Shown: positions 1-64,000 of the stretch, one piece after another
Layout of the letters: every line of letters starts with the position of its first letter
Position numbering within the stretch: position 1 is the stretch's first letter
Source of the DNA: Luteibacter sp. dw_328
GTDB lineage: Bacteria; Pseudomonadota; Gammaproteobacteria; Xanthomonadales; Rhodanobacteraceae
Direction: 5' to 3'
Assembly (NCBI RefSeq): GCF_018449605.1
Contig: NZ_JAAVUW010000009.1
Location: 1-64,000 of the forward strand
Length of the DNA stretch: 64,000 bases
Notes under the pieces: model-generated
Told to the model about the DNA's origin: nothing
The model's input: the letters and a program-made list of their open reading frames with translations, nothing else
The model's database searches: none
Translations under genes and position numbers: made by a program

Positions 1-60
1 CTATATCGTTTTTCGTTTCCGTCAACACCCTCGTGAATCTTTTTTTCGAGGTTGTCGCCG
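1..60 (-). promoter_or_regulatory. Candidate promoter reading left out of the window
   Basis: On the minus strand a -35-like TTGACG (20-25) lies 7 nt downstream of an A-tract element AAAAAAGATTCAC (33-45). The -10 would fall at or beyond base 1, where TATAG is visible. The same A-tract element recurs at 153-165, so there appear to be two tandem promoters. A-tracts upstream of strong -35 boxes resemble UP elements of rRNA promoters, so an rRNA operon to the left is possible but not seen. Confidence 0.4.
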
Positions 61-105
61 AAGCGATATAGCTGCCGAAGCGTTCGTCTTTCGACGTGGG
101 CCGCT

Positions 106-142
106 GCGGGAGGCGAATAATACCGATTCCTGAGCCTCCCGC
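106..142. repeat. Inverted repeat GCGGGAGGC / GCCTCCCGC
   Basis: A perfect 9-bp inverted repeat (106-114 and 134-142) encloses 19 nt. It lies downstream of tyrS and overlaps the -35 region of the leftward promoter candidate at 117-144. No T-run follows on either strand, so it is not a classic intrinsic terminator. It may be an operator or an mRNA 3' hairpin of tyrS. Confidence 0.4.
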
Positions 143-165
143 AACCCCTTTTGTGAATCTTTTTT
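117..165 (-). promoter_or_regulatory. Candidate leftward promoter with A-tract element
   Basis: On the minus strand, -35 TTGCGG (139-144), a 16-nt spacer and -10 TATTAT (117-122) are preceded by the element AAAAAAGATTCAC (153-165). It sits immediately after the tyrS stop codon and points out of the window, in tandem with the second candidate at 20-45. Function is inferred from the hexamers and from the repeated upstream element. Confidence 0.45.
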
Positions 166-175
166 GAAAGCCGCG

Positions 176-1381
176 TTAAATCAGGCGGATACGAGCGAAG
201 TTTCTCTTGCCGACCTGCAGCACGCCCTCGAAACCGGCCATGAAGACCCGGGAAGCGTCGTCCACTACCTCACCATCGATGCGCACCGCCCGCTCCTTCA
301 GCTTCCGGTTCGCCTCGGAGTTGCTGGGCGTAACGCCCGCCGCCGTCAACAGCGCGGCCAGACGAAAGCCTTCGGCCGGTGTTTCGATATCTGCCATGGG
401 AAGCAGGCTGGTGTCGCCCTCCCCCGTGACGACGGCGTGCCAGCCTGCAATAGCCTGCTCGGCCGCTGCGGCGTCGTGGAAGCGGGTGGTCAGTTCGCGG
501 GCCAGGCGGAGCTTGGCGTCACGCGGATTCAGTACACCCGAGGCGATCTCTTCCTTCATACGTGCGATGTCGTCCATGGAGACATCGAAGCTAAGCAGCT
601 CGAACCACCGCCACATCAGGTCGTCGCCGATCTTCATGGTCTTGGTGACCATGTCGATGGCCGGCTCATTGATACCTATGTAGTTGCCCAGGGACTTGGA
701 CATCTTGTTGACCCCGTCCAGACCCTCAAGCAGGGGCATGGTCAGGACGATCTGGGGCGGCTGGCCATGGTGCTCCTGAAGGGCACGGCCCATCAGCAGG
801 TTGAACTTCTGGTCGGTGCCGCCGAGCTCCACGTCGCATTCGAGCGCCACGGAGTCGTAACCCTGGACCAGCGGATAGAGGAACTCATGGATGGCGATGG
901 GCTGCTCCGACTTGTAACGCTTGGCGAAGTCGTCGCGCTCGAGCATGCGGGCCACGGTGTGCTGGGCGGCCAGGCGGATCATGTCCGCCGCACCCATCTT
1001 GCCGAACCACTCGGAATTGAAGCGCAGCTCGGTCTTGTCCCGGTCGAGCACCTTGAAGACCTGCTCGGCGTAGGTCTCGGCGTTGGCCAGCACGTCCTCG
1101 CGGGTAAGCGGCTTGCGGGTGACGTTCTTGCCGGTAGGGTCGCCGATCATCCCGGTGAAGTCGCCGATTAGGAAGATGACCTGGTGTCCGAGATCCTGAA
1201 ACTGGCGCATCTTGTTGAGCAGGACGGTATGGCCCAGGTGCAGGTCCGGGGCGGTCGGATCGAAACCGGCCTTGATGCGCAGGGGGCGGCCCGTCTTGAG
1301 CCTGGCTTCGAGGTCTTCCTTCTTGATGATCTCGTCCGCGCCACGCGCGATCAGCGCCAGGGCCTGCTCCAGCTCGTTCAT
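176..1381 (-). CDS. tyrS: Tyrosyl-tRNA synthetase
   Basis: Cytoplasmic class I aminoacyl-tRNA synthetase that charges tRNA-Tyr with tyrosine using ATP. The 401-residue protein has the HIGH-type signature HLGH at residues 48-51, the KMSKS loop at 226-230, and a C-terminal S4-like RNA-binding region from about residue 340. Length and both signatures fit the TyrZ-like bacterial group. The ATG follows a purine-rich GAGAGAAAG. The gene is divergent from the M23 peptidase; the shared intergenic region holds two inverted repeats that could control either gene. Confidence 0.97.
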
Positions 1382-1412
1382 GCTTTCTCTCTAGTAGTCA
1401 TGGGTCTGCGGC

Positions 1413-1432
1413 CTTCACATATGTGTGTGAAG
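1413..1432. promoter_or_regulatory. Inverted repeat CTTCACA-N6-TGTGAAG
   Basis: Perfect 7-bp arms, 1413-1419 and 1426-1432, lie between divergent tyrS and the M23 peptidase gene. The dyad could be a regulator-binding site or, in the tyrS transcript leader, an RNA hairpin. No regulator can be assigned from sequence. Confidence 0.4.
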
Positions 1433-1441
1433 AGGCCGTGG

Positions 1442-1462
1442 GGGTTAATTGTGCGTTAACCC
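1442..1462. promoter_or_regulatory. Inverted repeat GGGTTAA-N7-TTAACCC
   Basis: Perfect 7-bp arms, 1442-1448 and 1456-1462, with a 7-nt spacer. This is the second dyad in the tyrS/M23 intergenic region, about 35 bp upstream of the candidate -35 of the M23 gene. Its AT-rich arms make it a plausible operator. Confidence 0.4.
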
Positions 1463-1496
1463 AAAGATGCGATGCAAAGCCTTGATGGGAAAGGCG

Positions 1497-1526
1497 TTGA
1501 CGCCGTTTGCACGAGGCCGTTATGGT
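1497..1526 (+). promoter_or_regulatory. Candidate sigma-70-type promoter of the M23 peptidase gene
   Basis: -35 TTGACG (1497-1502), an 18-nt spacer and -10 TATGGT (1521-1526) predict a transcript start near 1533. The possible start codons at 1507 and 1522 would lie inside the promoter, which supports translation from the ATG at 1564. Confidence 0.4.
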
Positions 1527-1563
1527 ACGCGACAACTCGGGGCGAGCGGATACAAGAAAGACA

Positions 1564-3084
1564 ATGGCTGATGAAAACAGAGGCGCGCACAGCGCCCGCA
1601 AGCAGGCGATCCGCCGCAAGGCGCAGCGCCGTCATTCGCACTTCTACGATAGTCGTGCGCATTGGTCGTTCAGCCGAAATGCCTCATCGGAGCCGTTGAG
1701 TTGGTCGCGTGAGCGCTGGATCCTCGCGGGCACCGCCTTCCTTCTGGTTATCCTTTCCGCCCTCGTGATCCCGGCCTGGGCCGGCGCCATGAAGTCGTCC
1801 GTCGCCACGCTGCCTGCCGTACCGGCAAAGACGTCGATGGCGAGCCGTTCCTCGGCAGTCGCCACCGCGCTGGTCACCAGCGACCCTCTCGCCCACGCCA
1901 TCGTGCCGCTCGCCCTGCCGAAGATGGACCCGGCCACGATCAAGCCGGTCGTTCCCGTCGAAGAGTGGCAGACCGTGCAGGTGCACCCGGGCGAAACCCT
2001 TGCCGACATCTTCCTTGCCCAGGGTCTGTCGATGACCGACCTGCAGCACGTGATCGACGGCTCGGGTGGCACCAAGGTTTTCCACCAGATCAAGCCGGGC
2101 CAGGAATTCCAGTTCCTCGTCGGCAGCGACCACACGCTCAAGGGCGTGCGCTTCGACCAGGACGAGGCGAACATCGCCACCCTGCGCCTGGACGGCGCAT
2201 CGCCGCAGCTCTCGACGAAGACCCGCGATGTGCAGCGCCGCGAGCACATCGCGCACGGCGCGATCGACAGCTCGCTGTTTGGGGCCGCCTCGAAGGCCGG
2301 CATGAGCAACGCGATGGTCCTCAAGCTGGCCGAGGTGTTCAAGTTCGACATCGACTTCGTCCAGGACCTGCGCGTCGGCGACAACTTCACCGTCATCTAT
2401 GACGACGTCTACAGCGATGGTTCGTACCTGCGCGAAGGCGACATCGTCGCCGCCGAGTTCGTCAACCAGGGCAAGCGCTATACCGCGTATCGCTTCAAGA
2501 ACACCGACGGCAAGTGGAGCTACTTCAGCGAAGAGGGCCGCCCGCTCACCGGCTCCTTCCTGCGCATCCCGGTCGACTTCACGCGCATCTCCTCGCAGTT
2601 CAGCGCCGGCCGCATGCACCCGATCCTCGGCACGATGCGCGCACACAAGGGCGTCGACTACGCCGCACCGACCGGTACGCCGATCCATGCGGCAGGCGAT
2701 GGCGTGGTGAAGTTCCGCGGCTGGATGAACGGCTACGGCAACTTTGTGGTCATCCAGCACAACGCGACGATCAGCACCGCCTACGGCCACATGTCCCGCT
2801 TCGCCAACCTGCGTGTCGGCCAGCGCGTAAGCCAGGGCAACACCATCGGTTTCGTCGGCATGACCGGCCTGGCGACCGGCCCGCATCTGCACTACGAGTT
2901 CCGTGTCAACAATGTGCAGCGTGATCCGCAGACGGTGACGCTGCCCAAGCCGGAACCGCTGCCGGCGGCCCAGCTGGCGAAGTTCAAGAAGGACGTGGTC
3001 GGCCCGCAGCTGGCCCGCCTCAACCAGGTCGACAACAACACGAAGCTCGCGCGCGCCGATACCGCTTCGCGCGGCGACGACTGA
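1564..3084 (+). CDS. Membrane-anchored M23 peptidoglycan endopeptidase (MepM/OapA-like)
   Basis: Predicted zinc metallopeptidase that cuts peptide cross-links of peptidoglycan during wall growth. From ATG 1564 the protein has 506 residues: a basic cytoplasmic N-terminus, one transmembrane segment at about 52-74, a LysM/OapA-like region around 130-180 (HPGETLADIF), and a C-terminal LytM/M23 domain. The zinc motifs HKGVDYAAP (HxxxD) and GPHLHYEF (HxH) are both intact, so it is probably active rather than a degenerate activator. Three bases separate it from anmK, which suggests a joint wall-remodelling and recycling unit. In-frame upstream starts exist at 1507 (TTG) and 1522. Confidence 0.88.
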   Translation: MADENRGAHSARKQAIRRKAQRRHSHFYDSRAHWSFSRNASSEPLSWSRERWILAGTAFLLVILSALVIPAWAGAMKSSVATLPAVPAKTSMASRSSAVATALVTSDPLAHAIVPLALPKMDPATIKPVVPVEEWQTVQVHPGETLADIFLAQGLSMTDLQHVIDGSGGTKVFHQIKPGQEFQFLVGSDHTLKGVRFDQDEANIATLRLDGASPQLSTKTRDVQRREHIAHGAIDSSLFGAASKAGMSNAMVLKLAEVFKFDIDFVQDLRVGDNFTVIYDDVYSDGSYLREGDIVAAEFVNQGKRYTAYRFKNTDGKWSYFSEEGRPLTGSFLRIPVDFTRISSQFSAGRMHPILGTMRAHKGVDYAAPTGTPIHAAGDGVVKFRGWMNGYGNFVVIQHNATISTAYGHMSRFANLRVGQRVSQGNTIGFVGMTGLATGPHLHYEFRVNNVQRDPQTVTLPKPEPLPAAQLAKFKKDVVGPQLARLNQVDNNTKLARADTASRGDD

Positions 3085-3087
3085 TTC

Positions 3088-4203
3088 GTGCCGACCGCGG
3101 ACGGCCTTTACCTGGGCCTTATTTCCGGGACCAGTGCCGACGGCATCGACGCCGCCCTGGTCCGCTTCGAAGAGGGGCGCCCGTCCCTCGTGGCCGGCAT
3201 CACGCACCCGTGGGACGCCACCCTGCGGCGACGCATTCTCGCCGTCGCGCAAGATGAAGACCGCCTCGCCCTGGACGACTACGGTCGTCTCGATGTCGCC
3301 GTTGCGCATGCTTTCACCGACGCGGCGCAGGCCGTTCTCGAACGAGCGAGGGTCTCCTCCACCGCAGTGAAGGCGATCGGCTCGCACGGACAGACCATTC
3401 GCCATCGACCTGACGGCCCTCTACCCTTCACGCTCCAGATCGGCGACCCCTCGGTGATCGCCGAACGTAGCGGCATCGACACGATCGCCGACTTCCGCCG
3501 CGCCGACGTGGCTGCCGGTGGCCAGGGCGCACCGCTGGTGCCCGCCTTCCACGCCACGGTGCTGCGGCCGGCGAACGGCGCGCGCGTGGTGCTCAACCTC
3601 GGTGGCATCGCCAATGTGACGCGACTTTCCGCCGCCGGCGAGGTGACCGGCTTCGACACGGGCCCGGCGAACGGACTCATGGATGCGTGGTGCATGCGTC
3701 ACCGCGGCGAACCGTATGATCGCGACGGTCGGTTTGCCGCCTCCGGTGCCGTCGATGCGACCCTGCTCGCCGAGCTGCTGGACGATGCGTACTTCGTTTT
3801 GCCGCCTCCGAAGAGCACCGGCCGCGAACACTTTCACCTCGCCTGGCTGGATGCGCATCCACGAGTGGCCGACAACACGCCCGAAGACGTCCAGGCCACC
3901 CTGCTGGCGTTGAGCGCCGTGTCGATCGCCGACGCTATCGAACGCCATGCCGGGGATGCCAGCGACATCGTCGCCTGCGGTGGCGGTGTGCACAACGCGG
4001 CCCTGATGCGCGCGCTCACGGAGCGTCTGCCGGGACGCGAGATGGTGACGAGCTCGGCGTTCGGCATCGATCCGGATTTCATGGAAGCCATGGCCTTCGC
4101 CTGGCTGGCCTATCGCCGCATTCGCGGCGAGCCGGGCAATCTGGCAAGCGTCACGGGCGCACGTGGCCCGCGCCTGCTGGGCGCGCTTTACGCGGCGCCC
4201 TGA
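3088..4203 (+). CDS. anmK: Anhydro-N-acetylmuramic acid kinase
   Basis: Phosphorylates and hydrates 1,6-anhydro-MurNAc to MurNAc-6-phosphate in peptidoglycan recycling. The 371-residue length is standard. Visible motifs are the N-terminal phosphate loop GLISGTSADGID (the family usually has GTSMDG), NLGGIANV, DTGPANGLMD and the late ATP-site glycine cluster ACGGGVHN. The start is GTG, 3 nt after the stop of the M23 peptidase gene, so the two are almost certainly co-transcribed. ampG, the importer of anhydro-muropeptides, lies 0.4 kb away on the other strand. Confidence 0.95.
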   Translation: MPTADGLYLGLISGTSADGIDAALVRFEEGRPSLVAGITHPWDATLRRRILAVAQDEDRLALDDYGRLDVAVAHAFTDAAQAVLERARVSSTAVKAIGSHGQTIRHRPDGPLPFTLQIGDPSVIAERSGIDTIADFRRADVAAGGQGAPLVPAFHATVLRPANGARVVLNLGGIANVTRLSAAGEVTGFDTGPANGLMDAWCMRHRGEPYDRDGRFAASGAVDATLLAELLDDAYFVLPPPKSTGREHFHLAWLDAHPRVADNTPEDVQATLLALSAVSIADAIERHAGDASDIVACGGGVHNAALMRALTERLPGREMVTSSAFGIDPDFMEAMAFAWLAYRRIRGEPGNLASVTGARGPRLLGALYAAP

Positions 4204-4213
4204 GCCGGCGGCG

Positions 4214-4525
4214 TCAGAACGATTCGTCGGACACGCTGGCCTGACGCTGGGCCGCATCCGCGAGTGACGAAGGCGATGCCTGGGCAAGCGCTGCCAGCGC
4301 TTCCTGGAAAGCAGCCTGCTCCTCGGCATCCCACGCACCGGTCAGGTGCGCGATGTCACCGGGCTGCAGCAACAGCTCGCTGAACACGTCGCCTGCACTG
4401 AGGCCGAGGCCATAGCGCAGCGCATGCAGGATCACTTCATTGATCGACCAGCGGCGTTCGCGCGCGAGCGTCTTGATCCGCTCGGCCATCTGCTCGTCGA
4501 TGTGTCGCACCACGATATCTGGCAC
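4214..4525 (-). CDS. Ribbon-helix-helix (Arc/FitA-like) DNA-binding protein
   Basis: About 103 residues. The first 45 form a ribbon-helix-helix pattern: a short strand (PDIVVRHID), helix A (EQMAERIKTLARER) and helix B (SINEVILHALRYGL). The rest is an acidic, Ala-rich tail. This is the fold of FitA/Arc-type antitoxins and repressors. No PIN or other toxin gene adjoins it, so it may be an orphan regulator. Start choice: a strong GAGGAGG sits 8 nt before GTG 4525, inside the longer frame from ATG 4546, which argues for the GTG. It lies between anmK and ampG, convergent with anmK. Confidence 0.65.
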   Translation of the reverse strand: MPDIVVRHIDEQMAERIKTLARERRWSINEVILHALRYGLGLSAGDVFSELLLQPGDIAHLTGAWDAEEQAAFQEALAALAQASPSSLADAAQRQASVSDESF

Positions 4526-4597
4526 GTGCGTTACCTCCTCGCGCATGCCCCCTGTGCGGCAGATCTTACACAGTTTCGGCAGTGCGTTGTGCTGGCC

Positions 4598-5896
4598 TTA
4601 TGGCCTGTCCGTCGGGGTCGGCAACCGCCGCCAGAGCAGGGCCAGAACCAACAGGGTGGGCACGATCGATACCGTGCTTATGACGAACAGGGCGGGATAG
4701 CCGGAATCCTTGACGAGGAATCCGGACATCCCGCCGATCAGCTTGCCGGGCAGGTTGGCCAGCGAACTGAGCAGTGCGTACTGCGTGGCGGTGAAGCTGC
4801 GATTGACCAGGCCGGACATGAAGGCAACCAGGACCGGCCCCGCAAAACCTTGCGCGAAGTTGTCACCCGAAAGCGTCGCGACAAAGGCCCACGTCTGTCC
4901 GGGGTTCTGTGCCATCAAGAGGTACAGCATGTTCGACAGCGCAACGCCGAGGGCGGCGACCACCAGCAGGCGCCGCATCTCGAATCGGGTGACTGCCCAA
5001 CCACCGAGCAAGGCACCGGCGATACCGATGATCACCCCATAGACCTTCGAGACCTCCGCGATCTGCGTCTTGGTGAAGCCCGCATCGAGGTAGAACGGGT
5101 AGGCCATGACGCCAAGCATCTGGTCGGGCAGGCGGAACAGGGCCACGAACAGCAACAGTCCCAGCGCCAGTCCCAGGCCGTAACGCGAGAAGAAGTCGCG
5201 GAATGGGCCGATGAAGCCCTCCTGTACAGCGACGCGCAGCGGCAGGCGCTCGCGCACCCGGTGCTCAGGTTCACGCGCGATGAGCACGGTCACGATCGGC
5301 ACGATCAACAGGAGGCAGATCGTCACATAGCCGCGCTGCCAACCCACCTGGTCGGCAATCAGCAGGATGCCGGCGCCACTGGCGATCAGACCAAAGCGGT
5401 AGCCGAGGGTGTACGTCGCCGCCAGCGCGCCTTGTGCTTCTGGCGGAGCGATTTCCACGCGGTACGCGTCGACCACGATGTCGATCGTCGCACCGGCAAA
5501 GGCCGCAAGGATCGTCGCGCCGACGAAGTTCGGTAGCGATGCCGTGGGAGGCATGAAGGCCATCAGCAACAGGCCCGCGGCGAGCAGAAGTAACGCGAAC
5601 ATCAGCCAGCCGCGACGCTGGCCAAGCCGGCAGAACAGCGGCAGGCGGAACTTGTCTACCAGGGGCGCCCAGAGGAACTTGAAGTTGTAGCTGAAGGTGA
5701 CGTAGCTCGCGAGGCCGATGGCGCCGTAGTCCACGCCCGATTCCTTCAGCCAGGCAGAGAGCGTATTGCCGACCAGCAGGAACGGCAGGCCCGACGCCAG
5801 GCCGAAGAACAACATGGTGACCGCGCCCGGCTGGGCAAACGCCGCGACCGCGCCGCGCAGGCCCTTGTAGCGGACCACCCCGGTCGATTCCGTCAC
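4598..5896 (-). CDS. ampG: AmpG-family muropeptide permease (MFS)
   Basis: Inner-membrane major-facilitator transporter expected to import GlcNAc-anhydroMurNAc peptides for cell-wall recycling. The 432-residue protein has about 12 hydrophobic segments. Its N-terminal region, with MLFFGLASGLPFLL and WLKESGVDYGAIGL, has the AmpG signature. The start overlaps the xthA stop by 4 nt (ATGA), so translation is coupled. In bacteria with an inducible AmpC system AmpG feeds the inducer, but no ampR/ampC pair is seen here. Confidence 0.88.
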   Translation of the reverse strand: MTESTGVVRYKGLRGAVAAFAQPGAVTMLFFGLASGLPFLLVGNTLSAWLKESGVDYGAIGLASYVTFSYNFKFLWAPLVDKFRLPLFCRLGQRRGWLMFALLLLAAGLLLMAFMPPTASLPNFVGATILAAFAGATIDIVVDAYRVEIAPPEAQGALAATYTLGYRFGLIASGAGILLIADQVGWQRGYVTICLLLIVPIVTVLIAREPEHRVRERLPLRVAVQEGFIGPFRDFFSRYGLGLALGLLLFVALFRLPDQMLGVMAYPFYLDAGFTKTQIAEVSKVYGVIIGIAGALLGGWAVTRFEMRRLLVVAALGVALSNMLYLLMAQNPGQTWAFVATLSGDNFAQGFAGPVLVAFMSGLVNRSFTATQYALLSSLANLPGKLIGGMSGFLVKDSGYPALFVISTVSIVPTLLVLALLWRRLPTPTDRP

Positions 5897-6663
5897 TCGG
5901 CGTAGTCCACGATAAACGGGGCGTGGTCGGAGAAGCGTTCATCGCGATAGACCGAACAGTCACGCGCGCGGGCGCCCAGGCCCGGCGTCACGATCTGGTA
6001 GTCGATACGCCAACCCACGTTGTTGGCACGGGCCGCGCCACGGTTGGACCACCATGTGTATTCGACGGCGTCGGGCTTGATCGCGCGGAAGCTGTCCACC
6101 CAGCCGATCTCCTTGAACAGCAGATCGAGCCACGCGCGCTCTTCGGGGAGGCAGCCGGAGTTCTTCTGGTTGGAGGTCCAGTTCTTGATGTCGTTCTTCG
6201 TATGGACGATGTTCCAGTCGCCGCAGAGCACGTACTCGCGGCCGCTGGCGGCCCATTCGCGCAGGATGGGCGTGAGCCATTCCATGATGCGGAACTTGTA
6301 CTGCTGGCGTTCGTCGCCGGACGAGCCCGACGGGATGTAGAACGAAACGACGCTGAGGTTGCCGAAGCGCGCCTCGATGTAGCGGCCCTCGCAGTCGAAA
6401 TCCTCACGGCCCAGGGATACGCGTACCTCGTCGGGTTCGCGCTTGGAATAGATGGCGACGCCGCTGTAACCCTTCTTGCTGCGGGCATCGTGATAGAAGC
6501 AGTGGTGACCGTCCGGACGGAACATCGGATCCGTCAGCTGGGATTCCTGTGCCTTGGTTTCCTGCAGGCAGACGACATCGGCGTCCTGGGTGCGCAGCCA
6601 TTCGAAGACGCCTTTGGTGGCGGCGGAACGGATACCGTTGGCGTTCAGCGAAATGATGCGCAT
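5893..6663 (-). CDS. xthA: Exodeoxyribonuclease III / AP endonuclease
   Basis: Base-excision repair nuclease that cleaves 5' of abasic sites and trims 3' blocks. The 256-residue protein belongs to the endonuclease-exonuclease-phosphatase family. LNANGIRS (Asn), LQETK (metal-binding Glu), GDWNIVH (Asp/Asn), RIDYQ and the C-terminal SDHAPF catalytic His are all visible. First gene of a two-gene operon with ampG (4-nt overlap). It is divergent from the GNAT gene at 6721, with a 57-bp gap. Confidence 0.93.
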   Translation of the reverse strand: MRIISLNANGIRSAATKGVFEWLRTQDADVVCLQETKAQESQLTDPMFRPDGHHCFYHDARSKKGYSGVAIYSKREPDEVRVSLGREDFDCEGRYIEARFGNLSVVSFYIPSGSSGDERQQYKFRIMEWLTPILREWAASGREYVLCGDWNIVHTKNDIKNWTSNQKNSGCLPEERAWLDLLFKEIGWVDSFRAIKPDAVEYTWWSNRGAARANNVGWRIDYQIVTPGLGARARDCSVYRDERFSDHAPFIVDYAE

Positions 6664-6720
6664 GGGACCTTGGGGTGCGTTTGACGAATCCGCCCATCAT
6701 ACCGGGCCCATAATGGCGGC

Positions 6721-7221
6721 ATGAATAGTGTCATTCGAGTCTTGCCCGTGGATGCCGACCTTCGAGCCGCGGTGCTCGCCCTGCGGGTGCAGGACGAACA
6801 ATGGCCCTTCGTCGGCCACGTCGCGGATTCCCTGGCCGACGCGGCGGTGTGTCCCGGTAGCGAGGCGCTCGCCCTGGTCGTCGACGACGCCGTGGTGGGC
6901 TACGTGCGCATCGACCGGCGCGCGGCCGCCATGGGTGACCATCCCCTGGCCGATGGTGCCGTCGCCCTGCGCAGCTTCATGATCGACGCCGGCCGCCAGG
7001 GTGAAGGCCTTGGCCGCCGCGCACTGGACGCCATTCACGCCTACGTGGCCGGACGCCACCCCGATCGCGAACGGATCCTGTTGACGGTGAACGTTCGTAA
7101 CGAAGCCGCTGTGCACGTCTATCGCCGCGCGGGCTATCGCGACAGCGGTGAGCTGTACCATGGCGGGCTGGCGGGGCCGCAGTTCGTGCTGTGGCGACCG
7201 CTGCATCCCTGGAACCCCTGA
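6721..7221 (+). CDS. GNAT-family N-acetyltransferase
   Basis: A 166-residue single-domain acetyltransferase. The acetyl-CoA-binding motif A is visible as [20 protein letters not shown] at about residues 82-101, and the closing strand-helix as [17 protein letters not shown]. The substrate cannot be read from sequence. The pyrE GTG lies 13 nt downstream, so it may be transcribed with pyrE. Confidence 0.85.
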
Positions 7222-7234
7222 GAGAGATACCGAC

Positions 7235-7882
7235 GTGCACGATTACCAGCGCGAATTCATCGAGCTCACCCTGGCCCGCGACGTTCTTCGCTTCGGCGAA
7301 TTCACGCTCAAGTCGGGCCGCATCAGCCCGTACTTCTTCAACATGGGCCGGATCGACTCGGGCGCTGCACTGGCCCGGCTCGGGCGCTCGTATGCCGAAG
7401 CGGCCAGCCGTTCCGGCCTGCCGTTCGACATGCTGTTCGGCCCTGCCTACAAGGGCATCGCCCTGGCTGCCGCGACCGCAATCGCGCTGGCTGACACGCA
7501 GGACCGCGACCTGCCGTGGGCTTACAACCGCAAGGAAGCCAAGGCCCACGGGGAAGGCGGCACGCTCGTTGGCGCACCGCTCAGGGGTCGCGTGCTGATC
7601 GTGGACGATGTCATGACCGCAGGCACGGCCGTTCGCGAATCCCTCGAGCTGATCCGGGCGCAGGGCGCTGAACCGGCGGGGGTGCTCATTGCTCTGGACC
7701 GCCAGGAGCGGGGACAGGGTGACCTGTCGGCGGCCCAGGAAGTGGCGGCGCAATTCGGTATTCCGGTGATCGCCATCGCCACCCTGGCCGATGTCCTCAC
7801 CTACGCGGGCGAAAAGGCCGAACTGGCCGCCGAACATGGCCGTCTGCTGGCCTATCGCGAGCAGTACGGCGTCAAGGCCTGA
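7235..7882 (+). CDS. pyrE: Orotate phosphoribosyltransferase
   Basis: Converts orotate and PRPP to OMP in de novo pyrimidine synthesis. The 215-residue type I PRTase has the PRPP-binding motif [13 protein letters not shown] and the lysine-rich catalytic loop [13 protein letters not shown]. The GTG at 7235, preceded by GAGAGAT, gives the canonical N-terminus with [12 protein letters not shown]. The more upstream ATG at 7148 would lie inside the preceding gene. Confidence 0.96.
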
Positions 7883-7981
7883 GCAAAACGGCGACTGCGT
7901 CACGCAGGGCCGGACCACCTGCCGACCCTGCATCGCCTGATGCCGCTCGCTGGCTATACTCCCCCGACAGGAGGGGACACC

Positions 7982-8638
7982 ATGCGTGCAGTGCGTTACA
8001 TCCTGGCGGGAGCAACGCTGTGCCTCGGCACGGCCGGCTTTGCCGCCGCCCAAAGCAATACGAGCAACAACAACGGTTTCCGCTACAAGTGGAAAGACAC
8101 GTCGGGACATTCGTATTTCAGCGACAGCCTTACGCCGGACGCCATGATGGCCGGCTACGACGTCGTCAATGCGCAGGGTGTCACCGTGCGCCACGTGGAT
8201 CGCCAGCTGACAGCCGACGAACGCGCGGCGGCGAAGAAGGTCGCCGATCAGCAGGCCGCCGCCCTTCTGGTCGAGCAGCAGCGCCAGCGTGACGATGCCC
8301 AGATGCTCACCGCCTACCCCAACGAAGCCTCGTTCATGTCGGCGAAGAATGCCGAAATCGAAAACTTCGAGCAGGCCGCACGCACGACCCGCATGAATCT
8401 GCAGGGGCAGGAGAAGGCACTGGCCGACCTCCTTACGCGAGCCGGTGACCTGGAACGCGCCAAGCAGCCGGTGCCGCCCTACCTCGGCCAGCGGATCACC
8501 GAGCAACGCAACACAGTGGCGTCGCTTCGCGCCACCCTCCAGCGCCAGCAGGCCTCCAAAGACGCCGCCAAGGTGAAGGTCGACGCCCAGCTGCAGCACT
8601 ACCGCCAGCTGAAGGCCGCCGCTATCAACGGCGGCTGA
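7982..8638 (+). CDS. Secreted DUF4124-type coiled-coil protein
   Basis: 218 residues. A signal peptide (MRAVRYILAG...GFAAAQ) is followed by a DUF4124-like segment (FRYKWKDTSGHSYFSDS, about residues 33-50) and then a long Ala/Gln/Arg-rich helical region with coiled-coil character (about 85-215). The DUF4124 motif is widespread in gammaproteobacterial periplasmic proteins of unknown role. ATG 7982 follows AGGAGGGG, which decides the start against an ATG at 7940. Convergent with the phosphomannomutase gene. Confidence 0.75.
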   Translation: MRAVRYILAGATLCLGTAGFAAAQSNTSNNNGFRYKWKDTSGHSYFSDSLTPDAMMAGYDVVNAQGVTVRHVDRQLTADERAAAKKVADQQAAALLVEQQRQRDDAQMLTAYPNEASFMSAKNAEIENFEQAARTTRMNLQGQEKALADLLTRAGDLERAKQPVPPYLGQRITEQRNTVASLRATLQRQQASKDAAKVKVDAQLQHYRQLKAAAINGG

Positions 8639-8646
8639 TCAGCCGG

Positions 8647-10986
8647 TCAGAACGGCAAGGCAAGCGTCCGGTCCACCGCCAGCAGACGCTGGCGGAACGC
8701 CTGTTTCACACGCTCGAGCGCCTTGGCGGTGTCCGCGTCGAAGCGGAACACCAGCGCCGGCGACGTGTTCGATGCGCGAACCAGGCCCCAGCCGTCGGGC
8801 CAGTCCACCCGGATACCGTCGATCGTCGTGACTCGCGCGTCTTCGAACGTGGCGGATGCGCGGAACGTTTCGATGAAACGGAAGGGCGCGCCCTCCTCCA
8901 TCGGCAACCGCAGTTCCGGTGTGGAGATGCTGGTAGGCAGCCCTTCGAACAGGGCCGCGACGCTGCGCTCCTCGAGGTCACCGGCAACGATTTCGAGCAA
9001 GCGTGCGGCGGCATAGATGCCGTCGTCGAAGCCGTACCAACGATTGTTGTCAGCGAAGAAAAAGTGCCCGCTCATCTCACCGGCCAGGGCGGCGCCGGTT
9101 TCGCGCATCTTTGCCTTGATCAGCGAATGGCCCGTGCGCCACATGAGCGGAACACCGGCGGATTCCTGGATCACCCGGCGCAGGTGGCCCGTGCATTTCA
9201 CGTCGAAGATCACCGTGGCGCCCGGGTTGCGCGCGAGCACGTCCTGGGCGAACAGCATGAGCAAGCGGTCGGCGTTGATGATCTCGCCGCTGGCCGTGAC
9301 CACGCCGACGCGATCGCCATCGCCATCGAACGCGATACCCAGATCCGCTCCGATGGTATGGACGGCGGCGATGAGATCGCCGAGGTTGCGCGGATCGGAA
9401 GGATCGGGGTGGTGGTTCGGGAACGTGCCGTCGACGTCGCAGTACAGGGGCACCACTTCGCAGCCGATTTCCTCGAGGACGCGGGGGGCGACGGCGCCAG
9501 CGACGCCATTGCCGGCATCGACCACGACCTTCAGGCGACGTTCGGCGGAGACATCGCCGGCGATCTTCGCCACGTAGGCATCGATGATCGATTGCTCGCG
9601 CCATGCGCCCAGGCCATCTTCCTCGAGGCGACCCTCCGCAATGCGGCGATGCAGGTCGGCAATCGCGCCCTCGGCAAGCGTCTCCCCGCCGACGACGATC
9701 TTGAAGCCATTGTGGTCGGGTGGGTTATGACTTCCCGTCACCGACACGGCGCAGCCGGTACCGAAGTGGAACGCGGCGAAGTAAGCCACGGGGGTCGGTA
9801 CCGCACCAAGATCGATCACATCGATGCCGGCGGCGCGGAGGCCATCCATCAGCGCGCCAGCGAGCTCAGGGCCCGACAGGCGCCCGTCGCGACCCACGAC
9901 GATTTCACGCAGGCCGCGCTCGTTCATCAGGCCGCCGATGGCCTGTCCAATGCGACGTGCGATATCGGCTGTGAGCTGGGTGCCGACGATGCCGCGAATG
10001 TCGTAAGCGCGGAAGATGGCCGGGTCGAGCGCCACTACGGACGCCCGCGCCACCGGTTTCGCCGAGGGCGCGGGCGTGTCGCCCCGACCCAGCGTCGGTG
10101 CCGGCGGCAGACGCGGCTTGCGCTCCACGTCGGCGATGAGGACTTCCTCCGGTTCCGGTTCGGCCTGCGGCTGCGGCCGCTGCCGGGCCCAAAGCAGCAG
10201 GACGCCACCACCGATGCCGATGAGCGTCAGCAGGACAGCAAGCAGCTCGGAGTGCGGAATGACGATGAACGCCTTCGGCAACGCCGCATAGACATAGAGT
10301 GAGGTGCCCGGAACCTGCTGGGCATCCGGCGAGGTCTCACCCGCGGCGGAACCGACCGACTCGAGCATGAGACTGTCCCCGCCGTTGCCCTGGCGCAATT
10401 CGAGACGACCGCTGGACGGCGACGACGCCATGAATTTCTGGCGGATGTCGTCGAAGGGGTATTCGAGCCAGACCCAGGCGCGCACCGCGCCGTCGGCGTT
10501 TACGGGCTCGGCCACCGTCAGCCGGCGGTCGTTGCCGTGCACGGAGCTCGATGCGAGAGGCGCCCCGGTCGTACCCAATGCCGCCATCAACTGCGCTGCC
10601 TTGGCGTAGCCGAACTCGCGGTAATTCGCCCGGACGACTTCATCCAGGCCACCGCTATAGATTTCAATATCGGACGTGGCCGGAAGCAAGGCACGCAGGC
10701 GTGCGGCGGTGGCAACGTGATCGTCGATGCCCGCTGCGACCTCCGGATTGCCTACGGCCTGCATCAGCTGGCTGTGTCGGCCGGCATATAGCTCGCCGAG
10801 GTCGTGGACGGCCTGACGCTGTGCCGAACGCGTACGTTCGGCCGCATCGCTCTCGTCGGCGATAAGCCATGCCTGCCACGCGCAAAATGCACCGCCGACC
10901 GTGAGCAACGTGGCGCCGATCAACGGCAGCACGCGTCGCACGTCGATACGAAGCCCCCGCTTCGCCCCTCCCTCGTTACGCCCCAT
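8647..10986 (-). CDS. algC: Phosphomannomutase/phosphoglucomutase with membrane-anchored periplasmic N-terminal domain
   Basis: The C-terminal ~450 residues form an AlgC-type alpha-D-phosphohexomutase: the catalytic serine loop is VTGSHNPPDHNGFKI, the metal loop DGDGDR and the sugar-binding loop GEMSGH. It supplies Man-1-P/Glc-1-P for exopolysaccharide and LPS. The first ~270 residues are an addition to the catalytic core: TM1 near 15-35, a periplasmic region of about 200 residues, and TM2 near 247-267 (LLAVLLTLIGIGGGVLLLW). That layout looks like a sensor module tethered to a cytoplasmic enzyme. Last gene of coaBC-dut-algC. Confidence 0.9.
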   Translation of the reverse strand: MGRNEGGAKRGLRIDVRRVLPLIGATLLTVGGAFCAWQAWLIADESDAAERTRSAQRQAVHDLGELYAGRHSQLMQAVGNPEVAAGIDDHVATAARLRALLPATSDIEIYSGGLDEVVRANYREFGYAKAAQLMAALGTTGAPLASSSVHGNDRRLTVAEPVNADGAVRAWVWLEYPFDDIRQKFMASSPSSGRLELRQGNGGDSLMLESVGSAAGETSPDAQQVPGTSLYVYAALPKAFIVIPHSELLAVLLTLIGIGGGVLLLWARQRPQPQAEPEPEEVLIADVERKPRLPPAPTLGRGDTPAPSAKPVARASVVALDPAIFRAYDIRGIVGTQLTADIARRIGQAIGGLMNERGLREIVVGRDGRLSGPELAGALMDGLRAAGIDVIDLGAVPTPVAYFAAFHFGTGCAVSVTGSHNPPDHNGFKIVVGGETLAEGAIADLHRRIAEGRLEEDGLGAWREQSIIDAYVAKIAGDVSAERRLKVVVDAGNGVAGAVAPRVLEEIGCEVVPLYCDVDGTFPNHHPDPSDPRNLGDLIAAVHTIGADLGIAFDGDGDRVGVVTASGEIINADRLLMLFAQDVLARNPGATVIFDVKCTGHLRRVIQESAGVPLMWRTGHSLIKAKMRETGAALAGEMSGHFFFADNNRWYGFDDGIYAAARLLEIVAGDLEERSVAALFEGLPTSISTPELRLPMEEGAPFRFIETFRASATFEDARVTTIDGIRVDWPDGWGLVRASNTSPALVFRFDADTAKALERVKQAFRQRLLAVDRTLALPF

Positions 10987-11011
10987 GCTGCCCCTTGCTC
11001 CCCGTCACCTG

Positions 11012-11467
11012 TCAGCCAATGCCTGTCGAACCGAATCCGCCTTCGCCCCGCAGCGAAGGGGCGAACCCGTCGACAACGCGCAAGCGTGCCCGTCCTACCG
11101 GCACCAGCAATAATTGCGCAATCCGGTCACCCGGCGCGATGGTCAGTATCGCGTTTCCACGATTCCAGCATGAAATCATTAAAGGACCCTGGTAATCCGC
11201 GTCGATCACGCCGACCAGATTGCCCATCACGAGGCCTTGCTTATGACCTAGCCCGGAACGCGGCACGATGAGGGCGCACCAGGCAGGGTCACCAATATGG
11301 ATGGCAAGGCCGGTCGGCACCAGCACGCTGTCGCCCGGCGCCAGCGTCACCGGCGCGTCGACAGCCGCCCGGAGGTCCATCCCTGCGCTACCGTTCGTGG
11401 CCGGCTCGGGAAGGGGGATGGTGTCGCCCAGGCGGGCATCGAGAATCTTCAGTTCAATGTCGATCAA
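11012..11467 (-). CDS. dut: Deoxyuridine 5'-triphosphate nucleotidohydrolase
   Basis: Hydrolyses dUTP to dUMP and PPi, keeping uracil out of DNA. The 151-residue trimeric dUTPase has all five motifs: [38 protein letters not shown] and the C-terminal [10 protein letters not shown]. The start is TTG at 11467 with GGAG 8 nt upstream; three bases separate it from the coaBC stop. The middle position in the coaBC-dut-algC operon matches many gammaproteobacteria. Confidence 0.96.
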
Positions 11468-11470
11468 GGC

Positions 11471-12676
11471 TCAGGCTCCGATGCCCGCGAGGAAACGTTG
11501 CGCGATATGGCCGACGAGCTGGCGCGCCAGCTCGGTCTTGGGCATCTGGGGCAGCGCGGCGCCGCCGTCGCGCCAGTACAACTGCAAGGCGTTCTCGGCG
11601 ACCTCGAAACCGCGCCCCGGACCCACCTCGTTGGCCGCGATCATATCGATGCCCTTGCGCAGCAGCTTGTCCTGCGCGTAGGTCGCCAGCTCGCGGGTCT
11701 CGGCAGCGAAGCCGACCAGGAAGGGTCGGTCGGGGAGTGCCGCGAGAGAGGCGATGATGTCGGGATTTTCCGCCAGCTCGAGGCGAAGCGGGTTGCCGTC
11801 GTTCTTTTTCAGCTTGTGGTCGGCGGTGTCTGCTGGCCGGTAGTCGCCGACGGCGGCGGCGCCAATATAGATATCGGCACGCGCGGCCGCCTTCAGCACG
11901 GCTTCCTGCATCTGCCGTGCGCTGCGCACGTCGACCCGGTTCACGCCGGCGGGCGTCGGGAGCGAGACCGGGCCGGCGACCAGGGTGACGTCGGCGCCCG
12001 CATCGCGGGCAGCCATGGCGACGGCGAATCCCATCCGGCCGGAACTGCGGTTACCGATAAATCGTACCGGGTCGATGTCTTCGTACGTGGGGCCGGCGCT
12101 GACCAGTACCTTCCGACCTCGCAGGGGTTGCTCACCGAAGGAGGCAACCAGGATGTCACGCAGCTCGTGGGGCTCCAGCATGCGACCGGAGCCGATGTCC
12201 CCGCACGCCTGGTCACCGTCGGCAGGGCCGAGGATACCCACGCCGCGGACACGCAGCGTGCCGACGTTCGCCTGCACCGCCAGGTTCGCCCACATCTGCT
12301 GGTTCATGGCGGGCGCGATGTACACGGGCGCCGCCGTGGCAAGCACCACGGTCGAGAGCAGGTCGTCGGCGAAGCCATGGGCGAGCCGTGCGATGGTGTC
12401 GGCGCTGGCCGGGGCGATAAGCACCCTCTCGGCCCACTTCGCCAGTTCGATGTGGCCCATCGCGGCTTCGCCCGCCTCGTCCCAGAGGCTGACGCGTACC
12501 GGCTGGCCGGAGAGCGCCTGGAAGGTGGTGGGCGTCACGAAATGCGTCGCGCCTTCGGTCATGACGACGCGCACCTCGGCATCGAGATCGCGAAGGCGAC
12601 GAACGAGTTCGCAGATCTTGTAAGCGGCGATGCCACCGGTTACGCCAATCAGGATGCGACGCTGGCGAAGGCTCAT
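11471..12676 (-). CDS. coaBC: Bifunctional phosphopantothenoylcysteine decarboxylase / phosphopantothenate-cysteine ligase
   Basis: Two consecutive steps of coenzyme A synthesis in one 401-residue protein. The N-terminal CoaC flavoprotein half (about 1-190) has GVTGGIAAYK, the active-site His of GHIELAKWA and the PAMNQQMW substrate clamp. The CoaB half has GNRSSGRMG, AAVGDYRP and AANEVG. The ATG at 12676 was chosen because the GVTGG strand follows within 10 residues; the frame stays open to 12733. Head gene of coaBC-dut-algC, divergent from radC. Confidence 0.95.
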   Translation of the reverse strand: MSLRQRRILIGVTGGIAAYKICELVRRLRDLDAEVRVVMTEGATHFVTPTTFQALSGQPVRVSLWDEAGEAAMGHIELAKWAERVLIAPASADTIARLAHGFADDLLSTVVLATAAPVYIAPAMNQQMWANLAVQANVGTLRVRGVGILGPADGDQACGDIGSGRMLEPHELRDILVASFGEQPLRGRKVLVSAGPTYEDIDPVRFIGNRSSGRMGFAVAMAARDAGADVTLVAGPVSLPTPAGVNRVDVRSARQMQEAVLKAAARADIYIGAAAVGDYRPADTADHKLKKNDGNPLRLELAENPDIIASLAALPDRPFLVGFAAETRELATYAQDKLLRKGIDMIAANEVGPGRGFEVAENALQLYWRDGGAALPQMPKTELARQLVGHIAQRFLAGIGA

Positions 12677-12828
12677 GGCGGAACGACGCTGCTTCGGAGG
12701 GCCAGTTAGCTTAACGGATTTCAGGAAGCCCATTTTTTCAGAATCGTTCTATCGCCAAGGCGATGGTCGCAACCCTAAGTTGCTCGTCGGGCCGTCACGC
12801 ACGATGGCAAGACAGGAAACACGAACTG

Positions 12829-13569
12829 ATGAAGCGGGGGACGACCCATCACGCCGGTGTCCGCGATGCGGCCGGGACGCCGACGGCATACCGGCCACGG
12901 CCGATCCACCAATGGCCGGAAAGCGAACGACCCCGCGAACGCCTGCTGGCCCACGGCGTGGCCGCGCTGTCCGATGCCGAGCTCATCGCCGTGTTGATCG
13001 GCAACGGCACGGCGGGCTGCGACGCCGTCGCCACTGCCCGGGCCCTGCTCGGTCAAGCCGGCAGTCTCGGAAGGCTGCTGGCCGACCCCGACCACCTGCC
13101 TCGCGTCAGCGGCGTCGGGCCAGCCAAGCGAGCACGCATCGTCGCCGCGCTCGAACTCGCGCGCCGCTCACTGGGCGAAAGCCTCACCGACCTGCCCCGC
13201 ATCGAAAGCCCCGCCGATAGCGCCGAGTATTTCCGGGCCCGGCTCCGTCACCTGTCCCACGAGGTCTTCGCCGTCCTGTTCCTCGACACCCGCCACCGGG
13301 TGCTGGCCTACGAGGAACTGTTCCGCGGCACCATCGACGGGGCAAGCGTCTATCCCCGGGAAGTCGTCAGGGCCTGTCTCCGTCACCACGCCAGCGCGGT
13401 CATCTTTGCCCACAACCACCCCTCGGGCCTGGCCGAACCCAGTCGGGCCGACCGGGAGATCACTCGGGTACTGGTGGAGGCCCTGGGCCTGATGGACATC
13501 CGGGTGCTCGACCACCTGGTCATCGGCCATGGTGAGCCCGCCTCGATGGCCGACCTGGGCTTGCTCTGA
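12829..13569 (+). CDS. radC: RadC-family JAMM/MPN domain protein
   Basis: 246 residues. An N-terminal helix-hairpin-helix (VSGVGPAKRARIVAALEL) is followed by a C-terminal MPN+ domain with the metal motif HNHPSGLAEPSRADREIT (HxHPSGxxxPSxxD), intact. The family's biochemical role is unsettled; the old radiation-repair assignment is not secure. ATG 12829 has AGGAAA about 10 nt upstream. Divergent from coaBC, the usual neighbour. Confidence 0.93.
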   Translation: MKRGTTHHAGVRDAAGTPTAYRPRPIHQWPESERPRERLLAHGVAALSDAELIAVLIGNGTAGCDAVATARALLGQAGSLGRLLADPDHLPRVSGVGPAKRARIVAALELARRSLGESLTDLPRIESPADSAEYFRARLRHLSHEVFAVLFLDTRHRVLAYEELFRGTIDGASVYPREVVRACLRHHASAVIFAHNHPSGLAEPSRADREITRVLVEALGLMDIRVLDHLVIGHGEPASMADLGLL

Positions 13570-13576
13570 ACCCCAC

Positions 13577-13610
13577 AAAAAAAGACGGCGCGAGTGCCGC
13601 TCGCGCCGTC
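13577..13610 (-). terminator. Intrinsic-type hairpin, U-tract on the minus strand
   Basis: An 11-bp perfect stem GACGGCGCGAG / CTCGCGCCGTC (13584-13594 and 13600-13610) has a 5-nt loop. A run of seven A (13577-13583) precedes it on the plus strand, so the U-tract forms only in leftward transcripts. It is just after the radC stop, where it would block antisense entry into radC and might weakly terminate radC mRNA. Confidence 0.6.
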
Positions 13611-13919
13611 TGGGGGCCATCTTTCGAGGGAGGGGCGTCGATAACCCTTGTGCCGTCGGCCGGGGAGCCACCGGGCACAAGAGGAATTGTGACGACGACC
13701 AGTTACAGCGCCGTGACGTGCCGAAAAACAGCTCATGACGCCTTGAAGGAATTGACTTATGCACATTGACCACGTTTTCCACTTGGGCGTCACATCTGCT
13801 GTCCTCGCAGAGGTCACCGACTTAACACCATGATTTATCGCAACTTTAGATGTTACGCATCGAAGACATTTCCTGTCGTCCCCTTGCAGCTCTCGTTTCG
13901 GCCGTTGTTGCCCACAGAG

Positions 13920-13928
13920 TTATCCACA
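13920..13928 (+). promoter_or_regulatory. Perfect DnaA-box sequence TTATCCACA
   Basis: Exact match to the consensus 9-mer, about 90 bp upstream of argS. It is a single box; no cluster, AT-rich unwinding element or dnaA/dnaN gene is near, so this is not an origin. It could be a DnaA-regulated promoter site or a chance match. Confidence 0.3.
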
Positions 13929-14018
13929 GGCTGGGGGATGAACCGGACGGTCCGTGGCGACCGGCCCGGGCGCCCCTTCTGATAGGATTGCCGGTTCCAT
14001 ATCCGTGTCCCGACTCCC

Positions 14019-15707
14019 GTGAAACAAGAGCTCAAACAACTCGTCCTGCAGGCCATCGGGGCTCTGCGGGAGTCCGGCAAACTGCCGTCCGATTTCGTGG
14101 CGCCGACGTTCGTCATCGAACGCACGCGCAGCCGCGAACACGGCGATTTCGCGACCAACGTCGCCATGATGATGGCCAAGGCTGCCGGCCGTAAGCCGCG
14201 AGACATCGCCACCGACCTGGCCGAGGCGTTCCCGCCGTCGGCGCTCGTGGGCAAGGTGGAGATCGCCGGGCCGGGCTTCATCAACTTCTTCCTGGCCCCG
14301 GCTGCCTTCCATGCCGAGATCAGCCGGGCACTCGCCGAAGCTGACCGCTATGGCAGCAACCACGATGGTGGCGGCCGTCAGGCAGGCGTGGAGTTCGTTT
14401 CGGCGAACCCCACAGGTCCGCTCCATGTGGGTCACGGTCGCGCCGCGGCCATCGGCGACAGCATCAGCCGGCTGCTTCACGCCAGCGGCTGGAAGGTGAC
14501 CCGGGAGTTCTATTACAACGACGCAGGCGTCCAGATCGCCAACCTGGCGCTGTCCACCCAGGCTCGCGCCAAGGGCATCGCGCCGGATGAGCCGGGCTGG
14601 CCGGAATCGGGCTATCGCGGCGACTACATCGCCGAGGTCGCTCGTGCCTTCCTGGCCCGCGAGTCCGTGGAAGCCGACGGTGAAACCGTGACGGCCTCAG
14701 GCGACGCCGATAACCTCGACGACGTGCGCCACTTCGCGGTTGCCTCGCTGCGGCATGAGCAGGACCTGGACCTGAAGGCCTTCGGCGTCGGCTTCGACGT
14801 CTATTACCTCGAGTCCTCCCTCTACACCGAGGGCAAGGTGGACGAAACCGTGCGCGAGCTGGTCGCCCACGGGCACACCTATGAAGAGGGCGGCGCCCTC
14901 TGGCTGCGTTCTACGGAATTTGGTGACGACAAGGACCGCGTCATGCGCAAGTCCGACGGCACCTACACCTACTTCCTCCCTGATGTCGCCTACCACCGGA
15001 CCAAGTGGCAGCGCGGCTATGAGCGCGCCATCACCGAGCTGGGTTCCGACCATCACGGCTCACTGGCTCGCGTCAAAGCCGGTCTGCAGGCGCTGGATAC
15101 GGGCATTCCGAAGAACTGGCCGGAATACGTGCTGCACCAGATGGTCACCGTGATGCGCGGCGGTGAGGAAGTGAAGATTTCCAAGCGCGCCGGATCCTAC
15201 GTCACGCTGCGCGACCTCATCGACGAAGCCGGTCGCGACGCCACGCGTTACTTCCTGATCGCCCGCAAGGCCGATTCGCAGCTGGTGTTCGACATCGACC
15301 TGGCGCGTTCGCAAAGCAACGACAACCCGGTGTACTACATCCAGTACGCGCACGCCCGCGCCAGCCGCGTCTTCCGCGAGTTGGCCGATCGGGGGCTGTC
15401 CAGCGACCGTGGCAACGGCCTGGCGAAGCTGCCGTTGCTCGACACCGAGCACGAGCAAGCGCTGATGGTCGAGCTGTCACGCTACCCGGAGATGGTCGAG
15501 TCGGCTGCCGCCAACCTGGAACCGCACCTGATCGCGCAATACCTGCGTGAGCTTGCAGGCTCGCTGCACAGCTACTATCACGAGCACAAATGGATCGTCG
15601 ACGACGCCGACCTGCGTGACGCCCGCCTTGCGCTGGTCGCGGCGACGCAACAGGTTTTGAAGAACGGCCTGGATCTGCTGGGCATTTCCGCCCCGGAGAG
15701 CATGTAA
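14019..15707 (+). CDS. argS: Arginyl-tRNA synthetase
   Basis: Charges tRNA-Arg. The 562-residue class I synthetase has an N-terminal Add-1 domain ([24 protein letters not shown]), the HIGH signature within [23 protein letters not shown] in place of KMSKS (common in ArgRS) and a C-terminal DALR anticodon-binding domain ([16 protein letters not shown] onward). The GTG start has no strong Shine-Dalgarno sequence. The TAA stop is immediately followed by the ATG of the SPOR gene, so the two are one transcription unit. Confidence 0.97.
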
Positions 15708-16445
15708 ATGGCAACACGCAAGAAGGCAAAGGGTCGTCAGGCCGTCCGTAACAGCTCGAGCGGCATGCCCGGCTGGAGCTGGGCGCTGATCGGCATCCTC
15801 GCCGGCGCCCTGTTGATGGCTTTCGCGATGCGCGGCTCATGGATGCCCATGATGCGCCAGCACGACGGCCCTGAGCCGAACCCTCAGGCCACGGCGCAGA
15901 AGGGAAGCGATCCGGGCGTCGTCGAACAGACCGAGCCCGAGAAGCCGAAGAAGCCGTCGTACGACTTCTACTCCGTGCTTTCCGAGAAGGAAGTACGCAT
16001 TCCGGATGCCGAGATCCGCGCACAGGCCAGCGCCGAAGCGCAGCAGAAGCAGCAGCAACAGCAGGCTGCCCAGCAGCAGGCAGCGGCCCAGAAGGCCGAG
16101 GTGGCGCAGCAGCAACAGGCTACTGCCGCCGCAGCCAACCTGCCGAAGGCGACGACACAGACGGTCACGGCCGTGCCTGCCCAACAGGCTCCCGCCGCTC
16201 CGGCCGCGAGCTCGGGCTACCTGCTTCAGGTCGGCGCGTTCCCGAGCGCCGCCGATGCGGAAGCACTGAAGGCCAAGCTGGCGCTGCAGGGCTTCGTCGC
16301 CAACGTACAGGCGGTGAAGGTCGGCGCGCAGACCTACAACCGTGTTCGCCTGGGACCGTTCAAGTCGGCCACGGACCTGGAAAGCACCAAGCAGCACCTG
16401 CAGGCAGCAGGCATCAGTGCGATTGCATTGAAGGAAGGCAGCTGA
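15708..16445 (+). CDS. FtsN-like SPOR-domain membrane protein
   Basis: 245 residues: a short basic cytoplasmic N-terminus, one transmembrane helix at about 24-45 (WSWALIGILAGALLMAF), an Ala/Gln-rich periplasmic linker (about 105-165) and a C-terminal SPOR domain (YLLQVGAFPSAADAEALKAKL...YNRVRLGPF). SPOR domains bind denuded septal glycan, so a division or septal role like FtsN is likely. The linker is encoded by impure CAG-rich repeats. It abuts the argS stop and ends at a good terminator. Confidence 0.88.
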   Translation: MATRKKAKGRQAVRNSSSGMPGWSWALIGILAGALLMAFAMRGSWMPMMRQHDGPEPNPQATAQKGSDPGVVEQTEPEKPKKPSYDFYSVLSEKEVRIPDAEIRAQASAEAQQKQQQQQAAQQQAAAQKAEVAQQQQATAAAANLPKATTQTVTAVPAQQAPAAPAASSGYLLQVGAFPSAADAEALKAKLALQGFVANVQAVKVGAQTYNRVRLGPFKSATDLESTKQHLQAAGISAIALKEGS

Positions 16446-16469
16446 GGTTTTCCTCGCCGCATTGACACA

Positions 16470-16501
16470 AAAAACCCGCCGTCGCCGGCGGGTTTTTTCT
16501 T
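16470..16501. terminator. Bidirectional intrinsic terminator
   Basis: Stem CCCGCCG / CGGCGGG (16475-16481, 16486-16492) with loop TCGC is flanked by A and T runs, extended by A-T pairs. It lies between the convergent SPOR gene and the hydroxyacid dehydrogenase and can terminate both. Confidence 0.85.
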
Positions 16502-16519
16502 TTCAACGGCTGCCGGATG

Positions 16520-17380
16520 TCACTTCCCGCGCTTGAGACGAATCAACGCCGAGATGTCGTCATCACCATAACCCTGGGCCATCAATTCACCGAAGTCGGC
16601 GAGCGACTGCTCGATGATGGTGCGATCCGTGCCGGCCTCGGTGGCAATGCCACGAACGATGCCGAGGTCCTTGTGCAGCAACGCCAGCTTGAACCCCACC
16701 GAGAACTCGTTGCGCAGCATCGTGGCGCCGCGCTTGTCGAGGAACCAGTTGCCGGCCGCGCCCGCAGCGAGCGTCGGGATCAGGCGATCGGCTTCGAGGC
16801 CCAGCGCCTCGCCAAGGGCGAGCCCTTCTGTCACGGCGTGGGCAATGCCTGCGACCAACACCTGGTTGACGGCCTTCGTCGCCTGGCCACTACCGACGGG
16901 GCCCATGTGCGTGACACGGGCACCATAGGCTTCGAGCACAGGGCGTGCGCGTTCGAGCACAGCCGCGTCGCCGCCGACCATCACGGAGAGCTTGCCGTTC
17001 TTCGCACCTTCCACACCGCCCGATACGGGAGCATCGAGGAAATCCGCACCGACGTCGGCGAGAATTCGCGCCGCCCGCTTGGCTGTCGCCGGAGCCACGG
17101 TGGAATGGTCGACGACGATGCTGCCTTTTTTCAGCGAGGGAGCGAGCGCCTGGACCACGCTGATCACGTCCGCGTCCGCACTGACGCACAGGGCAATGAC
17201 ATCGGCCGAGTGGGCGATGCCGGCGAGGTCTGGCGCAGCGACGCCCAGTTCCTTCGCCAGTTCATCCGCGCGAGCCTGGGTGCGGTTGCCGACGGCGACG
17301 AGCAGGCCCTTGGTGTGGAGGTGGCCGGCCATGGGCGCGCCCATCGCGCCAAGTCCGATAAACGCTGCCTTGGTGCTCAT
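16520..17380 (-). CDS. NAD(P)-dependent beta-hydroxyacid dehydrogenase family oxidoreductase
   Basis: 286 residues of the 3-hydroxyisobutyrate dehydrogenase/tartronate semialdehyde reductase superfamily: Rossmann motif FIGLGAMGAPMAGHL, substrate motif DAPVSGGVEGAKNGKL and the catalytic lysine in GSGQATKAVNQVLV. The exact substrate is not readable; glyoxylate/succinic semialdehyde reductase is another option in this family. The start overlaps the speA stop by 4 nt (ATGA), so its synthesis is coupled to arginine decarboxylase. Amine breakdown yields semialdehydes, so a link with polyamine metabolism is plausible but inferred. Confidence 0.85.
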   Translation of the reverse strand: MSTKAAFIGLGAMGAPMAGHLHTKGLLVAVGNRTQARADELAKELGVAAPDLAGIAHSADVIALCVSADADVISVVQALAPSLKKGSIVVDHSTVAPATAKRAARILADVGADFLDAPVSGGVEGAKNGKLSVMVGGDAAVLERARPVLEAYGARVTHMGPVGSGQATKAVNQVLVAGIAHAVTEGLALGEALGLEADRLIPTLAAGAAGNWFLDKRGATMLRNEFSVGFKLALLHKDLGIVRGIATEAGTDRTIIEQSLADFGELMAQGYGDDDISALIRLKRGK

Positions 17381-19263
17381 GCTGTCGTCTCCGCGAGATA
17401 GGTATAGCCCGTCAGCCCCTTGTCGAGCGAGGCGTACAGTTCTTCGGCCTGGGCACCCACGATACCGGCGGCCGCGAGGCGGTCCACGTACGACTGGCGC
17501 AGCGCCTTGAGGTCATAGCCCACGTAGTCGAGCATCAGGTCTGTCGTGTCACCACGGCGGATGTGGGCGAACTCGTAGCCGCTGGCCGTGGCGCGGACAT
17601 TGACCGCGTCGGTGTCGCCGAACAGGTTGTGGATGTCGCCAAGGGTCTCCTGGTACGCGCCGACCATGAAGATGCCCAGGCGATAGGACTCGCGCTCGTT
17701 CAGTGCGTGCAGCGGCAGGCTCACGTCGACGCCTTCGGCATCCACGTAGTGATCGATGCGTCCGTCCGAATCGCAGGTGAGGTCGGCGATGACGCCGCGT
17801 CGCGTCGGCTCTTCATCCAGGCGCGAAATGGGAACGATCGGGAAGATCTGATCGATCGCCCAGATGTCCGGCACGGACTCGAACACGGAGAAGTTGACGA
17901 AGTACTTGTCGACCAGCTTCTCGTCGAGGTCATCCAGCGCCTGGCGATGGGCGCGCTCCGCGGGCAGCAGGCGCGGACGCACGGCGTTGGCGATGGCGTA
18001 GAACAGTTCGTCGAGGGTGGCGCGATCGCGCAGGTCGAGCTGACCGAGCGCGTACAGCGAAAGACCTTCGGCCAGGTGATGTTGCGCCTCGTGGAACAGC
18101 TCGAGCGGCGGACGGGTGTCCAGTTCGGCATGCGTTTCGCGCAGGTGGCGAAGCACGCTGGGCTCACCCGCTCGACCGGCCGGGACGGCGCCCTGCGGCA
18201 CCGGCTCCACCTCACTCACGTTGACGATCATCACCGCATGATGCGCGGTCATCGCGCGGCCGGACTCGGTGAAGATGATCGGCGCCTTCATGCCGTGCTC
18301 GGCGACGGCCTCGGCCAGCGGCTGGACGATGCTGGCCGCGTACTGGCCCAGGCTGTAGTTGATCGAGTTATAGCTGCGCGAGCGGGTGCCTTCGTAATCG
18401 ACGCCCAGGCCGCCGCCCACATCGACCACGTCGATCGGCACGCCCAGGCGGTGCAGCTCGACGAAATAACGAACGGCCTCGCGCATACCGGCGGCGATGT
18501 CACGCACGTTGGAGATCTGCGAGCCCATGTGGAAATGCTGCAGCTTCAGCGTGTGCTTGAGGCCTGCGGCATCCAGACGCTCGATAAGCTCGAGGATCTG
18601 GCCCGGGCTGAGGCCGAACTTGCCCTTGTCGCCACCGGTGTTCTGCCACTTGCCGGCACCGATCGAGGCCAGGCGCACGCGGACGCCGAGCAGTGGCTCG
18701 ACGTCGAGCGCCTTGGCTTCGGCGAAGACGTGGTCGAGCTCGGACAGCTTCTCGATGACGATGTGGACGCGCAAACCGAGCTTGAGACCGATGAGGGCAA
18801 GACGGACGTACTCGCGATCCTTGTAGCCATTGCAGACAACCATGCTGCCGGGGCGCGCCTGCGCGAGCACGGCCATCAGTTCGGGCTTGGAGCCGGCTTC
18901 GAGACCGAAGCCGTGTTCGCCCGCGGCGACCAGCTCGCTGACCACGCCGCGCTGCTGGTTCACCTTGATCGGGTAGATCGCCGTGTAGGAGCCGGCGTAG
19001 TCGACATCGTCGATCGCTTTGGCGAACGCCTGCTGGAGGCGGGCGAGGCGGTCGGCGAGGATGTCCGGAAAACGAATGAGCAGCGGCAGGCGCAGGCCTT
19101 CACTCGTGGCTTGATCGACGATGGCCGGCAGGTCGAGGGCCGGGCCCTCCTCGCCACGGGGGCACATGAGCAGGTGGCCGTCATCGGCAACGTCGACGTA
19201 GCCATTGCTCCAGTGCGGGATCGCGTAGGTCTGCTTGGCGCGGTCGGTGGTCCAGTTCGCCAT
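17377..19263 (-). CDS. speA: Biosynthetic arginine decarboxylase
   Basis: PLP-dependent decarboxylation of arginine to agmatine, the first step of the agmatine route to putrescine. The 628-residue fold-III decarboxylase has the PLP lysine in YPIKVNQQRGVVSEL, the glycine loop GGGLGVDYEGTRS, and QHFHMGSQ. The ATG at 19263 gives the canonical N-terminus (WTTDRAKQTYAIPHW); the frame is open further upstream but the extra part is not protein-like. Divergent from speE with mirrored -10 elements between them; no agmatinase gene is in the window. Confidence 0.96.
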   Translation of the reverse strand: MANWTTDRAKQTYAIPHWSNGYVDVADDGHLLMCPRGEEGPALDLPAIVDQATSEGLRLPLLIRFPDILADRLARLQQAFAKAIDDVDYAGSYTAIYPIKVNQQRGVVSELVAAGEHGFGLEAGSKPELMAVLAQARPGSMVVCNGYKDREYVRLALIGLKLGLRVHIVIEKLSELDHVFAEAKALDVEPLLGVRVRLASIGAGKWQNTGGDKGKFGLSPGQILELIERLDAAGLKHTLKLQHFHMGSQISNVRDIAAGMREAVRYFVELHRLGVPIDVVDVGGGLGVDYEGTRSRSYNSINYSLGQYAASIVQPLAEAVAEHGMKAPIIFTESGRAMTAHHAVMIVNVSEVEPVPQGAVPAGRAGEPSVLRHLRETHAELDTRPPLELFHEAQHHLAEGLSLYALGQLDLRDRATLDELFYAIANAVRPRLLPAERAHRQALDDLDEKLVDKYFVNFSVFESVPDIWAIDQIFPIVPISRLDEEPTRRGVIADLTCDSDGRIDHYVDAEGVDVSLPLHALNERESYRLGIFMVGAYQETLGDIHNLFGDTDAVNVRATASGYEFAHIRRGDTTDLMLDYVGYDLKALRQSYVDRLAAAGIVGAQAEELYASLDKGLTGYTYLAETTA

Positions 19264-19431
19264 GGGCGGAAGATCTCCAGGTGATTGTGTCGTGTCCCCC
19301 ACTCGGGGGTGCGCGGAACAGTCGCAGCGGCGAACTTTGACCTGAAGCGGGCCTGGCGGCCGGGAGCCTCGCACGCCGCGGGGCCGACCAGACTGGGCCT
19401 GCGCGGCGGGGAGGCCGTCGGCAGACCGCGT

Positions 19432-19441
19432 ATTGTACCGG
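19432..19441 (-). promoter_or_regulatory. Candidate -10 element of speA (CCGGTACAAT)
   Basis: On the minus strand TACAAT (19432-19437), preceded by CCGG, lies about 170 nt upstream of the speA ATG. The same 10-mer occurs in the opposite direction at 19512-19521 before speE. No clear -35 is seen. Confidence 0.4.
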
Positions 19442-19511
19442 TCCGCCATGACATCCGTGTATCACCTACATCTGCCGAGGGCGAGGCCGTTGGCCGCTTG
19501 GTCGCCCGGAG

Positions 19512-19521
19512 CCGGTACAAT
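19512..19521 (+). promoter_or_regulatory. Candidate -10 element of speE (CCGGTACAAT)
   Basis: TACAAT (19516-19521) lies 42 nt upstream of the speE ATG and is the exact mirror copy of the 10-mer in front of speA. A weak TTGGCC lies 20 nt upstream. The intergenic region 19264-19562 is otherwise non-coding. Confidence 0.4.
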
Positions 19522-19562
19522 CCCCGCTTTCGATCCCCTTCCCGTTTCCAGGAACTCGCGTC

Positions 19563-20420
19563 ATGTCGCAGCAGCAGCTCAGCTGGTTTACCGAAGCCCA
19601 CCAGGCCTCGGGCTCCTCCATCGGTTTCCGCGTCGAGCGCCTGTTGCACGCCGAGAAGACCGAGTTCCAGACCATCGAGATCTACCAGACCACCGATTGG
19701 GGCAACCTGATGGTGATCGACGGTTGCGTGATGCTCACCGGCCGCGACAACTTCCTGTACCACGAGATGATGACCCACCCGGCGCTGTTCACCCACGCCC
19801 GCGCCAAGCGCGTCGTGATCATCGGCGGTGGCGACTGCGGCACGCTGCGCGAGGTGCTCAAGCACGAGGAAGTCGAGAAGGCCACCCAGGTGGAGATCGA
19901 CGAGCGCGTCACCCGCCTGGCTGAGGAATACTTCCCGGAACTGTGCGAAGCCAACGGCGACCCGCGCGCCGAACTACTCTTCATCGACGGCATCAAGTAC
20001 ATGGCCGAGGTGGATCCGGAGTCGATCGACCTGATCATCGTCGACTCGACCGACCCGGTCGGCCCGGCTGAAGGCCTGTTCAACGCTGCCTTCTACGCCA
20101 GCTGCTACAAGGCCCTGCGCCACGGCGGCATCCTGGTGCAGCAGTCGGAGTCGCCGATGGCCCATATCGAGCTGATCAAGGCCATGCGTTCGGCCATGCG
20201 CACCTCGGGCTTCAAGGCCGTGCGTACCCTGCCCTTCCCGCAGCCGTGCTACCCCACCGGCTGGTGGAGCTGCACCATGGCGCGCAAGGACGGCGACCTG
20301 TCGGGCTTCCGCGAGCGCGGCGCGATCAGCAAGAACTTCCCCACGAAGTACTACAACGCAGACATCCACAAGGGTGCACTGGCGCAGCCGGAGTTCATGC
20401 GCGAGGCGCTGGGCGACTGA
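19563..20420 (+). CDS. speE: Spermidine synthase (polyamine aminopropyltransferase)
   Basis: Transfers the aminopropyl group of decarboxylated SAM to putrescine. The 285 residues are standard: an N-terminal beta domain (WFTEAHQASGSSIGF), the nucleotide loop VIIGGGDCGTLREVLKH, EIDERV, and the catalytic DSTDPVGPAEGLF. It sits head-to-head with speA, so the two polyamine enzymes share a control region. A strong hairpin follows the stop. Confidence 0.96.
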   Translation: MSQQQLSWFTEAHQASGSSIGFRVERLLHAEKTEFQTIEIYQTTDWGNLMVIDGCVMLTGRDNFLYHEMMTHPALFTHARAKRVVIIGGGDCGTLREVLKHEEVEKATQVEIDERVTRLAEEYFPELCEANGDPRAELLFIDGIKYMAEVDPESIDLIIVDSTDPVGPAEGLFNAAFYASCYKALRHGGILVQQSESPMAHIELIKAMRSAMRTSGFKAVRTLPFPQPCYPTGWWSCTMARKDGDLSGFRERGAISKNFPTKYYNADIHKGALAQPEFMREALGD

Positions 20421-20446
20421 TCTTTCGATCGGTCGCACCTGTGACG

Positions 20447-20473
20447 GAAGGGCGCTGCGGCGCCCTTCTCTTT
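20447..20473 (+). terminator. Intrinsic terminator after speE
   Basis: A perfect 9-bp stem GAAGGGCGC / GCGCCCTTC (20447-20455, 20460-20468) with a TGCG loop is followed by TCTTT. Confidence 0.75.
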
Positions 20474-20505
20474 GACCACATTCCTACGAACAGGAAAGGA
20501 ATCCC

Positions 20506-21327
20506 ATGCACCACCTTCGTCCCAAACGTGCGCTCCTGCTGACCCTCGTCCTCGTCCTCGCGCCCGGCTTGGCAGCCGCGACCGAGCTACCCGGTGGCCC
20601 GGCCTTCCTGAAAGCCGCCGATGACGTGATTGCCGCACAGGGCGAGGCAGGCGTCTCGCCTCCGCCGCCGATCACGGATCCACGGGTGCAAACCCTCCTG
20701 GCCAGGGCGGCGAACATCGAAGCCATCTTCGGCAACGTCAAACTGACGGCCGCCGACCTCGGGCCGGTGATGGACCTGTGTGGAAAAACCAACCAGATCA
20801 CGGTGGGTTACGCACTGGCCAACATCGCCTCGCTAAAGCCGCCGGCGGGGCAGACTGCTGACCCCGAAGCGCTCAAGCCCCGTGTGATCGAACTGCAAAG
20901 TCGCAATGTGATTGCCTATCAGGACGCCATCGTTCCGATGGGCGCCTTCAGCGCGCGCTGCATGATGCGGGCATTGCCCTTGCTGACCGAATTCATGAGA
21001 ACGCTGCCGGCCGAGCAGCGGACGCCGGTTCGCATGGGTGGGTTACGCCAGATGCGCGGCGGCGTCGCCAACATGATGGTCGGCGCCATCACCAGCAGCA
21101 TCCAGACCGGCATCTCTGCGGCGAACCGGCATCTCGCCGTCAGTGCCGCCGCGGACGTGGCATCCACGTTCGCCGCCATCCTGCCGGTGGCCGACCGGAA
21201 GGTGATCCAGCAGACGGCCGTCCGCGTCAGGCCGTCGGCCGCCGCGGCCGACCAACCCTCGCTCGACACCATTGCCCGTGCGTTTGCCGACGAGCGATGC
21301 GAGGGCCTCTGCGCCCTCGGTAGCTGA
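20506..21327 (+). CDS. Secreted protein of unknown function
   Basis: 273 residues. I do not recognise the family. There is a clear signal peptide (hydrophobic LLLTLVLVLAPGLAAA, cleavage near residue 26), then a mostly helical, Ala/Leu-rich protein. Cysteines lie in the middle (MDLCGKT, SARCMMR) and two near the end (ERCEGLCALG), consistent with periplasmic disulfides. A good Shine-Dalgarno (AAAGGA) precedes ATG 20506. Convergent with the next unknown secreted protein after a 6-bp gap. Confidence 0.7.
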   Translation: MHHLRPKRALLLTLVLVLAPGLAAATELPGGPAFLKAADDVIAAQGEAGVSPPPPITDPRVQTLLARAANIEAIFGNVKLTAADLGPVMDLCGKTNQITVGYALANIASLKPPAGQTADPEALKPRVIELQSRNVIAYQDAIVPMGAFSARCMMRALPLLTEFMRTLPAEQRTPVRMGGLRQMRGGVANMMVGAITSSIQTGISAANRHLAVSAAADVASTFAAILPVADRKVIQQTAVRVRPSAAAADQPSLDTIARAFADERCEGLCALGS

Positions 21328-21333
21328 GACCGC

Positions 21334-22371
21334 TTAGCCCGCTGGCTTGGAAGGTTCCCAGCCGGCGGGTGCCTCCGGTGGCATGCCGTAAGCACGGAGC
21401 GAGGCGAGGATCACGCTCATCTCGGTGCCGCCACTGCGCGCCAGCATGAGCAGCTTCTGCGCGGTGGCCTTGTCGCCCTGCGCCTGCAGGTTGAGCTGCG
21501 CGAAGCGCTGCATCTCCCAGATCAGGTTGAGGCGCGCGGTCTTCGCGGAGGACTGGTCGGAGGCGTCCGTCGACAGGGTTTCACGCAGGTGCAGACCGAG
21601 GGAACGGCCTAGCGGGCTGCTGCCCCATTCGAGCACCTTGGCTAGTTTCAGGCAGTCGCCGACAACCGAGGCATCTTCCTTGTTGTCGTCGCAGTACTTC
21701 GCCGTGGCCTGGAAACCGGGCATCGGCTGAGCGCTGGCCAGGCCGAACACCAGCACCATCTGCACGCCCGCGGCACCGGCGCCCTGCAGGGGGTTGAAGG
21801 TGTCGGCCGGCGGTGGCAGCTGGGTGACCGAGTTGGCCAGCGCCTTCAGGCTGGCACCGAGGTAGTCATCGTAGACCTTCGCGTTGGCGGCGCGGGTGAG
21901 ATCGGCCCGCATGTCTGCCTTGGAGGCATTGTTATGCCCATCAACGCCCAGCTTGAGTAGCCATACGGCGGCGTTGTCCGGCGCCTGCTTCTGCAAGGTG
22001 GCGAGGGCTTCCGCATTCGGACAGGCGTCCGCCTTGGTCTCGCAATCGGCCAGCCGTGCCCAGGCGACCTGGGGACCGGCGTCTTCGTTGCGCGACGCCC
22101 GTTCGAGCAGGGCGTGGTAGGTGAGTACCTCGGGCGGGTTGACCAGCGGGCGTGCCAGCAGGGCGGCACCGAGCAGGGGCTCGGATTCGGTCCGCAGCGC
22201 GAGGACGCTGGCGAGGTCTTTCTGGAACTGCAGGAGGGCCTTGGTCTGGTCCTTCTGAGCTACCGGTCCCTTGGCCGGTCCCGTCGCCGCACCGGGCCAC
22301 GGCGTAGCCGCGAAGGTAGGGAGCGAAAGCAGGCCAGCAAGGGCCAGGGTCACGACGCGGCGTCGCCGCAT
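21334..22371 (-). CDS. Secreted helical-repeat protein of unknown function
   Basis: 345 residues from ATG 22371, chosen because a signal peptide follows at once (MRRRRVVTLALAGLLSLP). The body is alpha-helical with TPR/SEL1-like spacing (ALLARPLVNPPEVLTYHALLERAS, WARLADCETKADACPNAEAL, AVWLLKLGVDGHNNASKADM) and paired cysteines (DCETKADAC, YCDDNKEDASVVGDC). A periplasmic protein-interaction role is a guess from the fold pattern. The open frame extends to 22635 but has no protein character there. Confidence 0.65.
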   Translation of the reverse strand: MRRRRVVTLALAGLLSLPTFAATPWPGAATGPAKGPVAQKDQTKALLQFQKDLASVLALRTESEPLLGAALLARPLVNPPEVLTYHALLERASRNEDAGPQVAWARLADCETKADACPNAEALATLQKQAPDNAAVWLLKLGVDGHNNASKADMRADLTRAANAKVYDDYLGASLKALANSVTQLPPPADTFNPLQGAGAAGVQMVLVFGLASAQPMPGFQATAKYCDDNKEDASVVGDCLKLAKVLEWGSSPLGRSLGLHLRETLSTDASDQSSAKTARLNLIWEMQRFAQLNLQAQGDKATAQKLLMLARSGGTEMSVILASLRAYGMPPEAPAGWEPSKPAG

Positions 22372-22545
22372 GGGCCATCTCCGTGAAATAAAACGACAAG
22401 AATACGGTTCGACCATGAACGGAAGCTGCGCCGTCAGGCCTTCACCAAGCGAAGACATTGCTACTATCGGTCTGAGCGCGGGGGGATCGGGACAGCTGTC
22501 CGCATGACCGCACCAATCAATCCTGCGACAGAACAGGAGTTTACA

Positions 22546-22743
22546 GTGGATCACTTTGCCCTCTTCACCAGCGCACCGGCTGGTTTCTTCGTCGGCTGGG
22601 GCACCCTCACGCTGATCAACGCAGGTCTGGCCCAAGGCAAGAACCGCAGCGGGTTGGCCTGGTGGGCGCTTTCGCTCTTCCTCGGCCCCGTGGCCACCCT
22701 CATTCTCGTCGTCCTGCCGAAAGTCCGCGCAAAGATGTTCTGA
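22546..22743 (+). CDS. Small two-helix membrane protein
   Basis: 65 residues from GTG 22546, which has AGGAG 7 nt upstream; a longer frame from 22504 lacks such a site. Two hydrophobic segments (FFVGWGTLTLINAGLA and WWALSLFLGPVATLILVVL) flank a short loop KNRSG, followed by a basic C-terminus. No function can be assigned. It sits upstream of the ParA-like gene on the same strand. Confidence 0.6.
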   Translation: MDHFALFTSAPAGFFVGWGTLTLINAGLAQGKNRSGLAWWALSLFLGPVATLILVVLPKVRAKMF

Positions 22744-22805
22744 CCCGTTTGCGTGGGTCGACAGGGTGTGTAGGCTAGGAGGCCTCCCAAGGCAGGTGCG
22801 CGCGA

Positions 22806-23438
22806 ATGCTTACGACGCTCGTAGCAAGCAGCAAGGGTGGGTGTGGCAAGACAACGCTGGTAACCCAGCTCGCCACCCACTGGGCACAGGCCGGGAAGCA
22901 GACGGCCATCATCGACGCCGACCGACAGCAGTCCAGTTTGCGCTGGGTCAGTCGACGCCCTGAGAACGTCCCGGGCGTCACCGCCGTCGAGGGCAGCCGC
23001 CGGGCCTTCGACCGGCTACCGGCCGAGATCCAGCGAACCATCGTCGACACCCCTGCAGGCGTCGGCGAGAAAGAGCTGGAGCCTTACCTCGAAAAGGCCG
23101 ATGTCATCCTCGTGCCGGTCTTGCCTTCGCACTTCGACCTCGACGCGACGCTCGACTTCCTCGCCGTGCTCCAGGCCATCCCGCGGGTCAAGCGCGGCAA
23201 GCTGCCGGTCGCCCTGGTCGGCAACCGTCTCAAACCCTGGACCAATGCCAGCCAGGCTGCGGTCGCCGAACTCGGCGAGCGCGCTCCTTTTCCCGTGGTT
23301 GCGGAACTTCGCGACTCGCAAGCGTACGTCTTGCTCACGGCGCTCGGTAAGGGCATCTTCGATTACCACTCGGAAAACGTACGCGGACACCAGGACGACT
23401 GGGCAAAACTGCTTCGCTGGATAAAGCGCAGCACCTGA
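22806..23438 (+). CDS. ParA-family ATPase (orphan)
   Basis: A 210-residue deviant-Walker P-loop ATPase: SKGGCGKTT at residues 9-17 (signature lysine present), IIDADRQQSS, and the DTPAGVGEKEL switch. ParA/MinD-like proteins position DNA or complexes. There is no ParB gene or parS-like cluster beside it, so plasmid-type partition is unlikely; short orphan ParA proteins of this kind occur on many proteobacterial chromosomes. The start is ATG 22806; SixA follows 64 nt downstream. Confidence 0.85.
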   Translation: MLTTLVASSKGGCGKTTLVTQLATHWAQAGKQTAIIDADRQQSSLRWVSRRPENVPGVTAVEGSRRAFDRLPAEIQRTIVDTPAGVGEKELEPYLEKADVILVPVLPSHFDLDATLDFLAVLQAIPRVKRGKLPVALVGNRLKPWTNASQAAVAELGERAPFPVVAELRDSQAYVLLTALGKGIFDYHSENVRGHQDDWAKLLRWIKRST

Positions 23439-23502
23439 GCCGGATGGGGAACGCGTTGGTTGCACCACGCCACGTCACGTGGCATTGCGGAGAACGGTAC
23501 CC

Positions 23503-23973
23503 ATGCACGAACTCATCCTGCTGCGTCACGCGGAAGCATCTCCGAACGGCAAGGACGGCAAGGACGATCGCGAGCGAAAACTCACCGAGCACGGCCAGAA
23601 CGAAGCCCGCGCGGCGGGCGAATGGCTCGCAAGCCACGGCATCCACTACGATCGCGTGCTCTGCTCCCCTTCCGAACGCACGAAAGAAACCGCGGCGCTG
23701 GCCCTCGGCCAGATCAAGCCCACCTACGACGACAAGATCTACGACGCCACCGTCGGCGATCTGTACGACCTCCTCGACAAGCAATCGGATGTCGAGCGCG
23801 TGGTCCTCGTCGGTCACAATCCTGGCATCGAACAACTGGTAGCCTTCCTTGTCGAAGGGCGCTCCGAGGATTACCGCGGCATGCCGCCCGGTGGCATGGC
23901 CCGGCTCGTCTTCGATGGTCCGCTGGAACCCGGCAAAGCCAAGCTTGAGACGTTCTGGTCTCCACCAAACTGA
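23503..23973 (+). CDS. sixA: SixA-type histidine phosphatase
   Basis: A 156-residue phosphoglycerate-mutase-fold phosphatase. Catalytic RHA is in ILLRHAEAS (residues 6-9), the second arginine in CSPSERTKET, and the second histidine in VLVGHNPG. In E. coli SixA dephosphorylates HPt/NPr phosphohistidines; here only the fold and catalytic residues are seen. ATG 23503 begins directly before the first strand; a start at 23479 would add eight residues. It leads into YceI and PLD genes on the same strand. Confidence 0.82.
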   Translation: MHELILLRHAEASPNGKDGKDDRERKLTEHGQNEARAAGEWLASHGIHYDRVLCSPSERTKETAALALGQIKPTYDDKIYDATVGDLYDLLDKQSDVERVVLVGHNPGIEQLVAFLVEGRSEDYRGMPPGGMARLVFDGPLEPGKAKLETFWSPPN

Positions 23974-23981
23974 GTAGCTTT

Positions 23982-24536
23982 ATGCGTCACCTGTTTGCGG
24001 CGATCGCTCTTCTCCTGTCGGCGGCGCCTCTGGCCGCCGCCGACCTGCGAATCGATCCCGTGCGTTCACGCGCAGAGTTCAGCGTTCGCCTGCTCTGGGT
24101 GAGCAACATCTCGGGCGCTTTCGAAGGTATTCGTGGTGACGTTTCGATCGATCACGCCGCACAGACCGCCGTGGTCCGCGCCGACATCGATACCGAAAGT
24201 ATCCGTATGGAATCGGCCCGACTCCGGCGCTGGGTACTCGCGCCGGAGTTCTTCGACTCCGTCCACTACCCCACTATCCATTTTGAATCCCTGCCGACGC
24301 CCCTCCTCATCCTTACCCGGGGCGGCGATGTCGTGGGCAAGCTCACCCTGCGCGGGATCACCCAACCGGTGACCTTCCACCTGCAAGGCAACCGCTGTCC
24401 GCCAGAATCCCTGGCCGGCTGCGTCCTCCAGCTTCAGGGAACGATCGACCGCACCGACTTCGAGATGCGCGGCCGCCGTGGTGCCCTGTCCGACCGTGTC
24501 AACCTGGGCATGGCTATCGTGCTCGAGGCGTCCTGA
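23982..24536 (+). CDS. YceI-family periplasmic lipocalin-like protein
   Basis: 184 residues: a signal peptide (hydrophobic to LAAAD, about residue 20), then the YceI pattern of alternating strands (SRAEFSVRLLWVSNISGAFEG, LRRWVLAPEFFDSVHYPTIHFES, GKLTLRGITQPVTF). Family members bind long isoprenoid or lipid ligands in a beta-barrel. It starts 8 bp after sixA. Confidence 0.85.
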   Translation: MRHLFAAIALLLSAAPLAAADLRIDPVRSRAEFSVRLLWVSNISGAFEGIRGDVSIDHAAQTAVVRADIDTESIRMESARLRRWVLAPEFFDSVHYPTIHFESLPTPLLILTRGGDVVGKLTLRGITQPVTFHLQGNRCPPESLAGCVLQLQGTIDRTDFEMRGRRGALSDRVNLGMAIVLEAS

Positions 24537-24597
24537 CAACCCCGGCGAGCGCCTCAAGCTCACCTGGCGTTGTCACCGGTCCCCTATCATCTGCGGC

Positions 24598-26529
24598 ATG
24601 CGCCGCTTCTTTACGATCCTGCTCCTCACCGCCACGCTCCTTGCCGGCGGCTGCTCGCTGTCGCGCACGCGCATCCGGCAGGCGGACGCGGTCGTCACCC
24701 TGACGGTCGACCGTCAGCTCACCTGTGACCAGGCCGACCGTTGCGCGACACCGTCCCCCCTGATCGACGCGGCGAAGGAAGCCAACGCAGCCTCGACCGC
24801 CGACAAACCGGTCCATGTGGCAACGCTGCTCGAGGATGGCGAGCAGGCCATGGCCGCCCGGGTCAACCTGATTCGTGCGGCGACGAAGAGCATCGACGTG
24901 CAGACCTACATCTGGGAGCAGGACGACGCGGGCAAACTGGTCCTCGACGAACTGATCCAGGCCGCGCGGCGCGGCGTCCATGTGCGCATCCTCGCCGACC
25001 AGCTGTTTTCCTTCGGCGATCCGGGATTGCTCGCCACGCTCGCCCGCGCCAGCGACAACCTGGAGGTACGCCTCTACAACCCCACCTTCCACAGCGCCCG
25101 GACGCCACCGCTGGAGTTCGCGGCCGGCATTCTCTGCTGCTTCTACAAGTTCAACCAGCGGATGCACAACAAGCTGATCGTGGTCGACGATCTCATCGGC
25201 ATCACCGGCGGTCGCAACTACGAAGACCGCTACTTCGACTGGGACGGCAGCTTCGACTACATCGACCGCGATGTCATGGTGGGCGGTCCCGCCGCGAAAA
25301 CCATGGGCGACAGCTTCGAACAGTTCTGGACGCATAAGCGCTCGGTCCGGCTGACCCATCTGCATGACGTGAACCGTGAGCTCATCGCCGACACCGACGA
25401 CACGCGGCACTGGTTGCCGCCGACCTACGATCATCCCGACCGCGTCGCCCAGATGATCAGCGATGCCGAAGATGCCGGGTGGCTGGAAGACCGGATCATG
25501 CGCGCCACGCTGCGGATGAATCGCATCGAGTATCTTTCGGACCTCCCGGGCAAAACCGACGAGCCCAAGCGTCGCGAAGCACGTGAACTTACCCGACACA
25601 TCATGGGTCTGGTGCGTAACGCGAAGAGCGAGATCATCCTGCAGACGCCCTACCTGGTCATGAGCAAACCGGCGCGGAAGATCTTCAACCGCCTGCACGA
25701 GCAGCCGACGCCGCCGCGCATCGTCGTCTCGACGAACTCGTTGGCCTCGACCGATGCGTTCGCTGTGTATGCGCTGTCTTACAAACACCGCAAGCGTTAC
25801 CTCACCGATTACGGCTTCGAGATTTACGAGCTGAAGCCGCACCCCGAAAACGCCGACATCGACGCGCTCGAGAACCCGTCGACGGCCCCGGCCAAACCAC
25901 CGTTTGCCGCCACTGGCTCGGGCAGCGGCCATAGCCGACGTGCATCCAGGGAAACGGATGCCGATGGCGGGTTGCAGCCCTCGGAGTCGTCCGGCTTCCT
26001 CAGTGCGGGGAGTCATTCGCGACGGGGTGCGCGTCATCGCCCCGCACCGCTGAGCACCGAGGGTATCCGTTTCGGACTCCACGCGAAGTCGATCGTCGTC
26101 GACGATACGTTCGCCATGGTCGGCACGCACAATTTCGATCCGCGCTCCGACCACTACAACACCGAATCCGGTGTGATCATCTACGACAAGCGCTTCTCGG
26201 ACCGCCTGCGCGATTCGATCATGCAGGACACCGAGCCCGGCAACGCCTGGGTCATCGGCCCGCGCGAGAAGAAGATCCCCGTGCTGTCGTCGGTGAACGA
26301 GTTCATCGGCGATGTCTCGGAGCGCCTGCCGTTCTTCGATCTGTGGCCATTCCGCTACGCCACCAGCTACGAGCTCAAGCCAGGCTGCATTCCGATGCGC
26401 TGGACCGATCCCCGCTTCTTCGAATGCTACGAGCCGGTGGGCGACTTCCCCGAAGTCGACGTCTCGCTGAAGCTCATCTACACCCGCATGATTACCGCGT
26501 TCGGCTCATCGGCGGCCGGCATTCTCTAG
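24598..26529 (+). CDS. Phospholipase D-family lipoprotein (cardiolipin synthase C-like)
   Basis: A 643-residue protein with a lipobox (LLAGGC, Cys near residue 19). Two HKD motifs are intact: HNKLIVVDDLIGITGGRN and HAKSIVVDDTFAMVGTHNFDPRS, expected to form one active site for phosphatidyl transfer, as in ClsC. Between them is a low-complexity insert (about residues 415-480, rich in Ser, Gly, Arg, Ala and Pro) that looks disordered. ATG 24598 was chosen for the signal peptide; the frame is open from 24478. Confidence 0.85.
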   Translation: MRRFFTILLLTATLLAGGCSLSRTRIRQADAVVTLTVDRQLTCDQADRCATPSPLIDAAKEANAASTADKPVHVATLLEDGEQAMAARVNLIRAATKSIDVQTYIWEQDDAGKLVLDELIQAARRGVHVRILADQLFSFGDPGLLATLARASDNLEVRLYNPTFHSARTPPLEFAAGILCCFYKFNQRMHNKLIVVDDLIGITGGRNYEDRYFDWDGSFDYIDRDVMVGGPAAKTMGDSFEQFWTHKRSVRLTHLHDVNRELIADTDDTRHWLPPTYDHPDRVAQMISDAEDAGWLEDRIMRATLRMNRIEYLSDLPGKTDEPKRREARELTRHIMGLVRNAKSEIILQTPYLVMSKPARKIFNRLHEQPTPPRIVVSTNSLASTDAFAVYALSYKHRKRYLTDYGFEIYELKPHPENADIDALENPSTAPAKPPFAATGSGSGHSRRASRETDADGGLQPSESSGFLSAGSHSRRGARHRPAPLSTEGIRFGLHAKSIVVDDTFAMVGTHNFDPRSDHYNTESGVIIYDKRFSDRLRDSIMQDTEPGNAWVIGPREKKIPVLSSVNEFIGDVSERLPFFDLWPFRYATSYELKPGCIPMRWTDPRFFECYEPVGDFPEVDVSLKLIYTRMITAFGSSAAGIL

Positions 26530-27071
26530 AAGCGCGTGAGTTCGAAGCGGATGGGCAGGTCGGCGGTGTAACGGGACGGACGATTGTCCGCCGCGGCGAA
26601 GCGCCAGCCCCGAACGGCATCGGTCGCTGCGTGATCCAGGTCGAGGTCGCCGCTGCTATGACCGACGCTGACATCGGTGACGTCGCCGTCCTGGGTGACC
26701 GTGACATTGAGGATCACCTGGCCTTCGCGTTGCGCGCGTAGCGCTGCCATGGGGTAGCGCGGCGAGGGCATGTAGACGGGCACGAGGGGATCGGGCGTGG
26801 CCGCGGCGTCGCTGCGCGAGGCAACCGCGCGTTCGGGAGCCGCGCGTTCGGGAGCCACGTGCGTGCGGGCTCGCGGCGCGGACGCCGACGAGTCCGGCGC
26901 GGACGGCCGTGTCCACGCGGGCCTGGACGACAGCTTCGGCATGACGACTTCGGCCAGCGGGCGGGTCGCAGGTGCGCGCTCATAGGTGAGCGCGGTGAGC
27001 CAGCTCGTCGCGGCGATGCCGACGACGAGCCCGAGGGCGCTGAACGATGTACTGGTGCGAAGTGCGAGCAT
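26526..27071 (-). CDS. TonB-family protein
   Basis: 181 residues: an N-terminal transmembrane anchor (FSALGLVVGIAATSWLTAL), a Pro/Ala/Arg linker containing a duplicated ERAAP unit, and a C-terminal TonB domain (YPMAALRAQREGQVILNVTVTQDG...DHAATDAVRGWRF). It would link inner-membrane proton-motive force to outer-membrane receptors, but no ExbB/ExbD or receptor genes adjoin, so it is an accessory TonB. It follows the thiolase gene by 20 nt and overlaps the end of the PLD gene by 4 nt. Confidence 0.8.
   Translation of the reverse strand: MLALRTSTSFSALGLVVGIAATSWLTALTYERAPATRPLAEVVMPKLSSRPAWTRPSAPDSSASAPRARTHVAPERAAPERAVASRSDAAATPDPLVPVYMPSPRYPMAALRAQREGQVILNVTVTQDGDVTDVSVGHSSGDLDLDHAATDAVRGWRFAAADNRPSRYTADLPIRFELTRF
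26826..26855. repeat. Tandem 15-bp duplication in the TonB linker
   Basis: Two identical in-frame 15-bp copies (26826-26840, 26841-26855) encode a doubled five-residue unit in the proline/alanine linker, consistent with replication slippage in a flexible region. Confidence 0.8.
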
Positions 27072-27091
27072 GCGGATCTGACGGATGGGGA

Positions 27092-28378
27092 TCAGGGACG
27101 TTCGAGAATCGCCGTGACGCCCATGCCGCCCGCGGTACAGATGGAAATCAGGCCGCGGCCCGAACCCTTCTGCTCGAGCATCTTCGCCAGCGTGGCGACG
27201 ATGCGCGCACCGGTCGCCGCGAAGGGATGACCCGCCGCGAGACTGGAGCCGTTGACGTTGAGTTTCGACGGGTCGATCGATCCCAGCGGGCCATCTAGGC
27301 CCAGCCGGTTACGGCAATACTCGTCGGATTCCCATGCACGCAGCGTGCAGAGCACCTGCGCCGCGAAGGCTTCGTGGATCTCGTAGAAGTCGAAATCCTG
27401 CAGGGTGAGGCCAGCCTGCTTCAACATGCGCGGCACGGCCACGGTCGGCGCCATCAACAGGCCTTCGCCATGGACGAAGTCGACGGCTGAGATCTGCGCG
27501 TGCGTGAGGTAGGCCTGGATCGAGAGGCCACGGTTGGACGCCCATTCGTCGCTGGCCAGAAGCACGGCGGCCGCGCCATCGGACAAGCCGGTGGAGTTTC
27601 CCGCGGTCAGCGTGCCCTGGCCGGTGGTCCTGTCGAACGCCGGCTTCAGCGAGGACAGCTTCTCCAGTGTGGAATCCCCACGGAGGAAGCCGTCGCGCTT
27701 GAGACCACGGAACGGCACGACGAGGTCGTCGAAAAAGCCGGTTTCGTACGCCGCAGCCAGCTTCTTGTGGCTGGAGAGTGCGAGCTCGTCCTGCTCGAGA
27801 CGACCGACCTTCCATTCCTTCGCCATCAGCTCGCAGTGGTCGCCCATGGACTTGCCCGTGCGCGGCTCGGCCACGCCGGGGAAGGATGGCTTCAGTTCCT
27901 TCAGGGAGAAACCGCGCGTCGCGACGGCGAACTTCTCCTTGAGCGTCTTCGCACGGTTCAGCGCCAGTAGTCGCTTGCGAAATTTCTGGCCGTAGACAAT
28001 GGGAACGTCGCTGGTGGTGTCCGAGCCGCCGGCGATGCCGGCCTCGATCTGACCGGCGGCGATCTTGTTGGCGATGATGATCGCGTTGTCCAGCGACGTG
28101 CCGCAGGCACGCGCCGTGGTGATGCCGGGTGTCGTCGGGGCAAGCCCCGACGAAAGCAGGGCCTCACGGGCCAGGTTCCAGTCCGACGAATGGCGGATGA
28201 CGGCGCCCATGGCCACCTCACCCAGCTCGGTGCCATGCAGGCCGAACTTCTCGACCAGCGATCCAAGCACCTTGACCGACATCCCGAAATTGCCGACATC
28301 GGCATAGGCGGTGTTGTTGCGGCAGAAGGGAATGCGGACGCCGCCGACCACACCCACGCGCTTTTGCGACTTTTCCAT
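27092..28378 (-). CDS. fadI: Acetyl-CoA C-acyltransferase (FadI-type thiolase)
   Basis: A 428-residue thiolase of the FadI branch, the last step of fatty-acid beta-oxidation. The nucleophilic cysteine is in TARACGTSLDNAI, the catalytic His in EIHEAFAAQVL, and the second Cys in CTAGGMG near the C-terminus. ATG 28378 (MEKSQKRVGVVGGVRIPF) gives the standard N-terminus. No fadJ partner is adjacent, so isolated thiolase is an alternative label. Divergent from the unknown gene at 28570. Confidence 0.9.
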   Translation of the reverse strand: MEKSQKRVGVVGGVRIPFCRNNTAYADVGNFGMSVKVLGSLVEKFGLHGTELGEVAMGAVIRHSSDWNLAREALLSSGLAPTTPGITTARACGTSLDNAIIIANKIAAGQIEAGIAGGSDTTSDVPIVYGQKFRKRLLALNRAKTLKEKFAVATRGFSLKELKPSFPGVAEPRTGKSMGDHCELMAKEWKVGRLEQDELALSSHKKLAAAYETGFFDDLVVPFRGLKRDGFLRGDSTLEKLSSLKPAFDRTTGQGTLTAGNSTGLSDGAAAVLLASDEWASNRGLSIQAYLTHAQISAVDFVHGEGLLMAPTVAVPRMLKQAGLTLQDFDFYEIHEAFAAQVLCTLRAWESDEYCRNRLGLDGPLGSIDPSKLNVNGSSLAAGHPFAATGARIVATLAKMLEQKGSGRGLISICTAGGMGVTAILERP

Positions 28379-28569
28379 GCTCTTAAAAGGACAATCCAGG
28401 ATCGTAAAGGGGTGCCGCGGCGATAGCCGTTTGCAGGCGAAGGGCTCGCGGACGCCGACGATCGCCGACGAACGCGTATCAGCAAGGCTAACCCGCATCC
28501 CCTCCGGGCGAAAGCCCGATATGCGTGGATGATAGAATCGCGTTCCTTTGCCGTTCGGAAAAACCTGCC

Positions 28570-29697
28570 GTGAACGAGTCGCTGATCGCCTGCCCCGCCC
28601 TCCTGGCGCTGGAACTGGCCGAGGGCGAGATGCCCGATCGGCTCGAGCTGACCCGGGACGAAGCGCAGACGCTGGCCGCCCTGGTCGCCGACGACCTCCG
28701 CGCGCTGCTGCCTGGGGTCGAGGCCTCGCGCTTCGCCCTGGTTGGTGCCTTGTTCGATGGCGTGGAGCTGCTGCGCCCCGGTTTTCCCGTGTTCGCCACG
28801 CTCGAAGAGCTGGCCCGGCGCGTGCCTCGCGTGACCACCGCCGGTGGCGTGGTGGCCTTCGGCCCCCACGAAGGCCACATGCCCGCGCAGCCCCTCGTGC
28901 CGGATGCGCGCTATGCGGGTGGCCCCATGCGCCTGGTTCCCTGGATGCTGCTGGCGCCGGTGGAGCTCGCCGAGGAACTCACCGCGAAGATGGAAGTGGA
29001 GCTGGTCGGTCGCGGTGAAGCCGGCTCGGCGACGGCGGATTTCCTCATGCGGACCCTCGGCGTGCGCCTCGAGCATGCGCGCTACCTAAGCCGCGACGAC
29101 CTCCTCGCGCTCACCTGCGTGCAGTACGAGCACGTGAACCTGGCGCCGCTGTGGACCATGCTCGAAGCCGCTCTGCTCACGCCATATAAAGAAGAAACCG
29201 CGCTGGGCTCGCGCGGCCTGCCGTTGCGCTACGCCGAAGGTCGCGTCGGCATTCCCGGCATAGCCGGCTGGTTCGCCCGCGCGGGCACCCAGCGGGACAA
29301 TCCCGCCCACGAGTTCGCCGGCACCATCTTCGAGCTGCGCCAGTATGCTGCCTTGCTCGCCGCCCACCATGTGCCCCTGCACCTGGAGGGGGAGCCGGCG
29401 CAGACCGCTGGCTATCTCATCGAAGCCATGGCCGATGCCGATCCCGCCCTGCCGCAGCCCCTGCTTTACGCCCATGAAGCCGCGGGCCTGGGCATGGCCG
29501 TGGTGACCGTCGCCCAGCCCTCGCCGGGCAAGGCGCGCATCCTCGCCCATGGCTACCCGCTCGCCCCCGATGCCCTGGGGCCACTGCTGGATGCGCTGGC
29601 CGGGCGTTATGACACGGCCACCGAGGTCCACGCGCTCGGCAAAGTGCTGCTGGACGCACAGGGTGCGCTTTCCGCACCGGCGCCCGTGTTGCACTGA
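28570..29697 (+). CDS. Conserved-looking protein of unknown function
   Basis: 376 residues from GTG 28570. I do not recognise the family. It is soluble, Ala/Leu-rich, with no signal peptide or transmembrane helix. Strongly coding composition and good length argue for a real gene. Conspicuous motifs: CPALLALELAEGEMPDRLELT, FGPHEGHMPAQPLVPDARYAGGP-like His/Pro segment near residues 98-118, and CVQYEHVNLAPLW. It is divergent from the thiolase gene and followed by the GGDEF-EAL gene. Confidence 0.6.
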   Translation: MNESLIACPALLALELAEGEMPDRLELTRDEAQTLAALVADDLRALLPGVEASRFALVGALFDGVELLRPGFPVFATLEELARRVPRVTTAGGVVAFGPHEGHMPAQPLVPDARYAGGPMRLVPWMLLAPVELAEELTAKMEVELVGRGEAGSATADFLMRTLGVRLEHARYLSRDDLLALTCVQYEHVNLAPLWTMLEAALLTPYKEETALGSRGLPLRYAEGRVGIPGIAGWFARAGTQRDNPAHEFAGTIFELRQYAALLAAHHVPLHLEGEPAQTAGYLIEAMADADPALPQPLLYAHEAAGLGMAVVTVAQPSPGKARILAHGYPLAPDALGPLLDALAGRYDTATEVHALGKVLLDAQGALSAPAPVLH

Positions 29698-29772
29698 CGT
29701 TTTTAAGAATCCTTCGATATACGCAGCCGCGGGGACGCATTAGAGTTGAGGCATCGTCCCTTCGGCGACCGC

Positions 29773-32262
29773 ATGCGTCATCCAGCGCCACCCACCACCG
29801 ATGCCCCGACCGACTGGGCGGCCTATCTGCTGGACCGCGCGCCGGCGATGATGGCTTACGTCGACACGTCGCTGCGTTATCGCTTCGCCAGCCCCGCGTA
29901 TACGGCCTGGATGGGGATCGAGCGAGACGGCCTCATCGGACGCCGGCTCGATGAAGTCATCGCGCCTTCGGTCTACGCCCGCATCGAACCAGGCGTCACT
30001 GCCGCCCTTGCCGGCGAACCCGTCATTGCCGATCGCGAAATACGTCGCGACGACGACCAGCGTTACGCCCAAGCCACGTTCACGCCGGATGTCGGTCCCG
30101 ATGGCAGCATCCGTGGTGTCTCCATCCTCCTGGCCGACATCTCCGGCCGGCACATGCTCGAAGCGCGCCTGAAGGAAAGCGAGCGCCGTTTCTCGCAAGC
30201 CTTCCGCCACGCCGCGATCGGCATGGCACTCGTCCTGCCGACCGGACGCTGGCTGCAGGTGAACGATGCACTGTGCACCATGCTCGGCTACTCCGATCAG
30301 GAGCTGCTCACCTCCGCCTATCAGGACATCACCCACCCGGCCGACCTGGCGACGGACCTCGCGCTGGTGCAGAAGATCATCGCGGGAGAGCGCGCCTCCT
30401 ATCATCTGGAAAAGCGCTATATCCGCCGCGACGGGCAGATCGTGCATGCGCTGCTCACCGTTTCCCTCGTACGCGACGAACACGGCGAACCGCTGTACTT
30501 CATCTCCCAGGTCATCGACATGACCGAGCGCAAGGCCTTCGAGGACGCGCTGTTCCGCGAGCGCGAGCTGGCCGAGGTCACGCTCAAGTCCATCGGCGAT
30601 GCCGTGATCACCACGGATCCGTACCTCATCGTCACCTCGCTCAATCCCATCGCCGAAGCGATGACGGGCTGGTCCAGCCATGAGGCCGTGGGTCGACCCA
30701 TGGACGACATCTTCCAGCTGCGCGACCCGCTCACACGCCGGCCTATTCCCAATCCGCTACTTACCGCGGTGACCAAGAACACCATCATCGGCTTGACCAC
30801 GGACGCTATCCTCGTGCATCGCAACGGCTTCGACAGCCCGATCGAGGATTCGGCCGCGCCGATTCACGATCACGCCGGCAACGTGGTCGGCGGCGTGGTG
30901 GTGTTCCACGACGTGAGCGAAACCCGTGCACTCGCGCTGAAGATGGCGCATCTGGCGCACCACGACACGCTCACCGGCCTGCCCAACCGCGCGCTGCTGC
31001 AATCGCGCATGGAATTTGCGGTCACCGTGGCTGCCCGTCGCAACCAGCGTGCTGCCCTGCTCTTTGTCGACATCGACCATTTCAAGCAGATCAACGATTC
31101 CATGGGCCACGCAGCGGGCGATGCCCTGCTACAGGAAGTAGCGCGACGTATCCGCGCCGCCGTGCGCCCGGACGACACCGTGAGCCGGCTGGGTGGCGAC
31201 GAGTTCGTTGCCCTGCTACCTCACGTCGACGGCGCCTCCGATGCGGCCGCTGTCGCCGAGCGCGTACTCGAAGCCTGCAGCGAAGCCGTGGGGGTGGATG
31301 CATCGGCGCTCGCGATCAGTTTCAGCATCGGGATCAGCGTGTATCCTGACGACGCCTTCGACGCGGAGTCACTGCTGCGCAACGCCGACACCGCCATGTA
31401 CGAAGCGAAGATGCAGGGCCGTAACGGCTATCGCTTCTTCAACGCCAGCATGAACGAGCGCAACACCGCGCGTGTCCGCATCGAGGTGGAGCTGCGCAAG
31501 GCGCTCGCACGCAACGAACTCAGCCTGCACTACCAGCCCAAGGTGGACGTGAACCTGGGTACGGTGGTCGGTGCCGAAGCGCTGCTGCGTTGGCAAGTGG
31601 ATGGCGAAGATATCTATACGCCGGAGCAATTCATTCCGGTGGCCGAGGATTGCGGGCTTATCGTGCCGATTGGCGAGTGGGCACTGCGCGAAGCCTGTCG
31701 GCAGGCAGAGATCTGGGCGCGCCTGTATCGGCCTCTCTCCGTGTCGGTCAATGTCTCCGCGCTGCAATTCCAGCACACGCGCTTCTTCGAGTCGCTGCGC
31801 GGCGTGCTCGATGAGACCGGACTCCATCCCACCCTGCTCGAGCTGGAACTCACCGAACGCACGGTAATGGAAGGTGGCGACCACATTGCCGACCTCCTGC
31901 ACCGGATCAAGTCACTGGGCGTGTCGCTCAGCCTGGACGACTTCGGCACTGGCTACTGCAGCCTGTCGTACCTGAAGCACTTCCCCGTCGACACCCTGAA
32001 GATCGACCGCACCTTCATCCGTGATGTCGCGTGGGACAACGACAGCGCCGCCATCGTCAGCGCCATCATCGCGATGGGCAGCGGCATGAACAAAAAGGTG
32101 CTCGCCGAAGGCGTCGAAAGCGTGGAACAGGCTAACTTCCTGAGCTCCGCCGGCTGCCCGCAAATGCAGGGCTTCCTCTTCGGCAAGGCCGTGCCCGCAC
32201 GCGAGTTCGAAGAACGCATCGCCGCCGTCGACATGGGCGACCCCCGCGTCCCCCAGACCTAG
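29773..32262 (+). CDS. PAS-GGDEF-EAL cyclic-di-GMP signalling protein
   Basis: About 829 residues, with no membrane segment: three PAS-like domains (about 20-130, 140-255, 265-390), a diguanylate cyclase domain with LTGLPNRALL and an intact GGDEF (SRLGGDEFVALL), and an EAL domain with GAEALLRW and DDFGTGYCSLSYLKHFPVDTLKID. Key residues of both catalytic domains are present, so it could make and degrade c-di-GMP under control of a signal sensed by the PAS domains. ATG 29773 is preferred; a TTG at 29746 would add nine residues. Confidence 0.92.
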   Translation: MRHPAPPTTDAPTDWAAYLLDRAPAMMAYVDTSLRYRFASPAYTAWMGIERDGLIGRRLDEVIAPSVYARIEPGVTAALAGEPVIADREIRRDDDQRYAQATFTPDVGPDGSIRGVSILLADISGRHMLEARLKESERRFSQAFRHAAIGMALVLPTGRWLQVNDALCTMLGYSDQELLTSAYQDITHPADLATDLALVQKIIAGERASYHLEKRYIRRDGQIVHALLTVSLVRDEHGEPLYFISQVIDMTERKAFEDALFRERELAEVTLKSIGDAVITTDPYLIVTSLNPIAEAMTGWSSHEAVGRPMDDIFQLRDPLTRRPIPNPLLTAVTKNTIIGLTTDAILVHRNGFDSPIEDSAAPIHDHAGNVVGGVVVFHDVSETRALALKMAHLAHHDTLTGLPNRALLQSRMEFAVTVAARRNQRAALLFVDIDHFKQINDSMGHAAGDALLQEVARRIRAAVRPDDTVSRLGGDEFVALLPHVDGASDAAAVAERVLEACSEAVGVDASALAISFSIGISVYPDDAFDAESLLRNADTAMYEAKMQGRNGYRFFNASMNERNTARVRIEVELRKALARNELSLHYQPKVDVNLGTVVGAEALLRWQVDGEDIYTPEQFIPVAEDCGLIVPIGEWALREACRQAEIWARLYRPLSVSVNVSALQFQHTRFFESLRGVLDETGLHPTLLELELTERTVMEGGDHIADLLHRIKSLGVSLSLDDFGTGYCSLSYLKHFPVDTLKIDRTFIRDVAWDNDSAAIVSAIIAMGSGMNKKVLAEGVESVEQANFLSSAGCPQMQGFLFGKAVPAREFEERIAAVDMGDPRVPQT

Positions 32263-32292
32263 CCAGGTGCCGTGCTCTTCGTAGGAGGCGAA

Positions 32293-32748
32293 TCACGATT
32301 CCAGCATCGCCTCGTACATGTAGTAGTGGCAACGTTCCATGCCGAGACCGGCATACGTTGCCTGCGCACGCTCGTTCTCCGTCTCGACGTACAACCGCAC
32401 ACCCACGGCCCCAGCGCCACCCGCCATCGCCTTCACGTGCGCGTAAAGCCCACGGAACACCCCGGCACGCCGTGCCTCGGGCGCCACGTAAACGCTCTGC
32501 ACCCACCAGAAGTCCCCGCAACGCCAGTCACTCCACTCGTAAGTGACCAGCAGGCAGCCGACCGCCACGCCATCGAGCTCGGCTATCAGATAGAACCCTC
32601 GTCGAGGCTCATCGAATACAGCGCGCACACCACGGCCGATGGTCGCCGGATCGAGCGTCTTGTTCTCCGTTTCCCAGGCCATGGCAATGTTCCAGCCAGC
32701 GATCGCATCCGCGTCGTCGATGCCTGCGCGGCGAATGTAAAGAGTCAT
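32293..32748 (-). CDS. GNAT-family N-acetyltransferase
   Basis: 151 residues. The acetyl-CoA motif is VQSVYVAPEARRAGVFRGLYAHVKAMA (note AGVF rather than the usual GxG), followed by LYVETENERAQATYAGLGM. ATG 32748 starts the first strand (TLYIRRAGIDDADAI). It lies 4 nt after the ntrC stop, so it is the last gene of an ntrB-ntrC-GNAT transcript. Substrate unknown. Confidence 0.82.
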   Translation of the reverse strand: MTLYIRRAGIDDADAIAGWNIAMAWETENKTLDPATIGRGVRAVFDEPRRGFYLIAELDGVAVGCLLVTYEWSDWRCGDFWWVQSVYVAPEARRAGVFRGLYAHVKAMAGGAGAVGVRLYVETENERAQATYAGLGMERCHYYMYEAMLES

Positions 32749-32752
32749 GCCG

Positions 32753-34138
32753 TTATCCGTTGGAAGGGCGTCGCTTGCGCGATGCGCCAAGTTTACGCGT
32801 GAGGGTATTGCGACCGACGCCGAGGGCGGCGGCGGCGTGCTGCCTGTGCCCGTCGTTGGCGATGAGGGCGGCCTGCAGCAGGGTTTTGTCGAGCGCATCG
32901 CGGGCACGCGCATGCACGTCCACCTCGCCTTGCGCCAACGCGTCCTGGGCCCAGATGCGCAAGGCATCGGTCCATTCGCTACTGCGTGTTTCGCGTGCGG
33001 GTAGCGCACCCAGGTCGCTGGCGAGAATCTCCGCACCCGGTGCAATCACCGCGAGACGGCGGCACAGATTTTCCAGCTCGCGCACGTTGCCCGGGTAGTC
33101 GCGTTGCTCGACCAGTTTCATCGCCCCGCGCGAGAAACGTTTCGGTGGCAATTTCAGCTCGGCCGCGGCCTGGGCGAGGAAGTGGCGCGCCAGCACGGGG
33201 ATGTCGCCGCGACGCTGCCGTAAGGACGGCAGCTCGATACGCACCACATCCAGGCGATGTTTCAGATCCGCGCGAAAGAGGCCGGCGGCCACACGCGCAT
33301 CCAGATCCTGGTGCGTCGCCGCGATGATGCGCACGTTGCCACGCATCAGCTCGCGACCGCCCACGCGGTAGAACTCGCCGCCGGCCAGGACGCGCAGCAG
33401 GCGCGTCTGCAAGGCGATCGGCATGTCGCCGATTTCATCGAGAAACAAGGTGCCGCCTTCGGCCTGCTCGAAGCGCCCGGCGTGGCGCCGCTGGGCACCG
33501 GTAAATGCACCCGCCTCGTGACCGAAGAGTTCGCTCTCCAGCAGCTCGGCCGGAATGGCCGCCGTGTTCAACGCGACGTAGGGCTTGCCACTGCGTGCGC
33601 TTTCTTCATGCAGCGCACGCGCCACGAGCTCCTTGCCGGTGCCGGTTTCGCCGGTGATCAACACATTGAGATCACTCGCGGCGACGCGGCCGATCAAGCG
33701 GAACACTTCGCGCATCGCCGGACTTTCGCCGAGCAGCGAGTGCGCATCGACGCGGCCAGCGGGAACGATCACTTCTTCATGCGCGGCGGCGAGCGTGCGT
33801 TCTACGGCCTCCACCGCCATGTCGAGGTCGAAGGGCTTGGCGAGATAATCCGCCGCGCCCGCGCGATATGCCGCCGCCGTCGTGGCGACATCGGTGTAGG
33901 CGCTCATGACGATCACGGGGCCGATGTTGCGGCGAGTGAGGTCTTCGAGCAGGCGCAGTCCGTCTTCGCCAGGCATGCGCACGTCAGTGACCAGCAAGCC
34001 CGGCCTTCCTTCCGCCAACGCCGCACGTACCGCATCGCCCGCGCTGAACTCGCGCACCGTATGCCCTGCATCGCGCAAGGCCTCGGCGAGCACGAAGCGC
34101 ACGCCACGGTCGTCGTCGGCAATCCAGATTTCAGTCAT
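32753..34138 (-). CDS. ntrC: NtrC-family nitrogen response regulator
   Basis: 461 residues: a receiver domain with acidic pocket DDD 8-10 and phospho-acceptor D52 ([12 protein letters not shown]), a sigma-54 AAA+ domain with Walker A GETGTGKE and the sigma-54 contact loop GAFTGAQ, and a C-terminal Fis-type helix-turn-helix ([20 protein letters not shown]). It activates sigma-54 promoters of nitrogen assimilation. The start overlaps the ntrB end by 8 nt. No glnA or glnK gene is in this window. Confidence 0.93.
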
Positions 34139-35147
34139 GGTGCCGCTCCATCGGAAGGTACAGGGAGAACACCGTTTCGCCGGGGCGACTGGTGAAGCGC
34201 AGGTCGCCGCCGTGTTCGAGCGCGATCTCGCGCGACAAGGCGAGGCCGAGGCCGGTGCCATCGGGACGGCCCGAGACCAGCGGCTGGAAAAGCGAATCAC
34301 GCAGATCGTCGGGTACGCCCGGGCCGTCGTCGATCACGTCGATGCGCAGCGCCGCGCGCACCGTGCGCTCGCCCAGACGGGCACCGTGCTCGACGCGGGT
34401 GCGCAGGGTGATCGTCGTCGCGCCGGCTTCGCTGGCATTGCGGGTGAGGTTGAGCAGCACCTGAAGCAGGCGGTCGGTGTCACCCAGGCTGTCCGGAAGG
34501 CTGGGGTCGTAGTCGTGGCGAACGCGCAGCGCGTCGGCTTCGGCACCGACCAGACCCTCGAGACGCTCGAGCAGTTCGTGGACATTGACCGGGCCAAGGC
34601 GTGCTGCACCACGATGCCGGAGCAGGCCGTCGGCGAGGGCAGCCAGGCGGTCGGCTTCGGCGATCACCATGCTCGCCAGCTGGCGGAGGTCGTTGTCGGC
34701 CACCCGGCGTTCGAGCAACTGGGCCGCGCCACGGAGGCCGGCCAGGGGGTTTTTCACTTCATGGGCAAAGCCGCGCAGCGTGGCCGAGAGCGGCGTGCCG
34801 GCTGCCGCGTTGAGCTCGGGCGCCAGCGGGTGCACCTCGACCAGCAGCCGACCGTCGTCCAGTGGCTGCATGGTCAGGTCGGCAGTGATCTCGCGCCCCC
34901 GCGCCACGCCGAAGGTGGCGCCACGGAGGTTGAAGGGGCGGCGCTCCAGCAGCGTGCGCTCTAGCTGGGAGGCTAGTGAGGGCTCGCGCATCAGCACCGG
35001 CAACGGCTGGCCTACCGCCGTCCGGGGACCGACGTCGAGGACCTCGCCCAAGGCGGGGTTGAGCCAGTTCACGCAAAGGTCCGCGCCGATGACGGCGAGG
35101 CCGGTGCCGAGCAAGGTTAGGAGGTCAGCCTGATCTGGTGCGTGCAT
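34131..35147 (-). CDS. ntrB: NtrB-family nitrogen sensor histidine kinase
   Basis: 338 residues, cytoplasmic: a PAS-like N-terminus (about 10-110), phospho-acceptor H129 in FAHEVKNPLAG, and the HATPase domain with the N box (NASEAGA), DDGPGVP and GTGLGLALS. The HExxNPL H-box is the NtrB signature. ATG 35147 gives a typical short N-terminus. Overlap with ntrC and shared strand define the two-component operon. Confidence 0.92.
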   Translation of the reverse strand: MHAPDQADLLTLLGTGLAVIGADLCVNWLNPALGEVLDVGPRTAVGQPLPVLMREPSLASQLERTLLERRPFNLRGATFGVARGREITADLTMQPLDDGRLLVEVHPLAPELNAAAGTPLSATLRGFAHEVKNPLAGLRGAAQLLERRVADNDLRQLASMVIAEADRLAALADGLLRHRGAARLGPVNVHELLERLEGLVGAEADALRVRHDYDPSLPDSLGDTDRLLQVLLNLTRNASEAGATTITLRTRVEHGARLGERTVRAALRIDVIDDGPGVPDDLRDSLFQPLVSGRPDGTGLGLALSREIALEHGGDLRFTSRPGETVFSLYLPMERHHD

Positions 35148-35356
35148 TGCACCAATGTAGGGAGGTTGGTCGGGGGCCGCAACAGGACAGATTCGCAGGG
35201 GTTCGGCTTGTACCGGCAGGGAGGACCACGGCGGAGCACCACTTATCCCCATGCGACCACCCTTCGTCCCTGAATCCGGTCAACTCGACCCTTTACATCT
35301 GTTCCGGGAACGACCAACCGGGAATATTGGGCCCAACGATCCTGGGGAATTCCAAC

Positions 35357-36883
35357 GTGCACAGCCGCTACTTGTCCAAACTCCCGACGGGAGCCGTGCT
35401 CCCCACGGCAAGCATCACCCCGGTACTCATCATTGCTGTGCTCTTCGGCACCGCCCACGTGCTGACCAACGGGCAATACGGCTTCCACCGGGATGAACTC
35501 CAGTTCCTGAACGACGCGCAGGATCTGGATTGGGGCTTCGTACCCTACCCACCGCTGACGTCTGCGTTGGAGTATCTGGCGTTCAAGATGTTCGGCCTGT
35601 CGCTGGTCGGGCTGCGGCTGTTCTCGGTACTGGCCCAAACCGTGGTGATTCTGGTCGGCGGCCTGATGGCGCGTGACCTGGGTGGTGGACGTCTGGCGCA
35701 GGTCTTTACGGCCACCGCCATCGGGCTGTCACCCGCGCCCATGGGCAATGCCACCATGTTCCAGTATTCGTCGTTCGATATGTTGTGGTGGGTGCTTATC
35801 GCCTGGAGCGTGATCCGCTTACTGCGTGATCACGACCCACGCTGGTGGGTCGCGATCGGCCTGTTTGCCGGGCTTGGCCTGCAGACCAAATACTCGATAG
35901 CGATGGAGCTCGTGGGCGTGCTGGTAGGCGTGCTTCTGACCGACGCACGGCGATACCTGACGAACCGCTGGTTCTGGGCCGGCGGAGCTGTCGTGATATT
36001 GGTCTTTGCCCCCAACCTCGCCTGGCTGGTCAGGCACGACTTCATTTCCTATCGGTTCCTACAAGCGATCCACGCCCGTGACGTCAATGAAGGACGCGCG
36101 GACGGCTTCCTGCGCGATCAATTCCTCATCAATGCCAACCTTGTTGCGGCGCCGGTCTGGATCGCGGGTCTGGTCGGTTACTTCCGGGCGCGCCGCTACC
36201 GCATGATGGCCTGGATGTACGTCGTCCCCCTGCTGTTGTTCATGCTTCTGCGGGGCCGCTTCTACTACGTCAGCGCGGCGTATCCCATGCTGCTGGCCAT
36301 GGGGTCCGTCATGGGAGAGCGGTGGCTGCGCACCCTCCGCCCTGCATGGCGGGTCGGAACAGCGACACTGCTATTCAGCGGTGTCGCGGTTATCGGCATC
36401 TACGCGGCATTAATCATCATGCCGTTGGCATCAAACGGTCCGCTGCGGGACTTCGCGCTCAAGAGGAACAACGACCTGCGCGAGAAGATCGGTTGGGACG
36501 AGCTCGTCACACGGGTTGCCACCATTCGTGATGCCCTTCCTGCCGAGCAACGGGCCGATCTGGGCATCGTGGTGGGCAACTACGGCGAGCAAGGCGCTAT
36601 CGCGCTACTCGGGAAGGCCTATGACCTGCCGCCGCCGATTACTGCGGTGAACACCGGATGGCTGCGTGGCTACCCAACGACGCCGCCACACACCGTGATC
36701 GTGCTGGGCAGTTCACGCGAGCGCGCCGATGAACTCTTCAGCGATTGCCGGCTCGCGGGACACTCGGGTAACGCGTGGGGCGTCGTCAATGAAGAGAGCC
36801 GGGATCATCCCGACATCTTTGTCTGCGGCCCTGCGCGCAAGGCGTGGAGTGAGCTTTGGAGCTACGGGCCCGAATTTGGGTAA
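35357..36883 (+). CDS. Glycosyltransferase family 39 (PMT/ArnT-like) membrane protein
   Basis: About 508 residues with roughly 10-12 transmembrane segments. After TM1 comes the acidic loop YGFHRDELQFLNDAQDLDWGFVPYPP, where Asp-Glu matches the catalytic position of GT39/GT83 polyprenyl-phosphate-sugar transferases. It would transfer a sugar to lipid A, glycan or protein at the periplasmic face. GTG 35357 is preferred because it directly precedes the first hydrophobic helix and follows GGGGAA; the frame is open upstream to 35138 but that stretch is not protein-like. Confidence 0.78.
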   Translation: MHSRYLSKLPTGAVLPTASITPVLIIAVLFGTAHVLTNGQYGFHRDELQFLNDAQDLDWGFVPYPPLTSALEYLAFKMFGLSLVGLRLFSVLAQTVVILVGGLMARDLGGGRLAQVFTATAIGLSPAPMGNATMFQYSSFDMLWWVLIAWSVIRLLRDHDPRWWVAIGLFAGLGLQTKYSIAMELVGVLVGVLLTDARRYLTNRWFWAGGAVVILVFAPNLAWLVRHDFISYRFLQAIHARDVNEGRADGFLRDQFLINANLVAAPVWIAGLVGYFRARRYRMMAWMYVVPLLLFMLLRGRFYYVSAAYPMLLAMGSVMGERWLRTLRPAWRVGTATLLFSGVAVIGIYAALIIMPLASNGPLRDFALKRNNDLREKIGWDELVTRVATIRDALPAEQRADLGIVVGNYGEQGAIALLGKAYDLPPPITAVNTGWLRGYPTTPPHTVIVLGSSRERADELFSDCRLAGHSGNAWGVVNEESRDHPDIFVCGPARKAWSELWSYGPEFG

Positions 36884-36897
36884 GGCGCAGCCCTGCC

Positions 36898-37752
36898 CTA
36901 GTCTTCTTCCGCCGCCTCGCGGCCCTGCTGCCTGATGAGCCATTCTTCTCGGGCGTCGTTGATGGACTCCCGGATGCTGTCCAGATCGACCTCGGTTTCA
37001 TCCGGCTCGAAATGACCGGTCAGTTCGGTGTCCGGGCGGAGTTCGCCGGCCTGGAACAAGGCCCACATTTCCTCGCCGTACCACGTGTCCAGCAGCTCGG
37101 GCGCCGATCGGCCAAGGTAAGCGGTGAGGTTGTTGACGTCACGCAGCAGCATGGTGCGCGCCGCATTGTTTCCTGCCGCACTGACGACCTGCGGAAAATC
37201 GATCACCACGGGGCCGTCCGGGCCGATAAGGACGTTGTACGCGGAAAGGTCGCCATGGATCAGACCGGCACACAGCATCAACACAACCTGCTGCACGAGG
37301 ATCCGGTGGTATTCCCGCGCCTCATCGGCGCTGAGATCGACCTCACCCAGGCGGGGTGCGGACAGACCATCGGCGTCCGTCACCAGTTCCATCACCAGCA
37401 CGCCGTGGAAATAGCCGAACGGCTCGGGCACGCGAACGCCAGCGTCGCGCAGCAGGTAAAGCGCATCGACCTCCGCGTTCTTCCAGGCCACTTCCTGTTG
37501 CTTGCGCCCGTACTTGCTGCCCTTGCCGATGGCGCGCGCCTCGCGGCTGCTGCCGACCTTGCGGCCTTCCTGGTACTGCACGCGTTGCTGGAAGCTACGC
37601 TGAGCCATGTCCTTGTAGACCTTGGCGCAGCGTACGTCGTTGCCGCTACGGACAACGTATACGGCCGCCTCCTTGCCGCTCTTCAGCGGTCGGAGCACGT
37701 CGTCAATGATGCCGTCGTCGATCAACGGCTGCAGGCCTAGGGGGGTCTTCAA
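36898..37752 (-). CDS. RIO1-family serine/threonine protein kinase
   Basis: A 284-residue bacterial RIO kinase: ATP loop SGKEAAVYVVRSGNDVRCAKVYK (lysine in CAKVYK), catalytic loop HGDLSAYNVLIG and metal-binding VIDFPQ. Both Asp residues needed for phosphotransfer are present. The bacterial substrates are not established. The apparent start is TTG 37752. The last residues are acidic. Confidence 0.9.
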   Translation of the reverse strand: MKTPLGLQPLIDDGIIDDVLRPLKSGKEAAVYVVRSGNDVRCAKVYKDMAQRSFQQRVQYQEGRKVGSSREARAIGKGSKYGRKQQEVAWKNAEVDALYLLRDAGVRVPEPFGYFHGVLVMELVTDADGLSAPRLGEVDLSADEAREYHRILVQQVVLMLCAGLIHGDLSAYNVLIGPDGPVVIDFPQVVSAAGNNAARTMLLRDVNNLTAYLGRSAPELLDTWYGEEMWALFQAGELRPDTELTGHFEPDETEVDLDSIRESINDAREEWLIRQQGREAAEED

Positions 37753-37856
37753 GGTATCTCTTGGGTCAGTAGCATGGCGAGGGCCGCCATTGACCCTTAA
37801 TTCTCACATTTTCCTGCACATAGCGCCAATTCCGCCCCCGCCCGGTGCCGGAGGGG

Positions 37857-38915
37857 TCAATGGCGCCGCACCGCTGCCTCGCGTAAAGGCAGGTATGCCT
37901 TGCCATCGAGAATCGCGTTGATTGCCTCGGCGACGGCGTATACGTCGTTTCGATTCTGGCTCGTTACAAGGATGATCGTGCGGCCCTTCGGTGGGTCCGC
38001 CATCAAGAGTGCCTGGAAGTTGTGGTCGTTTCCGTCGTGCACGTGGCGTACGACCCGACCGCCTTCCATTTCCCCATGTCCAAACCCGCTTTGCCACTTC
38101 GGGTTTGAGGTAGCCAGGATCTGGCTGGTACTTCTCGGGCTGATGAGGCAGAACGTCGTCACGCAGTTTGACCATGTCAGTAAGTCATCGACCGTCAGCG
38201 CTGTCCATCCCGTGAGATAGACCCTCGTCGGGTCCTGCTTGAAATTCGCGTCAAATCCCTTGGCGACGCGGAGCGACCCTTCGACGGGATCGACGACAGC
38301 ATCGCGAATACCGGCCTTTGGAAAGACCCGCTTCTTCAGGAAGGCTTCGAAACTCAGGCCACTGACCTTCTCGATCACCCGCCTGCGCAGGAACGTATTG
38401 TTATTGTTGTACGCATAGTGCGTACCAGAAGGAAAATCGAGCGCTTTAAGAGCGCGCAGGTTCCTGAAATTGTCGGCGTCGTTGTCTACCGTATTCCAGT
38501 CAACGTCGGGCAGGCCGCTCGTATAGTGCAGAAGATCATTCACTGTGATGGTCTTCGACCATGAGGGCAGGTCGGGGATGAACTTCGATACGGTGTCGTC
38601 GAGGGAGAGGCGTCCCTCCTCCGCAAGCATCATGATGCCGACGGCATCGAATTCCTTAGCGATGGACCCTATATCGAATCGGTCCGAGAACGCCAACGGC
38701 ACGCTTTGCGATCCGTCCGCATATCCCATCGCCCGGCGAAGGATGACTTCTCCGTGGTTCGCGATCAGGATGTTGCCGTTCAGCAGCCCCGCCTGGCGAG
38801 CCTGGTCAAGGTAAGCATCAAGGGCGACAACGCTGCCTTCCGATGCGCACGCACTACCCGAGATCACGAGCATCCAAAGCGCCACGATCCTTCCGCACCA
38901 GTGAACTGACTTCAC
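37857..38915 (-). CDS. Secreted serine hydrolase of the class C beta-lactamase/PBP fold
   Basis: 352 residues with a signal peptide (to about residue 24). SxxK is SIAK at 84-87, the YxN element is in HYAYNNNN (about 171), and the third motif region reads HVHDGND rather than the usual HxG/KTG. This pattern fits the broad serine-hydrolase family (esterases, DD-peptidases) rather than a proven beta-lactamase. The GTG start has GGAGG 6 nt upstream. It ends 100 bp from the RIO kinase gene on the same strand. Confidence 0.78.
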   Translation of the reverse strand: MKSVHWCGRIVALWMLVISGSACASEGSVVALDAYLDQARQAGLLNGNILIANHGEVILRRAMGYADGSQSVPLAFSDRFDIGSIAKEFDAVGIMMLAEEGRLSLDDTVSKFIPDLPSWSKTITVNDLLHYTSGLPDVDWNTVDNDADNFRNLRALKALDFPSGTHYAYNNNNTFLRRRVIEKVSGLSFEAFLKKRVFPKAGIRDAVVDPVEGSLRVAKGFDANFKQDPTRVYLTGWTALTVDDLLTWSNCVTTFCLISPRSTSQILATSNPKWQSGFGHGEMEGGRVVRHVHDGNDHNFQALLMADPPKGRTIILVTSQNRNDVYAVAEAINAILDGKAYLPLREAAVRRH

Positions 38916-39051
38916 AGGCTACCTCCCCGACGACAGCGACGCTTGCTTCGATGCCTGACGAGGTGCTCTGGTTTAAAGTGCCACGACGTTGTGCCTACAA
39001 GATCGACGTTGTATCGACGAACGAATGCCTCTCGCCGCGCGGGTGCAGACC

Positions 39052-39555
39052 CTAGCCGGGGAAGAAGATATAGACGGCGCTATACGGTACGCGGACTTCC
39101 GCGTTGATGTGGCTGGCGTCACAACCCGTGGCGGGTGCCACGCCGCCTTCCGTGCGGGTACGTACGACATACGCGACCTTGCTCATCACGCCGTTGCCCG
39201 TCTGCGACTTCGCATGGAGAACGATCCACGGTATGGCACCGGCATCCGGCGAGGGCGACGCGTTCAGCGCTTCGCCGACGACCGTGCTGCCATCGTTCGC
39301 CTGCCAACTCGGCCCTGCGAAGTGCTTACCGATGACGTTGCCCTTTGCGTCGCTCAACGTCGCTTCGGGCGCTTTCAGTGTCCATGCGTAAGTTGCTGCG
39401 GCCGGCTTGCACGTGTAGATCTGCACGCCCTTGCCGAAGGCTTCGATGGCAGATGGCTTTGCCGGGGCGCCCTGGGCGCTGACCGTGCCTATGCTGCCCA
39501 TGGAGGCGAGTACGCAACTGGCCAGGATCGTACGGGGGATACGTAGCTTTCTCAT
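39052..39555 (-). CDS. Secreted DUF3455-type protein
   Basis: 167 residues: a signal peptide (LASCVLASMGSIGTVSAQG), then GVQIYTCKPAAATYAWTLKAPEATL and the conserved tail VAPATGCDASHINAEVRVPYSAVYIFF, which fit my recollection of the DUF3455 family. Function unknown. Two cysteines could form a disulfide. It follows the class A beta-lactamase gene by 43 nt on the same strand. Confidence 0.72.
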   Translation of the reverse strand: MRKLRIPRTILASCVLASMGSIGTVSAQGAPAKPSAIEAFGKGVQIYTCKPAAATYAWTLKAPEATLSDAKGNVIGKHFAGPSWQANDGSTVVGEALNASPSPDAGAIPWIVLHAKSQTGNGVMSKVAYVVRTRTEGGVAPATGCDASHINAEVRVPYSAVYIFFPG

Positions 39556-39598
39556 CGGAGGTTCCGGAATACGCGACGCCCTGACTATACGCGGACGA

Positions 39599-40576
39599 TC
39601 ATTGCATCGAGCCTGCGACCAACCGCCCGATCTCGGCGAACCACGCATCGGCCTGCTTCGGGCTGGCGGGGGAGTCGCTCAGGAAGGCCGCAACCATCAT
39701 GCGGCGGCCATCAGGCGCCGTCACGATACCCATGTCGTTCCAGGCACCCAGACGATCGCTATAGGTACCAGCGGTACCCGTCTTGTCGGCCAACTGGAAT
39801 CCGGCGGGCAACCCGGCGCGAATGCGATTGGGAATGACCTGCGCGGTCATCATGCCCAGCAACATGTTCGTCGAGGACGGCGAGACAAGTGCACCCGACT
39901 GGAGTTTGTCGAGGAAAGCCACCGCGCCATCGAGCGTCGTCGTGTTCACCTTGCTGGCCAGTACCGCCTCGAAGCCCCTCTTCACACGCGCATCGGCGGC
40001 CTCGTCGGACTCGCCGGCGAGGGGCTGCTCACCGGGCTTCCTTCCGTTCAACATCCGGCTCAGCTCGCGCTCGCCCATGTCGATGCGCATGCCATGGACG
40101 CCCTTGCTCTCGAGGAACCGGGTGGCGACACCACCACCTCCCAGGAGGTTGAGCAATGCGTCGACGGCCGTGTTGTCGCTCTGCGTCACGGCGGCTCGAA
40201 GCAGCTCTTCGACGGAGACATCCACCGGCCCCGCTTCCAGCCGCTTGCCAAGGGACGGCACCGCCGAACCCGGCACGATGTCCGCCGGTACCAGATGCAC
40301 CTTCTGGTCGAGCCTGATCGCACCACTGTCGACGCGAGCGAGCACCGCGGCCGCAACGGGCGCCTTGAAGGCGCTCATCATCAGGTAGCCGCGGCCATCA
40401 TTCACCTTGATGGTGTTCCGGCTAGCCGGATCCATAACGATGATGCCAAGCGTGCCGGGGCGCGCTTCCTTCGCCACGTGATCAAGCAAGGCCTTCAGAC
40501 TCGTATCGGCCGGTGCGGCAAAGGCGGCGCCCACCGCCAACGACAGGACCATCCCACGGAGCAGTTGCATCATCAT
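39599..40576 (-). CDS. Class A-type serine beta-lactamase
   Basis: 325 residues from ATG 40576, with a GGGAA Shine-Dalgarno, a signal peptide ending near AFAAP (residue 22), and the class A motifs in order: SAFK 68-71, SDN 133-135, an omega-loop candidate GERELSRM with Glu 169 or 171 but no Asn after it, and KTGTAGTY 265-272. Expected to hydrolyse beta-lactams in the periplasm. The omega loop departs from the usual ExxLN, so spectrum and activity are uncertain. It is divergent from a LytS-type kinase, and no ampR-like regulator adjoins. Confidence 0.87.
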   Translation of the reverse strand: MMMQLLRGMVLSLAVGAAFAAPADTSLKALLDHVAKEARPGTLGIIVMDPASRNTIKVNDGRGYLMMSAFKAPVAAAVLARVDSGAIRLDQKVHLVPADIVPGSAVPSLGKRLEAGPVDVSVEELLRAAVTQSDNTAVDALLNLLGGGGVATRFLESKGVHGMRIDMGERELSRMLNGRKPGEQPLAGESDEAADARVKRGFEAVLASKVNTTTLDGAVAFLDKLQSGALVSPSSTNMLLGMMTAQVIPNRIRAGLPAGFQLADKTGTAGTYSDRLGAWNDMGIVTAPDGRRMMVAAFLSDSPASPKQADAWFAEIGRLVAGSMQ

Positions 40577-40760
40577 CGGTACGCATTCCCAGGAGTAACG
40601 GACGCCCATGGTTGCGGGGCGAGCGGCTCACGCCGTGGCTGAAATGAGGCACTTTGGGGGCGCCGGCCGCCCGTCGCGGCGGTGGCCACTCACCCCTTAC
40701 AGGTCCCGCTTGCCACATAGTCGACGCCCGTCGCCACGGGCGTCGGTACACTCCCGCATC

Positions 40761-41870
40761 ATGACGAACCTGTCCACTCGCCCGGCGCCGGCAGGCGCCC
40801 AGCCCGATCACGGTGCCACGCTTCCGCTGGCGGCCTTGTCCGTGATCTGGACGGCATTCTGGTTACTCATGATCACGTCCGCCCTCCAGGACGCCTCACG
40901 CAATCCGCTCACCCGCTGGTGGGAGCCTGTGCTGTGGGAGGGAAGTTCCGCACTGATCGCGACAGGATGGATGTGGCTCGCCGTCCGGGTTCGCGGCCGC
41001 TACGCGCCGCTGTTGAACCAGCCCCTGACCTGGTTCGCAAGCTACCTGCGGTGGCTTCCTCTGATTATCGTCACGTTCATTGCCGGGGCATATGGGATAC
41101 GGCATGGCGTTTACGCCTCGATGGGCCGTACCTACGAGCACTCGGGCTGGGGCTTCGTGCTTGCCTACGAAAGCGTCAAGCTGACGCTGTTCACAGGACT
41201 GTGGCTCGGGATCCTGTTCGGGATCGATTCCTATGGGCAGTGGCAACTCCAGCGACACCGTCTGTTGCAGACGCAGAAAGCACTGACCGAGGCGCAGCTC
41301 GCGCAACTCCAGGGCCAGCTGCGTCCGCATTTCCTGTTCAACGCACTCAACACCGTGTCTGCCTTGATGCAGACCGACGTGGCGCGGGCCGACCGTCTGG
41401 TCGCGACCCTCGGAGACCTGCTGCGCATCAGTCTTCGGACGACGGAGAACGAGATGACGCCGCTCGCGGAGGAACTTCGCACCTTGGCGCTTTACACGGA
41501 TGTCATGCGCGAGCGATTCCGCGACCGTGTGACGCTCGACTGGGAGACGGATCCGACGCTCATCGACGTGTCCGTTCCGGCACTCCTGTTGCAGCCCTTG
41601 CTCGAGAACGTGTTCAAACACGGCGTCGAGCGCACGGTAACGCCGGTGCGCATCGGCATTCGAGTCCGGCGCGCAGAGGGCGCGCTGCACATCGTCGTGA
41701 GCAACTCGGGTTCCTTGCTGCCACCCGGCCACCATGACGGGGTGGGATTTCGTAATTGCAGGGAACGACTGAGCATCATCTACGGCGAGGCGGCCTTCCT
41801 GGAGGTGCGCAACGAGGGCGACGGCGTGGCTGCGCGCGTCTCGATACCCCTGGCGGGCGCGATCCGATGA
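40761..41870 (+). CDS. LytS/YehU-type sensor histidine kinase
   Basis: 369 residues: about four transmembrane helices in the first 150 residues, a short coiled linker, the His_kinase motif with the phospho-His in LRPHFLFNALNTVSALM, and an HATPase domain ending with LLQPLLENVFKHGV and GVGFRNCRERLSIIYG. This is the kinase class paired with LytTR regulators. It ends in an ATGA overlap with the regulator gene. Divergent from the beta-lactamase. Confidence 0.9.
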   Translation: MTNLSTRPAPAGAQPDHGATLPLAALSVIWTAFWLLMITSALQDASRNPLTRWWEPVLWEGSSALIATGWMWLAVRVRGRYAPLLNQPLTWFASYLRWLPLIIVTFIAGAYGIRHGVYASMGRTYEHSGWGFVLAYESVKLTLFTGLWLGILFGIDSYGQWQLQRHRLLQTQKALTEAQLAQLQGQLRPHFLFNALNTVSALMQTDVARADRLVATLGDLLRISLRTTENEMTPLAEELRTLALYTDVMRERFRDRVTLDWETDPTLIDVSVPALLLQPLLENVFKHGVERTVTPVRIGIRVRRAEGALHIVVSNSGSLLPPGHHDGVGFRNCRERLSIIYGEAAFLEVRNEGDGVAARVSIPLAGAIR

Positions 41871-42607
41871 TCCGCGCCATGCTCGCCGACGACGAGGCCC
41901 CGGCACGCGAGAAACTCGAACGTTGGCTGGCTGAGCAACCGGACATCACCGTGGTCGGATCGACCGAAGACGGACTGTCGGCAGCGCGGTGTATCGAACA
42001 ACTTCGTCCCGATGTTGCCTTCCTCGATGTCCAGATGCCGACGCTGTCGGGGCTCGATGTCGCGGCGCAGCTCGAGCCATCGAGCGCTCCGCTGATCGTG
42101 TTTGTCACCGCATTCGACGCCCACGCGGCCAAGGCGTTCGACCTCAACGCGATCGACTACCTGCTCAAGCCGTACGATCGGGATCGCTTCGTGCGTACCG
42201 TGCAACGCGTTCGGGAAAGGCTGAACTCCCATGAATCCGGCGCGACGGCGGTGACGATGGGGCGCGCACAGACACCGCGCTGTGAGCGCCTTCTGGTGCC
42301 CGATGGTGACCGGCTACAGTTGATCGACGCGGCTTCCATTGAATGGCTCGAAGCGGACGACAACTACGTTCATGTGCATACGGCTTCCCGCACCTACCTG
42401 CTGCGCAGGACACTGCAGGACTTGCTTTCGCAGTTGGGTGAGCAGCGCTTCGTGCGGATACATCGGTCCACAGCGGTGAATCTGGGTTCGGTCGGGTCGC
42501 TTACGCCCCTCTTCAAAGGCGATTACGACATCCATCTTCGCGACGGCCGCACGCTCCGACTCAGTCGACGGTATCGCGAGGCGTTATTTGCCCGCATGGG
42601 TCGATAG
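41867..42607 (+). CDS. LytTR-family response regulator (AlgR-like)
   Basis: 246 residues: a receiver domain with D54 (VAFLDVQMPTLSG) and the conserved lysine in YLLKPYDRDRF, then a LytTR DNA-binding domain (about 135-240: IEWLEADDNYVHVHTASRTYLLRRTL, FVRIHRSTAVNL). It begins within the stop of the kinase gene (4-nt overlap). An acyltransferase gene follows 104 bp downstream and is a possible target. Confidence 0.92.
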   Translation: MIRAMLADDEAPAREKLERWLAEQPDITVVGSTEDGLSAARCIEQLRPDVAFLDVQMPTLSGLDVAAQLEPSSAPLIVFVTAFDAHAAKAFDLNAIDYLLKPYDRDRFVRTVQRVRERLNSHESGATAVTMGRAQTPRCERLLVPDGDRLQLIDAASIEWLEADDNYVHVHTASRTYLLRRTLQDLLSQLGEQRFVRIHRSTAVNLGSVGSLTPLFKGDYDIHLRDGRTLRLSRRYREALFARMGR

Positions 42608-42711
42608 CGGCCGGCTCACCCCGCAAATCACTCCGCTCGCCCCCTTTCAGCTGCGGACCGACAACCGATGCCTCAGGCTCCCGCCTATCGCCAGGAGAGG
42701 GGACTGAATCC

Positions 42712-43878
42712 ATGCATGCTACCGACGAACGGCAGGAACGCTACGACTTCCTGGACTGGTTGCGCGTCATCGCCATCTTCGTGCTGTTCTTCTTCCACAC
42801 CGGGATGATCTTCGTCGGTTGGGGCTGGCACGTCGTCAATGCCCAGACCATTCCGGCCCTGCAATGGCCCATGGACATCGCCCATCGATTGCGCATGCCG
42901 CTGCTTTTCGTCATTGCCGGCGCGGGCATGTGGTTCGCTTTGCAGCGACGCAGTACGGCACAGTTCCTTCGGGAACGAACACGAAAACTACTCGTGCCTC
43001 TGGTCATCGGCATGTTCCTGGTCGTTCCACCGCAGATCTACTACGAACGGTTGCTTCGTGGGCAATGGGTGGGCGACTACCTGACGTTCTACGTGACGCG
43101 GGTGCTCCAGTTTCATCCCTACCCGGCGGGTGACTTCAGCTGGCACCACCTGTGGTTCATCGCTTATCTCTACGTCTACATCCTGTTGTTGCTTCCCGCG
43201 ATGCTCTGGTGGAAGCGACTTTCGCCGCGGCTGCCCCCCGGCGCCTGGCTGTTTCTGCTCGGCATCCCGCTTGGTATCAACGAGGCGTTCCTGAAACCGG
43301 TGTTTCCGGAGACGCATAACCTGGTCAGCGATTGGTACATCTTCAATCACTACCTGCTTCTGACCGCCTACGGATACGTCATGGCATCCATCCCGGGCAC
43401 CTGGAAGTGGCTTTCCGATGTTCGCCGCTGGTCGCTCATCATGGGGCTCGCCGTGTTCGTCCTGCTGGTCTCGGGGTTCAACACGGGCATCATCCGTCAC
43501 GATTCGATAGCCGATGGCGTCGGCGCGAATATCTTCACCTGGCTATGGGTCATGGTGTTCGTCGGTTATGGCTATCGCTACCTCTCGTTCGTGAATCCAC
43601 TGCTTCGCTGGGCGAGAGAGGCGAGCTACCCGGTCTACATCCTGCACCAGACCGTCATCGTCGCGATCGGGTACTACGTCATTCCGATGTCGTGGACGCC
43701 GTGGACGAAGTACGTCGTCGTTCTGGCCCTCAGCATGGGCACGTGCGTGATCCTTTACGAAGGATGTGTGCGGAGGTTCGCCGCGCTGCGCCTCGCCTTT
43801 GGAATGAAAGCGAAGCGAGCGGCTCCGCGACTGGCTTCGGCTGAAGCACAGCGCGTGATACGCGATGACTACCAGTAG
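42712..43878 (+). CDS. Acyltransferase family 3 / OpgC-like membrane protein
   Basis: 388 residues with about ten transmembrane helices. The N-terminus RYDFLDWLRVIAIFVLFFFHTGMIF carries the acyltransferase-3 signature with the conserved His after TM1. The family acylates periplasmic or surface glycans; MdoC/OpgC succinylates osmoregulated glucans. The glucan synthase genes opgGH are not in the window, so the substrate is open. Confidence 0.8.
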   Translation: MHATDERQERYDFLDWLRVIAIFVLFFFHTGMIFVGWGWHVVNAQTIPALQWPMDIAHRLRMPLLFVIAGAGMWFALQRRSTAQFLRERTRKLLVPLVIGMFLVVPPQIYYERLLRGQWVGDYLTFYVTRVLQFHPYPAGDFSWHHLWFIAYLYVYILLLLPAMLWWKRLSPRLPPGAWLFLLGIPLGINEAFLKPVFPETHNLVSDWYIFNHYLLLTAYGYVMASIPGTWKWLSDVRRWSLIMGLAVFVLLVSGFNTGIIRHDSIADGVGANIFTWLWVMVFVGYGYRYLSFVNPLLRWAREASYPVYILHQTVIVAIGYYVIPMSWTPWTKYVVVLALSMGTCVILYEGCVRRFAALRLAFGMKAKRAAPRLASAEAQRVIRDDYQ

Positions 43879-43885
43879 ATAGCGA

Positions 43886-44716
43886 CTAGCCGTCCGTCGA
43901 TCGCGTCAGGATCTCCCACGTGTCGATATCCGCCACCATGGCGGCCAGCTTGCCGCGGACGAGGGAGAGAGCGTCACTGCCGAGGATCAGGTGGGCAGGC
44001 GGGTCGGGTAGCTCGACGAGGGCGAGGATAGCCCTGGCCGCTTTAGCGGGATCGCCAAGCTGTTTGCCACTCATCTCCTGTCGAGCTCGCCGGATCGGGT
44101 CGAAGAGGGCGTCGTAGTCGGCAATGCTTCGCGGCGACCGCTGCATCGATCGCCCGGCCCAGTCGGTACGAAAGCTACCGGGGGCAACGGCGGTGACGTG
44201 CACACCGAAAGGCGCCAGTTCCTTGCCCAGTACCTCGCTGATCCCTTCGAGCGCGAACTTGCTGCCGCAGTAATAGGCGATGCCGGGCATCGTAATGAAT
44301 CCGCCCATCGACGTGATGTTGACGATGTGTCCGTGGCGACGTTCGCGGAATCGCGGCACGAACGCCTGCGTGACCGCGACGGCACCGAAGACGTTCACCT
44401 CGAACTGCCGGCGCATGGCCTCGATCGGCGACTCCTCGAAGATGCCCTCGTGGCCGTATCCGGCGTTGTTTACGAGAACGTCCACCGGACCGAAACGCGA
44501 TTCCGCCTCGGCGACAGCGTCTGGAATGGCTTCGATATCGGTGACATCCAGCGACACGGCATGGGCGCGTTCGTCGTGCAGCGCCTCGAACGCACGCCGA
44601 GCGTCGTCGTTGCGAACGGTGCCGATCACGCGATGGCCCTCGGACAAGGCTTCGCGGGAGAGGGCCAGGCCGAAGCCACTGCTGACGCCGGTGATGAAAA
44701 AGGTCTTACGGGACAT
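43886..44716 (-). CDS. Short-chain dehydrogenase/reductase
   Basis: A 276-residue classical SDR: cofactor motif TGVSSGFGLA, NNAGYG, catalytic Ser in ITSMGG, and YYCGSKFALEG (YxxxK). The size and the C-terminal extension match SDRs often annotated as oxidoreductases with unknown substrate. ATG 44716 precedes the Rossmann strand and a GGAGG site lies upstream. Divergent from the AraC-type regulator at 44853, its likely controller. Confidence 0.88.
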   Translation of the reverse strand: MSRKTFFITGVSSGFGLALSREALSEGHRVIGTVRNDDARRAFEALHDERAHAVSLDVTDIEAIPDAVAEAESRFGPVDVLVNNAGYGHEGIFEESPIEAMRRQFEVNVFGAVAVTQAFVPRFRERRHGHIVNITSMGGFITMPGIAYYCGSKFALEGISEVLGKELAPFGVHVTAVAPGSFRTDWAGRSMQRSPRSIADYDALFDPIRRARQEMSGKQLGDPAKAARAILALVELPDPPAHLILGSDALSLVRGKLAAMVADIDTWEILTRSTDG

Positions 44717-44852
44717 GGATAGCCTCCTGGTCAGGAACGGAAGCCATCGTAATTCCCGGATGCGCTGCGTCCCATGGCCCGGCATGTGGCGTGATTGCCT
44801 GATCCTATGAGAGGCGCTTGCGGGGCGGCTTGCGAAGGCGGACAGTGAGCGC

Positions 44853-45785
44853 ATGGAATCGCCCCTCCGTGACCGCATGGTCGCCCTGCTCCGCGAACTC
44901 GCACCGGGCGAGGGCTACACGCTGACGCCGCTGCCGGACGTGCGTCTTCTCCGCGCCGATCGGCCGTTAAGCCGTACACCTGTGCTGTACGAGCCCGGCA
45001 TCGTCATCGTCGTGCAGGGGCGCAAGCGTGGCTTGCTAGGCGACGACGTATTCGTTTACGACGCGCAGCACTACCTCGTCGTGTCCGTCCCCGTGCCGTT
45101 CACGATGGAGACGGACGCCTCCGCGGACGAGCCCTTGCTGGCGATCTACTTTCGGCTGGACCACGCAATGGCTGCGGAGCTCTGCGTCCAGATCGACGCG
45201 TTGCGCGGGGTGTCGTCGGCGACCCCGCGAGGACTGTATGCCTCACCCATGGAGGAAGCGCTTTCAGCGTCCGTCCTGCGTCTGCTCGAAGCGCTGGTAA
45301 AACCCCCAGAGGGCGTCGTTCTCGGTGCTGCGCTGGTGCGCGAAATCTACTATCGGATCCTCTCCGGCGCGCAGGGCGGTTCGCTGCGCGCTGCGCTCGC
45401 GCAACAGGGCAAGTTCGGCATGGTGTCCCGAGCCATCCGCATGATCCACAGCCGTTATCGCGAACCACTGACCATCGGCGAACTCGCGAGCGAAGCGGCG
45501 ATGAGCGCGCCTACCTTCCATGCGCACTTTCGCGCGATGACGGGTACATCGCCCATGCGCTATGTGCAGTCCACGCGTTTGCATCAGGCGCGGCTGCTCA
45601 TGCTTCGACAACACACCACGGCAGCATCGGCGGCGACCGCCGTCGGTTACGAAAGCGCATCGCAGTTCAGCCGCGAATTCAGGCGACTGTTCGGCAGGCC
45701 CCCGGTGGAAGAAGTGGCGCGGATGAAGCGGAACTTCGCCATGCCGGAGGCGCTGACGCCTTCCCCGTTCGTCTCGTCGCACTGA
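44853..45785 (+). CDS. AraC-family transcriptional regulator
   Basis: 310 residues: an N-terminal AraC_N-type sensing domain (VLYEPGIVIVVQGRKRGLLGDDVFVYD; PVPFTMETDASADEP) and a C-terminal pair of helix-turn-helices (LTIGELASEAAMSAPTFHAHFRAMTGTSPMRY; GYESASQFSREFRRLFGRPPVEEV). The divergent SDR gene 136 bp away is the usual target for this arrangement. Confidence 0.9.
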   Translation: MESPLRDRMVALLRELAPGEGYTLTPLPDVRLLRADRPLSRTPVLYEPGIVIVVQGRKRGLLGDDVFVYDAQHYLVVSVPVPFTMETDASADEPLLAIYFRLDHAMAAELCVQIDALRGVSSATPRGLYASPMEEALSASVLRLLEALVKPPEGVVLGAALVREIYYRILSGAQGGSLRAALAQQGKFGMVSRAIRMIHSRYREPLTIGELASEAAMSAPTFHAHFRAMTGTSPMRYVQSTRLHQARLLMLRQHTTAASAATAVGYESASQFSREFRRLFGRPPVEEVARMKRNFAMPEALTPSPFVSSH

Positions 45786-45917
45786 TTCGACCCTAATGCA
45801 CTGATTTGACATGGTTTTAACCTTTTCGGCGCCGGAATTCATCCTGCCGCAAGGAACCGAAGGGCACACTCGATCCGGCAATAACCCCGGCCTCGTGCCT
45901 CGTACGGAGAAAGACCC

Positions 45918-46214
45918 ATGCGCCATTCCGCCCTGCTGCTGGCCGGTTCCCTCGGCCTGATCCTGGCCCCGAACGCCTTTGCTTCCGACCGACCCGATCC
46001 GGGCAAGCTCACCACGCGCTGCCTCGATGCCGCAGCGAAGAAGTACGACGTAAAGAACGACTACATCCAACTGCAGCCGATCCAGGCCGCTGATTCCGGC
46101 TCCGGCTACTCCATCGCCGGCACCGCCGATGCGGGCATGGACGGCAAGAAGAACTTCAGCTGCCAGTTCGACAAGAAGGGCAAGCTGGCTAACCTCGTTC
46201 CCGAGGGTAAGTAA
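45918..46214 (+). CDS. Small secreted protein of unknown function
   Basis: 98 residues: a signal peptide (LLLAGSLGLILAPNAFA, cleavage near 24), then a compact domain with strand-like segments (DYIQLQPIQAADSGSGYSIAGTAD) ending in FSCQFDKKGKLANLVPEGK. GGAGAAAG precedes the ATG. Two cysteines, in TRCLDAAAKK and FSCQF, suggest one disulfide. I do not know the family. Confidence 0.7.
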   Translation: MRHSALLLAGSLGLILAPNAFASDRPDPGKLTTRCLDAAAKKYDVKNDYIQLQPIQAADSGSGYSIAGTADAGMDGKKNFSCQFDKKGKLANLVPEGK

Positions 46215-46218
46215 TTAG

Positions 46219-46683
46219 TCATACCTGAGAAGATCCGGTGGCCGCGCGCAGGGTGCAGCCACCGGACCTTTCGTCCCCGCCATGCGCTTGCAGGTCTTGG
46301 CCAGCAATGTCGGACAGGCATTTCTGGGAGGTGTATTCCCGGCGCTCGAGAACCAGCACCATGTGGCCGGCATGCTCACCACCAGCGGCCCTGATCCCAA
46401 GCGTGAGACCGAGCTCGAAGGGCATGTTGAAGCGCGGAAGCTGGTTTGCCACATCCAACTCGACGGCCGACAGATCATGGATGCTGTAGGGCGAAGCCTT
46501 GATAAGGCGAGTGATCTTATCCATGCGTACTTCGCCACTATCCCCCTTCTCAAGGGCGGATCTCGGTCGAAATCCACATGCGAGAACGGTGAAAACCATG
46601 GCCTCGAAGAGAGAAGCGTAGTCCTCAGTAAACGGACAATTGATGAAGACGCTCGTGAAGGGCTTCCGTGTCCGAGAGTCCAT
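46219..46683 (-). CDS. Short TIR/deoxyribosyltransferase-like protein, probably C-terminally truncated
   Basis: 154 residues, no signal peptide. Motifs in order: a first strand with SVFINCPFTEDYASLFEAM (13-31), CGFRPRSALE (36-45), KITRLIKASPYSIHDLS (56-72), LPRFNMPFELGLTLG (82-96) and SDIAGQDLQAH (124-134). This strand-helix order with a Glu in PFELG resembles TIR and nucleoside 2-deoxyribosyltransferase folds that act on NAD or nucleotides; I recognise the pattern but cannot name the family with certainty. After AHGGD the sequence turns low-quality and runs into a neighbour's hairpin, so the tail may be lost. It starts 3 nt after the small upstream ORF. Confidence 0.6.
   Translation of the reverse strand: MDSRTRKPFTSVFINCPFTEDYASLFEAMVFTVLACGFRPRSALEKGDSGEVRMDKITRLIKASPYSIHDLSAVELDVANQLPRFNMPFELGLTLGIRAAGGEHAGHMVLVLERREYTSQKCLSDIAGQDLQAHGGDERSGGCTLRAATGSSQV
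46234..46266 (+). terminator. Hairpin after the small secreted protein gene
   Basis: A perfect 9-bp stem TCCGGTGGC / GCCACCGGA (46234-46242, 46258-46266) with a 15-nt loop is followed by CCTTTCG. It is a plausible terminator for the gene ending at 46214, although the T-run is poor. It lies inside the 3' end of the opposite-strand TIR-like frame. Confidence 0.5.
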
Positions 46684-46686
46684 GAC

Positions 46687-46866
46687 TCAGCGCTTCTTCA
46701 TTGCCTTAACAGGCGGGCAGCCGAGATACTTTCCACGCACCAGCGCACCTTCAGCGGCAAGCGACATCACCGCGTCGCGAATCGCTGCCGCACGTACCGC
46801 AGGAGTCAGGATGGTCCCCCGGATGGGAAAATCCTGAATGGGAAACTTCATTCGTTTGGTTGTCAT
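46687..46866 (-). CDS. Small ORF upstream of the TIR-like gene
   Basis: 59 residues from ATG 46866: basic, with a helical middle (TPAVRAAAIRDAVMSLAAEG) and ends PPVKAMKKR. No family is recognised. It stops 3 nt before the TIR-like ATG, so the two probably form an operon. An exact TATAAT (46874-46879, minus strand) lies 7 nt before this ATG, which would make a leaderless mRNA; the same frame is open up to a GTG at 47049, giving 120 residues as an alternative. Confidence 0.45.
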   Translation of the reverse strand: MTTKRMKFPIQDFPIRGTILTPAVRAAAIRDAVMSLAAEGALVRGKYLGCPPVKAMKKR

Positions 46867-46873
46867 GCGGCGA

Positions 46874-46879
46874 ATTATA
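46874..46879 (-). promoter_or_regulatory. Exact -10 hexamer TATAAT before the small ORF
   Basis: Minus-strand TATAAT ends 7 nt upstream of ATG 46866; no good -35 is seen at 16-18 nt (GACGTT at 17). It sits in a locally AT-richer stretch, unlike the flanking GC-rich genes. Confidence 0.45.
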
Positions 46880-47054
46880 TCGACCTTCCGTAGGACAACG
46901 TCGTCGTTCAGCGCTATCGCAGAAGCGAAGAATTCACCCGATACGTCGTAGGCAAACGCTCGAAGACATGTTGATGGACTACGCGCGAGCCGCTCCACTG
47001 AGATGTTTCTTGGACGCGCGTAACGACACCTAACCATCCCGCGGATCACATGCC

Positions 47055-48059
47055 TCAGTCCGACTTCGCCTCACCCTGCCGGTTCTGCGTGTAATTCAGC
47101 GGTACGTAGATGAAGCCCTTGCCGTCATCGGACCTGGCAACGTGACCGAACGATGGAAACGGCAGGTGGGCTGCGCCAATGAGATAACCATTCCTTGCCG
47201 CGTCGGCAAATGCTGCCAGGCGCACGCGTTCGGCTTCGCGATTGTCGCTGTCCCACACGATACGTACCGATGGGTCACGGAATTGCACCACCGAGGAATG
47301 AACGACATCGCCCCACAGAACCAGCTTCTTGCCCTTGCTCTCTACCGCAATAAAGCTGTGACCAGGCGTGTGGCCCGGTTGGGGAATAGCCCGAATGCCC
47401 GGAGCGATGGGTGTCTCCCCATCGAACAGCTGTATTTTGCCGGCTGCGATATACGGACCGAAGGTCTTCTGGGCGACGTCGAAGTTGATTCGAACAGCTT
47501 TCGATGCCCTGGCCTCATTCGCGGGATTCATCCAGTAATCGAACTCGGCTTTGTCGACGCGAAGAACCGCATTCGGGAATGTCCTGTCACCGTTCGTCAC
47601 CAGTCCGCCGATATGGTCGGCGTGCATATGGGTGATGACGACCTCATCGATCTGTTCGGGCGCATAGCCCGCCGACCGCAGGTTATCGGTCATTTTTCCC
47701 AAGGTGGCCCCATAGAAGGTACCAGCACCTGTATCGACGAGCACCAGCCTGCTGCCCGTGTTGACGATGAACTGATTCATCGACGATTCGGCGGGAATCG
47801 ACTGGAATGCCCTACGGTAGTCACCCTTGATCGTGTCGGCCGACGCGCCGATCAGTAGCTTGTCCATACGAAAATCGATCGTGCCATCGCTGAGCGCGGT
47901 GACCTCGATGTCGCCCAACATCAGGCGGTAGTAGCCGGGCGCCTGTGTGCCGACGATCGGCGCGGCGGCAGATGCGTGCTCGGTGACGAAGGTCGAACCG
48001 ATGCCGATGACCAGCACGCTGGCCAGAAATGCGCGACAGAAACGATGGCGGTGCGTCAT
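47055..48059 (-). CDS. Secreted metallo-beta-lactamase-fold hydrolase
   Basis: 334 residues: a signal peptide (ASVLVIGIGSTFVTEHASA), then an MBL domain with HMHADHIGG (HxHxDH), the downstream ligand His in PGHTPGHSF and a metal-bridging Asp in LVLWGDVVHSS. The family includes lactonases and other esterases, so quorum-quenching lactonase is possible but unproven; with one HxHxDH it is unlikely to be a resistance MBL. ATG 48059 has GAGGA 8 nt upstream; a TTG at 48065 is the alternative. Confidence 0.83.
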   Translation of the reverse strand: MTHRHRFCRAFLASVLVIGIGSTFVTEHASAAAPIVGTQAPGYYRLMLGDIEVTALSDGTIDFRMDKLLIGASADTIKGDYRRAFQSIPAESSMNQFIVNTGSRLVLVDTGAGTFYGATLGKMTDNLRSAGYAPEQIDEVVITHMHADHIGGLVTNGDRTFPNAVLRVDKAEFDYWMNPANEARASKAVRINFDVAQKTFGPYIAAGKIQLFDGETPIAPGIRAIPQPGHTPGHSFIAVESKGKKLVLWGDVVHSSVVQFRDPSVRIVWDSDNREAERVRLAAFADAARNGYLIGAAHLPFPSFGHVARSDDGKGFIYVPLNYTQNRQGEAKSD

Positions 48060-48189
48060 GTGCAAATCCTCAAGATCTTCCTTGAGGAGGATGCGCGGCG
48101 TGGCGCGGGATCACTAGCCGTACACGGAGAATCACCGAGGTGATCGCCGCGCACCAATAGATGATCCCTCGGCCTTGACGACGAGCCAG

Positions 48190-48843
48190 TCAGACGGGAG
48201 CCGGGTTACCCGTCGCTTGCGCTAACTGGGCCACGAAAGCGCGCTGGTAAGCCGGCCGTGCTTCGCCGCGGGCGACATAAGCAGCGAGGTTCGGAAACTC
48301 GTCGAGGATGCCCGAGAGTCTCAACCTCAGCAGTACGGACACCATGATCAGGTCGCCCGCGCTGAAGGCGCCATCGAGCCACTCCGCCTCGCCCAAACGG
48401 TCGGACAGCGGCCGAAGCCGCTGGCGAATGCGATCGAAGACGAGAGGCATCCGTTCGCTTGCCCAGGGTTTGTCGCCCTCCGCAAACTTGACGACGACGA
48501 TTTCGAGAATCGCGGGCTCCACGGAATTGAGCGCGGCAAACATCCACATGATCGCCCGGGACCGTGCATTCGCCTCTGCCGGTAAGAGGCCCGCACACCG
48601 CTCGGCGATGTGGAAGACGATCGCGCCGCTCTCGAACAAGCAGAGATCGCCCTCTTCATAGGTCGGGATCTGGCCAAAAGGATTCAGGCACCGATGCGCG
48701 GCTTCTTTCATCGCCTGCATCGAAAGCGGCCGAACCGTATAGGGTTGGCCGACTTCTTCCAGCGCCCAGCGAACGCGCGTGTCACGTGCGAGGCCCTTGC
48801 CGCCGTCAGGTGAGCGTTCAAAGGCCGTAATGGTGATGGTCAT
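48190..48843 (-). CDS. Glutathione S-transferase family protein
   Basis: 217 residues: an N-terminal thioredoxin-like domain with the cis-Pro and Glu-Ser glutathione site (FGQIPTYEEGDLCLFESGAIVFHIAE) and a C-terminal helical domain with the capping motif FSAGDLIMVSVLLRLR. It probably conjugates or reduces electrophiles with glutathione. ATG 48843 with AGGAG upstream fixes the start. The TetR gene lies upstream on the same strand. Confidence 0.87.
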   Translation of the reverse strand: MTITITAFERSPDGGKGLARDTRVRWALEEVGQPYTVRPLSMQAMKEAAHRCLNPFGQIPTYEEGDLCLFESGAIVFHIAERCAGLLPAEANARSRAIMWMFAALNSVEPAILEIVVVKFAEGDKPWASERMPLVFDRIRQRLRPLSDRLGEAEWLDGAFSAGDLIMVSVLLRLRLSGILDEFPNLAAYVARGEARPAYQRAFVAQLAQATGNPAPV

Positions 48844-48946
48844 CTTTAGCGTCTCCTGAAGCGGCCTTCGGGCCATTGGGTTGCGTTGCCTTCACTACCT
48901 CGTCGAACGAGCGGCCCTGCATTCGACACGTCGCCGGCCCCTCGCC

Positions 48947-49573
48947 TCAGGCATACGGCGTCCCGACGACCGTGGCGTTCACGCCAACGAAGCCCCGCTC
49001 CATCACGCTTATGAAGGCGGCTTCCGGATCCTGCTGCTCACGAAACGCGCGGAGTGCGTCGCCGTATGCCACCACGAGCGCCGAGACGAGCATCGCCGCG
49101 GCGAGGCGCGCATCGGGATCGGCATGCGGGCGGTGTACCGCGTCGGCCAGCATTTCGCCCAGATCATTGGCCAGCGTTACCTGAAGTTCCCGCGCGTACG
49201 TCGTCAGTGCGGGGCTCTCCACCACCGTGCGCCAGAACTGGATCGGCCGGGCGGACATATGGAATATCGGGTGTCCGGTGACTGCCAGCGTTCGCATCAG
49301 CGCCTGGAATGCGTGGACAGGCGACTGGCTCCCCCGGTTCACGATCGCGTCGCGCACCAGCGTTCGGACTTCCTCCTCGCGATCGAAGATCAGGTCCTCC
49401 TTGCGCAGGAAGTAATTGAACACGGTTTTACGGGCGACCCCCGCCTCGCGTGCGACCTCGGCCACCGAGACATTCTCAAAGCCGCGCTCGACGAACAGGC
49501 GCGTGGCGACGTTGGAAATCGCCTGTCGCGTCTCCGCCTTTTTCTGGTTCCGAAGCCCGTCCGGTTTTGACAT
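48947..49573 (-). CDS. TetR/AcrR-family transcriptional regulator
   Basis: 208 residues: an N-terminal HTH (TRQAISNVATRLFVERGFENVSVAEVAREAGVARKTVFNYFLRKEDLI, residues 14-62) and a helical ligand-binding domain. It is divergent from a flavin monooxygenase with a 15-bp palindrome between them, the classic autorepressor arrangement. The inducer is probably an aromatic substrate of the monooxygenase (inference). Confidence 0.92.
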   Translation of the reverse strand: MSKPDGLRNQKKAETRQAISNVATRLFVERGFENVSVAEVAREAGVARKTVFNYFLRKEDLIFDREEEVRTLVRDAIVNRGSQSPVHAFQALMRTLAVTGHPIFHMSARPIQFWRTVVESPALTTYARELQVTLANDLGEMLADAVHRPHADPDARLAAAMLVSALVVAYGDALRAFREQQDPEAAFISVMERGFVGVNATVVGTPYA

Positions 49574-49596
49574 CAGGCCATTCGCCCTGTAGAAAC

Positions 49597-49611
49597 TTAC
49601 ACTCAGTGTAA
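49597..49611. promoter_or_regulatory. TetR-type operator TTACACTCAGTGTAA
   Basis: A perfect palindrome with central C (arms TTACACT and AGTGTAA) lies in the 84-bp gap between the divergent TetR and monooxygenase genes. Its centre is 31 bp from the regulator ATG and 54 bp from the monooxygenase TTG, so it can repress both. Confidence 0.75.
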
Positions 49612-49657
49612 CTTTTTAGGGCCAGAGTGTCTCCGGCCGCTTACCTGAGGATATCGC

Positions 49658-51217
49658 TTGATCTACGACGTAGTGGTGGCCGGCGCGGGGCCGGTCGGCC
49701 TGTTCCTGGCCTGCGAATTGCGGCTCGCAGGGGTGTCCGTGCTGGTGCTGGAGCCGCAGGACGACCCGCGCTCCCCCTCGAAGCGCCTCCCCTTCGGGAT
49801 GCGCGGACTCTCCGCCCCCTCGATCGACGGGTTCTACCGTCGCGGCCTGCTGGACGACATCGCGGCAGGCCAGCCGTCGAACGACAGCGCCCGGCCTGGC
49901 GCGTCGGGTGCAGCGCATTGGCTGGGCCAGCCGCGACGCCCCGGTGGTCACTTTGCCGGCATCCAGTTCTACGAGGACAAGATCGACCGCTCGCGCTGGC
50001 CGTGGCGCCTGCCCGGTCCTGTCGGCACGAGCATGATGGTCGATATGGAGTCCCTCGAACGGACGCTGGAGGCACGCGCGAACGCGATGGGCGCCACGAT
50101 CCGGCGTGGCCTGGGTGTCGAGGGCCTCGAGCAGGACGCCGAAACCGTACTCGTCCGCGCGGGCGGCGAGGTGTTTCGCGGACGCTGGCTCGTCGGCTGC
50201 GACGGCGGCCGAAGCACAGTGCGCAAGGCCGCCGGCTTCGCCTTTGTCGGCACCGACCCCGAATTCACGGGATACTCCGTCGATGTCGATATCGCCGAGC
50301 CGAATCCGCTTCGACCCGGACGCCACTACACACCGACGGGCATGTACACCTACGGGCCGCCCGGAACCATCGGTATGGTCGAGTTCGATGGCGGCGCGTC
50401 TCACCGGATGCACCCGATCACGCTCGAACACATCCAGGCGGTGCTCCGTCGCGTCTCGGGTACGGATGTCACGCTGACAGCACTTCGACTCGCCACGACA
50501 TGGACCGATCGCGCCTACCAGACGACCGACTATCGCCGTGGGCGGGTGTTGCTCGCCGGCGACGCAGCGCACATTCACTCGCCACTGGGCGGCCAGGGTC
50601 TCAATCTCGGCCTCGGTGACGCGATGAATCTCGGTTGGAAGCTGGCAGCGACGATCCGTGGCGACGCGCCGGAGGGCCTGCTGGACACCTATACGACGGA
50701 ACGGCATCCGGTGGGCGCGCAGGTCCTGGACTGGTCGCGCGCCCAGGTTGGGCTGATGCGTCCGAGCCGGAGTTCACGTGCGCTCGAAGCCATCGTTCGC
50801 GACCTGATCGACACGCGTGATGGTGCGACGTACTTCGCCGAGCGGGTGTGGGGCGTGTCGCTGCGCTATGACCTTGGCGACGACCATCCACTCGTCGGCC
50901 GCAGTGCGCCCGATATCGAACTGGCAGACGGAACACGTCTGGGCGAACACCTCAAAACGGGCAAGGGGCTGCTGCTGGATTTCGACGCGCGCACACCGCT
51001 TCGCGCACTGGCGACTCAGTGGGAAGACAGCGTCGCGTACATCGCTGGCGACACCAGGGACCGACTCGGCCTGAGCGCCCTGCTCGTGAGGCCAGACGGG
51101 GTGGTTGCCTGGACCAGCGAGGGCGATGCCGTCCCCGATGCCCTCGCTCAGCGTCTATCGCAATGGTTCGGCGACCCTGGCGCGCGCCTCAAGGTCGCGC
51201 CTCCAGCACGATGTTGA
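49658..51217 (+). CDS. FAD-dependent aromatic monooxygenase (PheA/TfdB-type)
   Basis: A 519-residue class A flavin hydroxylase: FAD motif VVVAGAGPVGLFLACELRLAGVSVLVLE, the second FAD motif GDAAHIHSPLGGQGLNLGLGDAMNLGWKL, and a C-terminal thioredoxin-like extension (from about 410), as in phenol or polyketide hydroxylases. The start is TTG 49658 with GAGGA 6 nt upstream. It is repressed presumably by the divergent TetR. The last 29 bp overlap the convergent methyltransferase gene. The substrate is unknown. Confidence 0.88.
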   Translation: MIYDVVVAGAGPVGLFLACELRLAGVSVLVLEPQDDPRSPSKRLPFGMRGLSAPSIDGFYRRGLLDDIAAGQPSNDSARPGASGAAHWLGQPRRPGGHFAGIQFYEDKIDRSRWPWRLPGPVGTSMMVDMESLERTLEARANAMGATIRRGLGVEGLEQDAETVLVRAGGEVFRGRWLVGCDGGRSTVRKAAGFAFVGTDPEFTGYSVDVDIAEPNPLRPGRHYTPTGMYTYGPPGTIGMVEFDGGASHRMHPITLEHIQAVLRRVSGTDVTLTALRLATTWTDRAYQTTDYRRGRVLLAGDAAHIHSPLGGQGLNLGLGDAMNLGWKLAATIRGDAPEGLLDTYTTERHPVGAQVLDWSRAQVGLMRPSRSSRALEAIVRDLIDTRDGATYFAERVWGVSLRYDLGDDHPLVGRSAPDIELADGTRLGEHLKTGKGLLLDFDARTPLRALATQWEDSVAYIAGDTRDRLGLSALLVRPDGVVAWTSEGDAVPDALAQRLSQWFGDPGARLKVAPPARC

Positions 51218-52241
51218 ATGGCGTTTCCGCGGCACGGCGAAGACGCCTGAACCCGCCGGCATCGACGATCACCTTGCGTAAACGGGCTTCCCCGGCCTGG
51301 GCGCCCAGCGCCGGACCATGCCGGGCGAGCGACACAGGCACGCAGATCATCGACGACGCCGCGTAGTACACACGTCCGACCGGATTGATGTTCTCTGCCA
51401 CGGCGTCGCCGGCATGCGGTTCGACCACCATGCACGTGCCATCGTCCTTCAACGAGGCTCTTGCGTGTTGCGCGGCGCCATCGGGATCGCCCATGTCGTG
51501 CAGGCAGTCGAAGAAGGTGATGGGGTCGAAGTCACGACCTTCATAGCTGGACGCATCCGCCTGCTCGAATGTCGTATTGCTCACTCCCGCTTCCCGTGCC
51601 CGCTCGCGTGCGACGTCGATCGAAGGTGCGTGGTAGTCGTATCCCACGAAGTGGGACGCAGGGAACGCCTTGGCCATCAGCACGGTGCTCGCGCCATGAC
51701 CACAACCGATATCGGCCACCTTGCCACCGCGCTGTAGCTTGTCCACGACACCATCGAGAGCAGGCAGCCATGCGTTCAGGAGGTGGGCGTGATATCCGCC
51801 GCGGAAGAATCGTTCGACGCCATGGAACAGACAGGGATGATGCTCGCCCCATTCCATGCCGGCGCCGCTGCGGAAGTTGTCGCGCACACGGGGATAGGTA
51901 TGAAAAAGTGCTTGCGCGATTTCATAGGCGCCAGCCAGATCGACCGGTCCGGCGGGGTCGGCCAGGCACGCGGCCTGCTCGTCGTTGAGTCGGTACGTTC
52001 CCGCTACGGCGTCGTAGTCGACGTAACCGCCTGCGGTCTGGTTGCCAAGCCATTCGCGAATGTAGCGTTCGTTGGTGCCGGTGCGTTCGGCAAGCTCGAA
52101 AGGTGTCAGGGACTCCTTTGCGAGCGCCTTATACAAACCCAGTTCGTCACCAAGCAGGACGAGTACCGCGCTGAATGCGGCGCCGAGATCACCTACCGCT
52201 CTACCCAGAAAGGCGTTGAGTTTCTCTTCGTTGATTGCCAT
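51189..52241 (-). CDS. Class I SAM-dependent methyltransferase with winged-helix N-terminus
   Basis: 350 residues: an N-terminal winged-helix-like dimerisation region (TPFELAERTGTNERYIREWLGNQTAGGYVDYD, about 43-75) and a Rossmann methyltransferase domain (VADIGCGHGASTVLMAKAFP; FDPITFFDCLHDMGDP). This order is that of O-methyltransferases and of related proteins often misread as transcriptional regulators. It is convergent with and overlaps the flavin monooxygenase gene; a shared small-molecule pathway is possible. Confidence 0.83.
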   Translation of the reverse strand: MAINEEKLNAFLGRAVGDLGAAFSAVLVLLGDELGLYKALAKESLTPFELAERTGTNERYIREWLGNQTAGGYVDYDAVAGTYRLNDEQAACLADPAGPVDLAGAYEIAQALFHTYPRVRDNFRSGAGMEWGEHHPCLFHGVERFFRGGYHAHLLNAWLPALDGVVDKLQRGGKVADIGCGHGASTVLMAKAFPASHFVGYDYHAPSIDVARERAREAGVSNTTFEQADASSYEGRDFDPITFFDCLHDMGDPDGAAQHARASLKDDGTCMVVEPHAGDAVAENINPVGRVYYAASSMICVPVSLARHGPALGAQAGEARLRKVIVDAGGFRRLRRAAETPFNIVLEARP

Positions 52242-52426
52242 GACCGTGGCTCCGCAGCCAGAAAAGGGATGCGGCGGATCAGTTCGAATCGTGGCCGGGG
52301 ATGTTCACGGCCAGAGCGCCTCTTCCCGTTGCTAATTTATACAACACAGGGGGGCTTGCCGGAAGACCCGGGGCGTAGTCCAGCATCGCCGCTCTGTCGA
52401 ATCGACAGCAATGCAGGAGTGACGAC

Positions 52427-52825
52427 GTGGCTGATTCGCAAACGTACTACCACGGCACCAAGGCCGATCTGGAAGCCGGGGATCTCATCACTCCGGGCTA
52501 TGCCTCGAACTTCGGCCAACGAAAGCACGCGGCCTTCGTTTACCTGACGGCGACCATGGACGCCGCCATATGGGGCGCCGAGCTGGCCATCGGCGCAGGG
52601 CGCGGGAGAATCTATGTCGTGGAGCCTACCGGTCCCATCGAAGACGATCCGAATCTCACGGACAAGAAGTTTCCGGGAAACATCACGAAGTCGTATCGCT
52701 CGCGGGATCCGTTCCGCGTCACCGGGGAGGTTCTGAACTGGACGGGCCACCCCGCCGAGCAACTCAAGGCGATGCGGGATCGCGTGGCGTACCTCAAGCA
52801 ACAGGGCGTCGAAGCTATTGAGTGA
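52427..52825 (+). CDS. arr: Rifampin ADP-ribosyltransferase
   Basis: A 132-residue Arr enzyme that inactivates rifamycins by transferring ADP-ribose from NAD to the ansa-chain hydroxyl. The family signature is clear: TYYHGTKADLEAGDLITPG, YLTATMDAAIWGAELA, GRIYVVEPTGPIEDDPNLTDKK and FPGNITKSYRS. The start is GTG 52427. Chromosomal arr genes occur in many environmental bacteria and need not mean recent transfer. No integron or IS lies beside it. Confidence 0.93.
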   Translation: MADSQTYYHGTKADLEAGDLITPGYASNFGQRKHAAFVYLTATMDAAIWGAELAIGAGRGRIYVVEPTGPIEDDPNLTDKKFPGNITKSYRSRDPFRVTGEVLNWTGHPAEQLKAMRDRVAYLKQQGVEAIE

Positions 52826-52948
52826 GCGGGACGGATCTGGCGTGGACCCCTGCGCTCCTCGTATGATCCGGTCGCGCCAGATCGGCGTGGGGAACAGGGG
52901 TGCGACGGTGAGGACTCCCGTCGCCTAGGGACAACAGGGGAGGGAGTT

Positions 52949-53923
52949 ATGAAAACGCTCATGAGGGCGCTCGCGGGTCTGCTCGCGATTGCCGCTTTGG
53001 CTGGCTGCGCCACGGGATACCAGAAGCGCGGTGTTACCGGGGGCTACACGGACAGCAAGATCGACGACACGCACTACATCGTTAAATTCGATGGCAATGG
53101 ATTCGCCGACAAGGACCGCGTCTGGCATTTCTGGATCTACCGGTGTGCGCAGTTGACGAAGGAGAAGGGCTATACCTACTTCTCACTTGAATCGCTCGCC
53201 AATAAGCTCAAGAACACCAGCTTCAACCCCGATGACGACCAACCTCATCTGGCAGATACCGTGCTGCGCGGCGATGCCGACGGCCATGTGATCGACGTGC
53301 ACGGCGGTGGGGTGAGTTACATCTACGTACCCGGCCAAACGATCACTACGTGGCATTCCAACGCCGTGGTGACAATGTACAACAGCGACATTCCCGAGCA
53401 GAGGGCGGTGTACCACGCCCAGACGATCATCGATGCCCTCGCCGAGTACATCCGGACCAACGGCAAGTCGATGCCTCCGGACCAGCATGAAATTTTTGAA
53501 CGCTCTGCGTTCGGCCTGACCACGGATCACAGGCTGGTAAATATTCACCAGTATCTTCAGGAACACCCGCAAGTCGCGCGGACGAGGCCCCACCCTCCGG
53601 TACGTCCGATCGACCAGTACGACGTGTCCAAGCCACCGGCCATGCCGAACGGACCGATGGTTGCGGACTCACGAGTCACACCTCCTCCCCCGCCAGCACC
53701 CCGCGCGCGTCCTCAGGACACGCCGACGCCTCCCGTGGTTGAAGCGTCCGCCGCGTCGATGACGTCCCCCGGTCTGTCAGCAGCCGAGGCGACGGCATCA
53801 CAGATCGGATGCAGCGACGTGCGGGCCAACGGCAATAACACGTTTACCGCGCAATGCAGCTCCTACCGCGTACTCATCACTTGCGATGGGGAGCAATGCC
53901 GGCCGCAGCACGTCATCAAGTGA
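52949..53923 (+). CDS. Predicted lipoprotein of unknown function
   Basis: 324 residues. The signal peptide has lipobox LAGC (Cys near residue 20). The first ~190 residues form a globular domain (YTDSKIDDTHYIVKFDGNGF, YRCAQLTKEKGYTYF), the pattern of small envelope CC0125/CC1285-type lipoproteins that I recall only loosely. A Pro-rich linker (about 205-265) follows, then a short C-terminal domain with three cysteines (QIGCSDVRANGNNTFTAQCSSYRVLITC). GGAGGGAG precedes the ATG. Confidence 0.68.
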   Translation: MKTLMRALAGLLAIAALAGCATGYQKRGVTGGYTDSKIDDTHYIVKFDGNGFADKDRVWHFWIYRCAQLTKEKGYTYFSLESLANKLKNTSFNPDDDQPHLADTVLRGDADGHVIDVHGGGVSYIYVPGQTITTWHSNAVVTMYNSDIPEQRAVYHAQTIIDALAEYIRTNGKSMPPDQHEIFERSAFGLTTDHRLVNIHQYLQEHPQVARTRPHPPVRPIDQYDVSKPPAMPNGPMVADSRVTPPPPPAPRARPQDTPTPPVVEASAASMTSPGLSAAEATASQIGCSDVRANGNNTFTAQCSSYRVLITCDGEQCRPQHVIK

Positions 53924-53992
53924 GGAGCGACATCCTGACGACGATGGCATGCAACAGCATCGCGTCGCTCCGGTCCACGCGGAGCGCCTGGC

Positions 53993-54580
53993 CTAGCGGG
54001 AATAAAGGTGGAGCGCCGCATACTGCAGCAACATGATGGTCTTCGCATCGACGATGTCACCGCGCTCGATCATGGCGAGCGCCTCGTCGAACGCGACCTC
54101 GACCACCTCGATGTCTTCACCCTCGCCTTCGAGTCCGCCGCCGTCGCCAACCTTCGTCGAGGCGTCGTACTCCGCGATGAAGAAGTGCAGCTTCTCGGTG
54201 ACCGAACCGGGGCTCATGAAAGCTTCGAAAACCTTGCGCACGTCGTGAATCCGGTAGCCGGTCTCTTCCTCGGCTTCCAGGCGGATGCGCTCCTCGGGCG
54301 TTGCATCGTCGAGCAGGCCGGCAGCCGCCTCGACCAGCATACCGTCGTGACCGTTCACGTAGGCGGGGAAGCGAAACTGTCGCGTCAGGACCACGCGCCG
54401 CGTCTCGCGCTGGTAAAGCAGCACCACGGCGCCGTTACCGCGGTCATACGTCTCGCGCTGCTGGCGCTGCCAGCTGCCGTCGGAGCGGCGGAAGTCGAAG
54501 GTGGTGGTCTTCAGCGTGTACCAGTTATCGGACAGGACACGGGTTTCGACAATGCGGACGCGTTCGGACGGAGCGGACAT
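53993..54580 (-). CDS. nudK: NUDIX hydrolase, GDP-mannose pyrophosphatase type
   Basis: 195 residues. The Nudix box (GLLDDATPEERIRLEAEEETGYR, about 85-107) and flanks (VLTRQFRFPAYVNGHDGMLVEAAAG) closely follow NudK, which cleaves GDP-mannose and related nucleotide sugars. ATG 54580 was chosen over 54595, as the canonical N-terminus begins soon after. It is divergent from a DeoR-type repressor with a repeated operator-like element between them. Confidence 0.86.
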   Translation of the reverse strand: MSAPSERVRIVETRVLSDNWYTLKTTTFDFRRSDGSWQRQQRETYDRGNGAVVLLYQRETRRVVLTRQFRFPAYVNGHDGMLVEAAAGLLDDATPEERIRLEAEEETGYRIHDVRKVFEAFMSPGSVTEKLHFFIAEYDASTKVGDGGGLEGEGEDIEVVEVAFDEALAMIERGDIVDAKTIMLLQYAALHLYSR

Positions 54581-54628
54581 GGCAGGCCTGCACACTGGAC
54601 GGGAGAACGTCGGTACGGTAGTGTGCAG

Positions 54629-54657
54629 TTTCGTGCAATGTCAATGAATTTCGTGCA
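54629..54657. promoter_or_regulatory. DeoR operator candidate: direct repeat TTTCGTGCA x2
   Basis: Identical 9-mers at 54629-54637 and 54649-54657 are spaced exactly 20 bp, so they lie on the same DNA face. They lie just upstream of the DeoR ATG and between it and nudK. TTCG-containing direct repeats are typical for DeoR/GlpR proteins. Confidence 0.6.
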
Positions 54658-54660
54658 TCC

Positions 54661-55416
54661 ATGCTGACCACTCACCGAAAGCAGGCCATCCTCGCCGCGC
54701 TCAAGCGCGACGGCCAGGTCGTCGCCAAAACGCTGAGCGAATCGTTCGGCGTCTCCGAGGACACACTACGCCGGGATCTTCGCGAGCTGGCGGCGGAGGG
54801 ACGCTTGCAGCGCGTGCATGGCGGCGCGCTCCCGGCCTCGGCCGCCGTCGGCGATATGGTGCAGCGGCAGGACATCGGCACCGACGCCAAACGGGCGATC
54901 GCGATGCGGGCCGCCGCCATGATCCTGCCCGGGCAGGTCGTGATCCTGGACGGGGGAACCACATGCGTGCAGCTCGCGCGCTGCCTGCCTCCCACCCTGG
55001 CAATCACCGTCGTGACGCACAGCCCGAGCGTGGCGGTCGAGCTTGCGGCGCACCCCCTCGTGGACGTGCTGCTGATCGGCGGCCGGCTCTTCAAGCACTC
55101 GATGGTCGCCGTGGGCGCCTCGGCCGTCGAAGCCATGGCGCATATCCGGGCGGACGTCTATTTCATGGGCGTCACCGGTGTCCATCCGACCGCAGGGCTC
55201 AGCACGGGTGACCTCGAAGAGGCTTACGTGAAGCGTGCCCTCGCCGCCCGCGCTGCCGAGGTCGTCGTGCTGGCCTCGACAGAGAAGCTCGGCGCCGCGT
55301 CGCCCTACGTGATTGCCGACGTCGACACGGTGAGCAGCATCGTCGTCGACAGCGGCGCGCCTGAAGCGATCCGTCGTCAGCTCCGTGCGCGGGGTGTGGA
55401 CATCGTGGTCGCTTGA
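54661..55416 (+). CDS. DeoR-family transcriptional regulator
   Basis: 251 residues: an N-terminal DeoR HTH (RKQAILAALKRDGQVVAKTLSESFGVSEDTLRRDLRELAAEGRLQRVHGGAL) and a C-terminal sugar-phosphate sensor (DeoRC) with ILDGGTTCVQLAR and the lysine-containing SLASTEKLG-like segment (LASTEKLGAASPY). The ATG begins 3 nt after the second operator-like repeat without a Shine-Dalgarno, so a leaderless or weakly translated, self-limited regulator is possible. Confidence 0.9.
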   Translation: MLTTHRKQAILAALKRDGQVVAKTLSESFGVSEDTLRRDLRELAAEGRLQRVHGGALPASAAVGDMVQRQDIGTDAKRAIAMRAAAMILPGQVVILDGGTTCVQLARCLPPTLAITVVTHSPSVAVELAAHPLVDVLLIGGRLFKHSMVAVGASAVEAMAHIRADVYFMGVTGVHPTAGLSTGDLEEAYVKRALAARAAEVVVLASTEKLGAASPYVIADVDTVSSIVVDSGAPEAIRRQLRARGVDIVVA

Positions 55417-55481
55417 GCGGATGTACCGACCCGCTTCCGGGCGAGGCATAATCGGCGATTGTCTATCGAAGGACGCGCATC

Positions 55482-56612
55482 ATGGCAATCGAAAGTTCGC
55501 AGCGGATTGTCATCGCTGGCGGCGGCATCGCCGGCCTGGCGACATGGCGCGCGTTGAAGCAACGGGGCATCGAATCCCTCGTGGTCGAACGCCGGCCCGT
55601 CGCAGCCGATGGTGGCCTGGCTATCAACCTGCCGGGCAATGCCATGGCGGCGCTCGAGCAGCTTGGCCTCGGCACGGACATCGCGCGGTTGGGCTACCCC
55701 GTACGCAAGCGCGAGTACCGTTCGCGGGACGATCGCCTGCTTGCCGCGATCGATGAAGACGCGTTCTGGGGAGAGTCGCTCCGTCCCCGCGCCGTCCGTC
55801 GCGCCGACCTCATGACGATGCTCAGCACCGGCCTGGAAGCCTCCAGCCTCAGGGCGGACCGCGCCATCGCCTCGGTCGTCCAGGACGCGTCGGCCGCTCA
55901 TGTCCGCCTCGACAACGGCGAGGATCTGTCCGCCCGCCTGCTGGTAGGCGCGGACGGCGTACGCTCCACGGTACGACAGGCGGTCATGGGAGCATCGCAG
56001 CCCTCCGCGGCACACATCGCCTCCGCCAGCTGGCGCTTCATGGCACCCAATCCCGGCGTCGACGGCTGGACCGCGTGGACAGGTGAGCACGGCACCATCC
56101 TGCTGCTTCCCGTGGATGAGACGACGGTCTACGGCTGGGTCGCCGTGAGCTCCCCGAACGTCGCAGGCGACGACCTCAAGCAGCTGGACCACGCGTTCCG
56201 CAACTTCCCCGAGCGGGTACGCAAGGCACTCGCCTGGGCGCTGGCTCATCCGGAGTCGCTGTACCACTCGCCGATCGAGGAAGTGCGCCTTTCCCGTTGG
56301 CACGAAGGCCGCGTGATCCTTCTCGGCGACGCGGCACACGCCACGGCGCCTGTCTGGGCCGAGGGCGCTGCCCTGGCGATGGAGGATGCGCTTGCCCTCG
56401 CCGCTTTCGTTGCCGAGACCGACGATGTCGCAGCCGTCGGGCGCCGCTTCGAACAAGCGCGCCAGCCGCGCGTGGCGCATGTGCAGGCCATGACCGATCG
56501 CCTGTCGAAGTCGGCGCGACTGCCCTATCCGCTTCGCCGCTTCATCATGCCCTTCGTCGTCCCGCGCAGCTATCGGGCCACTTACTCGCCGCTCAAGCCG
56601 ACCGACGCCTGA
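55482..56612 (+). CDS. FAD-dependent monooxygenase (UbiH/salicylate hydroxylase-like)
   Basis: 376 residues: the Rossmann motif IVIAGGGIAGLATWRALKQRG at residues 9-29, VGADGVRSTVRQAV, and GDAAHATAPVWAEGAALAMEDALAL binding FAD. It is a single-component class A hydroxylase with unknown substrate. It follows the DeoR gene by 65 nt on the same strand and is a possible target. Convergent with the membrane protein gene at 56622. Confidence 0.87.
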   Translation: MAIESSQRIVIAGGGIAGLATWRALKQRGIESLVVERRPVAADGGLAINLPGNAMAALEQLGLGTDIARLGYPVRKREYRSRDDRLLAAIDEDAFWGESLRPRAVRRADLMTMLSTGLEASSLRADRAIASVVQDASAAHVRLDNGEDLSARLLVGADGVRSTVRQAVMGASQPSAAHIASASWRFMAPNPGVDGWTAWTGEHGTILLLPVDETTVYGWVAVSSPNVAGDDLKQLDHAFRNFPERVRKALAWALAHPESLYHSPIEEVRLSRWHEGRVILLGDAAHATAPVWAEGAALAMEDALALAAFVAETDDVAAVGRRFEQARQPRVAHVQAMTDRLSKSARLPYPLRRFIMPFVVPRSYRATYSPLKPTDA

Positions 56613-56621
56613 GCGGACGAC

Positions 56622-57296
56622 TCACCGCACGCCGGCGACCACCAGATACAGCCCGACGATCACACCCGTGGCCAGAAGATTGGCGGCCGAGGCCGTGGCC
56701 ACGGCTTTCCACCACGAGATCTTCAGGATCCGCACGTAGATGGCCGTCTGCGCCCAGGCGTACCAGAGGCAACTGAGGAGCAGCAGCGCCCCGCCCAGCA
56801 GGATCCAATGACCTTTCGCGAAGGTCATGACGGTCGACGCAACGGCGAGGCCAAGGGCGAACGGCGCGAGCAGGTAGCAGTGGATATAGAACGGCTTCCG
56901 GAGCGAGTCACGGTTCGTCGGCTGGCGCTGATGCCTGAGCATGCTCATGGCACCGAACAACCCGAAGAAGCAGAACACGACGCTGCGCGTCGCGATGACC
57001 ATCTGCTCTGAGGAGAACAGCTCCTTACCCAGCACGGTGTCGATCGTCGAGGTGCCGTTCCGCGTACCCAGTTCGACAAGGTGCGCGAGGACGATCGTCA
57101 GGATCAGCATCAGCGGCGGGCTCACCATCTCGGTGAACTGCTCGTCCCGGGGCTGTTTCAGCTGCTCACCGGTGTAGACCGCGACGGCGACCGGGCGGGT
57201 GAGCGTCCTCCATAGCGCGCGTGGATAGAACACCAACCAGCCCATGATCTCGTAGAGGAACTCTTCGAGCGACTGCAGAATGCGCATGAAGTCCAT
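56622..57296 (-). CDS. Multi-pass membrane protein of unknown function
   Basis: 224 residues with five hydrophobic segments: LMLILTIVLAHLVEL, SVVFCFFGLFGAMSM, LLAPFALGLAVASTVMT, WILLGGALLLLSCLWYAW and AANLLATGVIVGLYLVVAG. The N-terminal ~60 residues are amphipathic and cytoplasmic. I do not recognise the family; the layout is reminiscent of Yip1-type permease-like proteins. Confidence 0.65.
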   Translation of the reverse strand: MDFMRILQSLEEFLYEIMGWLVFYPRALWRTLTRPVAVAVYTGEQLKQPRDEQFTEMVSPPLMLILTIVLAHLVELGTRNGTSTIDTVLGKELFSSEQMVIATRSVVFCFFGLFGAMSMLRHQRQPTNRDSLRKPFYIHCYLLAPFALGLAVASTVMTFAKGHWILLGGALLLLSCLWYAWAQTAIYVRILKISWWKAVATASAANLLATGVIVGLYLVVAGVR

Positions 57297-57403
57297 CGGA
57301 CACCCTCGCCTGACTTGCCGGAACAGTGGCTCGGACTGTACCGCTATGCCGGCCTGCGCGTTCCGATATAAAGTCGCCAGGCACTGACAGGGGAGCGCGC
57401 ACG

Positions 57404-58207
57404 ATGCGGGCAGGTCGCAGGTGGATAGCTGGCATAGCCGGCCTGTTTTTTATCGTGGCCGCCGCAGCGCAGATGCCGCCGGAGCCGACGACGAAGGGCG
57501 ACTATGGGAACGGCGAGGATTTCCGTTTGACCCCGATCGTGGCCAAGGACGGAGCCGGCAAGCCGATCACCGATATTCCCGCGTTCGAGCTGGGGTTTCG
57601 CGACACCGATGGCGCCTGGACCGAAGGCGGTCCGCCCGTTCCGTTTACCGGCGTCATTCCCGACGCACTTCGCGGCAGGGTCATGCTGGTGCTCGATGGT
57701 GACTGGTCCCTGGTGCCGCGCGGCTGGAAGATGTCGTACGCCATGCTCACCTCGGACACGACCCTCGCCGTGGGCTATGAGGCTCCGGGCGGCAAAGCGT
57801 CCGGGTGGATGAACTCGGGCATGGTCGTTTGCGCCGGTTGCGCCCTGGAGTACGCGGCGCCCTACTTCCCCCGGTCGATGCAGGATTGGCGTGCCGATGC
57901 CGACGAGGATTGGCCGCGGCCTCGCGCCGAGCATTCTCCACTCCACCTCTCCCGCCCGGACGGATGCACCGTCGTCTTCGACTACCAGATGCCGCACTCA
58001 CCGCCGGTCCATGAATGGATGAACTACATCGGTGTCCGATATGGCGTGCTGCTCTCGTTCGAGATCGCCATGCCCGACGCCGACAAGGACCTGCGTGACC
58101 TGATCTTTGCAGATCACACGAGTGATCATCAGAAGTGCGTGGTGCGACAGGATCGCGTCAAAGGAAAACACCATGGCAGAAGTCGCAGACGAAGTACTGC
58201 TGCGTGA
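57404..58207 (+). CDS. Secreted protein (DUF4850-like), C-terminus probably frameshifted
   Basis: 267 residues as read: a signal peptide (IAGIAGLFFIVAAAAQ), then MLVLDGDWSLVPRGWKMSYAML and CAGCALEYAAPYFP, which resemble my recollection of DUF4850 proteins. GGGGAG precedes ATG 57404. The last residues are arginine-rich and not protein-like, while the -1 frame continues from about 58168 to a TAG at 58282-58284 with good coding character (KYCCVNDIGADRTEPLVVEG). One A missing from the run near 58165-58168 would explain it. The true gene may be 57404-58284. Confidence 0.65.
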   Translation: MRAGRRWIAGIAGLFFIVAAAAQMPPEPTTKGDYGNGEDFRLTPIVAKDGAGKPITDIPAFELGFRDTDGAWTEGGPPVPFTGVIPDALRGRVMLVLDGDWSLVPRGWKMSYAMLTSDTTLAVGYEAPGGKASGWMNSGMVVCAGCALEYAAPYFPRSMQDWRADADEDWPRPRAEHSPLHLSRPDGCTVVFDYQMPHSPPVHEWMNYIGVRYGVLLSFEIAMPDADKDLRDLIFADHTSDHQKCVVRQDRVKGKHHGRSRRRSTAA

Positions 58208-58352
58208 ACGACATCGGTGCGGACCGCACGGAGCCATTGGTCGTCGAGGGCATCACCTGCAATCTGGTCGCCGACGCAACGTAGCCAGAGACCGATCGCG
58301 TCCGATGGGCGTTCGACAGAGGGGCGGGCGCGGGTTAAGATTAATCGGTAAA

Positions 58353-58368
58353 CGTTTATATATAAACG
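58353..58368. promoter_or_regulatory. 16-bp palindrome CGTTTATATATAAACG
   Basis: A perfect AT-rich palindrome is flanked by ATCGGT (58344-58349) and ACCGAT (58373-58378), which extend the dyad with one base of asymmetry. It lies 11 bp before the ATG of the ParC-antitoxin-like gene, in a position to act as its autoregulatory operator. Confidence 0.65.
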
Positions 58369-58378
58369 GGTGACCGAT

Positions 58379-58891
58379 ATGGCTGAACCGATCAAGCTCG
58401 AAAACCTGCGCGATCTCATTTCTATGGGCGCCGTGAAGACGGCGACCATCCTCGGCCAGAAAGGCGGCTTTGCCGTGTTGGCGAGCACGGGATTGCAGGA
58501 ACGCATCCTGGCGAACAAGGTAGGTCAGGTGAAAATGTTCGCGACGACGGACACCGCCGTGAAGGAGCTGGCGCGACTGGGCCTGTCTTCCTTCCTCGTA
58601 GACATCTCTCACTACGAGAAAGGGCTGCTCCGCGCGCCGCGAACCGATGTGACCGAACGCGCCAAGCGCGCCGCTGCCGCACTGGAACACGAGCAATGGT
58701 TCCGAGCACAGGTCGATGAAGCCATACAGCAGGAAGAGTCGGGTGTTGCTACTTTGCACGCTCACGACGACGTGTGGGCGGAAGTGAAGAAGGCCACCGC
58801 GGCAACGCTCGCCCGGAGGAACACGGGTCCAGCGGCGCGCGCCCCGCGAAATACCGCCGCACCGTCGCGGGGGCGAAAGAAAGGATTGTAA
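58379..58891 (+). CDS. ParC-like protein fused to a type II antitoxin-like tail
   Basis: 170 residues. Residues 1-83 (IKLENLRDLISMGAVKTATILGQKGGFAVL...) resemble ParC partition-associated proteins that often sit beside ParE-type toxins. Residues 85-147 (TERAKRAAAALEHEQWFRAQVDEAIQ...AHDDVWAEVKKAT) have the helix-helix signature of RelE/ParE-family antitoxins. The C-terminus is basic and disordered. No toxin ORF follows before the next gene. A start at GTG 58370 is possible but would overlap the palindrome. Confidence 0.62.
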   Translation: MAEPIKLENLRDLISMGAVKTATILGQKGGFAVLASTGLQERILANKVGQVKMFATTDTAVKELARLGLSSFLVDISHYEKGLLRAPRTDVTERAKRAAAALEHEQWFRAQVDEAIQQEESGVATLHAHDDVWAEVKKATAATLARRNTGPAARAPRNTAAPSRGRKKGL

Positions 58892-58946
58892 GAGTGGCGC
58901 TGATGCAAAGATCTATCGCGTGCTTCCGTCGGCGAAAATGAAGGTA

Positions 58947-59020
58947 TCCCGCCCGAGAATCCTAGGTGGGCTCCTCCGGTGGTCGTGAGCTAGAGTAGGT
59001 TCGATTCCACCGGGGCGGGA
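58947..59020 (+). ncRNA. Candidate structured RNA leader (nested stems)
   Basis: An outer stem TCCCGCC / GGCGGGA (58947-58953 with 59014-59020) encloses an inner stem CCGGTGG / CCACCGG (58976-58982 with 59007-59013); an alternative GCTC / GAGC stem pairs 58970-58973 with 58987-58990. The structure ends 23 nt before ATG 59044. It contains a T-loop-like GGTTCGATTCC but no full tRNA cloverleaf. It could be a cis-acting leader of the downstream gene. Confidence 0.35.
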
Positions 59021-59043
59021 GTGACAAGCGTGGCGGGATTCCG

Positions 59044-60264
59044 ATGGACTCGCTGATCACCGCAGCGGCGCGGGCCCTCGCCGCGGGCGATCCCTTGGGT
59101 GCCTTGAAACGGGTCGCCTTGCGCGACGACGCGCCTGCCCTCGCCCTCCGCGGGATCGCCATGGCGCAGTTGGGTGATTTCGCCAAGGCGAAGGTGCTCG
59201 TCCGGCGCGCCGCCCGGGCCTTCGGATCGAAAGAGTCCATCGCTCGCGCCCGTTGCGTGGTGGCCGACGCAGAGATCGCCCTCGCATCGCGTGACCTGGG
59301 ATGGCCGACCGAGACGCTCGACGCCGCACGGATAACCCTCGAAAACCACGGCGATCGCACGAACGCCGCGCATGCACGCTATCTGGAAAGCAGGCGATGG
59401 CTTCTCATCGGCCGGCTCGACGAGGCCGAGCGTGCCCTCGCAACGCTGGCCCTGGACACCCTGCCGCCTGCCTTGATGACTGCATGCGAACTCGTGACCG
59501 CCGGGGTGGCGATGCATCGCCTGCGCGCAGGCGATGCGCGTGCCGCCCTTTCGCGCGCCGAGTGCGGAGCACGTCTCGCGGGAATCCCCGCACTCATCGC
59601 GGAAGTCGAGAGTGCATGGCTCACGCTCGACACGCCCGTGGCTCGTCTGCTGGCGCGTGGCTCGGAGAGAAACCTTCTGCTCGATGATGTCGAAGCCTTG
59701 ATGGCCTCGCACGGCCTCATCATCGATGCCTGCCGAAACATCGTGCGCCACGCAGGCGTCTTCACCTCCCTGGCGACACGACCCGTCCTGTTCTCTCTTG
59801 CGCGTGCGTTGGCGGAAGGCTGGCCCGCCGATGTTCCTCGCGAGGCGCTGATCGCCCTGGTGTTTCGTACGAAGCATCCGGATGACTCCCATCGCGCGCG
59901 GTTGCGCGTAGAGATCGGTCGGTTGCGTGACCTGCTGCGACCGCTCGCCGACGTGGAAGCGACGCCACGTGGCTTCATCCTGATACCGCGCGACGCCGAC
60001 GAGGTGGTCGTGCTGGCCCGTCCCGTCGAGGAAGTGCACGCCAGCCTGCTCGCCTTCCTGGCTGACGGTGAGGCCTGGTCGAGCTCGGCCCTCGCGCTCG
60101 CGCTCGATACCAGCCAACGGAATGTGCAGCGCGGCCTCGAGTCGCTTCACGCGTCGGGCAAGGTGCAATCGTTCGGGCGCGGGCGGGCGCGCCGGTGGAT
60201 CGCGCCACCCATGCCGGGATTCACGACGAGCTTGTTACTCACCACCCCGCTACCGGGTGACTAG
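59044..60264 (+). CDS. Helical-repeat protein with two C-terminal winged-helix/HTH segments
   Basis: 406 residues, cytoplasmic. Residues 1-200 are TPR-like alpha-helical repeats (ALALRGIAMAQLGDFAKAKVLVRRA; AHARYLESRRWLLIGRLDEAERAL). Residues ~260-325 look like an OmpR/SARP-type winged helix (EALIALVFRTKHPDDSHRARLRVEIGRLRDLLRPLA...GFILIP), and ~340-390 a second wHTH (ALALDTSQRNVQRGLESLHASGKVQSFGRGRARRW). This domain set suggests a transcription regulator with the sensor at the N-terminus; its targets are unknown. Confidence 0.65.
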   Translation: MDSLITAAARALAAGDPLGALKRVALRDDAPALALRGIAMAQLGDFAKAKVLVRRAARAFGSKESIARARCVVADAEIALASRDLGWPTETLDAARITLENHGDRTNAAHARYLESRRWLLIGRLDEAERALATLALDTLPPALMTACELVTAGVAMHRLRAGDARAALSRAECGARLAGIPALIAEVESAWLTLDTPVARLLARGSERNLLLDDVEALMASHGLIIDACRNIVRHAGVFTSLATRPVLFSLARALAEGWPADVPREALIALVFRTKHPDDSHRARLRVEIGRLRDLLRPLADVEATPRGFILIPRDADEVVVLARPVEEVHASLLAFLADGEAWSSSALALALDTSQRNVQRGLESLHASGKVQSFGRGRARRWIAPPMPGFTTSLLLTTPLPGD

Positions 60265-60273
60265 GATGAGCCC

Positions 60274-60906
60274 ATGAAGACGAAAACAGCTCAACTCATA
60301 CGCGAATACGGTCCCTTCCCGGGTGTCGACAAAGTCGCCGGCGTGACGTTCGACGGCAAGCAAGTGTGGCTCGCCTCCGGCGACCATTTGCGAGCCCTCG
60401 ACCCCGACAGTGGCGAGATCGTGCGATCGATCGATGTGATGGCGCATGCCGGCACCGCGTTCGACGGCACGCATCTCTTCCAGATTGCCGAGGACCGCAT
60501 CCAGAAGGTCGACCCGAAAACCGGCGAAGTACTGGCCTCGATCCCGGCGCCCGGTAACGGTGGCGACTCCGGCATGGCATGGGCCGAGGGCACGCTATGG
60601 GTCGGCGAATACCGCAACCGGAAGATCCATCAGGTCGACCCCGAGACCGGCGCCGTGCTTCGCAGCATCGACTCCAATCGCTTCGTCACGGGCGTCACCT
60701 GGGTCGACGGCGAGTTATGGCACGCCACCTGGGAAGACGATGTCAGTGAGTTGCGGCATGTCGACCCTCGATCCGGCGAGGTACTCGAGAGCCTGGACAT
60801 GCCGACCGGGGCGCACGTGTCCGGCCTCGAATCCGACGGGAAGGACGGCTTCTTCTGCGGTGGCGGCAACAGCGCCGTGGTTCGGGCGGTGAAGCGCCCG
60901 CGATAA
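60274..60906 (+). CDS. Beta-propeller (glutamine-cyclotransferase/PQQ-like repeat) protein
   Basis: 210 residues made of repeated ~40-residue blades (HLRALDPDSGEIVRSIDV, RIQKVDPKTGEVLASIPA, KIHQVDPETGAVLRSIDS, ELRHVDPRSGEVLESLDM). No signal peptide. Such short propellers are often annotated as glutamine cyclotransferase-like, but the catalytic residues cannot be checked here. AGGAT precedes the ATG; it starts 9 bp after the regulator at 59044, which may control it. Confidence 0.7.
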   Translation: MKTKTAQLIREYGPFPGVDKVAGVTFDGKQVWLASGDHLRALDPDSGEIVRSIDVMAHAGTAFDGTHLFQIAEDRIQKVDPKTGEVLASIPAPGNGGDSGMAWAEGTLWVGEYRNRKIHQVDPETGAVLRSIDSNRFVTGVTWVDGELWHATWEDDVSELRHVDPRSGEVLESLDMPTGAHVSGLESDGKDGFFCGGGNSAVVRAVKRPR

Positions 60907-60916
60907 CCTCCGGGCG

Positions 60917-61828
60917 CTAGGCGCCGGCGTCCAGCTCCGCGGCGATGAAGTCGACGAAGGTCCGCGCCGCCATGCGCGTGGCACGGCCCAACGGGAAGTA
61001 CGCATGGACCGGCAAGTCGGCCATCTTCCACTCCGGCAGCAGCTGCGTGAGCGCACCACGGTCGAACTCCCGGCGGCAGGCCCATGAGGTGGTCGAGGTA
61101 ATGCCGAGGCCACCCACCGCTGCCGCCAGCGCCCCTTCCGTGTCATTCGTGGAGACGTTCGGCTGCACGTCGATCGAGGTCGATTCGCCATCGCGCTCGA
61201 ACTGCCACGAGGTCACGGCCATGCCTGCCGGCCCACGAACGATGCGATGGCTCACGAGATCCTCGGGCCGCTGCGGCGTGCCGCAACGAGCCAGGTAGGT
61301 CGGCGAGGCGACGATGACACGATGCATCTTGCCGATCAGCCGGGCGGTACCACCCGAGTCGGGAAGAGGCCCCACGCGGATACCGACGTCCACCGCCTCG
61401 CGGACCATGTCCTGGCGCTTGTCGTCGAGCAGCAACTCGACCTGGAGCGAAGGGTGGCGCTCGGTGAAAGTGGACAGCCGCGGGATCACCACGCGAATGG
61501 CCAGCGTCGACGGCATGCCGACCCGCAGCACACCACGCAGCTCACCGGTCTCGCGCACGCTGTTCTCGGCATCCTCAATGGCCGCAAGGATCGGCTCCAT
61601 GCGCGCAAGAAATTCCAGGCCAGCCTCGGTCGGCAGGACGGCGCGGGTGGTCCGCGATAGCAGGCGCACGCCGAGGCTGGCTTCCAGCTCGGCCACCATG
61701 CGCGAGACCTGCGATTGCGCCAGGCCACTCTCGCGCGCGGCCGCGGAAAAGCTGCCGAGCCGGGCGACGCGGGTATAGAGCCGGAACGTAAGGATGTCCT
61801 TCAAGCGGCCCCCGGCATTTATGCTCAA
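60917..61828 (-). CDS. LysR-family transcriptional regulator
   Basis: 303 residues: an N-terminal LysR wHTH (FRLYTRVARLGSFSAAARESGLAQSQVSRMVAELEASLGVRLLSRTTRAV) and a periplasmic-binding-protein-like effector domain. The only in-frame start is TTG 61828 (an upstream in-frame TAG excludes extension), which overlaps phased ATGCT/AGCAT half-sites. It is divergent from the borosin methyltransferase, 109 bp apart, so it is a candidate regulator of that cluster, though its family is generic. Confidence 0.9.
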   Translation of the reverse strand: MSINAGGRLKDILTFRLYTRVARLGSFSAAARESGLAQSQVSRMVAELEASLGVRLLSRTTRAVLPTEAGLEFLARMEPILAAIEDAENSVRETGELRGVLRVGMPSTLAIRVVIPRLSTFTERHPSLQVELLLDDKRQDMVREAVDVGIRVGPLPDSGGTARLIGKMHRVIVASPTYLARCGTPQRPEDLVSHRIVRGPAGMAVTSWQFERDGESTSIDVQPNVSTNDTEGALAAAVGGLGITSTTSWACRREFDRGALTQLLPEWKMADLPVHAYFPLGRATRMAARTFVDFIAAELDAGA

Positions 61829-61842
61829 CCAGCATGGATGCT
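61821..61842. promoter_or_regulatory. LysR-box-like phased half-sites ATGCT-N5-AGCAT-GG-ATGCT
   Basis: ATGCT (61821-61825), AGCAT (61831-61835) and ATGCT (61838-61842) alternate in orientation. The first pair contains T-N11-A as expected for LysR boxes. They straddle the TTG start of the LysR gene, about 96-117 bp upstream of the borosin methyltransferase start. Confidence 0.5.
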
Positions 61843-61937
61843 AGCGGGCGCACGTCCGCCTTGCCAAGTCGAATATGCAATTTCGGCAAGGGCGAACGAG
61901 CGTGCTTCTGTCGCAGAACTTCGCCTACTATCACAAG

Positions 61938-62774
61938 ATGAACACACCTCTCGTGGCACCTCCGAAGGATACGCGCCAAGGCAGCCTCGCCGTCGTCGGC
62001 ATGGGCATGACCCTGGGTTCCCATCTCACCCCGCTGTCGCGCAGCCACATCGAACAGGCTGACGTGATCTTTGCCGGGCTCTCCGACAACATCGTCGAGC
62101 AGTGGCTCCAGCGCATGAACGCCGACGTGCGTAGCCTGCAGCCCTATTACAAGGAAGGTAAGTCGCGCCGGAAGACCTACGAGGAATGGGTCGACCTGAT
62201 GATGACCGAAGTCCGCGCGGGCAAGCGCGTCTGCGGCGTCTTCTATGGCCACCCGGGCATCTTCGCCTGGTCGCCGCACAAGGTCATCGAAGTCGCCCGT
62301 GCCGAAGGCTTCCAGGCTCACATGGAACCGGGCATCTCCGCCGAAGACTGCCTCTACGCCGACCTGGGTATCGACCCGGGCACCGTCGGCTGCCAGCACT
62401 TCGAAGCCGGCCAGATTCTTTTCTATGAACGCCGCATCGATCCCAGCGGTTATCTCGTCCTGTGGCAGGTCGGCCTGGTCGGCGATCGTTCGCTCGCCCG
62501 CTTCACCACCAGCGGCGCCTACCGCCAGGTGCTGGTCGACGTGCTGAGCAAGGACTACCCGCTGGATCACGAGATCATTCTGTACCGCGCGGTCACCCTG
62601 CCGATCCAGAAGCCGCGCATCCGCCGCATCGCCCTGCGCGACCTGCCGTTTGTGGACGTGCCGACCGAAGAGACGGTGATCCTGCCGCCGGCCGCCACGC
62701 TCAAGCCCAACCACGAAATCCGCGAGCGCCTGGCTGCGCTGGACAAGCTGGAAAAAGAAGCATCCGTGGCATAA
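61938..62774 (+). CDS. Split-borosin alpha-N-methyltransferase (SonM/OphMA-like SAM methylase)
   Basis: 278 residues of the tetrapyrrole-methylase fold. It should iteratively N-methylate backbone amides of the precursor peptides that follow. The N-terminal SAM strand is SLAVVGMGMTLGSH. Y71, R77 and Y81 (YKEGKSRRKTY) and Y103 (VFYGHPGIF) match OphMA Y66, R72, Y76 and Y98 with a constant offset of five. Unlike fungal OphMA, no core peptide is fused at the C-terminus. ATG 61938 is preferred; an ATG at 61875 adds 21 unconserved residues. A TACTAT -10 ends 7 nt before ATG 61938, so the mRNA may be leaderless. Confidence 0.9.
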   Translation: MNTPLVAPPKDTRQGSLAVVGMGMTLGSHLTPLSRSHIEQADVIFAGLSDNIVEQWLQRMNADVRSLQPYYKEGKSRRKTYEEWVDLMMTEVRAGKRVCGVFYGHPGIFAWSPHKVIEVARAEGFQAHMEPGISAEDCLYADLGIDPGTVGCQHFEAGQILFYERRIDPSGYLVLWQVGLVGDRSLARFTTSGAYRQVLVDVLSKDYPLDHEIILYRAVTLPIQKPRIRRIALRDLPFVDVPTEETVILPPAATLKPNHEIRERLAALDKLEKEASVA

Positions 62775-62821
62775 GCCACTCATTCAACTACCACATCAAC
62801 AACCGCAGGAAGGGGAAGGTC

Positions 62822-63055
62822 ATGCTGGACACGATTGATATGTTGGAAGCCATCGGCAGCGATGCGTCGTTGCGCTATGCGTCGACGGTGGAACTTACGA
62901 CTGTGCTCGAGCAGGCCAAGGCCTCTGATGCACTGACGGCGGCCGCGATCACCGGTGATGCCTCTCATTTGGCGCAGGAATTTGGTAGCCGGAGAATGTA
63001 CGACCCTCAGGCTACGCAGAGTTTCTTCTCTGCGGATCAAACTCCGTTCTCCTGA
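62822..63055 (+). CDS. Borosin precursor peptide 1
   Basis: 77 residues. The leader MLEAIGSDASLRYAS plus two predicted helices form the binding domain, followed by GDASHL (45-50), which parallels MTGDMEKL of SonA. The C-terminal tail, about residues 56-77, ends YDPQATQSFFSADQTPFS and is the presumed core that the methyltransferase modifies. AGGAAGGGGAAGG precedes the ATG, 47 nt after the methyltransferase stop, so it is in the same operon. The tail is three residues longer than in its paralogues. Confidence 0.88.
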   Translation: MLDTIDMLEAIGSDASLRYASTVELTTVLEQAKASDALTAAAITGDASHLAQEFGSRRMYDPQATQSFFSADQTPFS

Positions 63056-63076
63056 CGGACTAGCTTCGCAGGTAAC

Positions 63077-63099
63077 GACCTTGGTGTGACGCCAAGGTC
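63077..63099 (+). other. Intercistronic hairpin between precursors 1 and 2
   Basis: A perfect 8-bp stem GACCTTGG / CCAAGGTC (63077-63084, 63092-63099) with a 7-nt loop lies in the 84-bp spacer. There is no T-run, so it is more likely an mRNA-stability or processing element than a terminator. Confidence 0.55.
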
Positions 63100-63139
63100 G
63101 GCACTTAGCCAAATCGACAAGCGCAGGAGACCCAAGGTC

Positions 63140-63364
63140 ATGCTGGACACGATTGAAATGTTGGAAGCCATCGGCAGCGACGCCTCGTTGCGTTATGCGT
63201 CGACGGTAGAGCTCACTCACGTTCTCGAGCGCGCTCAGGCCACCGGCGCCCTGACGGCCGCCGTGGCATCCGGCGATGTTTCTCACCTGGCTCCCGAATT
63301 CGGCCATGCGAAGAATTTTGCGCCTCAGGCCACTCAGACGTTCCTTTCGTCCGACCTGGAGTGA
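63140..63364 (+). CDS. Borosin precursor peptide 2
   Basis: 74 residues. The first 23 (MLDTIEMLEAIGSDASL onward) are identical to precursor 3 and differ at one position from precursor 1. GDVSHL (45-50) is followed by the tail FAPQATQTFLSSDLE. GCAGGAGACC is the ribosome-binding site. High identity at nucleotide level to precursors 1 and 3 indicates recent duplication. Confidence 0.87.
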   Translation: MLDTIEMLEAIGSDASLRYASTVELTHVLERAQATGALTAAVASGDVSHLAPEFGHAKNFAPQATQTFLSSDLE

Positions 63365-63462
63365 TTCCTCTGCTCAATAAGTAAGCAGCACGCGACCATC
63401 CAGGTTGAGCCGGATCGTCATCATCGCTTTACCGAACCCACAACCACAGGAAGGGCAAGGAC

Positions 63463-63687
63463 ATGCTGGACACGATTGAAATGCTGGAAGCCATCGGCAG
63501 CGACGCCTCGTTGCGCTATGCGTCGACGGTGGAACTTACGAATTTGCTTGACCAGGGTCAGGCAACGACGGCCCTTACGGCAGCTGTTATGTCGGGCGAT
63601 GCCTCCCACCTGGCACGGGAGTTCGGTGACATGACGAACTTCGTGCCTCAAGCCACGCAGAGCTTCGTTTCGTCGGATCTCAACTAA
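63463..63687 (+). CDS. Borosin precursor peptide 3
   Basis: 74 residues, same architecture: invariant leader, variable helix 2 (LLDQGQATTALTAAVMS), GDASHL, and tail FVPQATQSFVSSDLN. MSGDASHL aligns with MTGDMEKL of SonA, as I recall that sequence. The ribosome-binding site is CACAGGAAGGGCAAGG. The 98-bp spacer from precursor 2 has no strong hairpin. Confidence 0.87.
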   Translation: MLDTIEMLEAIGSDASLRYASTVELTNLLDQGQATTALTAAVMSGDASHLAREFGDMTNFVPQATQSFVSSDLN

Positions 63688-63738
63688 GACGTCTACGCAG
63701 ACGATATTGTCTCTTTAGGCGGCCCCAAGCGGGTCACC

Positions 63739-63767
63739 CGGTCGACGAGCGAGTCCAATGTCGACCG
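63739..63767 (+). other. Intercistronic inverted repeat between precursors 3 and 4
   Basis: A perfect 8-bp repeat CGGTCGAC / GTCGACCG (63739-63746, 63760-63767) encloses 13 nt in the 110-bp spacer, with no T-run. It has a different sequence from the hairpin at 63077 but a comparable position. Confidence 0.5.
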
Positions 63768-63797
63768 TCTACGCGATAACCACAGGAAGGGAACTGT

Positions 63798-64000
63798 ATG
63801 ACGGACACACTAGATATGCTGGAAGCTATCGGAAGCGATGCCTCACTGCGTTACGCGTCCATGACAAACCTGGCGAGCGTGCTGGACAGAGCTGACGTTT
63901 CTGAAGCTCTCGCGGCAGCGGTCGCATCTGGGGACTCCTCCCACTTGGCCCGAGAATTCGGCCACAGGCAGATGTTTCTACCTCAGGTCATACAGAGCTT
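63798..64000 (+). CDS. Borosin precursor peptide 4 (partial, runs off the window)
   Basis: 67 residues are visible. LDMLEAIGSDASLRYAS and GDSSHLAREFG are conserved, the middle has diverged (MTNLASVLDRADVSEAL), and the tail begins FLPQVIQS. Many third-position changes relative to precursors 1-3 in the leader leave the protein unchanged, so this copy is older and under purifying selection. CACAGGAAGGG precedes the ATG. The C-terminus and any further copies lie outside the window. Confidence 0.85.
   Translation, partial: MTDTLDMLEAIGSDASLRYASMTNLASVLDRADVSEALAAAVASGDSSHLAREFGHRQMFLPQVIQS

Follow-up and report, generated by a model that had tools for sequence, protein, structure and literature searches.

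Here we describe a row of genes on contig C21 of Luteibacter sp. dw_328 in which a borosin-type methyltransferase gene is followed by seven precursor genes (A1-A7) and then by a gene for a predicted TPR-GGDEF membrane sensor that would make c-di-GMP. We slightly favor reading the row as a split borosin system of type IV, with N-methylated peptides predicted to act as ligands of the TPR sensor. The window, that is the whole stretch of DNA analysed, comprises the first 64 kb of C21 (212,133 bases, in a genome of 5.05 Mb); four of the precursors lie within it and three beyond its edge. The sensor gene also lies past this edge, which is why the initial annotation of the window missed it. The same annotation had called the genome Xanthomonadales-like, a placement that agrees with the support for the order Lysobacterales. 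The features of the row and of its flank are the following.

60917..61828, minus strand: LysR-type regulator gene, divergent and adjoining the methyltransferase gene (Pfam LysR_substrate and HTH_1 over cut-off); its tie to the row is only putative
61938..62774, plus strand: SonM-like alpha-N-methyltransferase gene, 278 aa (ORF, PDB matches, active-site residues)
62822..63055, plus strand: precursor A1, 77 aa (ORF, family profile)
63140..63364, plus strand: precursor A2, 74 aa (ORF, family profile)
63463..63687, plus strand: precursor A3, 74 aa, the copy chosen for folding (ORF, family profile, fold)
63798..64000 in the window, plus strand: precursor A4, 69 aa, running past the window end to C21:64007 (ORF, family profile)
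C21:64088-64294, outside the window: precursor A5 (family profile)
C21:64374-64595, outside the window: precursor A6 (family profile)
C21:64779-65081, outside the window: precursor A7, with a long acidic tail, adjoining the sensor gene (family profile)
C21:65084-66856, beginning two bases after the A7 stop: TPR-GGDEF sensor gene, 590 residues (Pfam GGDEF, structure model)

The LysR-type regulator is also kept upstream in Luteibacter sp. OK325 (L036), at 91% identity. A small beta-propeller-like ORF (window 60274-60906; Pfam Glu_cyclase_2) lies upstream of the row, and this ORF and the divergent regulator are kept together in OK325 at 88-91% identity. Scans of the row for promoters (1 vs 0.7 in shuffles) and terminators (4 vs 2.6) gave numbers near the shuffled counts and were set aside.

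The first gene of the row had been annotated as a stand-alone SAM methyltransferase of the borosin type, and our searches bear this out. With phmmer the protein matched 26 PDB sequences, 25 of which are borosin enzymes, among them SonM in first place (E 2.4e-74, 253 bits) and dbOphM (173.6 bits); the only tetrapyrrole enzyme among the matches was the precorrin methyltransferase 2e0k, at 21.8 bits. The enzyme and SonM are identical at 120 of 251 aligned residues, and the SonM residues tested by mutation, Y58, R67, Y71 and Y93 (PMC8429565), correspond to Y71, R77, Y81 and Y103, so that all four are kept. The initial annotation had named CobA/CbiF-type tetrapyrrole methylases as a comparison that could overturn the borosin assignment, and the assignment withstood it. 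The enzyme passed the fold superfamily model TP_methylase, as a tetrapyrrole-type methylase beside unrelated small proteins would also do, but it passed no tetrapyrrole equivalog model: every cob/cbi model in NCBIfam fell far below cut-off, with TIGR01465 at 20.3 bits against 259.65. Together with the distance between the SonM and precorrin scores, the retained active-site residues and the adjoining precursor genes, this led us to reject the tetrapyrrole reading of the enzyme, and we consider the corresponding account of the row extremely improbable. The row holds a stand-alone borosin-family alpha-N-methyltransferase, precursors encoded apart from it in ORFs directly downstream, and a leader that corresponds to an N-terminal five-helix borosin binding domain, which are the features that mark type IV split borosins; the methyltransferase and its precursors are almost certainly, on this evidence, to be predicted as a split borosin.

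The four small genes that had been placed downstream of the methyltransferase on the same strand are present as ORFs, and the array of "four or more" is in full one of seven, all predicted to be served by one enzyme. As annotated, each of the first four has its own ribosome-binding site upstream of the ATG (GGAAGGGG, GGAG, GGAAGGG and GGAAGGG for A1 to A4), and the leader motif IGSDASLRYAS occurs in all four together with GD[A/V/S]SHL. The variable short tail was likewise recovered, in that mean pairwise identity among the seven copies is 66.8% over residues 1-55 vs 41.4% over residues 56-68; all seven carry a Pro-Gln-x-x-Gln motif in the presumed core. Because of this contrast between leader and tail, and because the precursor-family profile hits all of the genus's 23 genomes, we take the array to be more than a chance run of small ORFs. 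The resemblance to SonA that had been drawn from GDxSHL stands for the place of the motif and not for its letters: in a gapless profile alignment (1-58 to 1-58) it falls on GDMEKL of SonA, and the two are similar in position, not identical. Sequence similarity between the precursors and SonA is weak. Searches of Pfam, NCBIfam and the PDB with a single precursor sequence returned nothing over cut-off, BLASTP gave no alignment between A3 and the SonA-like precursor of locus L113, Foldseek alone found no PDB match for the precursor at E 0.001, and SonA was recovered only by profile and fold.

Copy number varies among close relatives. The nearest (G010, enzyme 94% identical) has twelve precursor matches and G014 (enzyme 92% identical) has two, and most loci have a single precursor. 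Within the G010 array (L064), two copies encode the same protein, and another is a partial copy that lacks a start codon in the matched frame. The last, sensor-side copy bears a long acidic tail in the genome studied here (G000) and in G010, G014 and G017, and the other copies are without it. In a tree of array copies the last copies of these four genomes cluster together (91/91); this tree is weak, with none of its 19 inner branches starred, and only that grouping was used. The array therefore likely descends from one sensor-side precursor followed by recent tandem copying, as far as a weak tree can indicate. A7 would then be the ancestral ligand and A1-A6 recent copies that vary the core, and the array may serve to diversify the ligand.

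Extending the contig to the right, which had been proposed as a way to count precursors and find proteases or transporters, yielded the three further precursors and then the TPR-GGDEF gene, but between the methyltransferase and sensor genes there are precursor genes only, with no protease and no transporter or exporter. The sensor scores 140.6 bits with Pfam GGDEF (cut-off 23.8) and its motif is intact, reading GGEEF. The Pfam TPR model reaches 19.9 and stays below its cut-off of 23.5, and the TPR call rests on the structure model, in which the N-terminal part is predicted to form a TPR superhelix. Judged by hydropathy alone, a hydrophobic stretch precedes the output domain in 111 of 111 sensors, and an N-terminal stretch exceeds 1.4 in 90 of the 111; the protein is thus predicted to be a bitopic TPR diguanylate cyclase with a periplasmic TPR part. 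Two TPR sensors are encoded in the window's own genome, each at a methyltransferase locus. We considered a Cys pair as a mark of methyltransferase-linked sensors and rejected it, since 20 of 20 sensors away from methyltransferase loci carry the pair as well; it is absent from kinase-type TPR proteins (11 sequences).

The want of an exporter or protease gene in the row is the main weakness of the ligand model, and it speaks for another account, in which the whole methylated precursor is itself a small regulatory protein that binds the TPR part with a strength tuned by methylation. The strict pairing of precursor and sensor and the A7-type copies with long acidic tails would suit this account equally, as would the RcbA/RcbB system, where repression by a TPR domain is relieved by a protein partner (PMC12282931). 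However, by eye the precursors have no signal peptide and the TPR part is predicted from hydropathy to be periplasmic, so that the two would not meet, and residues 56-68 are more variable than the leader, as expected of a core that is released. We therefore think binding of the whole precursor rather unlikely and return to the released peptide as the candidate ligand.

To what extent precursor and sensor belong together can be seen across the genus, for which we surveyed 23 genomes. All 23 genomes encode the methyltransferase (41 genes), with 66 TPR-sensor matches and 80 precursor matches. Of the 41 methyltransferase genes, 36 are followed on their own strand by a sensor gene at most 6 kb away; of the five without one, one (G014) has a GGDEF gene upstream. 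Conversely, 41 of the 66 sensors sit at a methyltransferase locus. Among the 80 precursor matches, 66 belong to a methyltransferase locus, 35 of them immediately ahead of a sensor gene and 31 not (a class that includes array copies); the remaining 14 immediately precede a sensor gene in places where no methyltransferase gene lies within 6 kb. None of the 80 in these genomes is away from both. A precursor is directly upstream of 49 of the 66 sensors, and none was detected there for the other 17. For the upstream-precursor check we took 20 of the 25 sensors away from methyltransferase genes, and in 13 cases a precursor precedes the sensor by about 290-360 bases (none detected for seven), for which reason we discarded these sensors as an unrelated control.

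The window's genome has two further methyltransferase loci. On C11 (L083/L177; methyltransferase G000:C11:486967-487776), one precursor lies before the enzyme and two after it, no TPR sensor is present, and a large downstream ORF looks by eye like a TonB-dependent receptor. On C15 (L093; methyltransferase 10210-10980), three precursors are followed by a TPR-GGDEF gene, and the tail of one of these precursors repeats an F-x-x-x-L-M/V-like motif several times, which gives it the look of a multi-core precursor. Elsewhere in the genus, the methyltransferase match G021:C1:1028407-1029216 holds one inner stop codon.

Beyond the genus, the methyltransferase was found in 128 of 197 sampled genomes of the family, in 9 of 369 genomes of the class (own genome included) and in 29 of 79 genomes of the family of G370; a search with SonM itself recovered the enzyme in 69 of 295 genomes of the order of G370. 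Counting a sensor gene if it encodes at least 400 aa and lies at most 4.5 kb downstream, 99 of 115 locus rows (own loci included, with two duplicates) have one, of the GGDEF type in 89 and a histidine kinase in 10. Among the 16 others are L087, whose GGDEF gene is on the upstream side, L053 and L054, which end at a contig end, and the distant L115-L119; an ORF resembling an MFS transporter by eye comes after the enzyme in L117, L118 and L119 (34-40% identity), with no sensor. The same gene order recurs in a second family and with enzymes up to 93% identical to SonM. In the first eight of 20 further loci chosen from the SonM search (enzymes 69-93% identical to SonM), the order is enzyme, SonA-like precursor, GGDEF gene. 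Each of the 20 has, next to the enzyme, a gene that the TPR profile recognizes; 13 of these loci were used to build the profile, and the seven outside it match at 3.7e-8 to 1.8e-56 and include L211 and L219, which encode secreted-looking TPR proteins without an output domain. At L113 a kinase with TPR, HisKA, HATPase, two receivers and Hpt (Pfam) lies behind a 67-residue SonA-like ORF. The TPR parts of the GGDEF and kinase types align over 336 columns (probability 99.8), and 340 columns align (99.77) when the same-genus-family set is compared with the SonM-like set.

Two other features were observed at these loci. Many loci of the other order contain a GNAT acetyltransferase-like ORF (by eye, about 165-230 aa), either just before the methyltransferase or between methyltransferase and precursor (L063, L150, L152, L153, L156, L164, L167, L169-L172, L208, L209, L212, L214 and L216), and tandem pairs of methyltransferase genes occur at L146, L147, L150, L157 and L089.

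If the sensor were merely a neighbour inherited with the row and had no functional tie to it, sensors without a precursor directly upstream (17 of 66) and the sensorless methyltransferase locus in the same genome would be readily explained, but not the conservation of gene order across two orders at 34-60% enzyme identity, nor the 14 precursor-sensor pairs away from any methyltransferase; we regard such hitchhiking as very improbable, and precursor and sensor as probably tied in function. Regulators are common in biosynthetic clusters. The row could accordingly make an ordinary secreted natural product, for example a growth-inhibiting one, whose production is tuned by c-di-GMP while the cyclase senses something else; several cores per enzyme would fit a product family, and fungal borosins are bioactive (PMC8429565). 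A regulator of biosynthesis, however, needs no pairs such as those formed by 14 of the 80 precursors without the enzyme, and the TPR part is retained with different output domains (GGDEF or histidine kinase) or with no output domain at all, which makes this explanation unlikely. The constant partners are the precursor and the TPR part; the output differs between loci (cyclase, kinase or none), and a methyltransferase gene may or may not be close by. This is the expected look of a ligand-receptor pair with a shared modifying enzyme. Since precursor and sensor genes adjoin in many other bacteria, also at sites that lack a neighbouring methyltransferase gene, we think it likely that the peptides signal to the sensor and are not ordinary secreted products. 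The set of N-methylated peptides from one operon that the initial annotation foresaw holds as to the tandem precursors and their single enzyme, but is probably incomplete as a description, a signalling role being better supported by the sensor linkage.

In the mechanism that we propose from these comparisons, the N-terminal helical domain of each precursor would dock on the enzyme as in SonA, and the methyltransferase, by homology to SonM, would likely methylate the backbone of the C-terminal tail, with the variable core at about residues 57-70. The core would then be released and reach the periplasm (N-methylated peptides may cross membranes), where binding in the TPR superhelix would change cyclase activity through one transmembrane helix. 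For precursor-sensor pairs without a nearby methyltransferase, the enzyme would act in trans. Whether type IV split borosins are in general a bacterial signalling system, with N-methylated peptides as dedicated ligands of TPR receptors on diguanylate cyclases and hybrid kinases, one enzyme serving dispersed pairs in trans, and a Luteibacter ligand gene multiplied to seven and twelve copies per single receptor, we judge to be evenly balanced.

A receptor gene tied to the precursor suggests a function for these peptides that can be tested directly. If the proposal is true, backbone N-methylated ribosomal peptides would join the known kinds of bacterial signal, membrane TPR cyclases without known ligands would gain a ligand class, and natural arrays of seven and twelve cores, each with one enzyme and one receptor, would become available for mapping specificity. 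The enzyme and precursors themselves are members of the already known type IV split borosins. As far as our searches go, what is new within the open-access literature is the link to a sensor, the occurrence of precursor-sensor pairs at a distance from the enzyme, and arrays with as many as seven and twelve precursors; we found no report there of a link between borosins and a diguanylate cyclase or sensor, and the main split-borosin surveys lie outside that scope. The review PMC11285071 cites split-borosin surveys (Imani et al.; Cho et al.), and in one paper, PMC9505594, "borosin" and "histidine kinase" occur once each. The terms GGDEF, diguanylate, tetratricopeptide, TPR, sensor and c-di-GMP are all absent from the main text of PMC8429565.

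Among known systems, the fungal borosins OphMA and dbOphMA have a homologous methyltransferase domain but carry the precursor fused to the enzyme (PMC8429565), whereas the two are separate here. The closest parallel is SonM/SonA of Shewanella oneidensis MR-1, which also has a separate SAM-dependent methyltransferase, with the same active-site residues as here, and whose SonA, like the Luteibacter precursors, is small, with an N-terminal helical domain and a C-terminal core (PMC8429565). SonM/SonA has one precursor and the Luteibacter row seven, all with Pro-Gln-x-x-Gln in the presumed core; one genome with an enzyme 93% identical to SonM also has a GGDEF gene immediately after the precursor gene, as in the Luteibacter row. 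For the sensor, RcbB of Vibrio vulnificus similarly places a TPR domain ahead of a GGDEF domain, and its TPR domain represses the cyclase until RcbA, a partner encoded next to it, relieves the repression (PMC12282931). RcbA and RcbB differ from the Luteibacter pair in that both are predicted to be cytoplasmic and RcbA, too, is a TPR protein, and the passages of PMC12282931 on RcbA/RcbB name no peptide precursor or methyltransferase. The cyclases of Vibrio parahaemolyticus with a predicted periplasmic TPR part, cited in PMC12282931, whose interacting targets have not been identified according to that paper, share the bitopic layout predicted for the Luteibacter sensor.
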